Source: Sedimenticola sp. (GTDB lineage: Bacteria > Pseudomonadota > Gammaproteobacteria > Chromatiales > Chromatiaceae). From it: a stretch of 41,683 nt of DNA. A model generated the notes under the pieces. It had not been told where the DNA came from. It did not search any database and worked only from the letters and a program-made list of their open reading frames with translations. A program made the translations under genes and the position numbers. Location: NCBI GenBank assembly GCA_026994195.1, contig JALWRH010000104.1, positions 1-41,683 of the forward strand, read 5' to 3'. Numbering within the stretch: the stretch's first letter is position 1; each line of letters begins with the position of its first letter. Shown one piece after another: positions 1 through 41,683 of the stretch.

Positions 1-385
1 CTTTTTCCTTGTCTTCAGAAAGCTGCAACTGTTCCCGTAGCTTCTGTATGTAATAGCGGTACAACCGGGAAGTGCGGAAATCCTTCAGCTCCTGAAGAAA
101 TGATTCCCGCTGATCCAGTCCCCGGGCGTGCGCTTCCAGACGCAACAAGCGCAAGGCCACCAGGCGCTTGAGCAAGTTACCGCGCAATACGGCCTGCTCT
201 GGCGCGTCCATGGTGTTGAATTGGGTTGCAAAAGGCGATGAACGAACAGCTTTCTCCAGATCAGACGCTGTTACTTTGGTGGGACCGACAGTGACCAGCA
301 CTTCTTCTGCATTCGCTGCAGCCATGCCCGGCAGGAAGATCACCATCAGGAATAAACACAGGAAGGTACGATTCATATACTTCAT
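1..385 (-). CDS. SurA/parvulin-like peptidyl-prolyl isomerase, N-terminal part (cut by window edge)
   Basis: Only the first ~128 residues are present; the frame is open to the window edge. The protein starts MKYMNRTF with a hydrophobic signal peptide ending near MAAANA, so it should act in the periplasm. The mature part (EEVLVTVGPTKVTASDLEKAV..) followed by a Leu/Arg-rich helical segment resembles the N-terminal chaperone region of SurA-type isomerases and the complete isomerase at 27447-28355. The parvulin catalytic domain, if present, lies outside the window. A second in-frame ATG at 376 is an alternative start. It lies downstream of the heptahaem cytochrome on the same strand but is separated from it by a strong terminator, so it probably has its own promoter in the ~60 bp upstream. 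The family call rests on the N-terminal pattern only. Confidence 0.7.
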   Translation of the reverse strand, partial: MKYMNRTFLCLFLMVIFLPGMAAANAEEVLVTVGPTKVTASDLEKAVRSSPFATQFNTMDAPEQAVLRGNLLKRLVALRLLRLEAHARGLDQRESFLQELKDFRTSRLYRYYIQKLREQLQLSEDKEK

Positions 386-441
386 AGGTGTAACGCTCTA
401 TCTGAATTCAGAACTCCAGTAAAAAAAACCGGGGCGGTTGG

Positions 442-471
442 AAAAAAAACAGGGAGCCAGGCTCCCTGTTT
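442..471 (-). terminator. Rho-independent terminator after the heptahaem cytochrome gene
   Basis: A 12-bp perfect inverted repeat (447-458 and 460-471; the central pairs open to form the loop) is followed on the minus strand by a run of eight T (442-449). It lies about 45 bp past the stop codon at 517 and should end that transcript before the isomerase gene starts at 385. Confidence 0.9.
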
Positions 472-516
472 CCAATCCGGACCCGGCTCATGAGAACCGG
501 ATCCTGTTGGCATGGA

Positions 517-2988
517 TCAGTCGTCATCCTCATCAGGAATCTTGCCACCCAGATCCGGCGCAGTTGCGTGCATCCAGGATACGGCAGATTCATAGTCCTC
601 AGAGATATAACGGCCTTTCCACTTGTGGTCATCATCATTCTTGGCCAGGAACGGAACACCGTTCTCGTTCACCTCATGACAGGCGGCACAGCGGAAAGGA
701 CCATGGGAACCATCCGGGTTGTACTGGGGCGCCTGCTTGTAGGTAGTAGTATCGGCCGTGTTCTTGACCGGATACAGACCATGAATGGACTGGTGGCAGG
801 CCTGACAGGCCAGGCCAGCATGACCTTTGGAATAGCGCATCAGGCTGTACTTGCCGGGCTGGTTGATGGGGAATGCCACACCACCCTGGCCTTCGACAAA
901 CGGAGCAGCATGACAGTCCGCACAGTGCGGTGCGCCAGGTGACAGCCAGTAATCCCGGCCATGGGTGGCCGCATCATAGGGCACGGCAGTGGCGCCAGTG
1001 GCACCAGCAGGCAGCTTCAGGCTGGCAACATCCACAGCAGGGTTGGCGGACAATGGCATGACATTGATGTCTCCATCCACGTCTTTGCTGACCATGGGAC
1101 CCTTGCCTTTCAGGGCAATGACAGCAATATCAGGCACAGTGCGTTTCTTGGCCCAAGTCAGGAGGATGCCGGATTTGCCCGGGGTGTCATGCCCCTTGGC
1201 ATCCAGAACCACTTTCGGATCCATGTAGGTGTTGATGAGTTCACTCTTGCTTACACCGATAGCCTTGGCAATCTCGTCCAGAGACTTGTTGCGGATCGTA
1301 TCGCCAGTCTGGGCGAAGGCATTCTTCAGGTTGTCACGCTGATACAGCTCCCGGGACAGCTGGTTGTGGCAGTTGGTGCACCACAGCCCCTTGCCGCCCT
1401 TGCCATTGCCAATCTGGGACACGTTGGCTTGCAGCCATTCACCGATGGCATTCAGATGTTCATCCGTTTCTACACCATCCTTGTCCTTGTCGGGATTGGA
1501 ATGCACGTCACGGCCCACATAACAGCCCCCGGAAGCATCCCGGTTATCCGCATCCGCATAGGCATTCTTACCATCAGGCGTGATGGGATAGCCTTCCATA
1601 CCGCCATCATAACGGTGTGCCGGGTGACAACCCTGGCAGGCGCCAGTACGCCCTTGGCCATCAGCCAGAGGCTTCTTGGTCTGGTGAACTGTATGGATGG
1701 CCTGAGTCAGCGCCGGAATGGTCACTTCCTTGCCTTCCTTGTTCTTGTGGGTGCCCGCTGTCAACACGCCAATGACGTTGTCGGCATGGCATTTCTGACA
1801 AAGAACAGGATCACGGCCCAGACGGTTCATGGTGGAACGGCTGTTCGGATCATAATTCTTCATGAATTCCGTGCCATTGTGATCGTCATGCATTTCCAGG
1901 ATAGAAACAGAAGTGGCCTTCAGATCCGCAATCCAGTCGGATGCGCCCAGGCCTTTCCAGAATGCCCGCTCCTGTTTGTACAGTTTGTACTTGTCACCAT
2001 TGGCCGTTTTATTGGCATGGCAGTTGGAGCAGTTGGGGATATCAATAGGGTTGGTGCCAACGAAGGTGATGGGCTTGCCGCTATGGCTGTCCAGCACCGG
2101 CTTGCCCGTGTCCGCATCCACCAGGCTCACCCAGTTTTCCTGGAAGGGCTGAATATCGCTTTCCACCAGGGTCAGAAGATCCTTGGCGGCGGTACGGTCG
2201 GTAAAGGGCGTCAATGGCAGACCCAGGGCATCCCAGATGCCCGGGTTGGTCAGCACGATAGGCACATTGTCCAGCACAGGCGATTTGGTATAAACGATGG
2301 TGCCTTTTTCACCCGTATAGTGCAGATGCCCGCCACTGATGGGGCTGGGCGCTGCGGCGCCGGCTGGGCCATTGTCCCGGGGAACGGGAACCTGCATCCC
2401 GACAAACAGTTTTTCCTTGTCCGCACTGGTACTCTTGGGATTGGTGCCTTTCAAATCCTTGTAGACATAGAGATGTGTCCAGTAGGCATTGGCAACGCTT
2501 TCATCTTTATCGTACTTGCCATCGCCATTCACATCATAGGGTACGTCCCAGTACTTGAGCTTGTTGCCTTCAGAATAGGTATTGTTAACAAAACCATAGG
2601 CCAGCTTGAAGCGCTTCTTGCCGTCAACGACTACTGTGGGATCTTCTTCATCGGCTTCCAGTAACTCAGGATATTTCTTCTTGCCGGTAGCAGTCTTGAT
2701 GACCTGGGACTGCACTGAGTTGTACGGTGGCAGCACACAGCAATAGGTAAAATCAAAGCCGGTACAGTGCATGCCCAGCTCATAGTTGATGGTGATGTTG
2801 TAGTCGTTTTTGGGTTTGCTGGTGTCTGCCGCAACTTCCGGGCCACCATACATCTTGGAACCCATAGATACGGCTTTTGCGTGTGACTCGGCAGCTTTTG
2901 CCGGCGCTTTCTCAGCAACTTCTTCTTGTGTGGTACAAGCGCCAACTGTCAATGCAGCAACAATAGCTGCGGATAAGGCTTTTTTCAT
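517..2988 (-). CDS. Heptahaem c-type cytochrome lipoprotein
   Basis: 823 residues. The N-terminus is a lipoprotein signal with Cys18 in VGAC (next residue Thr), predicting an outer-membrane lipid anchor. Seven CXXCH haem motifs are visible at about residues 320 (CSNCH), 397 (CQKCH), 451 (CQGCH), 537 (CTNCH), 689 (CADCH), 728 (CQACH) and 767 (CAACH). The first ~315 residues carry no haem motif but have a near-perfect EF-hand loop (residues 152-163, DVNGDGKYDKDE) and a Cys/His cluster (His74-Cys75, Cys83-Cys84). A second Asp-rich loop lies near 500-511, and the C-terminus ends in acidic residues. The start ATG is preceded by a GGGGGT ribosome site. It is divergent from the dihaem cytochrome across a 715-bp spacer and close to a NapC-type quinol dehydrogenase, so a role as respiratory electron acceptor or terminal redox enzyme is plausible. 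I do not recognise a named enzyme; the substrate is unknown. Confidence 0.9.
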   Translation of the reverse strand: MKKALSAAIVAALTVGACTTQEEVAEKAPAKAAESHAKAVSMGSKMYGGPEVAADTSKPKNDYNITINYELGMHCTGFDFTYCCVLPPYNSVQSQVIKTATGKKKYPELLEADEEDPTVVVDGKKRFKLAYGFVNNTYSEGNKLKYWDVPYDVNGDGKYDKDESVANAYWTHLYVYKDLKGTNPKSTSADKEKLFVGMQVPVPRDNGPAGAAAPSPISGGHLHYTGEKGTIVYTKSPVLDNVPIVLTNPGIWDALGLPLTPFTDRTAAKDLLTLVESDIQPFQENWVSLVDADTGKPVLDSHSGKPITFVGTNPIDIPNCSNCHANKTANGDKYKLYKQERAFWKGLGASDWIADLKATSVSILEMHDDHNGTEFMKNYDPNSRSTMNRLGRDPVLCQKCHADNVIGVLTAGTHKNKEGKEVTIPALTQAIHTVHQTKKPLADGQGRTGACQGCHPAHRYDGGMEGYPITPDGKNAYADADNRDASGGCYVGRDVHSNPDKDKDGVETDEHLNAIGEWLQANVSQIGNGKGGKGLWCTNCHNQLSRELYQRDNLKNAFAQTGDTIRNKSLDEIAKAIGVSKSELINTYMDPKVVLDAKGHDTPGKSGILLTWAKKRTVPDIAVIALKGKGPMVSKDVDGDINVMPLSANPAVDVASLKLPAGATGATAVPYDAATHGRDYWLSPGAPHCADCHAAPFVEGQGGVAFPINQPGKYSLMRYSKGHAGLACQACHQSIHGLYPVKNTADTTTYKQAPQYNPDGSHGPFRCAACHEVNENGVPFLAKNDDDHKWKGRYISEDYESAVSWMHATAPDLGGKIPDEDDD

Positions 2989-3248
2989 GGTAACCCCCTG
3001 TTATCGGGATACCTTGAGATTTGACCATCAAAAACAAATTCCTGGATAAGACCAACAATTTCCTGACGGATTCAGGCACACTTCAATTGTTGCCAGCTAG
3101 GCTCATGTTCTATGCACAGGATGTTCGATACTGGGCAACTCAAAGATTCCCGTTTATCATCGAATTTTGATGTCACCGTCCGTTGGCGACACCCCCCTCC
3201 AAATTCGCCTCCTTTGGTATATCTGCATCAATTTATGAAGGCAACGAT

Positions 3249-3273
3249 TGAAGGATAACACTTACATCCTTCA
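3249..3273. promoter_or_regulatory. Inverted repeat, possible operator
   Basis: TGAAGGAT (3249-3256) and ATCCTTCA (3266-3273) form a perfect 8-bp inverted repeat with a 9-bp spacer next to the most AT-rich part of the divergent spacer. The geometry would suit a dimeric regulator, but no known site is recognised. Confidence 0.35.
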
Positions 3274-3514
3274 GGATCAACGAAATATTTCTTTATAAAC
3301 AACATGTTAGAATATTAATAATTAATTATGTTGGCATTTACCTCCGAATTGGAGAAGGCTTTAAAAAATTATGTTCCTGGAACGGGTCACATGACTTGCA
3401 TCAATGACATTCCTGGCTATATGTCCTAATTTTCAAATGGGGTATTGAGGCAGTATTGTATATCCTTGCGACAGTCTGACGGCAGTCATGAAGAAATGTA
3501 GGGGTAAGATACTA

Positions 3515-3550
3515 GGTTGCGCGGCACACCTATCTCTATCCGGCGCAACC
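3515..3550 (+). promoter_or_regulatory. GC-rich hairpin upstream of the dihaem cytochrome gene
   Basis: GGTTGCGC (3515-3522) pairs perfectly with GCGCAACC (3543-3550) around a 20-nt loop, ~150 bp before the ATG at 3704. If transcription starts upstream, this would be a leader hairpin; otherwise it could be a protein-binding palindrome. No known riboswitch class matched. Confidence 0.35.
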
Positions 3551-3703
3551 TGCCCCCCGTTCACTGATCAGGCTGTTCCGAAAACACAGGATTTACCTGT
3601 ATGACAGTGACAGAGAAAACGTCATCTTGCTTAAAGGGCTTTCAAACCCAATGGCATTTCTCTGACACAAAACCAAGAAACTGGAACCAGCAGGATACAA
3701 GCC

Positions 3704-4471
3704 ATGAGCAAAGGCATACTCGAGCACTTTACCTACCCCCTCAGGGGAAAAACCTTTTCATCCTTTCTGGCGGGAGCACTCGTCATAGGTTTTTCAGCAC
3801 CTTCATTGGCTGTGAACACAGATCCCGATGAGTTTGAGGCGGCAATCAAGCTGAAACCCAACCTGGAAAACGGCAAGAGATTGTACAAGGGCAGTTGCAT
3901 TACCTGCCACGGCCCCGAGGGATGGGGTGTGCCTGGCAGCGGTTATCCCCAGATCGCAGGGCAGCTCAAGAATGTCATCATCAAGCAACTGGCCGATTTC
4001 CGCGCCGGTAATCGCGACAACCCCATCATGCGCGCATTTGCCTCCCAGCGCTCTCTGGGAGGCGCCCAGGAGATTGCGGATGTCGCTGCTTATGTAGCCA
4101 GCATGCCCATGACTCCCAACAATGAAAAAGGCTTTCCCCTGCACCTGGAAGAAGGCAAACGCATCTACGACAAGATGTGCGCCGACTGCCACGGTAAGAA
4201 CGGCGAAGGCGACCCTGAAGATCATGTACCCCGTATTCAGGGACAGCACTACAGTTACCTGTCCAGGCAATTCAACTGGATTCGAAATGGCCGCCGCCGC
4301 AACGGTGACGAAAAGATGATCAAGCAGATCAAGAATTTTACGCCCCCGGAGCAGGTGGCCGTTTTGTCCTATGTGGCCAGTCTGAAACCCAAGAACGTCG
4401 CGCCTCCCGGTTGGAGAAACCATGATTTCGACAACTTCGACCGTAGCTGGAGACCCACTCGAATCCGCTGA
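3704..4471 (+). CDS. Dihaem cytochrome c, c4-type
   Basis: 255 residues. A signal peptide ends near APSLA (residue 36), so it is periplasmic. Two similar cytochrome c domains follow. Domain 1 has haem motif CITCH (65-69) with likely axial Met109. Domain 2 has CADCH (159-163) with likely axial Met205. The tandem class I layout and overall length fit the cytochrome c4 family, which shuttles electrons between membrane quinol-linked complexes and oxidases or reductases. The C-terminus is an unusual Trp/Arg/Asn-rich tail (residues 233-255). An AGGAT ribosome site lies about 8 nt before ATG 3704. It is convergent with the ankyrin gene across a shared terminator and divergent from the heptahaem lipoprotein, and it may be its redox partner (inference). 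Confidence 0.9.
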   Translation: MSKGILEHFTYPLRGKTFSSFLAGALVIGFSAPSLAVNTDPDEFEAAIKLKPNLENGKRLYKGSCITCHGPEGWGVPGSGYPQIAGQLKNVIIKQLADFRAGNRDNPIMRAFASQRSLGGAQEIADVAAYVASMPMTPNNEKGFPLHLEEGKRIYDKMCADCHGKNGEGDPEDHVPRIQGQHYSYLSRQFNWIRNGRRRNGDEKMIKQIKNFTPPEQVAVLSYVASLKPKNVAPPGWRNHDFDNFDRSWRPTRIR

Positions 4472-4539
4472 TTGTGAACCCCATACAGTCCCGGGCATCC
4501 CCAGGAAGGGGTGCCCATCACAATCCATACATTCAAAGA

Positions 4540-4572
4540 AATAACGCCATGCAAAGTCTGCATGGCGTTATT
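4540..4572. terminator. Bidirectional terminator between convergent genes
   Basis: A perfect 14-bp inverted repeat (4540-4553 and 4559-4572) with a 5-nt loop lies between the dihaem cytochrome (plus, ends 4471) and the ankyrin gene (minus, ends 4604). The minus-strand side is followed by TTTCTTTG. The plus-strand side is less T-rich (TTATTGCTTT). It probably terminates both genes. A weaker hairpin with one bulge lies at about 4491-4515. Confidence 0.85.
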
Positions 4573-4603
4573 GCTTTCCGGCGTTCCTGGTTGCCGGGTT
4601 ACG

Positions 4604-5548
4604 TCAGTGATCGCCACCTTCGAGCAGTTGCAGACAGCGCTGATCGCGAAAACCGCGGGCAATATCCTTGACGGTTTTCCCCTGCTTGTTCTTGATGCTC
4701 ACATCTGCGCCTCTCGAAATCAGCACCTTGACCACATCCGGCTCCCTCACATCCACAGCTTCGAGCAACGCCGTAGTTCCATCATTGTCCTGGGCATTGA
4801 TATCCGCCCCCTTTTGCAGCAGATAGGTCACGGCTTCCGCATTGCCGCTGCCCGCGGCCCAGATCAACGGTGTTGCACCATCTTTCGAGCGCGCATTCAC
4901 ATCTTCACCCGCTTCCACCAGAGCTTTTACCAGATCCATGTTGTTCCCCGTTTCCACGGCGTACATAAGTGCTGTCTTGCCACGATTGTCTGCAAGATTG
5001 GTTTTTGCCCCATGTTTCAGCAGCAGTTTCACGGTGTTCAAATGTCCGTGTGCAGCGGCCAACATCAGTGGCGTGCGTCCTTCCTTGTCCCGGTCATTGG
5101 GGTTGGCGCCACGAAACAGCAATTGCTCCACCATATCATCGACACCATAGCGGGCCGCCAGAAGCAGGGCGGTAGCCCCGGCACGGGTGCGGGCACTGAG
5201 ATCAGCGCCTCTCTCGATGAGCAAAGCCGTTACTTCTGGTTCATCATTTTCCGCAGCCAGCGTCAGGGCTGAACAATTGGCAACCGTGCGCCGGTTTACA
5301 TCCGCGCCGCGCGAAAGCAACAATGAAACCACGCCCAGATTTCCATTTTCTGCCGCCATCATCAGAGCCGTCTTGCCATACTTGTTGGCGCTGTTCACAT
5401 CAGCCCCTTTGTCCAGCAGCTTTTCCACGGCTTCCACATCACCCACGATAGCTGCCAGGCGAAGCTCCTTGTCCAGGGCGGGATCACCCGCAACAGCGGC
5501 AAAAGACAGCAGCAGCAACAAGGTTCCCAACACTATGCGGATGTTCAT
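4604..5548 (-). CDS. Periplasmic ankyrin-repeat protein
   Basis: 314 residues from the chosen ATG at 5548, which has a GAGG ribosome site 6 nt upstream. An ATG at 5578 is also in frame but would add ten residues before the signal peptide. The signal peptide ends near SFAAVAG, so export to the periplasm is likely. The rest is about nine consecutive ~33-residue ankyrin repeats with the usual G-x-TAL-x-x-AA and LL-x-x-GADVN patterns, giving a curved protein-binding scaffold with no catalytic domain. It follows the NapC-type tetrahaem cytochrome by 35 bp on the same strand, so the two are almost certainly co-transcribed. A role as docking or assembly partner for the cytochromes is suggested by position only. 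Periplasmic ankyrin proteins are known near catalase and redox genes in other bacteria (for example AnkB-like proteins). Confidence 0.88.
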   Translation of the reverse strand: MNIRIVLGTLLLLLSFAAVAGDPALDKELRLAAIVGDVEAVEKLLDKGADVNSANKYGKTALMMAAENGNLGVVSLLLSRGADVNRRTVANCSALTLAAENDEPEVTALLIERGADLSARTRAGATALLLAARYGVDDMVEQLLFRGANPNDRDKEGRTPLMLAAAHGHLNTVKLLLKHGAKTNLADNRGKTALMYAVETGNNMDLVKALVEAGEDVNARSKDGATPLIWAAGSGNAEAVTYLLQKGADINAQDNDGTTALLEAVDVREPDVVKVLISRGADVSIKNKQGKTVKDIARGFRDQRCLQLLEGGDH

Positions 5549-5583
5549 CTGCAACCTCATTCCGTATCTCATGATCATTGCCG

Positions 5584-6138
5584 TCAGCCCGCCTGGGCTG
5601 CCTCCTCATCGTCTTCTTCCGGCTCGTCCGGTTCCTCATGGGCAATGCCCTTGTGACAGTCGATACAGGTCTTGCCTTCGTCCCGTGCCCGCCCATGACG
5701 TTTGCGTGCGCTGCGATCCTGCTCAGCCAGATCCATGGCGTCCCATTTGTGGCAGGACCGGCATTCGCGGGAATCCGTGGATTTCATCTTCTCCCACACT
5801 TCACTGGCCATTTCCCACCGATGGGCCTCATACTTTTCTTTGGTATCCAGGGTACCCAGAATCTCGTGCAGCACATCTTTGTAAGCCATGACTTTGGCCA
5901 CCATCTTGGGACCAAAAGACTTGGGCACGTGGCAGTCCGAGCATACTGCGCGCACCCCGGATGCGCTTTTGTAGTGCACCGTCTCTTTGTACTCTTCCAG
6001 ATTGACCTTCATGGAATGACAGGAAGTACAAAACTCCAGTTCATTCGTATACGAAAGCCCCATGTTGAACAGGCCGGCGAAAACCACGCCTGCAATAAAT
6101 ATGACTATGGCCAGACCCAGACTGATACGTTGTGCCAC
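5584..6138 (-). CDS. NapC/NirT-family tetrahaem cytochrome c (membrane quinol dehydrogenase)
   Basis: 184 residues. One N-terminal membrane anchor (residues ~7-28) is followed by four CXXCH motifs at 37 (CTSCH), 66 (CSDCH), 126 (CRSCH) and 158 (CIDCH), and an acidic C-terminal tail. Single anchor, four haems and ~180-200 residues are the hallmarks of the NapC/NirT/NrfH family, which oxidises membrane quinol and passes electrons to a periplasmic reductase. The start is GTG with a G-rich ribosome site upstream. It heads a two-gene unit with the ankyrin protein. No nitrate, nitrite, TMAO or hydroxylamine reductase gene is nearby, so the partner is open; the heptahaem lipoprotein or c4-type cytochrome are candidates. 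The general role is well supported, the partner is not. Confidence 0.92.
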   Translation of the reverse strand: MAQRISLGLAIVIFIAGVVFAGLFNMGLSYTNELEFCTSCHSMKVNLEEYKETVHYKSASGVRAVCSDCHVPKSFGPKMVAKVMAYKDVLHEILGTLDTKEKYEAHRWEMASEVWEKMKSTDSRECRSCHKWDAMDLAEQDRSARKRHGRARDEGKTCIDCHKGIAHEEPDEPEEDDEEAAQAG

Positions 6139-6355
6139 GGCAATCCCCCCGTTTTTTAACAGTTATTGATTCAATATTATTGACAGAAGCTACCGTAAAA
6201 ATACCGGCTCATTGCAAACCGGAAATCAAACAATCAGCGTCCTGCCATCCAGACTCTCTGGCCTGAACAGTTGCCGAGCCTAGCAAGGACTCAGCATATT
6301 CCCGAACCTCCACATTCGGGTATCATTCCTGAAACCGCTCCTCCACGGTTCCCGG

Positions 6356-7735
6356 TTATTCTGTGTAAACCACCCCTGGCAACCAGGTTGCCAGCTCGGG
6401 CCACCATGCCAGCATACCCAACATGATGAGCTGTATCAAAATAAATGGTACCACACCCCGGTAGATGGCACCGGTGGTGACTTCGGGAGGGGCTACACCG
6501 CGAAGATAGAACAGGGCAAACCCAAAAGGCGGAGTGAGAAAGGAGGTCTGCAGGTTGATGGCGATCATGATACCCAGCCACACGGGGTCCAGCCCCATGG
6601 CCAGCAGGATGGGGCCTACGATAGGTACCACCACAAAAGTGATCTCTATGAAATCCAGAATAAAGCCCAGAAGAAACATGAGCAGCATCACGACCGCCAC
6701 GGCGCCCACGACACCTCCGGGCAGATTGGTGAGCAATTCGTTCACGCGGTCATCCCCGCCAAACCCCCTGAAAACCAGGGAGAACACTGCAGCGCCGATA
6801 AAGATCATGAATACCATGCTGGTGACTTTCACCGTAGCGTGCATCACCTCCCGCAGGGAATCCCAGCTGAGTTCGCGCCGCTGGGCCGCCAGCAGCATGG
6901 CGCCCACGGCTCCCACGGAAGCCGCCTCCGTGGGCGTGGCGATTCCCGCCAGAATAGAGCCGAGTACAGCCACGATGAGCAGCAAAGGCGGCATCAGCAC
7001 CGTGAGCACCCGCCACCACAGGGATTGCTGCTTCCCCTCTTTTTTGGGTGCCGGAGGTACCTTTTGCGGTTGAAAAACGGCCACGCCCAGTATGTAGAGC
7101 AGGTACATCAGAACCAATCCCACGCCAGGAATCACCGCCCCCACGAACAAATCTCCCACGGACACGGTATCCAGATTCCACTTGCCCATGTTCAACTGCG
7201 CCTGCTGGTAAGCGGAAGACAACACATCCCCCAGCAACACCAGCACGATGGACGGCGGAATGATCTGTCCCAGGGTCCCGGAAGCACAGATGGCGCCGGC
7301 CGCTACGGCCGGATCATAGTTGCGCTTGATCATGGTCGGCAGGGACAACAAGCCCATGGTCACCACTGTCGCCCCCACAATGCCGGTACTCGCGGCAAGG
7401 AGCATACCAACCAGCGTCACTGAAATACCCAGCCCCCCGCGCAAGCCGCCAAACAGATCCGCCATGGTATCCAAAAGGCTTTCCGCGACCTTGGAACGCT
7501 CCAGCATCACACCCATGAACACGAACAGAGGCACCGCAATCAGGGTCTCGTTGGTCATCACCCCGTAGAGCCTGTTGGGCAGTGCCTGGAGAAAGGCATC
7601 ATCGAACATTCCCAGCCATTCTCCAAGGAAGGCGAACATCAGGGACACGCCCCCCAGGGTAAAAGCCACGGGATACCCCAGCATCAGTACCAGGGCAACG
7701 ATTCCGAACAAAATGAAAGGCATCCATTCAGCCAT
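6356..7735 (-). CDS. dctM: TRAP transporter large membrane subunit (DctM family)
   Basis: 459 residues, almost entirely hydrophobic with a dozen or so membrane spans, as expected for the large permease of tripartite ATP-independent periplasmic transporters. These use a sodium gradient to import organic acids delivered by a periplasmic binding protein. Conserved features include an N-terminal G-Y-P-V-AF-x-LGG segment and LLSLPTMIKRNYDP in the first half. The length suggests the FcbT3-like (mannitol/chloroaromatic-type) branch. The ATG overlaps the end of the small subunit gene by 8 bp, indicating translational coupling. No dctP binding-protein gene is present in the flanks, so the substrate cannot be inferred. 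Confidence 0.92.
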   Translation of the reverse strand: MAEWMPFILFGIVALVLMLGYPVAFTLGGVSLMFAFLGEWLGMFDDAFLQALPNRLYGVMTNETLIAVPLFVFMGVMLERSKVAESLLDTMADLFGGLRGGLGISVTLVGMLLAASTGIVGATVVTMGLLSLPTMIKRNYDPAVAAGAICASGTLGQIIPPSIVLVLLGDVLSSAYQQAQLNMGKWNLDTVSVGDLFVGAVIPGVGLVLMYLLYILGVAVFQPQKVPPAPKKEGKQQSLWWRVLTVLMPPLLLIVAVLGSILAGIATPTEAASVGAVGAMLLAAQRRELSWDSLREVMHATVKVTSMVFMIFIGAAVFSLVFRGFGGDDRVNELLTNLPGGVVGAVAVVMLLMFLLGFILDFIEITFVVVPIVGPILLAMGLDPVWLGIMIAINLQTSFLTPPFGFALFYLRGVAPPEVTTGAIYRGVVPFILIQLIMLGMLAWWPELATWLPGVVYTE

Positions 7736-8225
7736 GATTCCGCCCTGTCAGAACATGCAGGCTGCGCAGGATCGTTACCAGTCCCTGCAGCATCATGGCC
7801 ACCGGCATGAGCAGCAGCAGGGTCTTGAGCAGGAACACGCCGGGCAGACCGCCTGCCTCCCGGGAACCTTCCACGACCTTCCAGGATTCCGTGACATACT
7901 CCCAGCTGATCCACAGGATAAAGATCATCAGGGGATAGAGCAGCAGCACCGTACCCAGCAGGTTCACCCAGGCGCGCCCCTTGACGCCAAATTTCTGATA
8001 GAAAATATCCACCCGCACATGGCCGTCATGTTTGAAGGTATAGGCGGCGCCGAGCATGAATACCGTGGCATGCAGGTAGGTAATAGACTCCTGCATGGCG
8101 ATCCAGCCCGTATTGAAGGCATAGCGCAACACCACCACCGCGAAGGTGACAAACACCATGAGCAGCGTGCCCCAGGCAATGATGCGGCCGGTGAATTCGG
8201 CAAAAGCTTCCAGCTTGCGGATCAA
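7728..8225 (-). CDS. dctQ: TRAP transporter small membrane subunit (DctQ family)
   Basis: 165 residues with four membrane segments and the typical DctQ pattern of a conserved RYAFNT-x-W-x-x-QE motif after the first helix and a VRVD-containing loop. It resembles FcbT2-type small subunits. It pairs with the large subunit directly downstream. The start is a TTG at 8225: a stop codon lies three codons upstream in frame, the next internal ATG is inside the first helix, and an AGGT ribosome site sits 8 nt before the TTG. It starts 10 bp after the DUF2782 gene, so it may be read from the same transcript. Confidence 0.9.
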   Translation of the reverse strand: MIRKLEAFAEFTGRIIAWGTLLMVFVTFAVVVLRYAFNTGWIAMQESITYLHATVFMLGAAYTFKHDGHVRVDIFYQKFGVKGRAWVNLLGTVLLLYPLMIFILWISWEYVTESWKVVEGSREAGGLPGVFLLKTLLLLMPVAMMLQGLVTILRSLHVLTGRNHG

Positions 8226-8235
8226 GAGCGATTAC

Positions 8236-8577
8236 CTACCAGCGAAACAATATCCACTGGGGAAGCACCACCCCATTGGGATCGTCTTCCCGAGTATCCA
8301 TCTCGCCATCGCCATTCGAATCCATGAGATAGTAGGGAGGACCGACTTTGGGCACGATCTTCACCATGTACAGGCGCCCGTCCACCCGGTATTCGTGAAC
8401 CGTGCGGTTGCCCTCCTGGCGGATGGTGACTTCAGGCTCCAGGGTTTCCCCGTCATCTGCGCCCGGCGGCAGTTGGGAAGCCGCATCCTCTGCCGGGGAA
8501 GCAACAGAAAACAACAACAGGAATAAAACAAGCAGCATCTTCATCAGATTGGCCGGAGCAGATAGTAGAGGACTCAT
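8236..8577 (-). CDS. DUF2782 family secreted small protein
   Basis: 113 residues. After an N-terminal hydrophobic signal (cleavage near SVASPA) comes a small domain with TIRQEGNRTVHEYRVDG, YMVKIVPKVGPPYYL and an Asp-rich stretch (residues ~88-98) ending in LPQWILFRW. This is the conserved pattern of DUF2782, a gammaproteobacterial family of unknown function. The ATG overlaps the LOG gene stop (TAATG) and has a GGAG site within that gene's end, so translation is coupled and this start is favoured over ATG 8544. Function unknown. Confidence 0.82.
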   Translation of the reverse strand: MSPLLSAPANLMKMLLVLFLLLFSVASPAEDAASQLPPGADDGETLEPEVTIRQEGNRTVHEYRVDGRLYMVKIVPKVGPPYYLMDSNGDGEMDTREDDPNGVVLPQWILFRW

Positions 8578-9302
8578 TATAACTCCAGAAGGATTTCCCT
8601 TTCAGCAGCAGAAGGCTCAAAACCGCGTCCGCCGTAATGATCGAAGATACCCTGCACGATAGCCTTGGGTTCATCACAGACCTGGATCAGATCCATGTCC
8701 TCGGGACTGATGGTGCCGGCTTCACACAGGGTATTGCGGAACCAGTCCAGCAGACCGCCCCAGAAACTGCTGTCCACGAGGATAATGGGAATGCGCCGCC
8801 CCTTGCCGGTTTGTACCAGGGTCAGGCATTCCGCCAGCTCATCCAGGGTGCCAAAGCCACCGGGAAGCACCACGTAGGCTGTGGCGTATTTGATGAACAT
8901 GACCTTGCGAGCAAAGAAATGCCGATAGGTCAGGGATACATCCTGGTAAGGATTGCCATGCTGTTCGTGGGGCAACACTATATTCAACCCCACACTGGGG
9001 GAAGGGCCGGCGTGGGCGCCCTTGTTGGCCGCTTCCATGATCCCGGGGCCACCACCACTGATGACGGAGAATCCTGCTTCGGACAACAGCCGGGCCACCT
9101 CCTCTGCCTTCTGGTACCAGGGGTGCTCTACGGGCGTGCGCGCAGACCCGAATATGCTCACGGCAGGGCGGATGCGGCTGAGTTTCTCGAACCCCTCGAC
9201 AAACTCGGCCATGATCTGGAACACCCGCCAGGACTCCCGGTTCAGCTCTGCATCCACGGCCGGAGTACGTGGGCGTATGGAGGAAAAATCGTTCATATGC
9301 AT
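8577..9302 (-). CDS. LOG-family / TIGR00730 Rossmann-fold protein (nucleotide 5'-monophosphate nucleosidase-like)
   Basis: 241 residues with the two signatures of the family: SGGGPGIMEAANKGA in the first half and PGGFGTLDE in the second, which bind the nucleotide phosphate and provide the catalytic Arg/Glu. Characterised relatives (LOG, PpnN) cleave the N-glycosidic bond of nucleoside monophosphates; the exact substrate of this one is unknown. The length fits the compact bacterial type rather than the longer PpnN. The start is ATG 9302, with ATG 9296 two codons later equally possible. It is divergent from rep with only 58 bp between them, and its end overlaps the DUF2782 start, so it leads a likely four-gene unit with the TRAP genes. 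Confidence 0.88.
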   Translation of the reverse strand: MHMNDFSSIRPRTPAVDAELNRESWRVFQIMAEFVEGFEKLSRIRPAVSIFGSARTPVEHPWYQKAEEVARLLSEAGFSVISGGGPGIMEAANKGAHAGPSPSVGLNIVLPHEQHGNPYQDVSLTYRHFFARKVMFIKYATAYVVLPGGFGTLDELAECLTLVQTGKGRRIPIILVDSSFWGGLLDWFRNTLCEAGTISPEDMDLIQVCDEPKAIVQGIFDHYGGRGFEPSAAEREILLEL

Positions 9303-9360
9303 GCTCTACAGGTTAAAATTGCCGCCCTTTCGGCAGAAGTCAGGACAGTCACTATAGGCC

Positions 9361-11367
9361 ATGCACGATCTCAATCCAAGACAGCGCGAAGCCGTGGCCT
9401 GGCTGGACAGTCCCCTGCTGGTCCTCGCCGGGGCCGGATCCGGCAAGACCCGGGTCATCACCCGCAAGATTGCCCATCTGGTGAACAATGTCGGCATGGC
9501 CCCACGCCACATCACCGCTGTCACCTTCACCAACAAGGCCGCCCGGGAAATGAAAGCCCGGGTGGGAAGCCTGCTGCAGGGCAGCAACAGCCGCGGCCTG
9601 AGCATCTCCACCTTTCACACCCTGGGCCTGAACCTGCTGAAACGGGAGCATCAGGCTGCCGGCCTGCGGCCGGGATTCAGCATCCTGGACACCCAGGACA
9701 GTGAGCACCTGCTCAAGGAGATCCTGCTCAAGGACGAACCGGACAACCAGGCCATCAGCCTCGCCCGCTGGCAGATCTCCCAGTGGAAAAACGACCTCCT
9801 CAGCCCTGAGGAAGCCATGTCCAGGGCCGAGAATGAGCTGGCATTGCGTCACGGCCAGATCTACGCCGCGTATCAGCGCGCCCTGGGCGCCTACAATGCC
9901 GTGGACTTCGACGACCTCATCCAGCTGCCGGTGCAACTACTGCGCAATCACGCAGACATCCTGGAACACTGGCAGCACAAGATCCACTACCTGCTGGTGG
10001 ATGAGTACCAGGACACCAACAGCGCCCAATACGAGCTGGTGCGCCTGCTGGCGGGTGTGCGCGGCGCCCTTACGGTGGTGGGGGACGACGACCAGTCCAT
10101 TTACGCGTGGCGTGGCGCGCGGCCGGAAAACCTGGCACGCCTGAAAGAGGATTTCACCAACCTGAAAGTAATCAAACTGGAGCAGAACTATCGTTCCACG
10201 GGGCGCATCCTGAAAGCCGCCAACACCCTCATAGCCAACAATCCCCATGTCTTCGAAAAACGCCTGTGGAGCGAGCTTGGCCCTGGGGAGGAGATCCGCG
10301 TCTTCCAGTGCCGGGATGAAGAGAATGAAGCCGAGCGGGTGGTATCGGAAATCATCCACCAGAAGGTCATGCTCGGACGCCGTTATGGCGACTATGCCAT
10401 TTTGTACCGGGGCAATCACCAGTCACGCATCTTCGAAAAACTCCTGCGCCTGCACAGCGTGCCCTATTTCATCAGCGGCGGCAGCGCTTTCTTCTCGCGT
10501 ACTGAGATCAAGGACATCATGGCCTACCTGCGCCTGCTGGCCAACCCTCATGACGATGCCGCCTTCCTGCGCATCGTGAACACCCCCCGTCGGCAGATCG
10601 GTCCCGGCACCCTGGAACAGCTTTCTGCCTACGCCAGCCAAAGAAGCGTCCCCTTGTTCGAGGCCATAGACGAGCTGGGTATAGGGGAACATCTCAAAGC
10701 GGCCCCCCTGAAACGGCTGCAGCAGTTCCAGGGCTGGATACGTCACCTGTCCCGCCTGGCCCATGAAGACGATGCAGTGAAGACCCTGCGGGAGTTGCTG
10801 GACGATATGGACTATCAGGCCTGGCTGTACCAGACCTCTGGCAATGACAAGGCTGCCGAGAGGCGCTGGGAGAACGTACAGGAACTGGTGGAGTGGCTGG
10901 CGCGCCTGCAGCAGGATGAAATGAAAGACCAGGCACTGGCGGACATGGTCAGCCACCTGGGCCTGATGGATATTCTTGAACGTCAAGACGAAGAATCCAG
11001 TGAAGACCGGGTGAGCCTCATGACCCTGCATGCCGCCAAGGGACTGGAATTTCCCTACGTGTTCCTGGTCGGCATGGAAGAGGGCCTGCTGCCCCACCAC
11101 AGCAGTATCGAGGAAGACAACATCGAGGAAGAGCGCCGCCTCGCCTATGTGGGCACCACCCGGGCCAGGCGCATACTGCACATCAGTTGCGCACGCAAGC
11201 GGCGCAAGGGTGGCGAGGTGGTGGACTGCGAACCCAGCCGTTTTCTCGAAGAACTGCCCCGGGAGGACCTGGTATGGGAAGGTGGGGGACAAACCGATGA
11301 ACCGGAGGAAAAGAAAAAGGCCAGGGGCAAGAGCCACCTGGCCAGTCTGAAAAAGCTCCTGGAATAG
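9361..11367 (+). CDS. rep: ATP-dependent DNA helicase Rep
   Basis: 668 residues, close to the 673 of E. coli Rep. Superfamily 1 motifs are all visible: Walker A GAGSGKT (24-30), motif Ia TFTNKAAREMK, motif II VDEYQDTN (~213-220), motif III GDDDQSIYAWRGA (~241-253), motif IV around LEQNYRST, motif V TLHAAKGLEFPYVFLVG (~554-571) and motif VI EERRLAYVGTTRAR. Rep unwinds DNA 3' to 5' and helps replication forks pass obstacles. UvrD is the closest alternative, but the length and the MHDLNPRQREAV start favour Rep. It stands alone on the plus strand, divergent from the LOG gene. There is no obvious strong ribosome site. Confidence 0.95.
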   Translation: MHDLNPRQREAVAWLDSPLLVLAGAGSGKTRVITRKIAHLVNNVGMAPRHITAVTFTNKAAREMKARVGSLLQGSNSRGLSISTFHTLGLNLLKREHQAAGLRPGFSILDTQDSEHLLKEILLKDEPDNQAISLARWQISQWKNDLLSPEEAMSRAENELALRHGQIYAAYQRALGAYNAVDFDDLIQLPVQLLRNHADILEHWQHKIHYLLVDEYQDTNSAQYELVRLLAGVRGALTVVGDDDQSIYAWRGARPENLARLKEDFTNLKVIKLEQNYRSTGRILKAANTLIANNPHVFEKRLWSELGPGEEIRVFQCRDEENEAERVVSEIIHQKVMLGRRYGDYAILYRGNHQSRIFEKLLRLHSVPYFISGGSAFFSRTEIKDIMAYLRLLANPHDDAAFLRIVNTPRRQIGPGTLEQLSAYASQRSVPLFEAIDELGIGEHLKAAPLKRLQQFQGWIRHLSRLAHEDDAVKTLRELLDDMDYQAWLYQTSGNDKAAERRWENVQELVEWLARLQQDEMKDQALADMVSHLGLMDILERQDEESSEDRVSLMTLHAAKGLEFPYVFLVGMEEGLLPHHSSIEEDNIEEERRLAYVGTTRARRILHISCARKRRKGGEVVDCEPSRFLEELPREDLVWEGGGQTDEPEEKKKARGKSHLASLKKLLE

Positions 11368-11411
11368 TTCCGGCGGATGGGATGCTTACCCCGCCCGGGG
11401 AACAGCGCGCA

Positions 11412-11885
11412 TCACTGCTTGGCCAGCCACTCGGCCATGGCTTTCATTTCGTCGTCACTGACGCCGGCAATGATGGGCTTCATCATGGCCGTCTGGCCAT
11501 TGGCGCGGGTGCCGCTCTTGATATCCTTCATCTGGGCCAGAAGATAGACTGCGCTCTGACCCGCAAGCTTGGGATAGGTGCCCATGGGCGTGGTCTTGCC
11601 ATCAGCGCCATGGCAACCACCGCAACCCTTGGCCTGGAATGCCGCTGCGCCGGGATCAGCAGCGGCAGTCGGCGCTGCAGGAGCAGGCGCAGGCGCCGCA
11701 GCAGGCGCGGCGGCGGGTGCAGGAGTGGCAACCGCAGATGTTGCTGCGGCTGCGGTATCGCCGGCAACATTTACCTGGCCCACGGGTTTGATGCGGGACA
11801 ACACATCATCTTCAGCCATGGCCACACCGGACAGGGAGGCAACAGCCAGCAGGGAAAGCAGGGAAACAGAAATTTTCTTCGCCAC
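11412..11885 (-). CDS. Single-haem cytochrome c (c5-like) with Ala/Pro linker
   Basis: 157 residues. A signal peptide ends at VAMA (24), so it is periplasmic. Residues ~44-77 form a low-complexity Ala/Pro tether, followed by a class I cytochrome c domain with haem motif CGGCH (88-92) and a likely axial Met at 134 or 135. The Gly-Cys-Gly-Gly-Cys-His motif and Y-P-K-L-A-G-Q resemble cytochrome c5 and related electron carriers. It starts at GTG 11885 with a GAGGAG ribosome site. It is convergent with rep across ~45 bp with no clear terminator. Likely a soluble electron shuttle; the flexible linker could let the haem domain swing while the rest stays associated with a partner (inference). Confidence 0.88.
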   Translation of the reverse strand: MAKKISVSLLSLLAVASLSGVAMAEDDVLSRIKPVGQVNVAGDTAAAATSAVATPAPAAAPAAAPAPAPAAPTAAADPGAAAFQAKGCGGCHGADGKTTPMGTYPKLAGQSAVYLLAQMKDIKSGTRANGQTAMMKPIIAGVSDDEMKAMAEWLAKQ

Positions 11886-12023
11886 GATAAAGCTCCTCGA
11901 GTCTGTAGATCAGATGGGGTCAGTGCCAAAAGATACTTTCTTGCGGCACTACCAGTAATTCATAACTTGCTAATGATAGCATTGTTCAAGCACAGATGAA
12001 AAACAGGGCGGACAGCCATCCGC

Positions 12024-12695
12024 TCAGCGGCGGCGCAGGGACCACACCTGCTCCAGCATGCTCTCAATGCCTTTCTCCCCAAACCGGGGATTGGTTCTGA
12101 GCACATCCACCGTTTCCAACAGATGCACGTGGAAGGCATCCTGATACAAAGCCCTCACCTCATCAGCCCTAACGCTGAAAGGCGGCCCGTCCATGGCTTC
12201 CTGGGGATAGTCCATACTCACCAGCAGGCCGGCAGCACCCGGCGTCATCAACCGGGACAAATGCTGCACATAGCGCCGGCGCATGTCTCCGGGAAGAGCG
12301 ACCAGCGCGGCGCGATCATAGACTGCCGCCAGCTCCCCTGTCTGGCGTTTTTCCAGGTGAAAGAAATCCCCCTGCAACAAAGTCAGTTTCGGGGCCTGGG
12401 CGCAGGCAAATTCACCGTTCCTGGACCACTCCAGAGCCAAGGCGTTTTCCCGCTCAAAATCCTTCACTGCAATGCCGCTGAGCTCTATTCCCAACACCTC
12501 ATATCCACGTTCCCGCAACCACAGCATATCCAGCGACTTGCCACAAAGGGGCACCAGCACCCGGCCACCGGGCGGCACACCCAGGGCATCCCAGTGGCGC
12601 CGAAGATGAGGGTTGATATCCGGCAGGTGAAAGCCGATACGTTGTTCCGCCCAGCGATCCAGCCAGAACTGCTTCTCCACAGACTGTACTCCCAT
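12024..12695 (-). CDS. tpm: Thiopurine S-methyltransferase family protein
   Basis: 223 residues with the bacterial TPMT pattern: FWLDRWAEQRIGFH near the start, the SAM-binding segment VLVPLCGKSLDMLWL (~46-60), a GIELS acidic-loop motif and DRAALVALP in the middle. These enzymes transfer a methyl group from S-adenosylmethionine to thiol or selenol groups; bacterial members have been linked to selenite and tellurite resistance. The native substrate cannot be read from sequence. It is a single gene with a 7-bp inverted repeat just upstream, divergent from the coiled-coil membrane protein pair. Confidence 0.88.
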   Translation of the reverse strand: MGVQSVEKQFWLDRWAEQRIGFHLPDINPHLRRHWDALGVPPGGRVLVPLCGKSLDMLWLRERGYEVLGIELSGIAVKDFERENALALEWSRNGEFACAQAPKLTLLQGDFFHLEKRQTGELAAVYDRAALVALPGDMRRRYVQHLSRLMTPGAAGLLVSMDYPQEAMDGPPFSVRADEVRALYQDAFHVHLLETVDVLRTNPRFGEKGIESMLEQVWSLRRR

Positions 12696-12702
12696 TGCAG
12701 GT

Positions 12703-12722
12703 TCTGGAACATTTATTCCAGA
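12703..12722. promoter_or_regulatory. Inverted repeat upstream of tpm
   Basis: TCTGGAA (12703-12709) and TTCCAGA (12716-12722) form a perfect 7-bp inverted repeat with a 6-nt centre, 8 bp ahead of the tpm start and inside the 154-bp divergent spacer. It could be an operator or a leader hairpin. No known site is recognised. Confidence 0.3.
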
Positions 12723-12849
12723 TATTGATATAGTAACCTATTGCTCAGGAAGCTCTGGTTCATTCTGAGTGGAATGATCGGAACAGTGACGGTTTCGGAT
12801 TCATCACGCAGAAGCCGAAAAAACTGGCCGATAGCAACCACTAAATGAA

Positions 12850-13452
12850 TTGTTCAAAGCTCCTTCAACCACACCTGTTGCCATGACCGCCAAGAACAAA
12901 GACAAGCCTGAACACATTTCCGATCAGCAGCTGCTGCGCGCCGCACGCTCGTTCGAAGCCATGATGCTCAGCCAGATCGAGATCTCCGCCAAACTGGCGG
13001 ATGATCTCAAACACGCCATCCGTATCGGTATGGTGGTACTGGCGCTGATCGCCATTTCCATCCTGGTTTTACTCTTGACCCTGTCCTCCCAGATCAACCG
13101 CATCTCGGATGTGGTACTGGACATGAACACCAACTTCTCATCCATTACCGTGCGCATGGATCAGATGTCAGGATATATCGACTCCATGGCCAAGCGCGTG
13201 GCGTTGCTGCAACTCATGGATGACCAGACCACCACCATGAAACAGGAGATCAGCACCATCACCTCGGACATGGACCGCATGCGCCAGACGATCAGCGACA
13301 TGGGCAAACAGGTCACCAACGTACGCCATTCGGTGGATGGCATGTCCGTCTCCATCAGCCGCATGGATGACCAGGTACAACTCATGGCCTCGGACATGCA
13401 ACACATGGCCAAACCCGCCCGCACCATCAACAAGATGTTCCCCCTGCCCTAG
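12850..13452 (+). CDS. Small membrane protein with methionine-core coiled coil (A)
   Basis: 200 residues if started at TTG 12850, or 189 from ATG 12883; neither has a clear ribosome site. A cytoplasmic N-terminus is followed by one membrane helix (~58-79) and a long coiled coil to about residue 186. Met makes up 20 of 200 residues, and 13 of the 14 between 92 and 186 fall on two heptad positions spaced 3/4 (92, 106, 113, 123, 130, 141, 144, 151, 165, 172, 179, 183, 186); the others in the core are Ile, Val and Leu. No catalytic domain is visible and I do not recognise a named family. It is followed 9 bp later by a related gene, so the two products probably form a hetero- or homo-oligomeric membrane-anchored rod. 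Function unknown. Confidence 0.75.
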   Translation: MFKAPSTTPVAMTAKNKDKPEHISDQQLLRAARSFEAMMLSQIEISAKLADDLKHAIRIGMVVLALIAISILVLLLTLSSQINRISDVVLDMNTNFSSITVRMDQMSGYIDSMAKRVALLQLMDDQTTTMKQEISTITSDMDRMRQTISDMGKQVTNVRHSVDGMSVSISRMDDQVQLMASDMQHMAKPARTINKMFPLP

Positions 13453-13461
13453 GTACCCGTC

Positions 13462-14001
13462 ATGGCGCAAAAGGAAAAACGCATGTTCATCGATATGGTG
13501 GGGCGCCTGAGCTGGGAAACCCAACTGCACCTGGATGAACGCCAGCACCACTTCCATATTAACAAGATCATCGTCGTCATCATCTCCGTGATACTGATTG
13601 TCCTGGCGGGGATCAACGTGTATTACGTCGCCGTGCTCTATCAGGATCTCAATGGCATCGTGAACAACATGGACTCCATGCATGGCAACATGAAAAAAGT
13701 CTCCAAACGCATGATACACATCACGGACAACGTCAAAGAGTTCGAACATTACATGCGGCGCATGGACAATATCGTGCACAACACTGGTGAGATGGCCGGC
13801 ATGATGCCCTCGATCTCCAGCAGCATGCACCAGATGGAAGCCGATATCACTGTCATGGATGCGGACATGGGCCGCATGGCCACTGGCATGTCCCACGTCG
13901 ACCAGCGCTTTCAACACATGACCCAAGGCGTGGCAGTAATGCGGGTGCATGTCAGGGAAATCGCCCGCCCCATGGGCTCTCTCAATCCGTTCATGCCTTG
14001 A
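13462..14001 (+). CDS. Small membrane protein with methionine-core coiled coil (B)
   Basis: 179 residues, starting nine bases after gene A on the same strand. It has a His-rich cytoplasmic N-terminus (HLDERQHHFH), one membrane helix (~36-55) and a coiled-coil C-terminal region. Met makes up 22 of 179 residues. Between 70 and 101 all Met lie in one 3/4 heptad register (70, 73, 77, 84, 98, 101). After Pro116 the register shifts by one core step (111, 115, 122, 125, 132, 136, 139, 143, 153, 160, 171), as in a coiled-coil stutter. The architecture copies protein A with little sequence identity apart from the pattern, suggesting a paired system. No named family recognised. The stop codon lies in the loop of a 7-bp hairpin. 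Confidence 0.78.
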   Translation: MAQKEKRMFIDMVGRLSWETQLHLDERQHHFHINKIIVVIISVILIVLAGINVYYVAVLYQDLNGIVNNMDSMHGNMKKVSKRMIHITDNVKEFEHYMRRMDNIVHNTGEMAGMMPSISSSMHQMEADITVMDADMGRMATGMSHVDQRFQHMTQGVAVMRVHVREIARPMGSLNPFMP

Positions 14002-14009
14002 CAGGCATG
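13992..14009 (+). terminator. Hairpin spanning the stop codon of coiled-coil protein B
   Basis: CATGCCT (13992-13998) pairs with AGGCATG (14003-14009); the TGA stop lies at 13999-14001 in the loop. Only CCTTTG follows, so as a terminator it is weak. Confidence 0.35.
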
Positions 14010-14054
14010 CCTTTGATCCCACCCACCGCCAGTCCTAAATGCCCCACAATTTCT

Positions 14055-15023
14055 TCAGACAATGGACCGGTAGGATTCTATGATCTCCGGCAACGCAGCC
14101 TGCAGATCATAGCGGGGTCGATAGCCCAGGGTTTCCACCAGAGGACTGGCATCAAACCAGGCTGAAGCGCGCAACTTGTCCAGGCGTTCGCGGGTCAGGG
14201 GCATGGGACGCCGCAATAAGGTCTGCAACAGGCTGCCCGCTCCTGCCCCCAAACTCAGCAGCCAGACCGGAATATGTGCGTGCGATGGCTTTTTCCCCAG
14301 GGCGTGGCAGATCAGTTCATAGATTTCCCGGCTGGAATAAGTGTGCAGATCGGTAACGGCAAATGTCCTGCCCACAGCCTGCGCGTGAACAGCGGACAGC
14401 AACAATGCCTGCACCACATCATCCACATGCACCAGGGAACGCCGTTCGGCAAAATCCGGCAGTGAGGGAAACCGCCCCTGGTCGATAGCGGTAATGAGCT
14501 GCGCAATACTGCCCTGCCGGGAAAAGCCATACACCGGCGCCAGGCGCAGGATCACAGACTGCTTCTCTGCCCGCACCAGGGATTCGGCGGCTTTCTTACT
14601 GCGCGCATACAGACTGACGCTGCCGTCTATGACCCGCGTGGAACTGGCGAATACCAGACGCTGCACTCCGGCCTGCCGTGAAGCCGCCAGCAGGTTGCGC
14701 GTTCCATCGACAGTCACCGGCTGGTGCCGGGGATGCTCTTCGGGATGCCCCTCACCCGCAGCGGGCGCATAACTGGCCAGGTGGAAAACCACCGCTACGC
14801 CCTCCAGTGCTGCATCCAGGGTTTCCGGGACCAGCAGATCCCCATGGAAGACCTGCAGCCCCTCGGGAGGCTGTTCCGGGGCACTGCGGAACAACCCCCT
14901 GGGTTCCACCCCTGACGCCAGCAACACCTGCAGAAAACGGCTGCCTATGCGTCCTGATGCGCCGGTAACCAGCACCTGTTTTCCACGCAGGCGGCCAGCC
15001 AGAGCCTGGAGCTGATCCGTCAT
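14055..15023 (-). CDS. NAD-dependent epimerase/dehydratase (extended SDR), surface sugar biosynthesis
   Basis: 322 residues from ATG 15023, which overlaps the glycosyltransferase stop as ATGA; an upstream in-frame start at 15104 would sit inside that gene. The N-terminal GASGRIG (21-27) is the NAD(P)-binding glycine motif and Tyr139-x-x-x-Lys143 the catalytic pair, with FASS just before. The overall layout is that of extended short-chain dehydrogenases such as UDP-hexose 4-epimerases and WbpV-like proteins, which change the stereochemistry of nucleotide sugars. The exact sugar is unknown; it might instead be a reductase. Coupling to a glycosyltransferase points to polysaccharide or O-antigen synthesis. 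Confidence 0.87.
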   Translation of the reverse strand: MTDQLQALAGRLRGKQVLVTGASGRIGSRFLQVLLASGVEPRGLFRSAPEQPPEGLQVFHGDLLVPETLDAALEGVAVVFHLASYAPAAGEGHPEEHPRHQPVTVDGTRNLLAASRQAGVQRLVFASSTRVIDGSVSLYARSKKAAESLVRAEKQSVILRLAPVYGFSRQGSIAQLITAIDQGRFPSLPDFAERRSLVHVDDVVQALLLSAVHAQAVGRTFAVTDLHTYSSREIYELICHALGKKPSHAHIPVWLLSLGAGAGSLLQTLLRRPMPLTRERLDKLRASAWFDASPLVETLGYRPRYDLQAALPEIIESYRSIV

Positions 15024-15880
15024 GATTTGCGCATCAGCCCATGCAGGCCGTCCCGCACCGCCAGGAGCAGAAAGCGTGCGTAAATCGCCGGTACCACCAC
15101 CCATGATTTGAGCAGGCCCGATTGTTGCGCAAGAAACTTATGGTAGTAACGCGCCATGCCCCGGTGCTTGTGCCATAACACCCGTAAGGGCGCAGCCTTA
15201 CTGCAGTGCCCCTGGTGATGCACGACTTCCACATGGGGAACAAAACGTATCTTCCAGCCCGCATCAAGAAAGCGCCGGCACCAGTCCAGATCCTCGCAGT
15301 GCATGAAATAGCCCTCGTCCAGCAAGCCCACTTCAGCCAGGGCCTCGCGGCGCAGCAACATGAAAGCGCCGGAGATGGCTTCCACTTCCTGGGAAGTCTC
15401 CGGCAAAGGCTGCAAATGCAGGTCCATCCCCTGCCGGCGTCCCAGGCCTTTGCCTACCCCGCTGCCCAGGGTGGGAAGCTGACGCCGGCAGCCACGCTGC
15501 TCGCTGCCATCGGGGTTGAGAATCCGGCACCCCGCCATGCCGGCTTCCGGATGCGCCTGAAACTCCTGCAGCATCTGCTCCAGGGTATCAGGCTGCAGCA
15601 GGCAGTCCGGATTCAACAGCAGTACATAAGCTTGCGTTCCCGCCAGCAAGCCCTGGTTGGCAGCTTTGGCAAACCCCAGATTCTGTTCATTCTGTATCAC
15701 AGTGACCTGGGGAAAAGCCGCCTTCAGGGCTGTGATGCTTTCATCCGCAGAAGCATTGTCCACCACGACGGTTTCTACCGCCAGGGAACTTGCCAGCACG
15801 GCTTCCAGCGCCTGCAACAACAGCTCACCGCCATTGTAATTGACAATGACCACATCCACCTTGTCAGCCGGGTGGATCAT
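15020..15880 (-). CDS. Family 2 glycosyltransferase (rhamnosyltransferase-like)
   Basis: 286 residues. It starts with the classic GT-A pattern VDVVIVNYNGGE, then VVVDNASADES, NLGFAKAANQG, the DXD-like LLLNPDC, an acceptor-loop GAFMLLRREAL and the HCEDLDWCRR motif that supplies the general base. This combination is typical of WbbL-like rhamnosyltransferases that act on lipid-linked saccharides at the inner membrane. The C-terminal part is basic and hydrophobic, suggesting peripheral membrane contact. It is followed by the epimerase with a 4-bp overlap and preceded by the DUF3144 gene with a 12-bp gap. Confidence 0.92.
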   Translation of the reverse strand: MIHPADKVDVVIVNYNGGELLLQALEAVLASSLAVETVVVDNASADESITALKAAFPQVTVIQNEQNLGFAKAANQGLLAGTQAYVLLLNPDCLLQPDTLEQMLQEFQAHPEAGMAGCRILNPDGSEQRGCRRQLPTLGSGVGKGLGRRQGMDLHLQPLPETSQEVEAISGAFMLLRREALAEVGLLDEGYFMHCEDLDWCRRFLDAGWKIRFVPHVEVVHHQGHCSKAAPLRVLWHKHRGMARYYHKFLAQQSGLLKSWVVVPAIYARFLLLAVRDGLHGLMRKS

Positions 15881-15892
15881 GCAAAGATCAAC

Positions 15893-16168
15893 TCAGTCCT
15901 TGCCATCCGGGTTGTGCTGCGCCTTTTTCAAGTTCTGCAACAGTTGCAGATTCTGCTCATAGGCCTTAGCCACTTTGCGCACGCCGCTTTCCTTGAGATA
16001 ACCGGTGTTGCCCACCGCAAGAAAGGTTGCATACTGCGCAGAAGCCAGCATGAAAGCAGTATTGACCAGATCCGTGTGATTGCCTTCATCTTTGAGCCGG
16101 TTGGCTACGGCTACAAACTGATCCACCATATTGAGAATCTGCTCATCCCTGTTGGGCTTATCGCTCAT
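15893..16168 (-). CDS. DUF3144 family small cytoplasmic protein
   Basis: 91 residues from ATG 16168, chosen because a perfect GGAGGT ribosome site sits 8 nt upstream. The sequence is helical with the family pattern D-x-F-V-x-x-AN, FMLASAQYATF and GYLKESGVRKVAKAYEQNL. DUF3144 is a short gammaproteobacterial family with no known activity. It lies between an acyltransferase and a glycosyltransferase on the same strand, but its product has no visible link to glycan synthesis and the grouping may be accidental. Confidence 0.82.
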   Translation of the reverse strand: MSDKPNRDEQILNMVDQFVAVANRLKDEGNHTDLVNTAFMLASAQYATFLAVGNTGYLKESGVRKVAKAYEQNLQLLQNLKKAQHNPDGKD

Positions 16169-16231
16169 TGCATCATACCTCCAGTAAAATCTGGCGGAAT
16201 TATCCCACAAGTTTCCCCGGGAGGGTCACAT

Positions 16232-17443
16232 TCATGATTTTGACTGCCGGTGTCGGATCCTGAGAAACGGACGCTCAACATAGCGGTAGGAAAGGGAAGA
16301 TATCAGGAGCACCGGCAACACTGCCCACAGCAGACTGCTGAACAGGGGAGCATCTTCTATCAGTCTCGGCAGCTGCGCCTGGTGCATCCATTTGATCAGA
16401 GGAAAGTGCCACAGGTAAAGGCTGTAACTGATCAGACCAAGATAAATGAGCGCACGGTTTGCCAGCAACTTGTTCGTCCAGCGGATTCCCAAGGCCAGGG
16501 CCAGCACCACCATGCCGATACACAGCCCCGCCAGGCTGTTCCAGACGAACAGTGACCAGTGCCCGCCCCAGTAGGTGAGCCCCAGGACATTGACGGCGCC
16601 AATGGGCTGCAGGGCATGGATATACCAGGACAGAGCCGCAAACCCCGACAGGCCCACCAGCAATAAAGCACCCCTCCATTGGTACAAAACGGAGACTGCA
16701 AGGCCTTTCTCCCGCGCCCGCGAGAACAGCCAAGCCCCGAGCATACCCGCAATGAACTGATCCAGACGCCCGGGCAGCTGGTTCAGCCACCAGTTCTTCA
16801 GCCCGACCGGCAGATTTTGGAGAAAAAAGCTGAACATGGAATAGCGGTAGACAAACACCAGAAGCATAGCCCCCAGGAGCAGGCGGTACCAGCGCGGAGG
16901 GATCACCGACAGGGCCATCAGGGGCAGCAGGAGATAAAAGTCGAACTCAACCGGCAGCGTCCAGTACACCGGGTTGAGCTGTGTATCGGGGCTGCCAAAG
17001 ATATTGTGAACCATCAGCAGCTGAGCCAGCACATCCCCCACCGGCGGCAGCCCCGCACCCAGCAGGAGCATGACAACCAGCAACACCAATATCTGCACAT
17101 AATACGCCGGCAGTACACGCAACAGCCTGCGGCGAAAATATTCACCCAACTTGATTGGCGGACGGTGGCCCAGCCAGGCCTGGCAAAAGGCAAGCCCCAG
17201 GACAAAGCCTGACAACACGAAGAAAATGTCCACCCCCGCCCAGCCGGTGCGCACCAGGGGGGTCAGATCCAGATGCATGCCTCCCAGGTCCAGGCCATAG
17301 GACGGCCGGCCCGCAAATCCCCACAGATGCCACAGGGCAACCCAGGCAGCGGCAATGCCACGCAATCCCGTCAGGGCATCCAGATAGATACGGGCGCTGG
17401 TGCCTTGTTTTTCAAGGGCTATTAGGTTATCGACGGAAGACAT
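16232..17443 (-). CDS. Acyltransferase 3 family membrane protein (OafA-like)
   Basis: 403 residues with about ten hydrophobic spans. Motifs of the acyltransferase-3 family are visible: LDALTGLRGIAAAWVALWHL with the catalytic His near the start, VDIFFVLSGFVL, the R-R-L-LRVLPAYYV basic segment and SYSLYLWHFPLIKW near the end. These integral membrane enzymes add acetyl or other acyl groups to sugars of O-antigen, capsule or exported glycans. No C-terminal SGNH domain is present, so this is the short type. It fits the surrounding glycan genes. No strong ribosome site was seen ahead of the ATG. Confidence 0.92.
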   Translation of the reverse strand: MSSVDNLIALEKQGTSARIYLDALTGLRGIAAAWVALWHLWGFAGRPSYGLDLGGMHLDLTPLVRTGWAGVDIFFVLSGFVLGLAFCQAWLGHRPPIKLGEYFRRRLLRVLPAYYVQILVLLVVMLLLGAGLPPVGDVLAQLLMVHNIFGSPDTQLNPVYWTLPVEFDFYLLLPLMALSVIPPRWYRLLLGAMLLVFVYRYSMFSFFLQNLPVGLKNWWLNQLPGRLDQFIAGMLGAWLFSRAREKGLAVSVLYQWRGALLLVGLSGFAALSWYIHALQPIGAVNVLGLTYWGGHWSLFVWNSLAGLCIGMVVLALALGIRWTNKLLANRALIYLGLISYSLYLWHFPLIKWMHQAQLPRLIEDAPLFSSLLWAVLPVLLISSLSYRYVERPFLRIRHRQSKS

Positions 17444-17610
17444 AGCTTAACTGCTGAATGCCGGAAACGACTGTGCCGGAAGACCAGGCTTCCGGCACAA
17501 GATGAAACATTCCGCAGCTGAGGTAATTTCCAGGCTAAGTCTCAATGAATCCTCTAGAAGCCTGTCCGACTCAAGCTGATCTAATGCGGCAATGGAGAAA
17601 ACCTGCCCGC

Positions 17611-17670
17611 AGGTCGGGCTTCAGCCCGACAACAGCCACCGAAGGGCGATGTCGGACTGAAGTCCGACCT
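17611..17670. repeat. REP-type element pair in inverted orientation (BIME-like)
   Basis: AGGTCGGGCTTCAGCCCGAC (17611-17630) and the inverse copy ending at 17670, whose reverse complement is AGGTCGGACTTCAGTCCGAC, lie 20 bp apart. Each is itself an 8-bp stem with a 2-nt centre (17613-17630 and 17651-17668). This is the build of REP elements mobilised by RAYT transposases. The pair lies between the ends of the acyltransferase and the S74-domain gene, a typical REP position, and could also protect or end transcripts. Confidence 0.8.
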
Positions 17671-17718
17671 ACAGGAAACCAGTGGCCTAGGTGTATTTCC
17701 ACACCAATATACATAGAT

Positions 17719-18465
17719 TCAGGGCTGGCGCAGGGTGGCGGCCCGTAGGGCGGGCTTTCTTTCCTGAATCAGCTTGACAGTTATCGCTTCCAGGGCCTGC
17801 ACGCGAGCAGCCAGTTCTTCCTGCCGGGCAAGACGTCTTTCGAGTTCCCGGATACGCGCCTCTTTTTCTTCCAGCCGTTCGCTCAAAGCCTTTGCTGCCG
17901 CCAGAGAGACGCCGGCAGCGTCCACCATGGAGATACGTTTGTCCGAATTGCCCAGACCGAAAGCGGCATAGAAATCCTGGGCCATGGGACCGATATGACG
18001 CTCTTCAGGGCTGGATTTATAACTCCAGGCACTCACGGGCACCTGCTGCAGTTTTTTCAGCACATCCTGGGTATCGATGGCCTCGAAAGCTGTTTTAGCG
18101 TTGCGATCAGAGGTAAGCTCAACATTGTTCGCCGTAACGGTTCCGGTAACTTCCATGTTGCCATCGGCAGTCATATTCATCCCGGCATTTCCATTCATGA
18201 TGCGGAAGCGGCTGTCGTTGCTGATGACCCACTGAATCCCTGAATCTCTGTTCAGCAGTCCCAGCTTGACGCCATAAGAATTTTCCAGCAACAGTTCCGT
18301 GGAGGTGCCGGATGCATCGTCCCTGACCACGTGCAGCGCCGCCTGGGGATCATTGGTGCCGACCCCCACATCACCGCCAGCGGTCACATAAAAGCTTTCC
18401 GCTGCCATTGCCAGGCTGGAAGCCCCCAGCAGCAGGGTCGCCAGAACCAAACCTTGTTTCTTCAT
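17719..18465 (-). CDS. Secreted protein with S74 intramolecular chaperone (self-cleaving) domain
   Basis: 248 residues from ATG 18465, chosen over GTG 18477 because GGAGAGAG lies just ahead of it. The signal peptide ends near SLAMA. A short beta-rich region (GDVGVGTNDPQAALHV) resembles the stem of phage tail-fibre and endosialidase proteins. The S74 domain follows, with SDRNAK giving the Ser119-Lys124 dyad (spacing of 5, as in endosialidase Ser911/Lys916), IGPMAQDFY and the closing V-D-x-x-G-x-SLAAAKAL. The C-terminal ~45 residues form a coiled coil. In relatives this domain trimerises the fibre and then cuts itself off. Here it is on a chromosomal secreted protein with no phage genes nearby. 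It shares direction with the gene at 18524. Confidence 0.85.
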   Translation of the reverse strand: MKKQGLVLATLLLGASSLAMAAESFYVTAGGDVGVGTNDPQAALHVVRDDASGTSTELLLENSYGVKLGLLNRDSGIQWVISNDSRFRIMNGNAGMNMTADGNMEVTGTVTANNVELTSDRNAKTAFEAIDTQDVLKKLQQVPVSAWSYKSSPEERHIGPMAQDFYAAFGLGNSDKRISMVDAAGVSLAAAKALSERLEEKEARIRELERRLARQEELAARVQALEAITVKLIQERKPALRAATLRQP

Positions 18466-18523
18466 CACTCTCTCCACTACTCAAAATAAGGATTCAATCA
18501 AATCCTGCGCCGGAATGCGGCCA

Positions 18524-19513
18524 TCAGTCATCGACGCTCAGCTCCAAGGGTACGACCCTGAATTCACTGCCCGCCATCACTTTGAATGGCCCCCAGATAC
18601 TCAGTTCCCTGCCGCTGTCCACAGTAAAACTGCTACCGCCCTTGACGGAGACCGGCCCCAGCAGCGCAATGCTTTGGGTCGCATAATAATCCGCCACTAT
18701 TGCTTCATCCGGCGGATAAGACAAAGGCTCGTGATAATCACCACCAAACACCACATCCGCCACCACGATGTAATCCGGCCTGGGCAGTTCACAGGTGACA
18801 TCCTGACGGTAACGGGCGCCGGAAATGCTCACGGTTTCCCAGTTTGCATCACCGTTGACCAGGCATTCGTCGGTAGCGGCCAGGGCATTGTCCGGATCCA
18901 TGGGATCAGGAATCAGGTCGCCATCACTGTCGCCAAAACAACTGCCCTGGGCCTTCACCACGATATTGCCCTGGGCATCCATACTCATGGACTTGAAGGT
19001 GCAACTGCGCTCAACCGGGCCATCCCTGAGCACCATGGCTCCACTGGAATAGCTTACCGGTCCTTCCTTCATTGCAGAGGCGCATACACTCCCATCCAGG
19101 TACAACACCCCGGAACCGCTCTGGGAAACGACATCCGTTTCACAATTCATTTCATAGTCATCATCCTGCAACACGAATGCGACCGGCTGGGCGATGACAC
19201 AGCTGTTGGAAGCGGTGACGGTCACACGCCCCGCAGCATCCATGCGCAACGAAGAAAATCCGCAGCGCTTTTCGCCCAGCACCAGTTTGTCATCGTTGAC
19301 GGGATTGTTCTCGACAGCATTCAGACACCCGGGATTGTTGACAATCACGTCCCCCCACTCATTTTGGGTGAGGCCGTCCACTTCGCAGGCAATCACATCA
19401 CCCGCGGAGTCCTCGATATATATCTGCATGGACGCCTGAGCGTTGCCCGCAAGAAAGAATCCGCCAACAGCCAGAAGCAATGCCCGGATCAGGCCAGGGA
19501 AATATTTATTCAT
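18524..19513 (-). CDS. Secreted protein with duplicated Cys module and Ca-binding-like loop
   Basis: 329 residues from ATG 19513; the longer in-frame start at 19606 gives a non-signal N-terminus. A signal peptide ends at GNAQA. Two copies of a module are visible, with the shared pattern C-x-F-x-S-(L/M)-x-M-D-A-x-G-x-(V/I)-x-V-x-A-x-x-S-C (RCGFSSLRMDAAGRV.. and SCTFKSMSMDAQGNI..). Then comes an Asp-rich loop, GDSDGDLIPDPMDPDN, like a thrombospondin type-3 calcium repeat. The last ~50 residues are a beta-rich stretch (LLGPVSVKGGSSFTV..) like those closing other secreted surface proteins. I do not recognise a family name. It is likely co-expressed with the S74 protein 58 bp downstream. Confidence 0.8.
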   Translation of the reverse strand: MNKYFPGLIRALLLAVGGFFLAGNAQASMQIYIEDSAGDVIACEVDGLTQNEWGDVIVNNPGCLNAVENNPVNDDKLVLGEKRCGFSSLRMDAAGRVTVTASNSCVIAQPVAFVLQDDDYEMNCETDVVSQSGSGVLYLDGSVCASAMKEGPVSYSSGAMVLRDGPVERSCTFKSMSMDAQGNIVVKAQGSCFGDSDGDLIPDPMDPDNALAATDECLVNGDANWETVSISGARYRQDVTCELPRPDYIVVADVVFGGDYHEPLSYPPDEAIVADYYATQSIALLGPVSVKGGSSFTVDSGRELSIWGPFKVMAGSEFRVVPLELSVDD

Positions 19514-19661
19514 CGAATAGCACCAAGAATACCCCTCTACAACAAAACATGTGCGCCCAATACCATGGAGCTGAACATATAGTACTGTTTTGACAGGAAC
19601 AATCAAGCTTCATGAGGGACACAGAAAACCTTTGTGACAGCAGTCACGCCGCTGTGAAGCC

Positions 19662-21863
19662 TCACTCCCGCCTGAGCTCATGCAGGGGTTTGCGGGACAG
19701 TTTGCGTTTCAGTTTTCTCTGCACACTGACAGGCACCAGGCGGGATACCAGGCGGCCTACCCGCCCCTGGCGCAACGACAGCAGATGAATCAGCAGTTGC
19801 TCGCGGAATCCCCGGTTACCCTGGCCTGCCTGGGCACGCCGGCTCTCCCGCAACAACTCATCGAGCCAGCTGTTTGCAACCGGAGCGGGCATCTCCATTT
19901 CGGCTGCTGCCGGGTCGGGCAGATAGTCTTGGCGATAGAAACCGGAGCCGGATTCCGGCCAGGGCTGCGCCTCCCAGGGGAAAGGGCCAGGCTCCCTCTC
20001 CGGCAAGCTGCCGGCTGCTTGCATGAACCAATCCAGCCAGTCTGCCGTGGATGACTCCCAGGACCGTATCCAGCTCAAAGGCCGTCCCTGCAAGCGCTCG
20101 GGAAAGGCGCCCAGATCCGGAGCAACCAGGGGCAGGCCGGTGAGCAGAATCTCACTCAGGGTGTAACTATAAGTTTCAGGCCACAAAGCGGTAAACCAGA
20201 CCAGATCCGGCTGGATGCGCTCCAGGTGTTGCATAAGATCCGCTTCCGCATAGGCGCCATGCTCCACCACAGCGACATCCAGGGGACGGTAAGCATAACC
20301 CAGAAGATGAAATTCCAGGGGCAGTTCACGGCGGCGCGCTTCCACGGCAACAGATTCCAGTACATCTGCGCCTTTTTCCGGACTCAGCGCCCCCAGAACC
20401 AGTACCCGCAAAGGACGCCGCTCCCCGGCCACAGGGTTGATACTGGGCGGCCAGGGCATGTGCTGTTCGCTATCCGGATGCCAGGCCACATGATAGGAGG
20501 CATCCGGGAAATAGCGCTGGTATTCATTCACTGTCCAGGCGGAAGGCGCAATAACCCTTTCCGCGCCATACAGCAAGCGCTTCTGGTTTTCCTGCCATTC
20601 CTCCAGGCTCACCGTCAGGGGATAAGCGCTGGACTGGGTCTGGAGATCCGGAGTGTAACGCCCCCGGGCATCCGTCTGGCTGGGATGGGCGTTGATGAAA
20701 TAGTAGTCATGCAGGGTCACATCGAAAGGCAGGCCCAGGTCATCCGGCAGACCCCAGAGGCAGGTTTCCAGGCCCAGGGTGTGGTGAAAGTGAATCCGCT
20801 GCAGACCCAGACTGCCCAGCAGCCGCACCAGCTGCGGATACATGGCCGGCAGATCGAAAAAGAGTTTCGGCGCTTCATCGTCGCAGCCAAAGGCCAGTTC
20901 GATGCCCAGGCCCTCCACCGGTCGGATCACCAGACTGTCCATCTGCGCGGACAGCCATTCCGACAGCTCCCGGATATGCTTTTTGGTGCCGCCGCCCAGA
21001 TGATGGGTGAGATGCAGCACCTTTTTCCTTGGAGAACGCCGCAGCATCTCCAGCAGCACCCGCACACGATAAGCCAAGGCGGGATCTTCATGGACATGCT
21101 GTTCCACCAGGAGATGGTAGTCCGGATGCAGCTCCCGGAGAATCTCCTGGGCCCGGGCTATGCGCGCTTCCTGCTCATGGGAGAAACTCACCCCTCCTTC
21201 ATGGAACACGAAGGTATCGCAGCACAGGACATTGCGCCATCCCAGGGCCGCCGCGCGGCGGCAGAAATCATTTTCTTCGCCATAGCCCCTGCCAAAGCGC
21301 TGTTCATCGAACAGGCCGGTTTGTTCCAGGCAGTCCCTGCGTATGTACTGGCAGAACCCCACGCCTGTGGGTATATCCACCTGTTCGCCGGCATTGACCT
21401 CAGCAAACACATGATCCAGCTCCGCCAGGGGCCAGTGCTGCGGCAGATCGCTGGACTGGCAGAAACGGGGAAAACTGCAGATAGTGGCATTGTTGGAGAA
21501 CGGCGTAACCGTGCCAATGCGGTCGTCCGCATAGGCTGCCGCCACCAGCCGGTCCAGCCAGTCGTTGGCCACCTCCGTGTCACTGTTGAGCAGCACCACA
21601 TCGTTGTCCCGGCTCAGGCTCATGCCACGGTTCACGGTTCCCACGAATCCAAGATTCCGGGGATTCTCCAGAAGCAACACCTGCTGATGCCTGGCGGCGA
21701 CAGATTTCAGGTAATCCCCCATGGCGGGGTCCGGAGATGCATCATCGATGATGACCAGCCGGTAGTCTGTCTGCTGAGGACAGGCCAGCACAGAGTCCAG
21801 GCAGCGCTGCAAAGCTTCCCGGCCTCCATATACCGGCACGATCACGTCAATCTGGCGGCTCAT
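19662..21863 (-). CDS. Two-domain glycosyltransferase (GT2 plus GT4-like)
   Basis: 733 residues. The N-terminal ~280 residues are a GT-A family 2 domain: IDVIVPVYGGREAL, LVIIDDASPDP, NPRNLGFVGTVNRGM, VVLLNSDTEVANDWLDRL (DXD-like) and a C-x-R-R-AA segment with E-x-DF. The rest is a GT-B fold: HLTHHLGGGTKKHI, VIAPSAWT, VLVLGALSPEKGADVL and YSYTLSEILLTGLPLVAPDLG with the conserved Glu of GT4 enzymes. Such fusions make two linkages in a growing glycan. The start ATG overlaps the sulfotransferase stop by 4 bp, so the two are coupled. A small hairpin at 19634-19647 may help to end the transcript. Confidence 0.92.
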   Translation of the reverse strand: MSRQIDVIVPVYGGREALQRCLDSVLACPQQTDYRLVIIDDASPDPAMGDYLKSVAARHQQVLLLENPRNLGFVGTVNRGMSLSRDNDVVLLNSDTEVANDWLDRLVAAAYADDRIGTVTPFSNNATICSFPRFCQSSDLPQHWPLAELDHVFAEVNAGEQVDIPTGVGFCQYIRRDCLEQTGLFDEQRFGRGYGEENDFCRRAAALGWRNVLCCDTFVFHEGGVSFSHEQEARIARAQEILRELHPDYHLLVEQHVHEDPALAYRVRVLLEMLRRSPRKKVLHLTHHLGGGTKKHIRELSEWLSAQMDSLVIRPVEGLGIELAFGCDDEAPKLFFDLPAMYPQLVRLLGSLGLQRIHFHHTLGLETCLWGLPDDLGLPFDVTLHDYYFINAHPSQTDARGRYTPDLQTQSSAYPLTVSLEEWQENQKRLLYGAERVIAPSAWTVNEYQRYFPDASYHVAWHPDSEQHMPWPPSINPVAGERRPLRVLVLGALSPEKGADVLESVAVEARRRELPLEFHLLGYAYRPLDVAVVEHGAYAEADLMQHLERIQPDLVWFTALWPETYSYTLSEILLTGLPLVAPDLGAFPERLQGRPLSWIRSWESSTADWLDWFMQAAGSLPEREPGPFPWEAQPWPESGSGFYRQDYLPDPAAAEMEMPAPVANSWLDELLRESRRAQAGQGNRGFREQLLIHLLSLRQGRVGRLVSRLVPVSVQRKLKRKLSRKPLHELRRE

Positions 21864-23047
21864 TTCTGTTTGTCCAGGGACAGCAGCTTGACGGCCAGGC
21901 GGATCACGGGATGCAAGCGGATAACCCGCAGATGATCGAGTTCCTCCTGCATGTGTGCCATGAGCCTGTTGGCCTCCTGCAGCTGCTGATCCCGCTCCTT
22001 CACTACAGCACCGGCATGTTCCAGTTCGGCAGCCAGTTGCTGCAGCTGCTGATCCCGCTCCTCAACGATCTTTCTCGCATATTCCAGGTCTTTGGCCAGC
22101 CTGGACAGGGCTTCGTCCTTCTCGTGAACGGTATCGAGAGCCTGCTGGTGTTTGTCACCCATGGCCTGCAATTCATTGTTCACCTGGAACAGGCGCGCAT
22201 TGCAGGTCTCAAGACCATGCCCCAACGCCCCGCCGCCGGCCAGCAGGGATTCGAACTCTTCCCACAGCAGATCCAGGCTCTGCATATCCAGGGGATCCTT
22301 CTGCAGCAGGCGGTAAGCCTGAGCCGCCATACTCACTACAGGCATGCTTTCCCCCTGAAAACGGCTGTGCTGGTGGCGAAGTCCCGGATCCACCTCTGCA
22401 TCGATACGGGGCGCGGCGTCTTCCAGGGGCACAGGCCAGGATACCCCCAGATCCTGTTCCAGGCGCCGGACAACCGGGTGCCAGTCATCGAGAAGCTGCG
22501 CATAGTCCAGGATAGAGCGGCGCAGATCCCGGCTGTGGCGTTCACTGTCCCCGCTGTAACGCAGCCACAGCAGATTGGCACTGACCGGATCCAGGGGATC
22601 TCTTCGGCACAGGGAAGCCGCCACTTCCCAGGGGGCGCGCAATGCCAGCACCACCAGCGGGCGGAATCCCTGGGCCTCTGCAGCCTGTTTCCAGAAAGGC
22701 AGGGTGAGGCACAGGCGGGGATCCTTGAGCACCGCCAGGGAAACCGAAGCAAAGGCCGATGCAAGAAACTGCTGCGCCCTGTGTTGCAGGTCCTGCACAG
22801 AAGCACGATCCCAGCAATTCTCATCCAAGGGCAGAAAGTCGTACCAGTGGCGGCCCAGCTCCGCGAGCAATGTCTCGTTGATGGCTACCAGTTCCTGGTG
22901 TTCCCAGAATCCCTTGGCGTTGACCCCTTCCTGGGCTTGTAGCAGATCCTCACCGACTTCAGCGCCCAGAAGATTCAGTACCCGCGCAAGAACCGAAGTG
23001 CCGCTGCGGTGCATGCCAACCACCAAGATCAACTGCTTCTCAGCCAT
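21860..23047 (-). CDS. Sulfotransferase family protein with C-terminal coiled coil
   Basis: 395 residues from ATG 23047, which has a GAGG ribosome site 6 nt upstream. The N-terminal GMHRSGTS (11-18) is the PAPS 5'-phosphosulfate loop, and LRAPWEVAASL near residue 160 is in the place of the 3'-phosphate motif. This indicates transfer of sulfate from PAPS to a carbohydrate hydroxyl. The last ~120 residues form a coiled coil rich in Gln, Glu and Leu with a repeated K-x-R-D-Q-Q-L-Q pattern, probably for oligomerisation or docking. It heads a coupled pair with the two-domain glycosyltransferase and is divergent from the GT-A-like gene. Sulfation of a surface glycan is the likely role; the acceptor is unknown. 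Confidence 0.88.
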   Translation of the reverse strand: MAEKQLILVVGMHRSGTSVLARVLNLLGAEVGEDLLQAQEGVNAKGFWEHQELVAINETLLAELGRHWYDFLPLDENCWDRASVQDLQHRAQQFLASAFASVSLAVLKDPRLCLTLPFWKQAAEAQGFRPLVVLALRAPWEVAASLCRRDPLDPVSANLLWLRYSGDSERHSRDLRRSILDYAQLLDDWHPVVRRLEQDLGVSWPVPLEDAAPRIDAEVDPGLRHQHSRFQGESMPVVSMAAQAYRLLQKDPLDMQSLDLLWEEFESLLAGGGALGHGLETCNARLFQVNNELQAMGDKHQQALDTVHEKDEALSRLAKDLEYARKIVEERDQQLQQLAAELEHAGAVVKERDQQLQEANRLMAHMQEELDHLRVIRLHPVIRLAVKLLSLDKQK

Positions 23048-23165
23048 CCCTGCCTCACCCGGCTCCATGCATCCGCGGGAAGGCGGGCAAGGAAACTGTC
23101 AACGGATTCATGTAAGCTTTGCACATACCCCGTGATGATACGTGTTTTTGCACGCCAGATGAATC

Positions 23166-25010
23166 ATGAGTAACAGCGGCAGCTACAGTTATTCCTTCAG
23201 CTACAACCTGACCCCGGATCCAGACGCCGACACCCCCGCGGAAGATCTGTTGGCTTTCGATGCCTGCCACGAATATCCCCTACCTCAGGGACAGATGCTT
23301 CTGCGCAGTCCGGTCACAGGCCGCCAGTCCGTGGTCACCCATGATGTGCTGTTTTCCCTGCACCAGTGCCATCAGTTCAAAACACTGAAAGAACACAACC
23401 TGCACTTGCAGAAAACCATTCCCGAACTGTCCGGGCAGACGGAAGACATCAACCAGGTGCTCAACAGCGTATCCCGCATGGGGCTGATGCTTTCGGCCAG
23501 GAAGAAAGCAGAAGAACTCAAGCCGGCAGCATCGGCAACCGAGGAAGCGCGAAGCCACTGTTACTGCATACTCACCTGCGACCGTCCGGAGGCTGTCTCA
23601 CGGTTACTCGATAGCTTGGCGCAAAACCACCGGTTTCAGGACACCAACCGCTACTTCCTGATCGATGATTCCCGCCAGGCCGGCCACCAGCAGACCAACC
23701 GGGCGTTATGCGAATCCTTGTCCCGGGACCAGGGAATCGAACTTCTGTACTTCGGGCAACAGGAACAGAACGATATTCAGAAACGCCTCGAACAGGCATT
23801 GCCGGAACACCGGGAAGGCATTGAGTTTCTCCTTGGAACCCAGGATCGAGACAAAGCCACCTACGGCCGTTCACGCAACTGGGCACTGCTCCTGGGCGCA
23901 GACAGCAGACTCATACTCATGGATGACGATGCCCTGTTCCAGCGCATCCGCGCACCGGAAGGATCTTCCGGGGCAATACTTACCTCGGCCATTCGTAGCG
24001 CCAGGTTTTTTTCCGGCCCCAGAGACTGGGAAGCCCTTGCCGACCCGGAAAACCGGGATCCCACTGCCCGTGAGTTCACCGCTGCTCTTGGAAAAACCCT
24101 GCCGGAAGCCCTGGCACTGATCAGCCGGGAGGAACTGCCTCCCGAAGCCTTTCGCCAGCTGAATGCGTATGACTATGCACAGTACGCAGGCAACTCCCGG
24201 GTCTTGATCACATCCTGCGGCAGCGTAGGCGATCCCGGCACCTCCGGCAACACATGGCTCTACCTGCTGGACAGGGAATCCCGGGAGAACCTGTATGCGG
24301 ATGAAGCCGCCTACCGGCGTCATCTATTGGAACGTAATCTGTGGTCCGGAAGAAAAGATTATGCTTTTCTCAACAGCTTTGTGCTCATATCCCAGATCAC
24401 CGGGATAGACGCCCGGGAGTGCCTGCCACCTTACTTTCCACTTCAACGCAACGAAGACCTGCTGTTTGGCGAAATGCTGCGCTACCTGCATCCTTTCGCA
24501 CTCCAGTTGGATCTGCCCTGGGCAGTGCCTCACCTCCCTCTGGAAGAACGCCGTTGGAAAGAAAACCTGGCCATGAAACCTCCTCACCATGGTCTTCTTT
24601 CTTTCTCTGCAGAGATGCTGGGGCGACAACGGGAACAGAACCCGGCGCTCACTCCCGGCAGACGCCTGCAATCTCTGGCGGATCTGTTTTACTGCCTGGC
24701 AGAATCCAGCGATCAGGCGTTGCTCAACCAGCTGGCGCAAACCACCTTGCGGCACACCACCGCCCATATCCAGCAGATGAGTGATATTCTCGACGATAGC
24801 CCCGAAGCCCCCGGATACTGGCGCCATGACCTGCAGGCCGTCGTTCAGAATCTGCAACAGAGTCTGACCCGCCCCACCCCCGAGGGTTTTGTCGATATCA
24901 GCGGTGATCCGCTGGCTCAGAGGGAAACCGCGAGGCAGTTGTGGCAGGCGTATGCCAAAGGCCTGGAAGCCTGGATTGCATGCAGGGAATGGGCGCAGCA
25001 GGCGCTATGA
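23166..25010 (+). CDS. Putative GT-A glycosyltransferase with Tyr/Ser-rich N-terminus
   Basis: 614 residues. The first 14 are GSYSYSFSYNL-like. Residues ~40-110 (GQMLLRSPVTGRQSVVTHD through MGLMLSA) look like a small alpha/beta domain that could be PqqD/RRE-like; this is uncertain. Residues ~133-260 have GT-A features: ILTCDRPEAVSRLL, FLIDDS, TYGRSRNWALLLG and a DXD-type MDDDALF (252-258). The remaining ~350 residues are mainly helical with no motif I know. It has no signal peptide or membrane span, so it should be cytoplasmic. It is the only plus-strand gene in the glycan region; it shares a short divergent spacer with the sulfotransferase gene and its stop overlaps the ABC ATPase stop by 6 bp. 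Likely glycosyltransferase, acceptor unknown, possibly a peptide or protein. Confidence 0.78.
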   Translation: MSNSGSYSYSFSYNLTPDPDADTPAEDLLAFDACHEYPLPQGQMLLRSPVTGRQSVVTHDVLFSLHQCHQFKTLKEHNLHLQKTIPELSGQTEDINQVLNSVSRMGLMLSARKKAEELKPAASATEEARSHCYCILTCDRPEAVSRLLDSLAQNHRFQDTNRYFLIDDSRQAGHQQTNRALCESLSRDQGIELLYFGQQEQNDIQKRLEQALPEHREGIEFLLGTQDRDKATYGRSRNWALLLGADSRLILMDDDALFQRIRAPEGSSGAILTSAIRSARFFSGPRDWEALADPENRDPTAREFTAALGKTLPEALALISREELPPEAFRQLNAYDYAQYAGNSRVLITSCGSVGDPGTSGNTWLYLLDRESRENLYADEAAYRRHLLERNLWSGRKDYAFLNSFVLISQITGIDARECLPPYFPLQRNEDLLFGEMLRYLHPFALQLDLPWAVPHLPLEERRWKENLAMKPPHHGLLSFSAEMLGRQREQNPALTPGRRLQSLADLFYCLAESSDQALLNQLAQTTLRHTTAHIQQMSDILDDSPEAPGYWRHDLQAVVQNLQQSLTRPTPEGFVDISGDPLAQRETARQLWQAYAKGLEAWIACREWAQQAL

Positions 25011-25703
25011 AGAACGCCGGGTGGCCGCCTCGTAGGCATCCAGCACCTGCCCTGCTTTCCCCTGCATCTTGGAGACGCCCTTTTCTATCCACACGACCCG
25101 GTCGCAAAGGTCACGCATCATGCCGATGTTGTGGGACACCAGGATCACACTGCGGTTGGAACGGATGCGCCGGTGAATCTCATCAGAAGATTTTTTTCGG
25201 AAAGCCACGTCCCCCACGCCCAGCACTTCATCGATGAGAAGCACATCCGGGTCCGCCTGCATGGCAACGGAAAAACCCAGGCGGGCGCGCATTCCCGCAG
25301 AATAGCTGGCGACGGGTTCATCGATGAACTCCTCCAGCTCGGCAAAGGCCACCAGTTCTTCCATATGGGCTTCCAGACGGTTCTTCGGCGCCCCCAGCAA
25401 CATACCGGAAAGAATCGCATTCTCCCGACCGGTGAGCAAAGGCACAAACCCCACCTGCAGGGACAGCATGGACGCGCTCACACCGCTGTTGCGGATTTGT
25501 CCTTTGTCTGGCTCGATGATCCCGGCGATAACCCTTAGCAAGGTGGTCTTGCCCACCCCGTTGCGGCCAATGACCCCCAGGGTCTCGCCCTGGCGCAGGG
25601 TCAGTGACACATCCCGCAGCGCCCAGTAGGGTTCTCCCCGCCATGGACTGCGTCCCCGGCGGTAAGCCACTCCCACATTCTCCAGGGTCAACACCGGATT
25701 CAT
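25005..25703 (-). CDS. ABC-2 polysaccharide exporter, ATP-binding subunit (Wzt/KpsT-like)
   Basis: 232 residues from ATG 25703, which overlaps the permease stop (ATGA). Walker A GRNGVGKTT (46-54), Q-loop near LSLQVGF, signature YSAGMRARLGFSVA (~134-147), Walker B VLLIDEVLGVGD (~154-165) and the switch His in VSHNIG are intact. The insertion ahead of Walker A and the GVGD after Walker B are typical of the capsule/O-antigen/teichoic acid export ATPases. It lacks the C-terminal carbohydrate-binding domain of long Wzt proteins, so export would not depend on recognition of a modified chain end. The partner permease is upstream. Confidence 0.94.
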   Translation of the reverse strand: MNPVLTLENVGVAYRRGRSPWRGEPYWALRDVSLTLRQGETLGVIGRNGVGKTTLLRVIAGIIEPDKGQIRNSGVSASMLSLQVGFVPLLTGRENAILSGMLLGAPKNRLEAHMEELVAFAELEEFIDEPVASYSAGMRARLGFSVAMQADPDVLLIDEVLGVGDVAFRKKSSDEIHRRIRSNRSVILVSHNIGMMRDLCDRVVWIEKGVSKMQGKAGQVLDAYEAATRRSS

Positions 25704-26458
25704 GCCAACCTCGGATACAGGCGATCCCAGCGTTTCAGTAGGTACTGCCCCAGGGCCAGCATGGCCAGGGACAGTATCAGCACATAGGAGAGCTTGAGCA
25801 TATCCGGCCATTGACCATGCAGTAGCACATCCCGCCAGGCCTGGATGACATGAACCATGGGATTCAGGGACAACAACCAGGCCAGCCAACCATGCAACTG
25901 GCTCACATCGAAAAACACACCGGACAGAAAGAACATGAGCATGAGCACGTTGTTCATCAACAACTTCAGATCAGGCCACAAAGGCGTCAGGGCCGCAAAA
26001 GTCAGTCCCACACCGCTGATCAACAGCAACTGCAGGCCCAGCAGGGGCAGGACAGCCAGCCAGGACCAGGACAGGGGCAGGCCATAGATCAGCATGAAGG
26101 CCATGAGCAACACCAGGGTTACCAGGAACTTGACGCTGTTCTTCAAAATGACCACTGCGGGGAAAAACACTTTGGGCAGGTAAACCTGGGACATCAGCCC
26201 CTTGCCAGACATAATGGCCGTGAGGGACATACGTACCGAGGTATCAAACCATTTCCACGCCACCAGCCCGGTCAGCAACCAGGGGACGAAATTTTCACCG
26301 CCACGCTGCAGGGCCACCGCAAAGATGATGTAGAAAGCGCCCATGTAAAGCACCGGCTCCAGCACCCACCACAGCATCCCCATGTAGCCCCGTGCCGCTT
26401 CCATTTTCAGATCAGCACGGGTCTTGTACAGAATCAGCTGCCAGTAGTGGGGAGTCAT
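25700..26458 (-). CDS. ABC-2 polysaccharide exporter, permease subunit (Wzm/KpsM-like)
   Basis: 252 residues with six membrane spans and the ABC-2 pattern LYKTRADLKMEAARGYMG near the start, a W-L-L-G-L-VAWKWFD segment, SQVYLPKVFFP and the late NPMVHVIQAWRD. This is the membrane channel that carries lipid-linked polysaccharide across the inner membrane. It starts at ATG 26458, overlapping the upstream hydrolase gene stop by one base (TGATG), and ends overlapping the ATPase start. The three genes form one operon. Confidence 0.94.
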   Translation of the reverse strand: MTPHYWQLILYKTRADLKMEAARGYMGMLWWVLEPVLYMGAFYIIFAVALQRGGENFVPWLLTGLVAWKWFDTSVRMSLTAIMSGKGLMSQVYLPKVFFPAVVILKNSVKFLVTLVLLMAFMLIYGLPLSWSWLAVLPLLGLQLLLISGVGLTFAALTPLWPDLKLLMNNVLMLMFFLSGVFFDVSQLHGWLAWLLSLNPMVHVIQAWRDVLLHGQWPDMLKLSYVLILSLAMLALGQYLLKRWDRLYPRLA

Positions 26459-27276
26459 CAGGTTTTCCCCAGGCGGAAAAGCAGGGGCACTTCCAAAACC
26501 TTTTCATGGGAAATTCCATGCTCCCAGAGGCCATCTTCTCCCCAGCAGTCACCGTGATCGGCGCACAATACAATGGTCGATCCGGCGAAAGCATCCAGCA
26601 ACCCGGACAACTGCCCATCCACCCACTCCAGGGCCAGCACCTGGCGCCGCCGGGCTTCCCGGGCATCGTTGTGGTCCGAAAACGGAATGCAAGGGTTGTC
26701 TTCAGGCGACCAGGGAGCCCCTTCGAAATAATAGGGCACGTGGGTTTCTCCAATATTGAGAAAAACGAACACAGGCGCTCCCGCTTTTGCCGCCAGTTCC
26801 TGTTTCAGCCATGCAAGCTGACGCTGAAGGGACCAGGTATCGCCCGGATAGAAGAAGGATTGAAAATCACCAATCAGATTGCTGGCCGTATCTGTTTCAG
26901 GGTTGAACCAGCCAACGGCCCCCGTTCCCAGGGTTCCGTATCCCTTGCGGGCAAACCCATCGATGATATTTCTGCCGTGCAACAGAAAATGTTCTTTCCC
27001 CTGACCGGCAATGCCTCCATGGCTCATGCGAAAGATCTTGCCGTACTTGGGGTTTACGCCCGTCTGCCTGGAAGACGCATCTCCCGGGGTAAACCCCATG
27101 AACATCGCCATATGGGAAGAATAGGTGAAATTGCCGGGTGCCATAGCCCTGTGCAGATGGCCCAAAGACTTCATCAGCGGCACATGCGCCTGAACAAAAC
27201 TGTCGTACCGACAGGAGTCCAGCGTCAGCAAAAGCACCGAACGGGGAGACTGGGGAACATAATCGTGGCTGGGCAT
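26458..27276 (-). CDS. Alkaline-phosphatase-superfamily protein (sulfatase-like domain)
   Basis: 272 residues, no signal peptide or membrane span, so probably cytoplasmic. Superfamily metal-site motifs are present: LLTLDSCRYD (Asp20), NIGETHVPYY (177-179), CADHGD (Asp240, His241) and the H-G-I-S-H pair (253, 257). The usual sulfatase nucleophile motif C/S-x-P/A-x-R is absent; the matching place reads NFTYSSHM, with Thr51 a possible nucleophile as in phosphoethanolamine or phosphoglycerol transferases. So a phosphotransferase/phosphodiesterase, or another hydrolase, is as likely as a sulfatase. It heads the ABC exporter operon by one-base overlap, indicating a role in making or modifying the exported glycan. 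Confidence 0.82.
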   Translation of the reverse strand: MPSHDYVPQSPRSVLLLTLDSCRYDSFVQAHVPLMKSLGHLHRAMAPGNFTYSSHMAMFMGFTPGDASSRQTGVNPKYGKIFRMSHGGIAGQGKEHFLLHGRNIIDGFARKGYGTLGTGAVGWFNPETDTASNLIGDFQSFFYPGDTWSLQRQLAWLKQELAAKAGAPVFVFLNIGETHVPYYFEGAPWSPEDNPCIPFSDHNDAREARRRQVLALEWVDGQLSGLLDAFAGSTIVLCADHGDCWGEDGLWEHGISHEKVLEVPLLFRLGKT

Positions 27277-27320
27277 GGCTCAGCATACTACCAGATATTC
27301 AGCCTGTAATTAGGAACCTC

Positions 27321-27390
27321 AGGGGTCAGCGTCAAATCACGCGAAATCGTTGTGCCTGTGATACCGCGTCTTGATTTGACTCCGCCCCCT
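27321..27390. repeat. Imperfect inverted repeat of the GGGGTCAG..GTCAAATC type
   Basis: GGGGTCAGC-GTCAAATCA (from 27322) is matched by TTGATTTGAC-TCCGCCCC (to 27389), giving a stem with a 9-bp GTCAAATCA/TGATTTGAC core and GGGG/CCCC ends. Short repeats that look like this occur in many copies in gammaproteobacterial genomes and are linked to RAYT-type transposases. It lies between two same-strand genes. Copy number elsewhere cannot be judged from this window. Confidence 0.55.
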
Positions 27391-27400
27391 GGTAAGAAAG

Positions 27401-27436
27401 CTCAAAACAAATCAGCACTACCTCAACGAAGTACTG
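27401..27436 (-). terminator. Probable terminator after the parvulin isomerase gene
   Basis: On the minus strand, about 10 bp past the stop at 27447, CAGTACT and AGTGCTG (27430-27436 and 27413-27419) form a 7-bp stem with one G-T pair and a 10-nt loop, followed by ATTTTGTTTTG. Confidence 0.5.
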
Positions 27437-27446
27437 ACTTGGTCAT

Positions 27447-28355
27447 TCAGGGCTTTTTGAATACTATCGGCTTGGCCACAAAACTCTCAAAAGCCTTTTC
27501 ATCAACTTTGGCTTTCGGATCATTCTTCACCTTCAGCCAATAATCGATCTTGATGTCGTTTTCCGCCTTCTTGCGGGCGTCCTCAATCAGTTGTTTTTTC
27601 ACTTCTTCAAAAGGGCGCACGCTTGAATCTGTCTTGCTCTGCAGAAGAATAAGGTGCAGGCCATAGGAGGTTTTCACCGGTTGGCTGATATCTCCAGGCT
27701 TCATATGTTTGAGGGCTTTCTCAAAGGGAGGAACCATGCGGCCTTCTTCAAAACGGCCCAGGGAACCGCCCTTGGAAGCCGTACCCTCGTCCATGGAGTA
27801 TTTTTTTGCAGCCTCAGCGAAACTTATCTTGCCTTTGAGAATGTCTTCACGAAGGCTGTTCAGTTTCTCCAGTTGCTGCTTTTCGTCTTCACCATCTTTG
27901 ACGGTCAGGAGAATGTGCGACGCCTCGTATTTAGCCGGTGTCTTGAATTTGTCCTGCTGCGCAAGATACTGTTCTTCAGCCACGGCTTCATAATCAACAT
28001 CACTGCCAATCAACTTGTGCTGCACGTCTTCAATATCGGCCGTAGCCAGAAGATTCAGACGATAGTTCCACAGCTTCGCCTGCAGTACCGGATCTTTATC
28101 CAAGCCCTTTTTCAAAGCACGCTGAGCAGCGACTTTCACCATATAAGTACTGTCCATGATGTCACGGATCTTCTTGGGCTGAGTAAGCATCAGCTTGCGC
28201 ACGTCTTCCGGAATAGTCATCAATGCCTGACGCAGCTCCCCCAGGGTAAGATCGACTTCCGGCCCATCAATAAGCACTTTTCCGTCATCTTCCAGGGCAA
28301 AGGCAAAGCAAGGCAACAACATCAATGCAAAAACAAAAGACTTGAACATACTCAT
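27447..28355 (-). CDS. Periplasmic parvulin-type peptidyl-prolyl isomerase
   Basis: 302 residues. The signal peptide ends near CFAFA. A helical N-terminal region (to ~140) is followed by a complete parvulin domain: YEASHILLTVKDGE, ISFAEAAKKYSMDEGTASKGGSLGRF, MVPPFEKALKHMKPGDIS and PVKTSYGLHLILL. It catalyses proline cis-trans isomerisation and helps fold exported proteins. The layout resembles PrsA/SurA-like enzymes with one parvulin domain. The charged Lys-rich C-terminal tail is moderately long. Start ATG 28355 is used; ATG 28349 is equally possible. It is followed by a probable terminator and preceded by a secreted-protein gene that ends in its own terminator, so it is probably monocistronic. 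Confidence 0.93.
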   Translation of the reverse strand: MSMFKSFVFALMLLPCFAFALEDDGKVLIDGPEVDLTLGELRQALMTIPEDVRKLMLTQPKKIRDIMDSTYMVKVAAQRALKKGLDKDPVLQAKLWNYRLNLLATADIEDVQHKLIGSDVDYEAVAEEQYLAQQDKFKTPAKYEASHILLTVKDGEDEKQQLEKLNSLREDILKGKISFAEAAKKYSMDEGTASKGGSLGRFEEGRMVPPFEKALKHMKPGDISQPVKTSYGLHLILLQSKTDSSVRPFEEVKKQLIEDARKKAENDIKIDYWLKVKNDPKAKVDEKAFESFVAKPIVFKKP

Positions 28356-28409
28356 AGCTTAATTCGCACCATCACTTGTAGGTCAGACTAATATTGACCA
28401 CTGGAAGAA

Positions 28410-28454
28410 AAAACAGTGGACAAAGAACAGCTGCCGCTCTTTCGAGCGGCAGCT
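28410..28454 (-). terminator. Terminator after the Ig-like secreted protein gene
   Basis: A perfect 11-bp stem (28429-28439 and 28444-28454) with a 4-nt loop lies 26 bp past the stop codon at 28481; on the minus strand it is followed by GTTCTTTG and, further on, TTTTTTC inside a second small hairpin (28398-28403 with 28414-28419). Confidence 0.75.
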
Positions 28455-28480
28455 GGCACAATCAGAAAATCAGAAAGAGT

Positions 28481-29362
28481 TTACCAGACCAGCCAGTAAG
28501 TTCCCGCCTTGGCTCCGCTCACCCGGAAATAATAGGTTTTGGCCGGATCCAGCAGACAACGATAGCTCAGGCTCTCGGAATACCAGATCAAATAGCCTTC
28601 TTCCCGGTCCACCGTCAGAGTACAGGCAGTGGAAGCTGAGTCGGCGGCATAGTTGTCGCTCAGGGAAATCTTAATGGGCAGGCTGGAGGCAGTAACATAG
28701 CGCACTCCAATATTGGCTTCATAGGAAACGCGCTTACCCGGTGGAATGGTCCACACATGAGTGATGCCGGCATCGCGTGTAACATAGCGGATTTCCCCCC
28801 CCGTCTGGCTGATATCGAGATCAGGGGTCTTGCATTCGATGGTGCTTGAATTGACACAGGCGCCATTGGTATTGATGTCACCTTTATTGACTGTCACATT
28901 GACGGTCGCCGTCACCGAATTGGGGGCGGCACTGGAATCGGTCACCGTGTAGGTAAAACTGTCCGGAGTTCCATCAGCAGTGACGGTTCCCACAGGAGGC
29001 GCAAAATAGGTCACCTGGCCTCCGGACACGCTGGCGCTGGCACCGGTCAGGCCAGGCTGGGTAACAGACACAGTATAGGGCAACTGTACCGACACCCCGG
29101 TTGAAACATCCACAGAACCACTGGTGCCTTCTGTCACGGGAGCTATGGTGCGATTCACCACATTGGAAGGCGTGTCCCCGCCGCCTCCACTGCCACAGTT
29201 ACCATCAACAACCAAGGTAACCTGCCCCGGCGTACTGTCCAGGCTGGTGAGATTACCGCAATCGTTGCCATTCACTGTGACGCCCGTGGCTCCTGCGTAC
29301 TGAGGCAGCATGAGACTGCCAATCAAAGGAAGAGCACCAAGCAATGCTGACTTATAGTTCAT
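28481..29362 (-). CDS. Secreted beta-rich protein with cadherin/VCBS-like domain
   Basis: 293 residues, start ATG 29362 with AAGGTGT 7 nt upstream. The signal peptide ends near YAGA. A Gly-rich linker (residues ~57-62) precedes an immunoglobulin/cadherin-like domain ending in GTPDSFTYTVTDSSAAPNSVTATVNVTV, the typical closing strand of bacterial repeat domains. The C-terminal ~110 residues (GEIRYVTRDAG.., YLIWYSESLSYRC.., TYYFRVSGAKAGTYW) form a separate beta domain with a Cys pair that may be disulfide-linked. No enzyme motif is seen. It is probably a cell-surface or secreted binding protein and a possible type II secretion substrate. I do not recognise a named family. Confidence 0.8.
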   Translation of the reverse strand: MNYKSALLGALPLIGSLMLPQYAGATGVTVNGNDCGNLTSLDSTPGQVTLVVDGNCGSGGGGDTPSNVVNRTIAPVTEGTSGSVDVSTGVSVQLPYTVSVTQPGLTGASASVSGGQVTYFAPPVGTVTADGTPDSFTYTVTDSSAAPNSVTATVNVTVNKGDINTNGACVNSSTIECKTPDLDISQTGGEIRYVTRDAGITHVWTIPPGKRVSYEANIGVRYVTASSLPIKISLSDNYAADSASTACTLTVDREEGYLIWYSESLSYRCLLDPAKTYYFRVSGAKAGTYWLVW

Positions 29363-29469
29363 ACTTTACACCTTGTTTGAAGGGGGGAAACGGTAATTAC
29401 GCAGAATATTACCATAACTGACCGCCCAAACTGGGAAGAGTTCCACAATCTCCTCGGGAATCTTCAGGC

Positions 29470-29497
29470 AAAAAAAAGGGCTGCCGAAGCAGCCCTT
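29470..29497 (-). terminator. Strong terminator with UUCG tetraloop
   Basis: On the minus strand AAGGGCTGC-TTCG-GCAGCCCTT (29476-29497) forms a 9-bp stem with a C(UUCG)G loop, an exceptionally stable RNA tetraloop, followed by eight T (29470-29477). It lies 30 bp past the stop codon at 29527 and suggests a well-expressed upstream gene. Confidence 0.93.
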
Positions 29498-29526
29498 CTT
29501 TCGATCATTTATGATTTGATCTTAAC

Positions 29527-30945
29527 TTAGGCGCCTCCGCCGTTACCGCTACCAACGGTAAATGCGGGCTGACCCGTAATGCTACGCTCATAAGCGTGGT
29601 TCACAGCGGCGGCGTAAGAAGCACCTACACCCACGTTGCTGTTACCCAGCACAGTAGCCTTGAAGCCAATCACGGGCAGACCGTTGTAAACGGTGCCGTT
29701 GAGAGACGTCATAGTGTGAGCAGGCGCAGTGAAGCTGATCTTGCCCCAACCCGCAGTACCCGGCAATGCAGCATCGTTGAAGCGGGTAGTGGTGTTGGCT
29801 GCGCTGAACACGTTGGAGTTGTCGCCAAACTGGATGACGTTAGCTTCGTAGCACAGGCTCAGAGTCTGAGTCGGAGGAGGAGGAGAAACCAGAGAACCGG
29901 TTACTTCACGCTGTTGCTCTTCGCGATCCCACAAGGAAACGCCGATCTCTTCACAGGCCTTGCCGTCGCCGTCGGTGTCGCCGGCGAAGGTGTGGGTGAA
30001 GGGAGCGCGAGCGGTAGCGCCGTTCACATACAGGGTCTTGGTCGGGAAGGTCACGATCCAGGCCGTGCTTGCTTCAGTAGCAGTGTTGACGCTGTACTCG
30101 TTCATCAGGGAAGAAGCCATGAGAACAGCAGAAACGGCGTCTTCACCCGTAGCCCACGCATCCGCATATACGGAAACAGAACCGTTGGAGGAATCGCTGG
30201 TCATCACGACGCTGTTGGGGTTGGCATCCTGCCAGTCAGGACGCAAGCTGCCAGGTGCAACGTGCTGAGGGGTATCCAGGAAGTTTTCCAGAACGGTCGC
30301 AGGTACGGTTACTTCAGTACCGGACTGAACGTTGATGATACCCAGGGTACCCATCAGGCCGCCAGTAGGCTGGTCAACCGTGCTGTTGGCAGCCATGGTG
30401 CCGTTCAGCCATGCAGAACGGATAGCGCCGCAGTTGTCGGGAACACCGTTAGCGCCATGAACGTAGTCCTGCTTGCCATTGCCGTCGAGATCCATATCTA
30501 CGATACGGGCGATCTCGATAGCAGTGAAGTAACCTTCACGGGTACGCTCGATACCGGTGGGGCCGGAGTCACCGAACAACAGGTCAACGAAAGGCTGAGG
30601 ATTGACATCCATGGTGGTACAGCTGTTGTCAGGCGTAACTACCTGAGCACCACCAGCGGGATCGTCCTGGATCTTTGCAACCCAAACGTCGTAGGGAGAA
30701 AGATATACGTGGAAGTCGAGAACTTCCTGGGTGTTGTAGGCTTCACGGAAACGAACCTTGACAACCTTGCCTTCGTTAGTGGTGTTAACGATGGACAGCA
30801 GGGTCTCTTCGTTGCCCTGTACAGTGAAGTACGGGAATACCAGCACTTCACCGGTACCGTCAGTACTCAGGTTTACTGCCTGAGCAGAGCCAGCGCCGAG
30901 GGCTGCCAATACTGCCGCGGACAGAATTTTCTTTTTCATCTTCAT
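29527..30945 (-). CDS. Abundant-looking secreted surface protein, family unknown
   Basis: 472 residues. The signal peptide ends at GSAQA. The mature protein opens with TDGTGEVLVFPYFTVQGNEETLLSIVNTT, a pattern I associate with conserved hypothetical secreted proteins of sulfur-oxidising and related gammaproteobacteria (recollection, not searched). Two Asp/Gly loops (MDLDGNGKQD and GDTDGDGKACEE) look like calcium sites. A Pro-rich stretch, SPPPPTQT, divides it. The C-terminus is Gly-rich. The ribosome site AAGGAG is ideal, 9 nt before the ATG, and the stop is followed by a UUCG terminator, both signs of high expression. It could be an envelope or surface-layer component. Function unknown. Confidence 0.82.
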   Translation of the reverse strand: MKMKKKILSAAVLAALGAGSAQAVNLSTDGTGEVLVFPYFTVQGNEETLLSIVNTTNEGKVVKVRFREAYNTQEVLDFHVYLSPYDVWVAKIQDDPAGGAQVVTPDNSCTTMDVNPQPFVDLLFGDSGPTGIERTREGYFTAIEIARIVDMDLDGNGKQDYVHGANGVPDNCGAIRSAWLNGTMAANSTVDQPTGGLMGTLGIINVQSGTEVTVPATVLENFLDTPQHVAPGSLRPDWQDANPNSVVMTSDSSNGSVSVYADAWATGEDAVSAVLMASSLMNEYSVNTATEASTAWIVTFPTKTLYVNGATARAPFTHTFAGDTDGDGKACEEIGVSLWDREEQQREVTGSLVSPPPPTQTLSLCYEANVIQFGDNSNVFSAANTTTRFNDAALPGTAGWGKISFTAPAHTMTSLNGTVYNGLPVIGFKATVLGNSNVGVGASYAAAVNHAYERSITGQPAFTVGSGNGGGA

Positions 30946-30980
30946 CTAATGAAACTCCTTATTAATTGAAAGCTATTCAA

Positions 30981-30994
30981 CTATAGATCTATAG
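30981..30994. promoter_or_regulatory. 14-bp perfect palindrome upstream of the 472-residue secreted protein gene
   Basis: CTATAGATCTATAG is fully self-complementary, lies 35-50 bp ahead of the start codon, and is within the 217-bp spacer (30946-31162). It may be an operator overlapping the promoter region (a TTGTCA lies just upstream on the minus strand). I cannot assign a regulator. Confidence 0.35.
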
Positions 30995-31162
30995 GTGACA
31001 AAGCGATTTAGCGTTTTTGCATCCAGCCGCCACCAGGACTTGATGCAGCTAAAATGAACCATACCACACGAAAAACAACATAGCAAACTTTTTTGTCTCG
31101 TTTTTGTTATTCGTGCGACGTGTGATAATTTTACAACAACAGCCTTCATCAGGCAACACAAA

Positions 31163-31651
31163 CTACTTTTCCGCCAACCACCAGTCTCCTTGGGAAAAGA
31201 TCCACTTTTCCTTGAGCAGACTCTGGGTTTCACGGCCCCGCATGGCTTCGACGGCACCAATATAAATGTATGAAAGATCAATAGTTACCGTGCAAATCTT
31301 CTCTTCGCATTCCACATCTTTCACGCTGGCCGTCTTGCGCAGTATCGCTCCACTTTTCATGCGATTGGCGTAAACCGGCATGGGCTTGAGCTTGCGCGTG
31401 GCGGGGGGGAGGTAGGTATAGGCTTTCTCCCAATCCTGCGCTATCAATGCATTCATATGTTCCATTGCCCGCTGCTTTACCCGCTGTTCCTTGGTCTCTG
31501 TTGCAGACTGTGTCACATTTGCAACATTTTGTTTGATTTCTGCTTGCTTCCCATCTTTTTCGCTGCATCCAGCAGACAGGAAAACAGCCGCCCCTAGCAA
31601 AAACCCTAATACCCGACGTGCGTTATTCATGCTAAATTTCTCGATTGTCAT
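31163..31651 (-). CDS. Outer-membrane lipoprotein coupled to the type II secretin gene
   Basis: 162 residues. The start ATG 31651 overlaps the gspD stop (ATGA) and has AGGTGAT 7-8 nt upstream; a later ATG (31630) lacks a good site. The lipobox LSAGC gives lipidated Cys29 followed by Ser, predicting outer-membrane placement. The mature part is a charged helix (~40-60) and a small domain (MNALIAQDWEKAYTY, LPPATRKLKP) that resembles NTF2-like folds, with Cys115 and Cys120 able to form a disulfide. It is the last gene of the secretion operon. It might assist secretin targeting or assembly (pilotin-like) or be a secretion-linked envelope protein; no known pilotin family is recognised. Confidence 0.8.
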   Translation of the reverse strand: MTIEKFSMNNARRVLGFLLGAAVFLSAGCSEKDGKQAEIKQNVANVTQSATETKEQRVKQRAMEHMNALIAQDWEKAYTYLPPATRKLKPMPVYANRMKSGAILRKTASVKDVECEEKICTVTIDLSYIYIGAVEAMRGRETQSLLKEKWIFSQGDWWLAEK

Positions 31652-33951
31652 TGCTCATCACCTGCTCTGTCCACGGAAGTCCCGTACACCCGGTCGCCAC
31701 CTTTGGTGCGGATTACCCCCGCCTCTTCAAGAAATTCCTGTTTGAGTCCCTGCATCCGGGTGCGGAAATCCCGGGTGATTCTCAGCGCATCCTCAGCGCT
31801 GGTGATCACCCTGGGAGTGAGCACGATAACCAGTTCGACTCTTTCGTTGCCATTCTCGGTTTCACCAAACAACGAACCCAGCACCGGAATCTTGTAAATG
31901 AATGGCACGCCGCCTTCACTATTGGTGCGTTTGTCCCGGATCAACCCGCCCAGCACCACGGTCTGTCCGCTCTGCACTGCCACCGTGCTGTTGATTTCAC
32001 GGGTCTGTATAGTCGGCTGGTTGGTCTGGATCTCCGTGTCCGCCACGGCGCTGACTTCCTGAGTGACTTCCATGGTCACCAGGCCACCGGGATTGACCCG
32101 GGGCTTCACCGTCAGAATGATGCCGGTTTCACGATACTGAACTGTCTGGATGATATTGCCGGCATCGTTGGACTGGCTCTGAGTCAGGGTAGGCACTTCG
32201 TCACCCACCCGGATCTTGGCTTCATGGTTGTCTAAAACCATCACCGAAGGTGCGGACAACACATTGACCAGAGAATCATTGGCGAACGCATTGAGCACGG
32301 CCTTGACGGCGCCGGTGCTGTCGATGAGCGACCAGTTGAAGCCATTGAGCAGACTGCTCAGGCCCCCGCTGATGTTCGTGCCGGAGGTAGAGCCGCCCAC
32401 GCCGCCGATGCTCTGCCGGCCGTTTCCGCCGGCTCCCCCCTGAAAGAACCAGGAAATGCCGTATTTCAGTTTATCCTTGAGCAACACTTCGACAATGGTC
32501 GCTTCTATATGTACCTGCAGTGGCACGATATCCAGCTGCTCCAGGGTGCTGAGAATGCGTTTGTAGTCCCGGGGAGAGGCCAGAATCAAAAGGGTGTTGT
32601 GATCTTCATCCGCGACCACCCGAATTTCACCTTCCAGGGCGCTGCTTTTGCCACTGCTGGCGCTAGTGGGCTTTTTCTTGGCCGCTACCTTGGGTTTTCT
32701 GGCCTTTTCAGCGGCGGATTTGGAATTTTTCGATTTGGAGGCGACGGTAGTGCTTTTCAGGCCCGGCGCAACGGATCCCGGTTTGGTCTTGGGTTTTGCG
32801 CTCTTGCCGGTGAACAGTTCATTGAGCAGGCCGGCCAGGTCTTCCGCCTTGCCATTGCGCACCCGGTACACGAACAGGCGCTGCTCCTCGCCTGACTGGG
32901 CCATGGAATCAAAGCGCTTGATCCACTTGCCGACTTCCTCCAGGTATTCCCGGTGCGCTGAAACCACCAGGAATCCATTGGCGCTTTCAATAGGCGTAAT
33001 ACGCACCAGCCCACCCAGCGCCTTGCCCGTATCCCCGCCCAGCACCGCATCCAGATCCTGCTGCACCTGATCCACGCTGCCATTTTCCAAAGCAAAGAAC
33101 CCTACGGACAAACCCTTGACCCAGTTGACATCAAAAGTATCGATGATATCCATCATCTGCTGCATGTCCTGGGCGCTTCCGGACAGAATCAGCAGGTTGC
33201 GCTTGTTGTCCACGCGCACAATGCTGTTTTCCCGGACCAGAGGCTTGAGGATATCGTTCATCTCATCTGCACCAATATTCCTGAGAGGGCGGATAACAAG
33301 ATTGTGCCCCGCTGGCAGAGGCAGTTGGGCATCAGCCAGCTGGGGTGTCAGCAATCCCTTGTTGGCCTTGGCCACAGGAACGACATGATACGTATTGCCC
33401 TTGCGCACCAGAGTAGCGTTGTTCATGCGTAGCAGGGTTTCCAGCAAAGGCAGCAGGTCGTTGCGCGAAACAGGGGCACCGGTCTGCATGCTCACACCGC
33501 CATGCACACCGGGATCGACGATGTAGTTGAGCTTGAGCGTATCGCCAAGGACGATCTTGACCACCTCCCTGATGTCCGTGTTCTCGAAATTCAGGGTGAT
33601 GTCGCGGTTGTTACTGAATTTTGGAGCAGGCGCGCTGCTACCCTTGCCTTGCGCAGCCGATGGTTTGATGAAACGCCCGGTTCCTGGCACCTGCCAATCC
33701 TGCATCGCTGGGGGGGCGTCCTGCCCTTCCTGGGGCGAAGCATCGGCAATGCTGTCCGAAAGTTCCGTGCCCTGTTTCAGTTCCAATACGCCCCTGGCGT
33801 CATTCATCGGCACTTTGGGGGCAACAACTTCCTGGTGGGCTTTCGCCAGGGGAAATGACTGGCAGGCACTCAGCAGCGGCACCAGCAGCACCAGAAAAAA
33901 GCCGCGAACGACCAGGCGTCGCCAGTTCTTGATGGTCACGGTTGTATTCAA
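31648..33951 (-). CDS. gspD: Type II secretion system secretin GspD
   Basis: 767 residues. It starts at TTG 33951, with AGGGA 8 nt upstream and a stop codon in frame before any ATG. The N-terminus carries a lipobox, LLSAC, so the secretin itself is a lipoprotein, as in XpsD and HxcQ. N0 (ITLNFENTDIREVVKIVLGD..), N1 to N3 domains and the secretin barrel (DEVPTLTQSQ, TGIILTVKPRVNPGG, VQSGQTVVLGGLIRDK, IPVLGSLFG, VIVLTPRVI) follow. A Lys/Ser/Ala-rich disordered insert of ~55 residues (about 383-437) splits the N3 domain. It makes the outer-membrane channel for folded proteins. Last of the Xps-type core genes; a 104-bp gap separates it from gspN. Confidence 0.96.
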   Translation of the reverse strand: MNTTVTIKNWRRLVVRGFFLVLLVPLLSACQSFPLAKAHQEVVAPKVPMNDARGVLELKQGTELSDSIADASPQEGQDAPPAMQDWQVPGTGRFIKPSAAQGKGSSAPAPKFSNNRDITLNFENTDIREVVKIVLGDTLKLNYIVDPGVHGGVSMQTGAPVSRNDLLPLLETLLRMNNATLVRKGNTYHVVPVAKANKGLLTPQLADAQLPLPAGHNLVIRPLRNIGADEMNDILKPLVRENSIVRVDNKRNLLILSGSAQDMQQMMDIIDTFDVNWVKGLSVGFFALENGSVDQVQQDLDAVLGGDTGKALGGLVRITPIESANGFLVVSAHREYLEEVGKWIKRFDSMAQSGEEQRLFVYRVRNGKAEDLAGLLNELFTGKSAKPKTKPGSVAPGLKSTTVASKSKNSKSAAEKARKPKVAAKKKPTSASSGKSSALEGEIRVVADEDHNTLLILASPRDYKRILSTLEQLDIVPLQVHIEATIVEVLLKDKLKYGISWFFQGGAGGNGRQSIGGVGGSTSGTNISGGLSSLLNGFNWSLIDSTGAVKAVLNAFANDSLVNVLSAPSVMVLDNHEAKIRVGDEVPTLTQSQSNDAGNIIQTVQYRETGIILTVKPRVNPGGLVTMEVTQEVSAVADTEIQTNQPTIQTREINSTVAVQSGQTVVLGGLIRDKRTNSEGGVPFIYKIPVLGSLFGETENGNERVELVIVLTPRVITSAEDALRITRDFRTRMQGLKQEFLEEAGVIRTKGGDRVYGTSVDRAGDEQ

Positions 33952-34055
33952 TGTCTGTTTCCCTGATTGTTAAGCGCGGAATGTTAACACATACCCGGCA
34001 ACGGCAGAAATCATGGCATCCTGCACTTAGGTCGGTTAAAACGTACACCCTGCCT

Positions 34056-34667
34056 TTATGGTTTACCCTTCTGCGCCGGTCTGGGACGGGCCACTCTGCC
34101 ATTCGCATTCCTGGCAGGTGGCCTTACTGTCCGCTTTGACGGTTTCTTTGGCGCCTTTTTGACAGGCTTGACCGGCTTGTAGTTCCACAGCAGCAATGAT
34201 TCTGTTTCCGTTCCATTGCGCAATATCAGCTTGTCTTTCTCTATGGAAACCACCGTCCAGCCGTCGATTTCTTCTCCTACGCGCACCCGTTTGCTTCCCT
34301 TGTTCTTCCCGCCTTTCAGCAAGGCATAGGTCTGATTGCCGATGCTGATCACCCCTGAAAGCTGCACTCGGGGCTTTCCCGCCTTGTGTGAGGGTCCTGG
34401 CTTTCTGCCCCCGCCTTTCTCCGGCACATAGGGCGGCGGTGGACGCCGCTTGCTGAAGAACAGCGGGCGGGCGCTGATGGCATGGTAAGCGGCCAAAGGC
34501 GGAAAACCTGAGACCCGGTCCATACTTTTCAGGAGCTTGCCCATATCTGCTCCATCCGCACCGGAGGGAGGCAGGAGCTCAAGCTCTGGTTCAGCCACTG
34601 GATTGAACCAGCGCCAGCCAAGAAACGCAGCCAGAACCACGGCCACCGTGAGCAGGAAGCGGTTCAT
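34056..34667 (-). CDS. gspN: GspC/XpsN-like inner-membrane component
   Basis: 203 residues. One N-terminal membrane helix (~4-20) is followed by a Pro-rich periplasmic linker with SARPLFFSKRRP (65-75), then a small HR-like beta domain (LSGVISIGNQTYALL to TESLLLW, ~103-161) as in GspC. The PDZ domain of classical GspC is missing; instead there is a 40-residue tail packed with Lys, Arg and Pro (164-203). Position between gspM and gspD matches xpsN of Xanthomonas, the functional GspC equivalent that connects the inner-membrane platform with the secretin. ATG 34667 overlaps gspM by 4 bp with a strong GGAGG site. Confidence 0.85.
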   Translation of the reverse strand: MNRFLLTVAVVLAAFLGWRWFNPVAEPELELLPPSGADGADMGKLLKSMDRVSGFPPLAAYHAISARPLFFSKRRPPPPYVPEKGGGRKPGPSHKAGKPRVQLSGVISIGNQTYALLKGGKNKGSKRVRVGEEIDGWTVVSIEKDKLILRNGTETESLLLWNYKPVKPVKKAPKKPSKRTVRPPARNANGRVARPRPAQKGKP

Positions 34668-35248
34668 TTTCCGCCTCCTGTGAGCATGTAACCCACCAGC
34701 TCAAAGCTCACATCCAGCTCGTAGCCTTCCACGCGATTCCTGCGCCGCCCCTTTACCGTCCGCCGGCTGCGTATGGAAACATTGTTGATGTTGACGATAG
34801 GCAATTGGCTTTCCAGTTCATGCAACACCCTGGACAGGGCATCCACATCGCCTTTCATACGCACCTTGACCTTGATTTCCCGCGTAGGTCCCTCTTCCTC
34901 AGTATCCACTTTCTGGGTACTCACCAATTTTCCCTGAGCTTCCGTAACGATGGTTTTTACGCGTTTTTGAAGTTCGGCCGCCGCCAGCTCCGGATTGGTG
35001 GCCCCTATGAAAAACTTTCCCTGACGCAACTGCTGGTGCAAATTCTTCAGGGCCTTGCGCTGCTCCGGGGCGCTGTCCAACAAGCGCTGGTAACGTTGTA
35101 TATGGTCTGCAGACTGATCCACGGCTTTCGTATAGAACTGCATCTTGGACCACCAGGGATAGATGATCAGCGCCAACAGCAACACCAGCAGCAGACCCAT
35201 GCCACCGAGCACCCATACACAACGCTGTCTGTCTCCTCGCAGATTCAT
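34664..35248 (-). CDS. gspM: GspM-like inner-membrane component (GspM_b/XpsM type)
   Basis: 194 residues: one membrane helix (~10-31), a coiled-coil segment (~36-75) and a ferredoxin-like periplasmic domain (VKVRMKGDVDALSRVLHELES, VNINNVSIRS..) like PilO and GspM. In Xps-type systems it partners GspL to hold the assembly platform. It starts 2 bp after gspL and overlaps gspN by 4 bp. Confidence 0.88.
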   Translation of the reverse strand: MNLRGDRQRCVWVLGGMGLLLVLLLALIIYPWWSKMQFYTKAVDQSADHIQRYQRLLDSAPEQRKALKNLHQQLRQGKFFIGATNPELAAAELQKRVKTIVTEAQGKLVSTQKVDTEEEGPTREIKVKVRMKGDVDALSRVLHELESQLPIVNINNVSIRSRRTVKGRRRNRVEGYELDVSFELVGYMLTGGGK

Positions 35249-35250
35249 GT

Positions 35251-36597
35251 TTACCCCCCTGACCCGTGTGTCATCCCACTCGGAACAGGAGCGCTGTTGC
35301 TGGAACCACGGATATGGGTGACAGGCTGCGTGGTGGAAGCATTAGGATAGGCAATAACCGCCGGTTCACTCACATGAGGCTGGGGGACTCCAACGGGTGT
35401 CCCGGAAGAGGAAGCTGCGCTATCGCCACCTGAAGGTGGAGGGTGCTTCCCGGCCTGGTCCTTGCTTTTCCCGGTTCGGGAGGCATCGTCCGGAGCTGCC
35501 GGCGATTTTGCGGTTTCTGTGCTGCCGCCGGGAGGACGGTCTTCAGGATTGGCCACCTGCCTTTCCACTCCCGGCTCCCGGGGGAAAGGCATGTTGATGG
35601 TAGCGGAAAGATTGAACAGCTCCTTGCCGCGTTGCTGGGTAACCGGTGAAAGAAAGTGCGGATCATCGAACCCGGGGGCTTTCTGTAGCAAGCCGATAAG
35701 AGAAGAGGCCTGCCCGGAAGTGCCATTGATGACCAACTCACTGCCTTTGATTTCCAGGCGCTGCAGGGAGGTATCATCGGGCAACAGGTTGGTCAGCACC
35801 TGCAGCAGGTCGATCACCGGCGGGGCCGCCTGCCAGCGGGTGCTGACATCCTTGACCGCCTGCAATTCCTTGTTCAGGGTCTCACGGATCTTCATGACCT
35901 GGGCCGCTTTGACGCGCAGGGTATTTTCTTTCTGCTGCAGGGCGATGGCCAACTGGCGTTTCTGCCACAACGGCAGCGCCAGGGCGGCAATCAACAGCAG
36001 CAACACTACCACAGAAGGCAAGGCACTAAGGGCCAGCCGCTTCAGATCGGGACGGGCGCGCATCTGCGGTGGCAGCAGGTTGGCCTCTTCCCAAAGAGAC
36101 GCAGCGCTCATGGCGTCCACGGGAATCCCCGCGGCACGCAGCTTGTCCAGCCAGCCATCCACCCGCTGACGTGGAACCAGAGCCACGGCTACCGTAAGCA
36201 TATCGTCACTGCTTTCCCGGGGCAGCAACTGGTAGTCAAAATACACCTGATCGACACTGAAAGGTGTCAGCCTGTCCAACTCGAAACCCAACACCTGGCG
36301 CAGATTTTCTGCCGCAGCCCCAGGCAATACCACCGTTCTGCTCAACACCCAGGGCGGTGGCAACATCAGAACCAGCGGATATTCATGAGACTTGAGACGT
36401 GCTGCCGTGCCGCCTTCCAGGGCGCGCAGCTCCTCCAAGGGGCGGCCATCCCTGAGCAGGCGTGCGGTCTCCGGCCCCAGTTCGAGGATATAGGGCGTGA
36501 TGCGCGAGGAAATGCGCTCCCGCCAGGATTCCGGCAGACAGTCCAGCACCTGCTTGCGCCACTGGCGCAGCGTCTGAGTGACAGAAGAGCCCAACAC
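35251..36597 (-). CDS. gspL: GspL/PilN-like inner-membrane component with disordered C-terminal tail
   Basis: 448 residues, starting at GTG 36597. An actin-like cytoplasmic region (~1-180, including the VLPGAAAENLRQVLGFELDRLTPF helix) precedes one membrane helix (191-211), a coiled coil and a PilN-like domain (PVIDLLQVLTNLLPDDTSLQRLEI..). In the family it recruits the GspE ATPase to the membrane. The last ~105 residues (from about 345) are Pro/Ser/Gly-rich and apparently disordered, longer than typical, and lie in the periplasm. It follows gspK by 5 bp and precedes gspM by 2 bp. Confidence 0.92.
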   Translation of the reverse strand: MLGSSVTQTLRQWRKQVLDCLPESWRERISSRITPYILELGPETARLLRDGRPLEELRALEGGTAARLKSHEYPLVLMLPPPWVLSRTVVLPGAAAENLRQVLGFELDRLTPFSVDQVYFDYQLLPRESSDDMLTVAVALVPRQRVDGWLDKLRAAGIPVDAMSAASLWEEANLLPPQMRARPDLKRLALSALPSVVVLLLLIAALALPLWQKRQLAIALQQKENTLRVKAAQVMKIRETLNKELQAVKDVSTRWQAAPPVIDLLQVLTNLLPDDTSLQRLEIKGSELVINGTSGQASSLIGLLQKAPGFDDPHFLSPVTQQRGKELFNLSATINMPFPREPGVERQVANPEDRPPGGSTETAKSPAAPDDASRTGKSKDQAGKHPPPSGGDSAASSSGTPVGVPQPHVSEPAVIAYPNASTTQPVTHIRGSSNSAPVPSGMTHGSGG

Positions 36598-36602
36598 CCC
36601 GC

Positions 36603-37550
36603 TCAGCCCTCGTCCTCAGGCGGCATGGCGCGGCCCAGGGCCCCCAGCTTGCCAAATTTCTTTTGTAACAACATATAACCCTTGCGTGTTCTCTTTCTTG
36701 TATCCACAACCATTTCCGCCTGTGCTTTTCCACCTCCCGCCAGATCCAGCTCGGCAAACAGACGAAAGCGTGTGCCCATGCTGTTCTTGAAAAAGGCGCC
36801 GCCAAAGGCGGGCATGGGCACCGGCAGGCCCTGTTCCCGGGCTTGCTGACGCTGCAGAATATATTCGTCCACCTCTTCCGGGGTCACACCGGGTACGGCC
36901 AGCAACACCTTGCGCGAGGCAAACGCGGGATTGACTGTACGTTGCCGCGCATCCACGGTCAATGCCCCGGCCAGTTTTTTGTACAGATCAGGCGTCATGC
37001 CAAGAATCTGCTGCAACTCCTCTACTGAAAGGAATTGACCATCCCGGGCGCCAATGGGACGGCCATCGGAGCGGTAGTCCTGATCCTCGGCACCCTCTGC
37101 ATGACGGTTGTTGTCCCGGTCACGCCAGTCCAGTATGGCATCCCGCAGGGCCAGAGCTTCCCCTTCCTCCAACCCCGTGGACTGAAGCAGGCTCAGCAAG
37201 ACATCATCCCGGGCCTGATTGAGATCGATGCGCGCCCCTTCCGGCGCCGCCCCCACCCACAGCAGCCGCCCGCGAAAGTTCCAGGGATGCAGGCGTCCAT
37301 CCACCGGCCAGGGATTTTCTTCAGCCGGACGGTTGCGCCGCTCCAGCATCAAAGCCATAAAATTCAGCCCCGCGCTGAGCAGGGCCCGGGCTTCACGCTC
37401 CTGGCGTATATTGCCGGTCATCATCACACCGGTGCGCTGGGTCATGGACATGGCCCCGGCAATGACGCTGAGCAGCACGATCACCCACAGCACCAGCACC
37501 AGGGCAATACCCCGCTGGGAAGCGCCTGCTGCTGACCACTGCCGGTTCAT
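36603..37550 (-). CDS. gspK: Type II secretion minor pseudopilin GspK
   Basis: 315 residues from ATG 37550, which overlaps the gspJ stop (ATGA); a longer in-frame start at 37583 lies inside gspJ. The prepilin leader ends in ASQRG and is followed by IALVLVLWVIVLLSVIAG; the usual Glu at position 5 is absent, which is normal for GspK. The helical domain with LQSTGLEEGEALALRDAILDWRDRDN is the conserved GspK insert that caps the pseudopilus tip. Residues D-R-D-N are the typical calcium-binding start. Confidence 0.95.
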   Translation of the reverse strand: MNRQWSAAGASQRGIALVLVLWVIVLLSVIAGAMSMTQRTGVMMTGNIRQEREARALLSAGLNFMALMLERRNRPAEENPWPVDGRLHPWNFRGRLLWVGAAPEGARIDLNQARDDVLLSLLQSTGLEEGEALALRDAILDWRDRDNNRHAEGAEDQDYRSDGRPIGARDGQFLSVEELQQILGMTPDLYKKLAGALTVDARQRTVNPAFASRKVLLAVPGVTPEEVDEYILQRQQAREQGLPVPMPAFGGAFFKNSMGTRFRLFAELDLAGGGKAQAEMVVDTRKRTRKGYMLLQKKFGKLGALGRAMPPEDEG

Positions 37551-38245
37551 CGCGCCGGCAACTCGAAAGTCATTTCCGGCCATGCACCCTTGCTGTCGCG
37601 GATTTTTATGCTGACCAGCATGGGCAGATAGGGGCGGTCCTCCCAGGCCGAATCCCAGTTGGCGCTTTCATCCCCCTTGGCCATCACACCATAATAAGAA
37701 AATTTCACCTCCTGGATATCATCCACCAGCACGGATTCGCTGTACCAGGCCCGCAGTTCCGGTTTTTCTTTACCTGGGCGATAAAGTTCATTGCCCGACA
37801 GAGGCCGCCATTCGGGCAGGCCGGCCTCCCCGGCCAGCACCTCGGGGTGATACAGCCAGCGGCGCAGAATGAGCTGCTTCTTTTTTCCCGCCAGAGCGCG
37901 CTGCAAGCGGATGATATAGAGACCGCCACTGCCCAGATGGGCCGGCATGGGGCTCACAAACTCCACCGCATTGGCCTTGCCTTTGAAGAAAAACACGTTC
38001 TCCCCTTCGGATTCCACATGACTGCTCAGGGGGCGCGCCTGGGCGAAGCGATCGGAAAGATATTGCCACAGCATACTGATGCTGGTATCCCGGTCCTGAC
38101 GGGTTTCGCTGGCATCCCATGCCTTGCCCGCAAAGCGCAGTGCGCCGAACAGCAGTACCGTCATCAGGCCGATGAGGGCCAGAGAGATGATCAGTTCCAG
38201 AAGGGTGAAACCGGAATGGCGGAAAGAATGCGTGTTTCTGCCCAT
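37547..38245 (-). CDS. gspJ: Type II secretion minor pseudopilin GspJ
   Basis: 232 residues from ATG 38245, which overlaps the gspI stop as TAATG; the longer in-frame start at 38308 would lie in gspI. The class III leader SFRHSG is followed by FTLLELIISLALIGLM, with Glu at position 5. It forms part of the GspI-J-K tip complex with its upstream and downstream neighbours, with which it overlaps by a few bases. Confidence 0.95.
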   Translation of the reverse strand: MGRNTHSFRHSGFTLLELIISLALIGLMTVLLFGALRFAGKAWDASETRQDRDTSISMLWQYLSDRFAQARPLSSHVESEGENVFFFKGKANAVEFVSPMPAHLGSGGLYIIRLQRALAGKKKQLILRRWLYHPEVLAGEAGLPEWRPLSGNELYRPGKEKPELRAWYSESVLVDDIQEVKFSYYGVMAKGDESANWDSAWEDRPYLPMLVSIKIRDSKGAWPEMTFELPAR

Positions 38246-38619
38246 TATTTGTTGCTCAGGCGCAGGGTGCTGATGCGGTAATTGCGCATCCGGCCGGCAT
38301 TGCCCCAACTGACCTGCACCTCCACCAACCAGGCCTTGAAAGTTTCGGGAAGGTCATCGAGATCCTTCCAGGGTTCCACAGTCAGTTGCCAGCGATAGTC
38401 TCCCTCCTCTCCCTGATCAGCACCGGCTTCCAGGGGCATGCGGTTGGCCGCCTCGGCCAGATGGGACTCGGCAATAATCATGGCGCGGGTGTAGCCGCCG
38501 GCCACGGACAGGTTGCGCAGGCTGCTGCCAAAAGCCTGGTAGAGAATGCCCAGAGACATGCCCAGAATGGCAAAGGCCACCAGCACTTCTAGAAGGGAGA
38601 AGCCTTGCTGCCTGCGCAT
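38245..38619 (-). CDS. gspI: Type II secretion minor pseudopilin GspI
   Basis: 124 residues. Prepilin leader MRRQQG, cleavage before FSLLEVLVAFAILGM with Glu5. Short beta-rich domain with WLVEVQVSWG. Length and placement between gspH and gspJ identify it as GspI, which nucleates the pseudopilus tip. The start overlaps the gspH stop by one base (TGATG). Confidence 0.95.
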   Translation of the reverse strand: MRRQQGFSLLEVLVAFAILGMSLGILYQAFGSSLRNLSVAGGYTRAMIIAESHLAEAANRMPLEAGADQGEEGDYRWQLTVEPWKDLDDLPETFKAWLVEVQVSWGNAGRMRNYRISTLRLSNK

Positions 38620-39122
38620 CAGTAGTCCGGCTCCAGATCCAGGATGCGCACCTTACCGGTGAGCCAGTCCACATCCACTCCGAACCCGCGCTCTCCATGG
38701 CGCAGGTTGACCCGTCCGCCCGTGGAACCGCCATCGGGAAAGAAACGGATCGCCCCCACGCTGTCTCCACGGGTTTCGCTTTCAGCCGTCAACATGCTGA
38801 TATCCACGGACTCGGGAATGCTGTAGTTTCTGTTACGCCCTGTGATCTTGAAGTGGCGCTTCTCCGCATCCAGGATCAACACCGCTTCTTCCCGGGATGT
38901 GAGCGCATGCGTGCGGGCATAACGCAAACCCGCCGCCAGTTCCCTGGCAGCGGACTTGAGTTGGGTTCCCGGCAGGGCGCTGGACACCATGGGCGGCACC
39001 AGTACCATCATGATAGCCGCCAAGGCCATGACCAGCAGCAGTTCCAGCAGGGTGAAACCACCCCGGCGCCTACTCCCAGCTGGTAATGTCGCGGGCTTCA
39101 CCCTCTCCACCCGGCTGGCCAT
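38619..39122 (-). CDS. gspH: Type II secretion minor pseudopilin GspH
   Basis: About 168 residues if started at ATG 39122, overlapping the end of gspG by ~53 bp. The leader ends in RRRGG before FTLLELLLVMALAAIMM, with the conserved Glu at position 5. In-frame GTG codons at 39110 and 39101 give shorter leaders that fit better with typical lengths, but no strong ribosome site separates these choices. The body (SAARELAAGLRYARTHALTSREEAVL) is typical of GspH/FimT proteins. Confidence 0.9.
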   Translation of the reverse strand: MASRVERVKPATLPAGSRRRGGFTLLELLLVMALAAIMMVLVPPMVSSALPGTQLKSAARELAAGLRYARTHALTSREEAVLILDAEKRHFKITGRNRNYSIPESVDISMLTAESETRGDSVGAIRFFPDGGSTGGRVNLRHGERGFGVDVDWLTGKVRILDLEPDY

Positions 39123-39471
39123 CGGAACCATAGGAAACAATGTCGTAGTCGCCATGTTCACCCGGGAACCGGTACTGGTAATCGTTGCCCCAGGGATCCT
39201 TGGGCAGCTTGTCCAGTACGGACTTGTTGCCATTTACCCCTTTGGTCAGGGCGTCCAGAGACTGGGGATAGTTCATGGCATCCAGCTTGTACAGTTCCAG
39301 TGCGCTCTTCAGGTTGCCGATCTGAGCCACCGCCGCATCATGCTTGCCCTTGCCAAACTGTTGCATGACTTTGGGAGCAACAAGACCCGCCAGCATGGCC
39401 AGAATAGCCAGCACCACCAGTAGTTCCAGCAGAGTGAAACCTGCGTTGCTTCGTTTTGTGTTGATATTCAT
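39070..39471 (-). CDS. gspG: Type II secretion major pseudopilin GspG
   Basis: 133 residues. Short leader MNINTKRSNAG cleaved before FTLLELLVVLAILAMLAGLVAP with Glu5. The conserved C-terminal PKDPWGNDYQYRFPG and the YGSDGQPGGEGEARDITSW loop carry the calcium-binding Asp residues that stabilise the pseudopilus fibre. It is the fifth letter of the standard order and the third gene of this operon after gspE and gspF. Confidence 0.97.
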   Translation of the reverse strand: MNINTKRSNAGFTLLELLVVLAILAMLAGLVAPKVMQQFGKGKHDAAVAQIGNLKSALELYKLDAMNYPQSLDALTKGVNGNKSVLDKLPKDPWGNDYQYRFPGEHGDYDIVSYGSDGQPGGEGEARDITSWE

Positions 39472-39512
39472 ACTCTCTATGCTTCTCCTCGATGTAACAG
39501 AATCTGGATGGC

Positions 39513-40721
39513 TTACAGGGCCAGGTCGTTGGCCCCCAGTATAGCCAGCATTATAGATGCGATGATACCCGCCACGATCAAACCCAAACCCACGATCAGC
39601 GCCGGTTCCAGGTAGGTGAGCAGGCGTTTGACGCTGGCGCGCACCTCATTGTCGAACACGTCTGCCACTTTGTTGAGCATGGGTTCCAGGTCCCCGGACT
39701 CTTCGCCCACTTTGATCATCTGCAGAGCCAGGGGCGGCAGCACGCCGTCTTCGATGAGTGGATCCGCCAGTCCCTTGCCGCGCTTGAGGCTCTCGGCCGC
39801 ATCGCTGATGCTGGACTTGATCACTGTGTTGTTTATGACATCCTTGACCAGATTAAGTGCCCCAAGCAAGGGCAGACCGTTGTGCAGCAGGATCGCCAGG
39901 GTGCGCGTGAGGCGTGCTGTCTCGACCTTGGCAATGAGATCTCCCAACAAAGGCCATTTCAGCATGCGCCTGTCCCACACGGCCTTCACTTCCGGTTTGG
40001 CAAAATGCTGTCCGGCAAAAGCCACGAACAGCAGAATGGCGGAAAGCATCACCCACCAATAACGGGTCATGGCATTGCCTATGCCCACCACGATCTGGGT
40101 GGGCAGGGGCAGACTCTTGCCCATGTCCGCGAACATCTGACTGAACTGGGGCACCACTCCCACCAGCAGGCCGATAACCGACAGGCCCGCCACCGTGAGC
40201 AGAATAGTGGGATAGGTCAGGGCAGCACGCACATCATCACGCAGATCCTTGGAGCGTTCCAGGTATTCGGCCAGCTTCTCCAGCACGTTGTGCAACACAC
40301 CGCCCGCCTCGCCAGCTTTGACCATACTGATATACAGGGGGGTGAAAATCTTGCCCTGGGCTTCCAGGGCCGCTGACAGGGTGGCGCCGCCCTGCACTTT
40401 CTCACGAATGCTTTCGATCATGCGCACCAGGGCTTCATCTTCAGACAGGTCTGCAAGAATCTGCAAGGCCCGGTCCAGGGTCATACCGGCTTCCAGCAGC
40501 GTCGCCACTTCCCGGGTGAAGTGCAGGATCTGCTCCTGATCCACTTTGGGTTTGCGGCTGCGGAACAGGCCTTTGAGACCGCTCCCCGCCCGGCCCGTGC
40601 GAATGGGCATGAGACCCTCGGCCTGGAGCTGACTCACCAGGGCGCCTTCGTTGGCGGCTTCCATTTCACCTTCCACCACCTCGCCATTGGCGCGCACCGC
40701 CTTGTAACTGAACTGGGGCAT
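39513..40721 (-). CDS. gspF: Type II secretion inner-membrane platform protein GspF
   Basis: 402 residues, the normal length. Two related T2SSF domains are visible (FTREVATLLEAGMTLDRALQILAD.. and RLTRTLAILLHNGLPLLGALNLV..), with three membrane helices (~170-195, ~220-235 and ~375-395). GspF connects the ATPase motor with the pseudopilus base. The ATG overlaps the gspE stop by one base (TGATG). It is followed by a 41-bp gap before gspG. Confidence 0.97.
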   Translation of the reverse strand: MPQFSYKAVRANGEVVEGEMEAANEGALVSQLQAEGLMPIRTGRAGSGLKGLFRSRKPKVDQEQILHFTREVATLLEAGMTLDRALQILADLSEDEALVRMIESIREKVQGGATLSAALEAQGKIFTPLYISMVKAGEAGGVLHNVLEKLAEYLERSKDLRDDVRAALTYPTILLTVAGLSVIGLLVGVVPQFSQMFADMGKSLPLPTQIVVGIGNAMTRYWWVMLSAILLFVAFAGQHFAKPEVKAVWDRRMLKWPLLGDLIAKVETARLTRTLAILLHNGLPLLGALNLVKDVINNTVIKSSISDAAESLKRGKGLADPLIEDGVLPPLALQMIKVGEESGDLEPMLNKVADVFDNEVRASVKRLLTYLEPALIVGLGLIVAGIIASIMLAILGANDLAL

Positions 40722-41683
40722 CAGTCTTCCGCCACCCGGGCCACTTCTTCCAGCGTGGTCAGGCCGAGAACAGATTTGCGCAGGCCATCCTGGCGCAGGG
40801 TGTCCATGCCGTCTTCAATAGCCGCCTGCTGGATCTCCCCGGCATTGGCATGACGCATGACGAGACGGCGAATCTCGTCGTTCATCACCAGCACCTCCGT
40901 CAGGGACAGGCGGCCATAGTAGCCACTGCCACCGCAATGCTCACAGCCCACGGGATGATAGAGCACCACTTTGCCATCCTCACCGGCATAGCGTTTCAGC
41001 GCCAGCTCCTCAACCAGTTCCGGCAGGGGTTCGTAGGCTTCCCGGCAATGCTGGCACAGGCGCCGCACCAGGCGCTGGGCAAGGATGCCGTTTACCGTAG
41101 AGGTGATGAGATAGTCTTCCACCCCCATGTCCAGGAGCCTGGTGATACCCCCGGCCGCATCATTGGTGTGCAGGGTGGACAATACCAGGTGGCCGGTAAG
41201 AGCGGACTGAACGGCGATACGCGCGGTTTCCAGATCCCGCATCTCCCCCACCATGATGATGTCGGGGTCCTGGCGCACGATGGAACGCAGGGCGCTGGAG
41301 AAGGTCAGGTCGATCTGGGGCTTGACCTGAATCTGGTTGATGCCCGCCACCTGGTATTCCACCGGATCTTCCACGGTGATGATCTTCTTCTCAGCGGTAT
41401 TCAGGCGGCTCAGGGCCGTGTATAACGTGGTGGACTTGCCGCTGCCTGTAGGGCCGGTAACCAGCACGATGCCATGGGGCATGTCCAGAATTTGCTTGAA
41501 GCGCGCCAGAGGCTCGCCATCGAAACCCAGGGCGCCAAAATCGAATTTCACGCTTTCCTTGTCCAGGAGGCGGATAACCACACTCTCGCCGAACATGGTT
41601 GGCACCGTGGATACCCGCAGATCCAGTTCCTTGCCCTGCACCCGCAGGCTGATGCGCCCGTCCTGGGGCAGGCGCCGCTCGGC
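40721..41683 (-). CDS. gspE: Type II secretion ATPase GspE, C-terminal part (cut by window edge)
   Basis: The reading frame is open to the window edge, and the N-terminal domains are outside. Visible are ERRLPQDGR, the Walker [13 protein letters not shown], the Asp box around [11 protein letters not shown], Walker [15 protein letters not shown], the His box LSTLHTND and the C-terminal tetracysteine zinc site (CQHC .. CEHC). It is the hexameric motor that drives pseudopilus assembly. It is the first gene of the operon within the window; its start and promoter lie upstream of position 41683. Confidence 0.96.

Follow-up and report, generated by a model that had tools for sequence, protein, structure and literature searches.

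Two cytochromes and an ankyrin-repeat protein are encoded beside a seven-haem cytochrome, here called hep, on a contig of Sedimenticola sp., which raises the question whether these proteins form a single respiratory chain and what reaction hep may carry out. The initial annotation had proposed one operon or module encoding a reductive chain. The window, i.e. the whole stretch of 41,683 nucleotides that was analysed, is an entire contig, and the contig end cuts the isomerase gene. An ORF check and Pfam searches confirmed the four genes as real, with correct coordinates and with the haem motifs that had been described, matching Cytochrom_NNT, Ank and Cytochrom_C. The features of the region are:

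2-385, minus strand: SurA/parvulin-type peptidyl-prolyl isomerase, N-terminal 128 amino acids, cut by the contig end
427-439, minus strand: hairpin with T run that resembles a terminator, located between the isomerase and hep genes, a consensus match only
517-2988, minus strand: hep, seven-haem cytochrome, 823 amino acids, seven CXXCH, lipobox-like N-terminus
2989-3703, no strand: intergenic region of 715 bp between the divergent hep and c4 genes
3704-4471, plus strand: dihaem c4-type cytochrome, 255 amino acids, two CXXCH, divergent from hep and convergent with the ankyrin gene
4604-5578, minus strand: ankyrin-repeat protein, 324 amino acids, signal-like N-terminus (by eye), Ank repeats (Pfam)
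5584-6138, minus strand: NapC-like tetrahaem cytochrome, 184 amino acids, GTG start, four CXXCH
6356-7735, minus strand: TRAP transporter DctM, adjoining NapC
7728-8225, minus strand: TRAP transporter DctQ, adjoining DctM

The NapC and ankyrin genes share a strand with a gap of five bases, ankyrin being the second of the pair, and the promoters of hep and c4 are presumably both located in the 2989-3703 gap. A scan for FNR-like boxes with at most two mismatches gave 24 matches, where shuffled sequences gave 14.8 on average. Two of these matches fall in this gap, but the signal is too weak to build on; the scan for terminators gave 9 sites compared to a mean of 8.5 in shuffles. The isomerase fragment and DctMQ had been missed in the initial annotation. 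DctMQ is kept beside NapC within the genus, and we do not count it among the genes of the cytochrome modules. As had been noted, the window has no gene for a known reductase immediately next to the set. Searches of viral and plasmid collections gave no match.

Two gene modules side by side

The genes belong to two separate modules that lie side by side in the window. One consists of the NapC, ankyrin and c4 genes, the other of hep followed by the peptidyl-prolyl isomerase gene and often by a gene for a TlpA/ResA-like thioredoxin. The proposal of a single operon is contradicted by two congeners (G005 and G009), which keep the order c4-ankyrin-NapC-DctM and in which only a distant paralogue of hep was found, and by three other draft genomes, in which hep and NapC-ankyrin are on different contigs. 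In three draft genomes of other genera (L153-L155), NapC-ankyrin-c4 adjoins flavocytochrome c sulfide dehydrogenase (FccAB). The outcome that the initial annotation had named as speaking against its proposal, the four genes not being neighbours in relatives, was thus found in part. Genes of the ccm set lie directly beyond c4 in G009 and come after the hep module in L052, L053, L055 and L056.

The window NapC matched the Pfam family Cytochrom_NNT (PF03264, 232 bits, cut-off 24.1) and stayed outside the NCBIfam NapC/NirT subfamily TIGR02161 (225 bits versus 310.6). It is presumed to be membrane-anchored and quinone-linked, and the first module would thereby connect haem proteins of the periplasm to the quinone pool. 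A role as Nap partner was rejected: the NapA locus of the same genome has its own NapC (contig C49), which makes the one in the window dispensable for Nap. The c4 protein matched PF00034 (Cytochrom_C) and PF13442 in two stretches each, corresponding to two class I haem domains, and no NCBIfam model over cut-off.

The most constant neighbour of hep is the isomerase gene. When only the gene right after hep is counted, it follows directly in 59 of the 66 loci whose downstream DNA is long enough. By this test, no isomerase was found in L082, L112, L119, L130 and L131; in L071 and L113 it lies upstream of hep. Full-length relatives have about 430 amino acids, and the one in L076 (12537-13829) contains a PPIC-type PPIase domain (PF00639, 52.5 bits, cut-off 21.7), before which the window copy ends. 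The thioredoxin-like gene, present in 44 of 80 hep loci and not always on the same strand, encodes a Redoxin domain in the one representative tested. The isomerase may act as hep's own folding helper and the TlpA/ResA-like protein as a thiol-redox helper.

The hep protein and its family

The seven CXXCH motifs of hep start at residues 320, 397, 451, 537, 689, 728 and 767, and the protein contains no other CH dipeptide. The N-terminus, with a lipobox-like ...LTVGAC stretch, belongs to a beta-rich, non-haem part that extends to residue 319 and precedes the haem region; it contains the invariant motif MHCTGFDFxYC and about 260 conserved residues, invariant His and Cys included. Between haems 3 and 4, an insertion some 60 residues long carries D481-N-R, C489 and R493-D-x-H496. 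There are also ten invariant histidines that are not part of a CXXCH motif and that could, judging from the sequence, serve as distal haem ligands.

In agreement with the initial annotation, hep had no match to a specific cytochrome family: Pfam returned one generic haem-motif match over cut-off and no flavin domain, NCBIfam returned no match, and a PDB sequence search gave no significant match. The full-length model, made without haems and of moderate confidence (mean pLDDT 71.5), had no Foldseek match at E <= 0.001. Its matches to copper-bound P19 (6wee, E 0.8) and FetP (3nrq, E 5.5) are weak, and neither protein was among the best 50 of 97 Foldseek matches of the N-terminal domain modelled alone (mean pLDDT 63.4); a copper fold is therefore not claimed. 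In the open-licence literature, surveyed mostly at listing level, we found no description of the hep protein or operon.

Relatives of hep were found in 278 stretches of the genome collection. The best 80 of these 278 are 57-93% identical and come from at least three phyla, and 65 relatives reach 60-93% identity with the window protein. The carriers comprise free-living and symbiotic sulfur oxidisers, methanotrophs, relatives of iron oxidisers, Nitrospinota and Bacteroidetes, among them a MAG labelled Thiolapillus brandeum (L054) and the isolates Methylobacter marinus A45 (L102) and Methylobacter sp. BlB1 (L108), in which the function of hep is open to experiment. This conservation over at least three phyla, together with the usual isomerase and the frequent neighbourhood of quinone or oxygen respiration genes, makes it very likely that hep does important chemistry; in the energy metabolism of the periplasm, it may represent an enzyme not described before.

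Its description as a lipoprotein fits the window's genus, in which the lipobox is found, but neither this nor a placement at the outer membrane is general in the family: the strict lipobox pattern is present in 27 of the 78 members examined and 8 more are lipoprotein-like by eye, the remaining ones having other secretion signals or a missing N-terminus. Distant nine-haem paralogues (L049-L051) are 22-26% identical to hep. The LGMHC motif (H74, C75), six haem sites and histidines of the distal type are common to both, whereas C83/C84, haem 5 and the insertion are missing from the paralogues. A nine-haem LGMHC paralogue is encoded in the own genome on contig C114, and cytochrome c553O of Methylococcus may be a relative of these proteins, as a lead only. 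Expression of cytochrome c553O is treated in PMC4831470. Two nine-haem proteins closer to hep (L047 and L048, at about 43% identity) do have C83/C84, the insertion and haem 5, so that the insertion and C83 are not exclusive to seven-haem proteins.

Neighbours of hep and its possible function

Among the best 80 of the 278 hep loci, many with short flanks, NapC is beside hep in 22 and a c4-type gene in 40, and the ankyrin gene was found in 14; the neighbourhood described in the initial annotation thus recurs for NapC and c4, but only rarely for ankyrin. Two NapC lineages adjoin hep, the second and separate one in Gallionellaceae, Sulfuricella and relatives, whose hep clade nests within the gammaproteobacterial one in a quick tree without bootstrap. 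COX2 is present in 12 of the 80 loci, and on our reading each of these also has a separate match of c4 size; the c4 query set included one COX1 protein, and long c4 matches are COX1. In nine methanotroph loci, the genes for COX2, COX1, c4 and hep follow in one direction, with an interruption in L106; we presume that this haem-copper oxidase is a B-type oxidase. Oxidase genes are absent from the Methylothermaceae loci L090 and L117, with 10 kb upstream covered. Several sulfur oxidisers have NapC and c4 genes next to hep. Genes for sat-aprBA and a set that we call SoeABC-like from its context lie near hep in L076 and in part in L072; the large subunit of the latter set matched no NCBIfam model over cut-off. 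Dsr electron-transfer genes are near hep in L119, L121, L122 and L127, FccB in L088 and L092, and a member of the octahaem tetrathionate-reductase family in L085. The Bacteroidetes locus L130 contains hydrogenase genes, isomerase and c4 not being nearby.

Of 50 hep genomes, taken from 50 of the 80 loci and picked for spread, 31 have a dsrA match over cut-off and one more has a fragment of the gene. In the class sample, 9 of 11 hep genomes, which include congeners, contain dsrA compared to 83 of 263 others (Fisher p = 0.001, kinship ignored), and 83 of the 92 dsrA genomes have no hep. FccB was present in 22 of the 50 hep genomes versus 84 of all 274 genomes of the class sample, which is not striking, and within the class sample in 8 of 11 hep genomes versus 76 of 263 others. 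SoxB was searched in the 18 dsrA-less genomes of the 50, in the own genome and in two of the class sample; G105 and G173 have identical SoxB coordinates and are therefore probably the same genome. Counting against a sulfur role, seven of the 50 hep genomes had neither dsrA nor SoxB over cut-off nor FccB, namely two Methylothermaceae, one Crenotrichaceae, one Methylomonas, one Nitrospinia and both Bacteroidetes.

Taken as a whole, two modules with hep as a sulfur-oxidising periplasmic oxidoreductase linked to c4 are the best explanation, which we hold tentatively and at somewhat less than even probability. Gene content, conservation, neighbours and co-occurrence are observed, whereas catalysis, direction and substrate are inferred from them. 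Hep is most likely an oxidoreductase rather than a mere wire, because the N-terminal domain and the insertion, with their invariant His, Cys, Arg and Asp, offer a candidate active site. The likeliest class of substrate would be reduced inorganic sulfur compounds, with oxidation taking place in the periplasm. Sulfite is weakened as a candidate by the named species of the group, Thiolapillus brandeum, which did not grow on sulfite (PMC4136832). The seven haems may pass electrons to, or from, the c4-type dihaem cytochrome, which would hand them on to the haem-copper oxidase in the nine methanotroph loci or exchange them with NapC and the quinone pool in sulfur oxidisers. The order oxidase-c4-hep in methanotrophs argues that electrons leave hep. 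The fuller proposal, an undescribed class of periplasmic seven-haem sulfur-compound dehydrogenase that has a non-haem site of His and Cys, perhaps with copper, is folded by its own parvulin and a thiol-redox helper, and uses c4 as the link to oxygen or the quinone pool, is possible but rather doubtful in all its detail.

The reductive chain of the initial annotation, from quinol via NapC and c4 to hep as terminal reductase or as outer-membrane or extracellular outlet towards a sulfur oxyanion, a metal or another acceptor, remains one option, although we regard it as unlikely. It would account for the recurrence of NapC and c4 beside hep and for the lipobox in the window's genus, and it resembles the known CymA-PdsA pair encoded with MtrCAB (PMC8805035); the best NCBIfam match of the c4 partner in Gallionellaceae is PdsA, far below cut-off (148 versus 330 bits). 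However, Methylobacter marinus A45 has hep in the order oxidase-c4-hep and no NapC-family match at E <= 1e-15, the gene order in all nine methanotroph loci opposes this direction, more than half of the hep members examined lack a lipobox, and the MtrC/MtrF domain match of the window protein stays below cut-off (PF22113, 28.6 bits versus 30).

Neighbours spanning sulfur, nitrogen, hydrogen and oxygen enzymes, the haem-rich build and the ten histidines as possible distal ligands would also suit a non-catalytic electron hub for any periplasmic enzyme (Dsr, Soe, Fcc, Nap or oxidase). Such a hub would hardly need so strong a conservation outside the haem sites, or the conserved non-haem N-terminal part and the insertion that is absent from the distant nine-haem paralogues, and we consider it quite unlikely. 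Action on a nitrogen oxide or hydroxylamine appears improbable: NapA adjoins hep in L093 and L103, HAO-like octahaem cytochromes occur in L078, L103 and L105 (the octahaem protein being below every NCBIfam cut-off), and COX1-family oxidases can handle NO, but these are few of the 80 loci, and PDB and Foldseek searches related hep neither to NrfA nor to HAO. Just as improbable is a chance neighbourhood, in which NapC-ankyrin-c4 would serve only sulfide dehydrogenase or some other enzyme and hep would use other carriers. The persistence of this module without hep in L151 and L152 and its position beside FccAB in L153-L155 speak for chance; against it, a different NapC lineage adjoins hep together with c4 in Gallionellaceae and relatives, and in methanotrophs hep has c4-type neighbours. 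If hep is a sulfur-compound dehydrogenase, it would extend the periplasmic oxidation of sulfur by one step, both in sulfur oxidisers and in vent symbionts, and would raise the question why methanotrophs tie it to a terminal oxidase.

Comparison with known systems

Enzymes of the MccA type contain eight haems including an unusual CXnCH site, and the mcc cluster has a quinone link and a dedicated peptidyl-prolyl isomerase gene, a gene that also lies directly after hep in 59 of 66 loci. Like hep, the octahaem-copper sulfite reductase MccA of Wolinella succinogenes is a large multihaem redox protein (PMC6703420, for its haem/copper nature). In contrast, hep has seven CXXCH motifs without an eighth CH site and is found in sulfur and methane oxidisers; homology was rejected on the basis that no convincing PDB sequence match and no Foldseek match was obtained. 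Hep also does not belong to the octahaem tetrathionate reductase family TIGR04315 (no NCBIfam match), and FccAB and SoxEF combine a flavoprotein with a dihaem subunit, whereas hep has no detected flavin domain.

In CymA/NapC-PdsA-MtrCAB systems, a NapC-family cytochrome, a dihaem shuttle and a large multihaem protein come together as they do around hep. However, hep has seven haems, compared to about ten in MtrC/OmcA, and also occurs without NapC. As a surface cytochrome of the MtrC type the window protein was rejected, having no NCBIfam match in addition to the low PF22113 score, which its relative in L076 just exceeds (30.6). By description, the Uet set differs from the hep set in a porin and other cytochromes, and the Mof set in a multicopper oxidase; both nevertheless resemble it in encoding a peptidyl-prolyl isomerase, UetB among electron-transfer proteins (PMC10734462) and MofB in MofABC (PMC5566968).

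Genes around hep

The four open reading frames singled out by the initial annotation, with their positions and haem counts, were borne out by the ORF and CXXCH check:

517-2988, minus strand, heptahaem gene hep (ORF and CXXCH count)
3704-4471, plus strand, dihaem (c4-type) gene (Pfam: two class I cytochrome stretches)
4604-5578, minus strand, ankyrin gene (Pfam: ankyrin repeats)
5584-6138, minus strand, NapC-like gene (Pfam: Cytochrom_NNT)

Five bases separate the NapC-like and ankyrin genes, which run in the same direction, while the dihaem gene converges with the ankyrin gene and diverges from hep across a gap of 715 bp. In Pfam, hep exceeded the cut-off only for the generic Cytochrome_C7 family, an MtrC-domain match staying below it, and the NCBIfam profile search returned no match. 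The window is the complete contig C104 of a 3.0 Mb genome in 126 contigs, and its left end cuts off a SurA/PPIase-like isomerase gene, leaving the beginning of that gene. The interval between hep and this gene holds a hairpin with a T run that resembles a terminator (427-439) and may set the hep/isomerase expression ratio. On the other side, the TRAP transporter genes DctQ and DctM (6356-8225) have no directly adjoining DctP gene; their position next to NapC is conserved across the genus, DctM being retained there even without hep. Type II secretion-type genes (secretin GspD-like; T2SSF domain protein) are found farther along the contig at 31648-33951 and 39513-40721.

Distribution and neighbours of hep

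Among related genomes, 26 of 92 had a match to hep at E ≤ 0.001, many of them distant paralogues only. When the genome collection was queried with 16 aligned proteins, 278 related stretches were recovered. The best 80 of these 278 were kept (57-93% identity in the best segment) and came from Sedimenticola/Thiolapillus genomes, tubeworm symbionts, Gallionellaceae, Sideroxydans, Sulfuricella, Thiotrichaceae, many methanotrophs including Methylobacter marinus A45, Nitrospinota and Bacteroidetes. All seven CXXCH motifs occur in every full or near-full member (77 of 78) except L111, which is cut by its own contig end, and residues invariant in a 66-member alignment include H74, C75, C83, H367, H432, H435, H458, C489, H496, H688, H723, H736 and H807. 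The Sedimenticola-like genome G056 contains several hep copies or fragments (contigs C115, C311 and C245; loci L045 and L046), one of them beside NapC-ankyrin-c4.

In 59 of the 66 loci whose downstream flank reaches 1.5 kb or more, the isomerase gene directly follows hep, and in L071 and L113 it lies upstream instead; the one full-length relative tested contains a PPIC-type PPIase domain. At least 44 of the 80 loci have a TlpA/ResA-like thioredoxin gene on either strand, at least 40 a c4-type gene, 22 NapC, 14 ankyrin and 12 COX2, all of these being lower bounds owing to short contigs. Nine methanotroph loci (L098, L099, L101, L102, L104, L106, L107, L108 and L110) carry COX2, COX1, c4 and hep on one strand, an order interrupted in L106. 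In this locus, from a Gigantopelta methane-oxidising symbiont, the interrupting ORFs (about 4200-10000) resemble transposases on visual inspection, and hep has a late ORF start. No oxidase genes were found within 10 kb upstream of hep in L090 and L117 (Methylothermaceae). Gallionellaceae have the order c4, NapC, hep, isomerase, thioredoxin, flanked in L076, and similarly in L072, by aprBA-sat and a SoeABC-like molybdoenzyme set. Four Nitrospinota loci have Dsr electron-transfer genes upstream of hep; one of them, L119, encodes between the two a protein of 312 residues (8837-9775) whose N-terminus resembles a signal sequence and which matched no Pfam family at E ≤ 0.001. Other neighbours are FccB (L088, L092), an octahaem tetrathionate-reductase-family gene (L085), NapA (L093, L103) and HAO-like octahaem genes (L078, L103, L105). 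In the Bacteroidetes locus L130, hydrogenase genes are present and the usual partners are all missing.

NapC-ankyrin-c4 as a separable module

The initial annotation had combined all four genes into a single possible respiratory module leading from quinol via NapC and c4 to hep. This reading is partly right: the gene group is real and arranged as described, but it comprises two modules, since NapC-ankyrin-c4 persists without hep nearby. Two congeners whose only hep-related match was the distant paralogue, G005 and G009, retain the order c4, ankyrin, NapC, DctM (L151 and L152; NapC 84% identical); ccm genes follow immediately beyond c4 in L152, and the contig of L151 stops at that point. In three draft genomes (G034, G043 and G025), hep and NapC-ankyrin are on separate contigs, and the latter adjoins an FccA-like dihaem gene, an FccB flavoprotein gene and c4. 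FccB of L153 exceeded the cut-offs of PF09242 and PF21706, and FccB in the other two genomes is 69% identical. Three NapC-family genes are encoded in the window genome, whose NapA locus has a NapC of its own. At this locus (L148, G000:C49), NapC (12883-13377) is directly followed by an ankyrin-repeat-like ORF (13420-14874), so that NapC and ankyrin genes may be paired more generally.

In a tree of 32 NapC proteins, a gammaproteobacterial lineage, mostly with ankyrin, stands apart from a second lineage that lies beside hep in Gallionellaceae, Sulfuricella, Rhodocyclaceae and relatives. The hep proteins of this second group form a clade inside a gamma clade (quick tree method). Thus, hep seems to have been transferred between classes and is once more accompanied by a NapC, though of another lineage, which favours a functional connection of hep with NapC-type cytochromes in which NapC is not obligatory. 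Methylobacter marinus A45 (G127) gave no NapC-family match at E ≤ 1e-15.

Putative function and relation to known systems

The hep model built from the 66-member alignment (mean pLDDT 71.5, pTM 0.76) has a beta-rich part N-terminal to the first haem. Foldseek found no PDB match at E ≤ 0.001 for the model or the N-terminal domain alone, and PDB sequence searches gave no convincing match. Three distant 9-haem paralogues (22-26% identity) share LGMHC and six haem sites with hep, whereas C83/C84, haem 5 and an insertion of ~60 residues carrying D481-N-R, C489 and R493-D-x-H496 are specific to hep in this comparison; the closer 9-haem relatives L047 and L048 (~43%) have all three as well. Because of this pattern, we favour the inference that hep is an enzyme and not a wire. 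A 9-haem LGMHC paralogue, recorded at G000:C114 (L051, 8091-10613) and in L158-L164, occurs in the window genome and in congeners whether or not they have hep, and the methanotrophic symbiont genome G131 has a split or second-copy form; Methylococcus cytochrome c553O is a candidate relative.

A link of hep with sulfur oxidation is suggested by dsrA, which exceeded the cut-off in 31 of the 50 hep genomes examined (those of 50 of the 80 loci) and was present as a fragment in one more. Among the 18 hep genomes lacking dsrA, four have SoxB over the cut-off and seven others FccB, leaving 7 of 50 without any of the three. An even sampling of the class (274 genomes) gave dsrA matches (E ≤ 1e-80) in 92 genomes and hep matches in 11, with dsrA in 9 of the 11 hep genomes versus 83 of 263 others (Fisher p = 0.001, kinship ignored). 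FccB alone is just slightly commoner with hep (22/50 versus 84/274 in the class sample, whose 11 hep genomes include 8 with FccB). The window genome contains DsrA, SoxB and FccB. It also has a SoeA-like gene that shares 77% identity with the one in L076, and an octahaem gene lies a few kb farther along (L149). Thiolapillus brandeum, the named species of the group, is reported to use sulfur, thiosulfate or tetrathionate for growth with either oxygen or nitrate, and not to grow on sulfite (PMC4136832).

From the observed gene content and conservation we infer each functional step of a possible mechanism. A substrate would be oxidised at a putative site to which the N-terminal domain of hep and its insertion both contribute, and electrons would pass through the haem chain of hep to c4 and on to an oxidase, or via NapC to the quinone pool. 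The isomerase and thioredoxin-like proteins may assist the folding of hep and the upkeep of its non-haem cysteines. The main rival is the reverse direction, from quinol through hep to an acceptor.

In the mcc cluster, an isomerase gene also stands alongside a large redox protein. The same is true of the Uet (PMC10734462) and Mof (PMC5566968) gene sets with their large redox proteins, a likeness to hep at the level of gene sets, and CymA-PdsA is described as a pair of a NapC-type protein and a dihaem shuttle (PMC8805035). No Pfam or NCBIfam profile of such systems was matched by hep over the cut-off. The main value of the finding lies in the hep-isomerase-thioredoxin unit, which is widespread and, within the open-licence literature as surveyed mostly by listing, apparently undescribed among multihaem systems.
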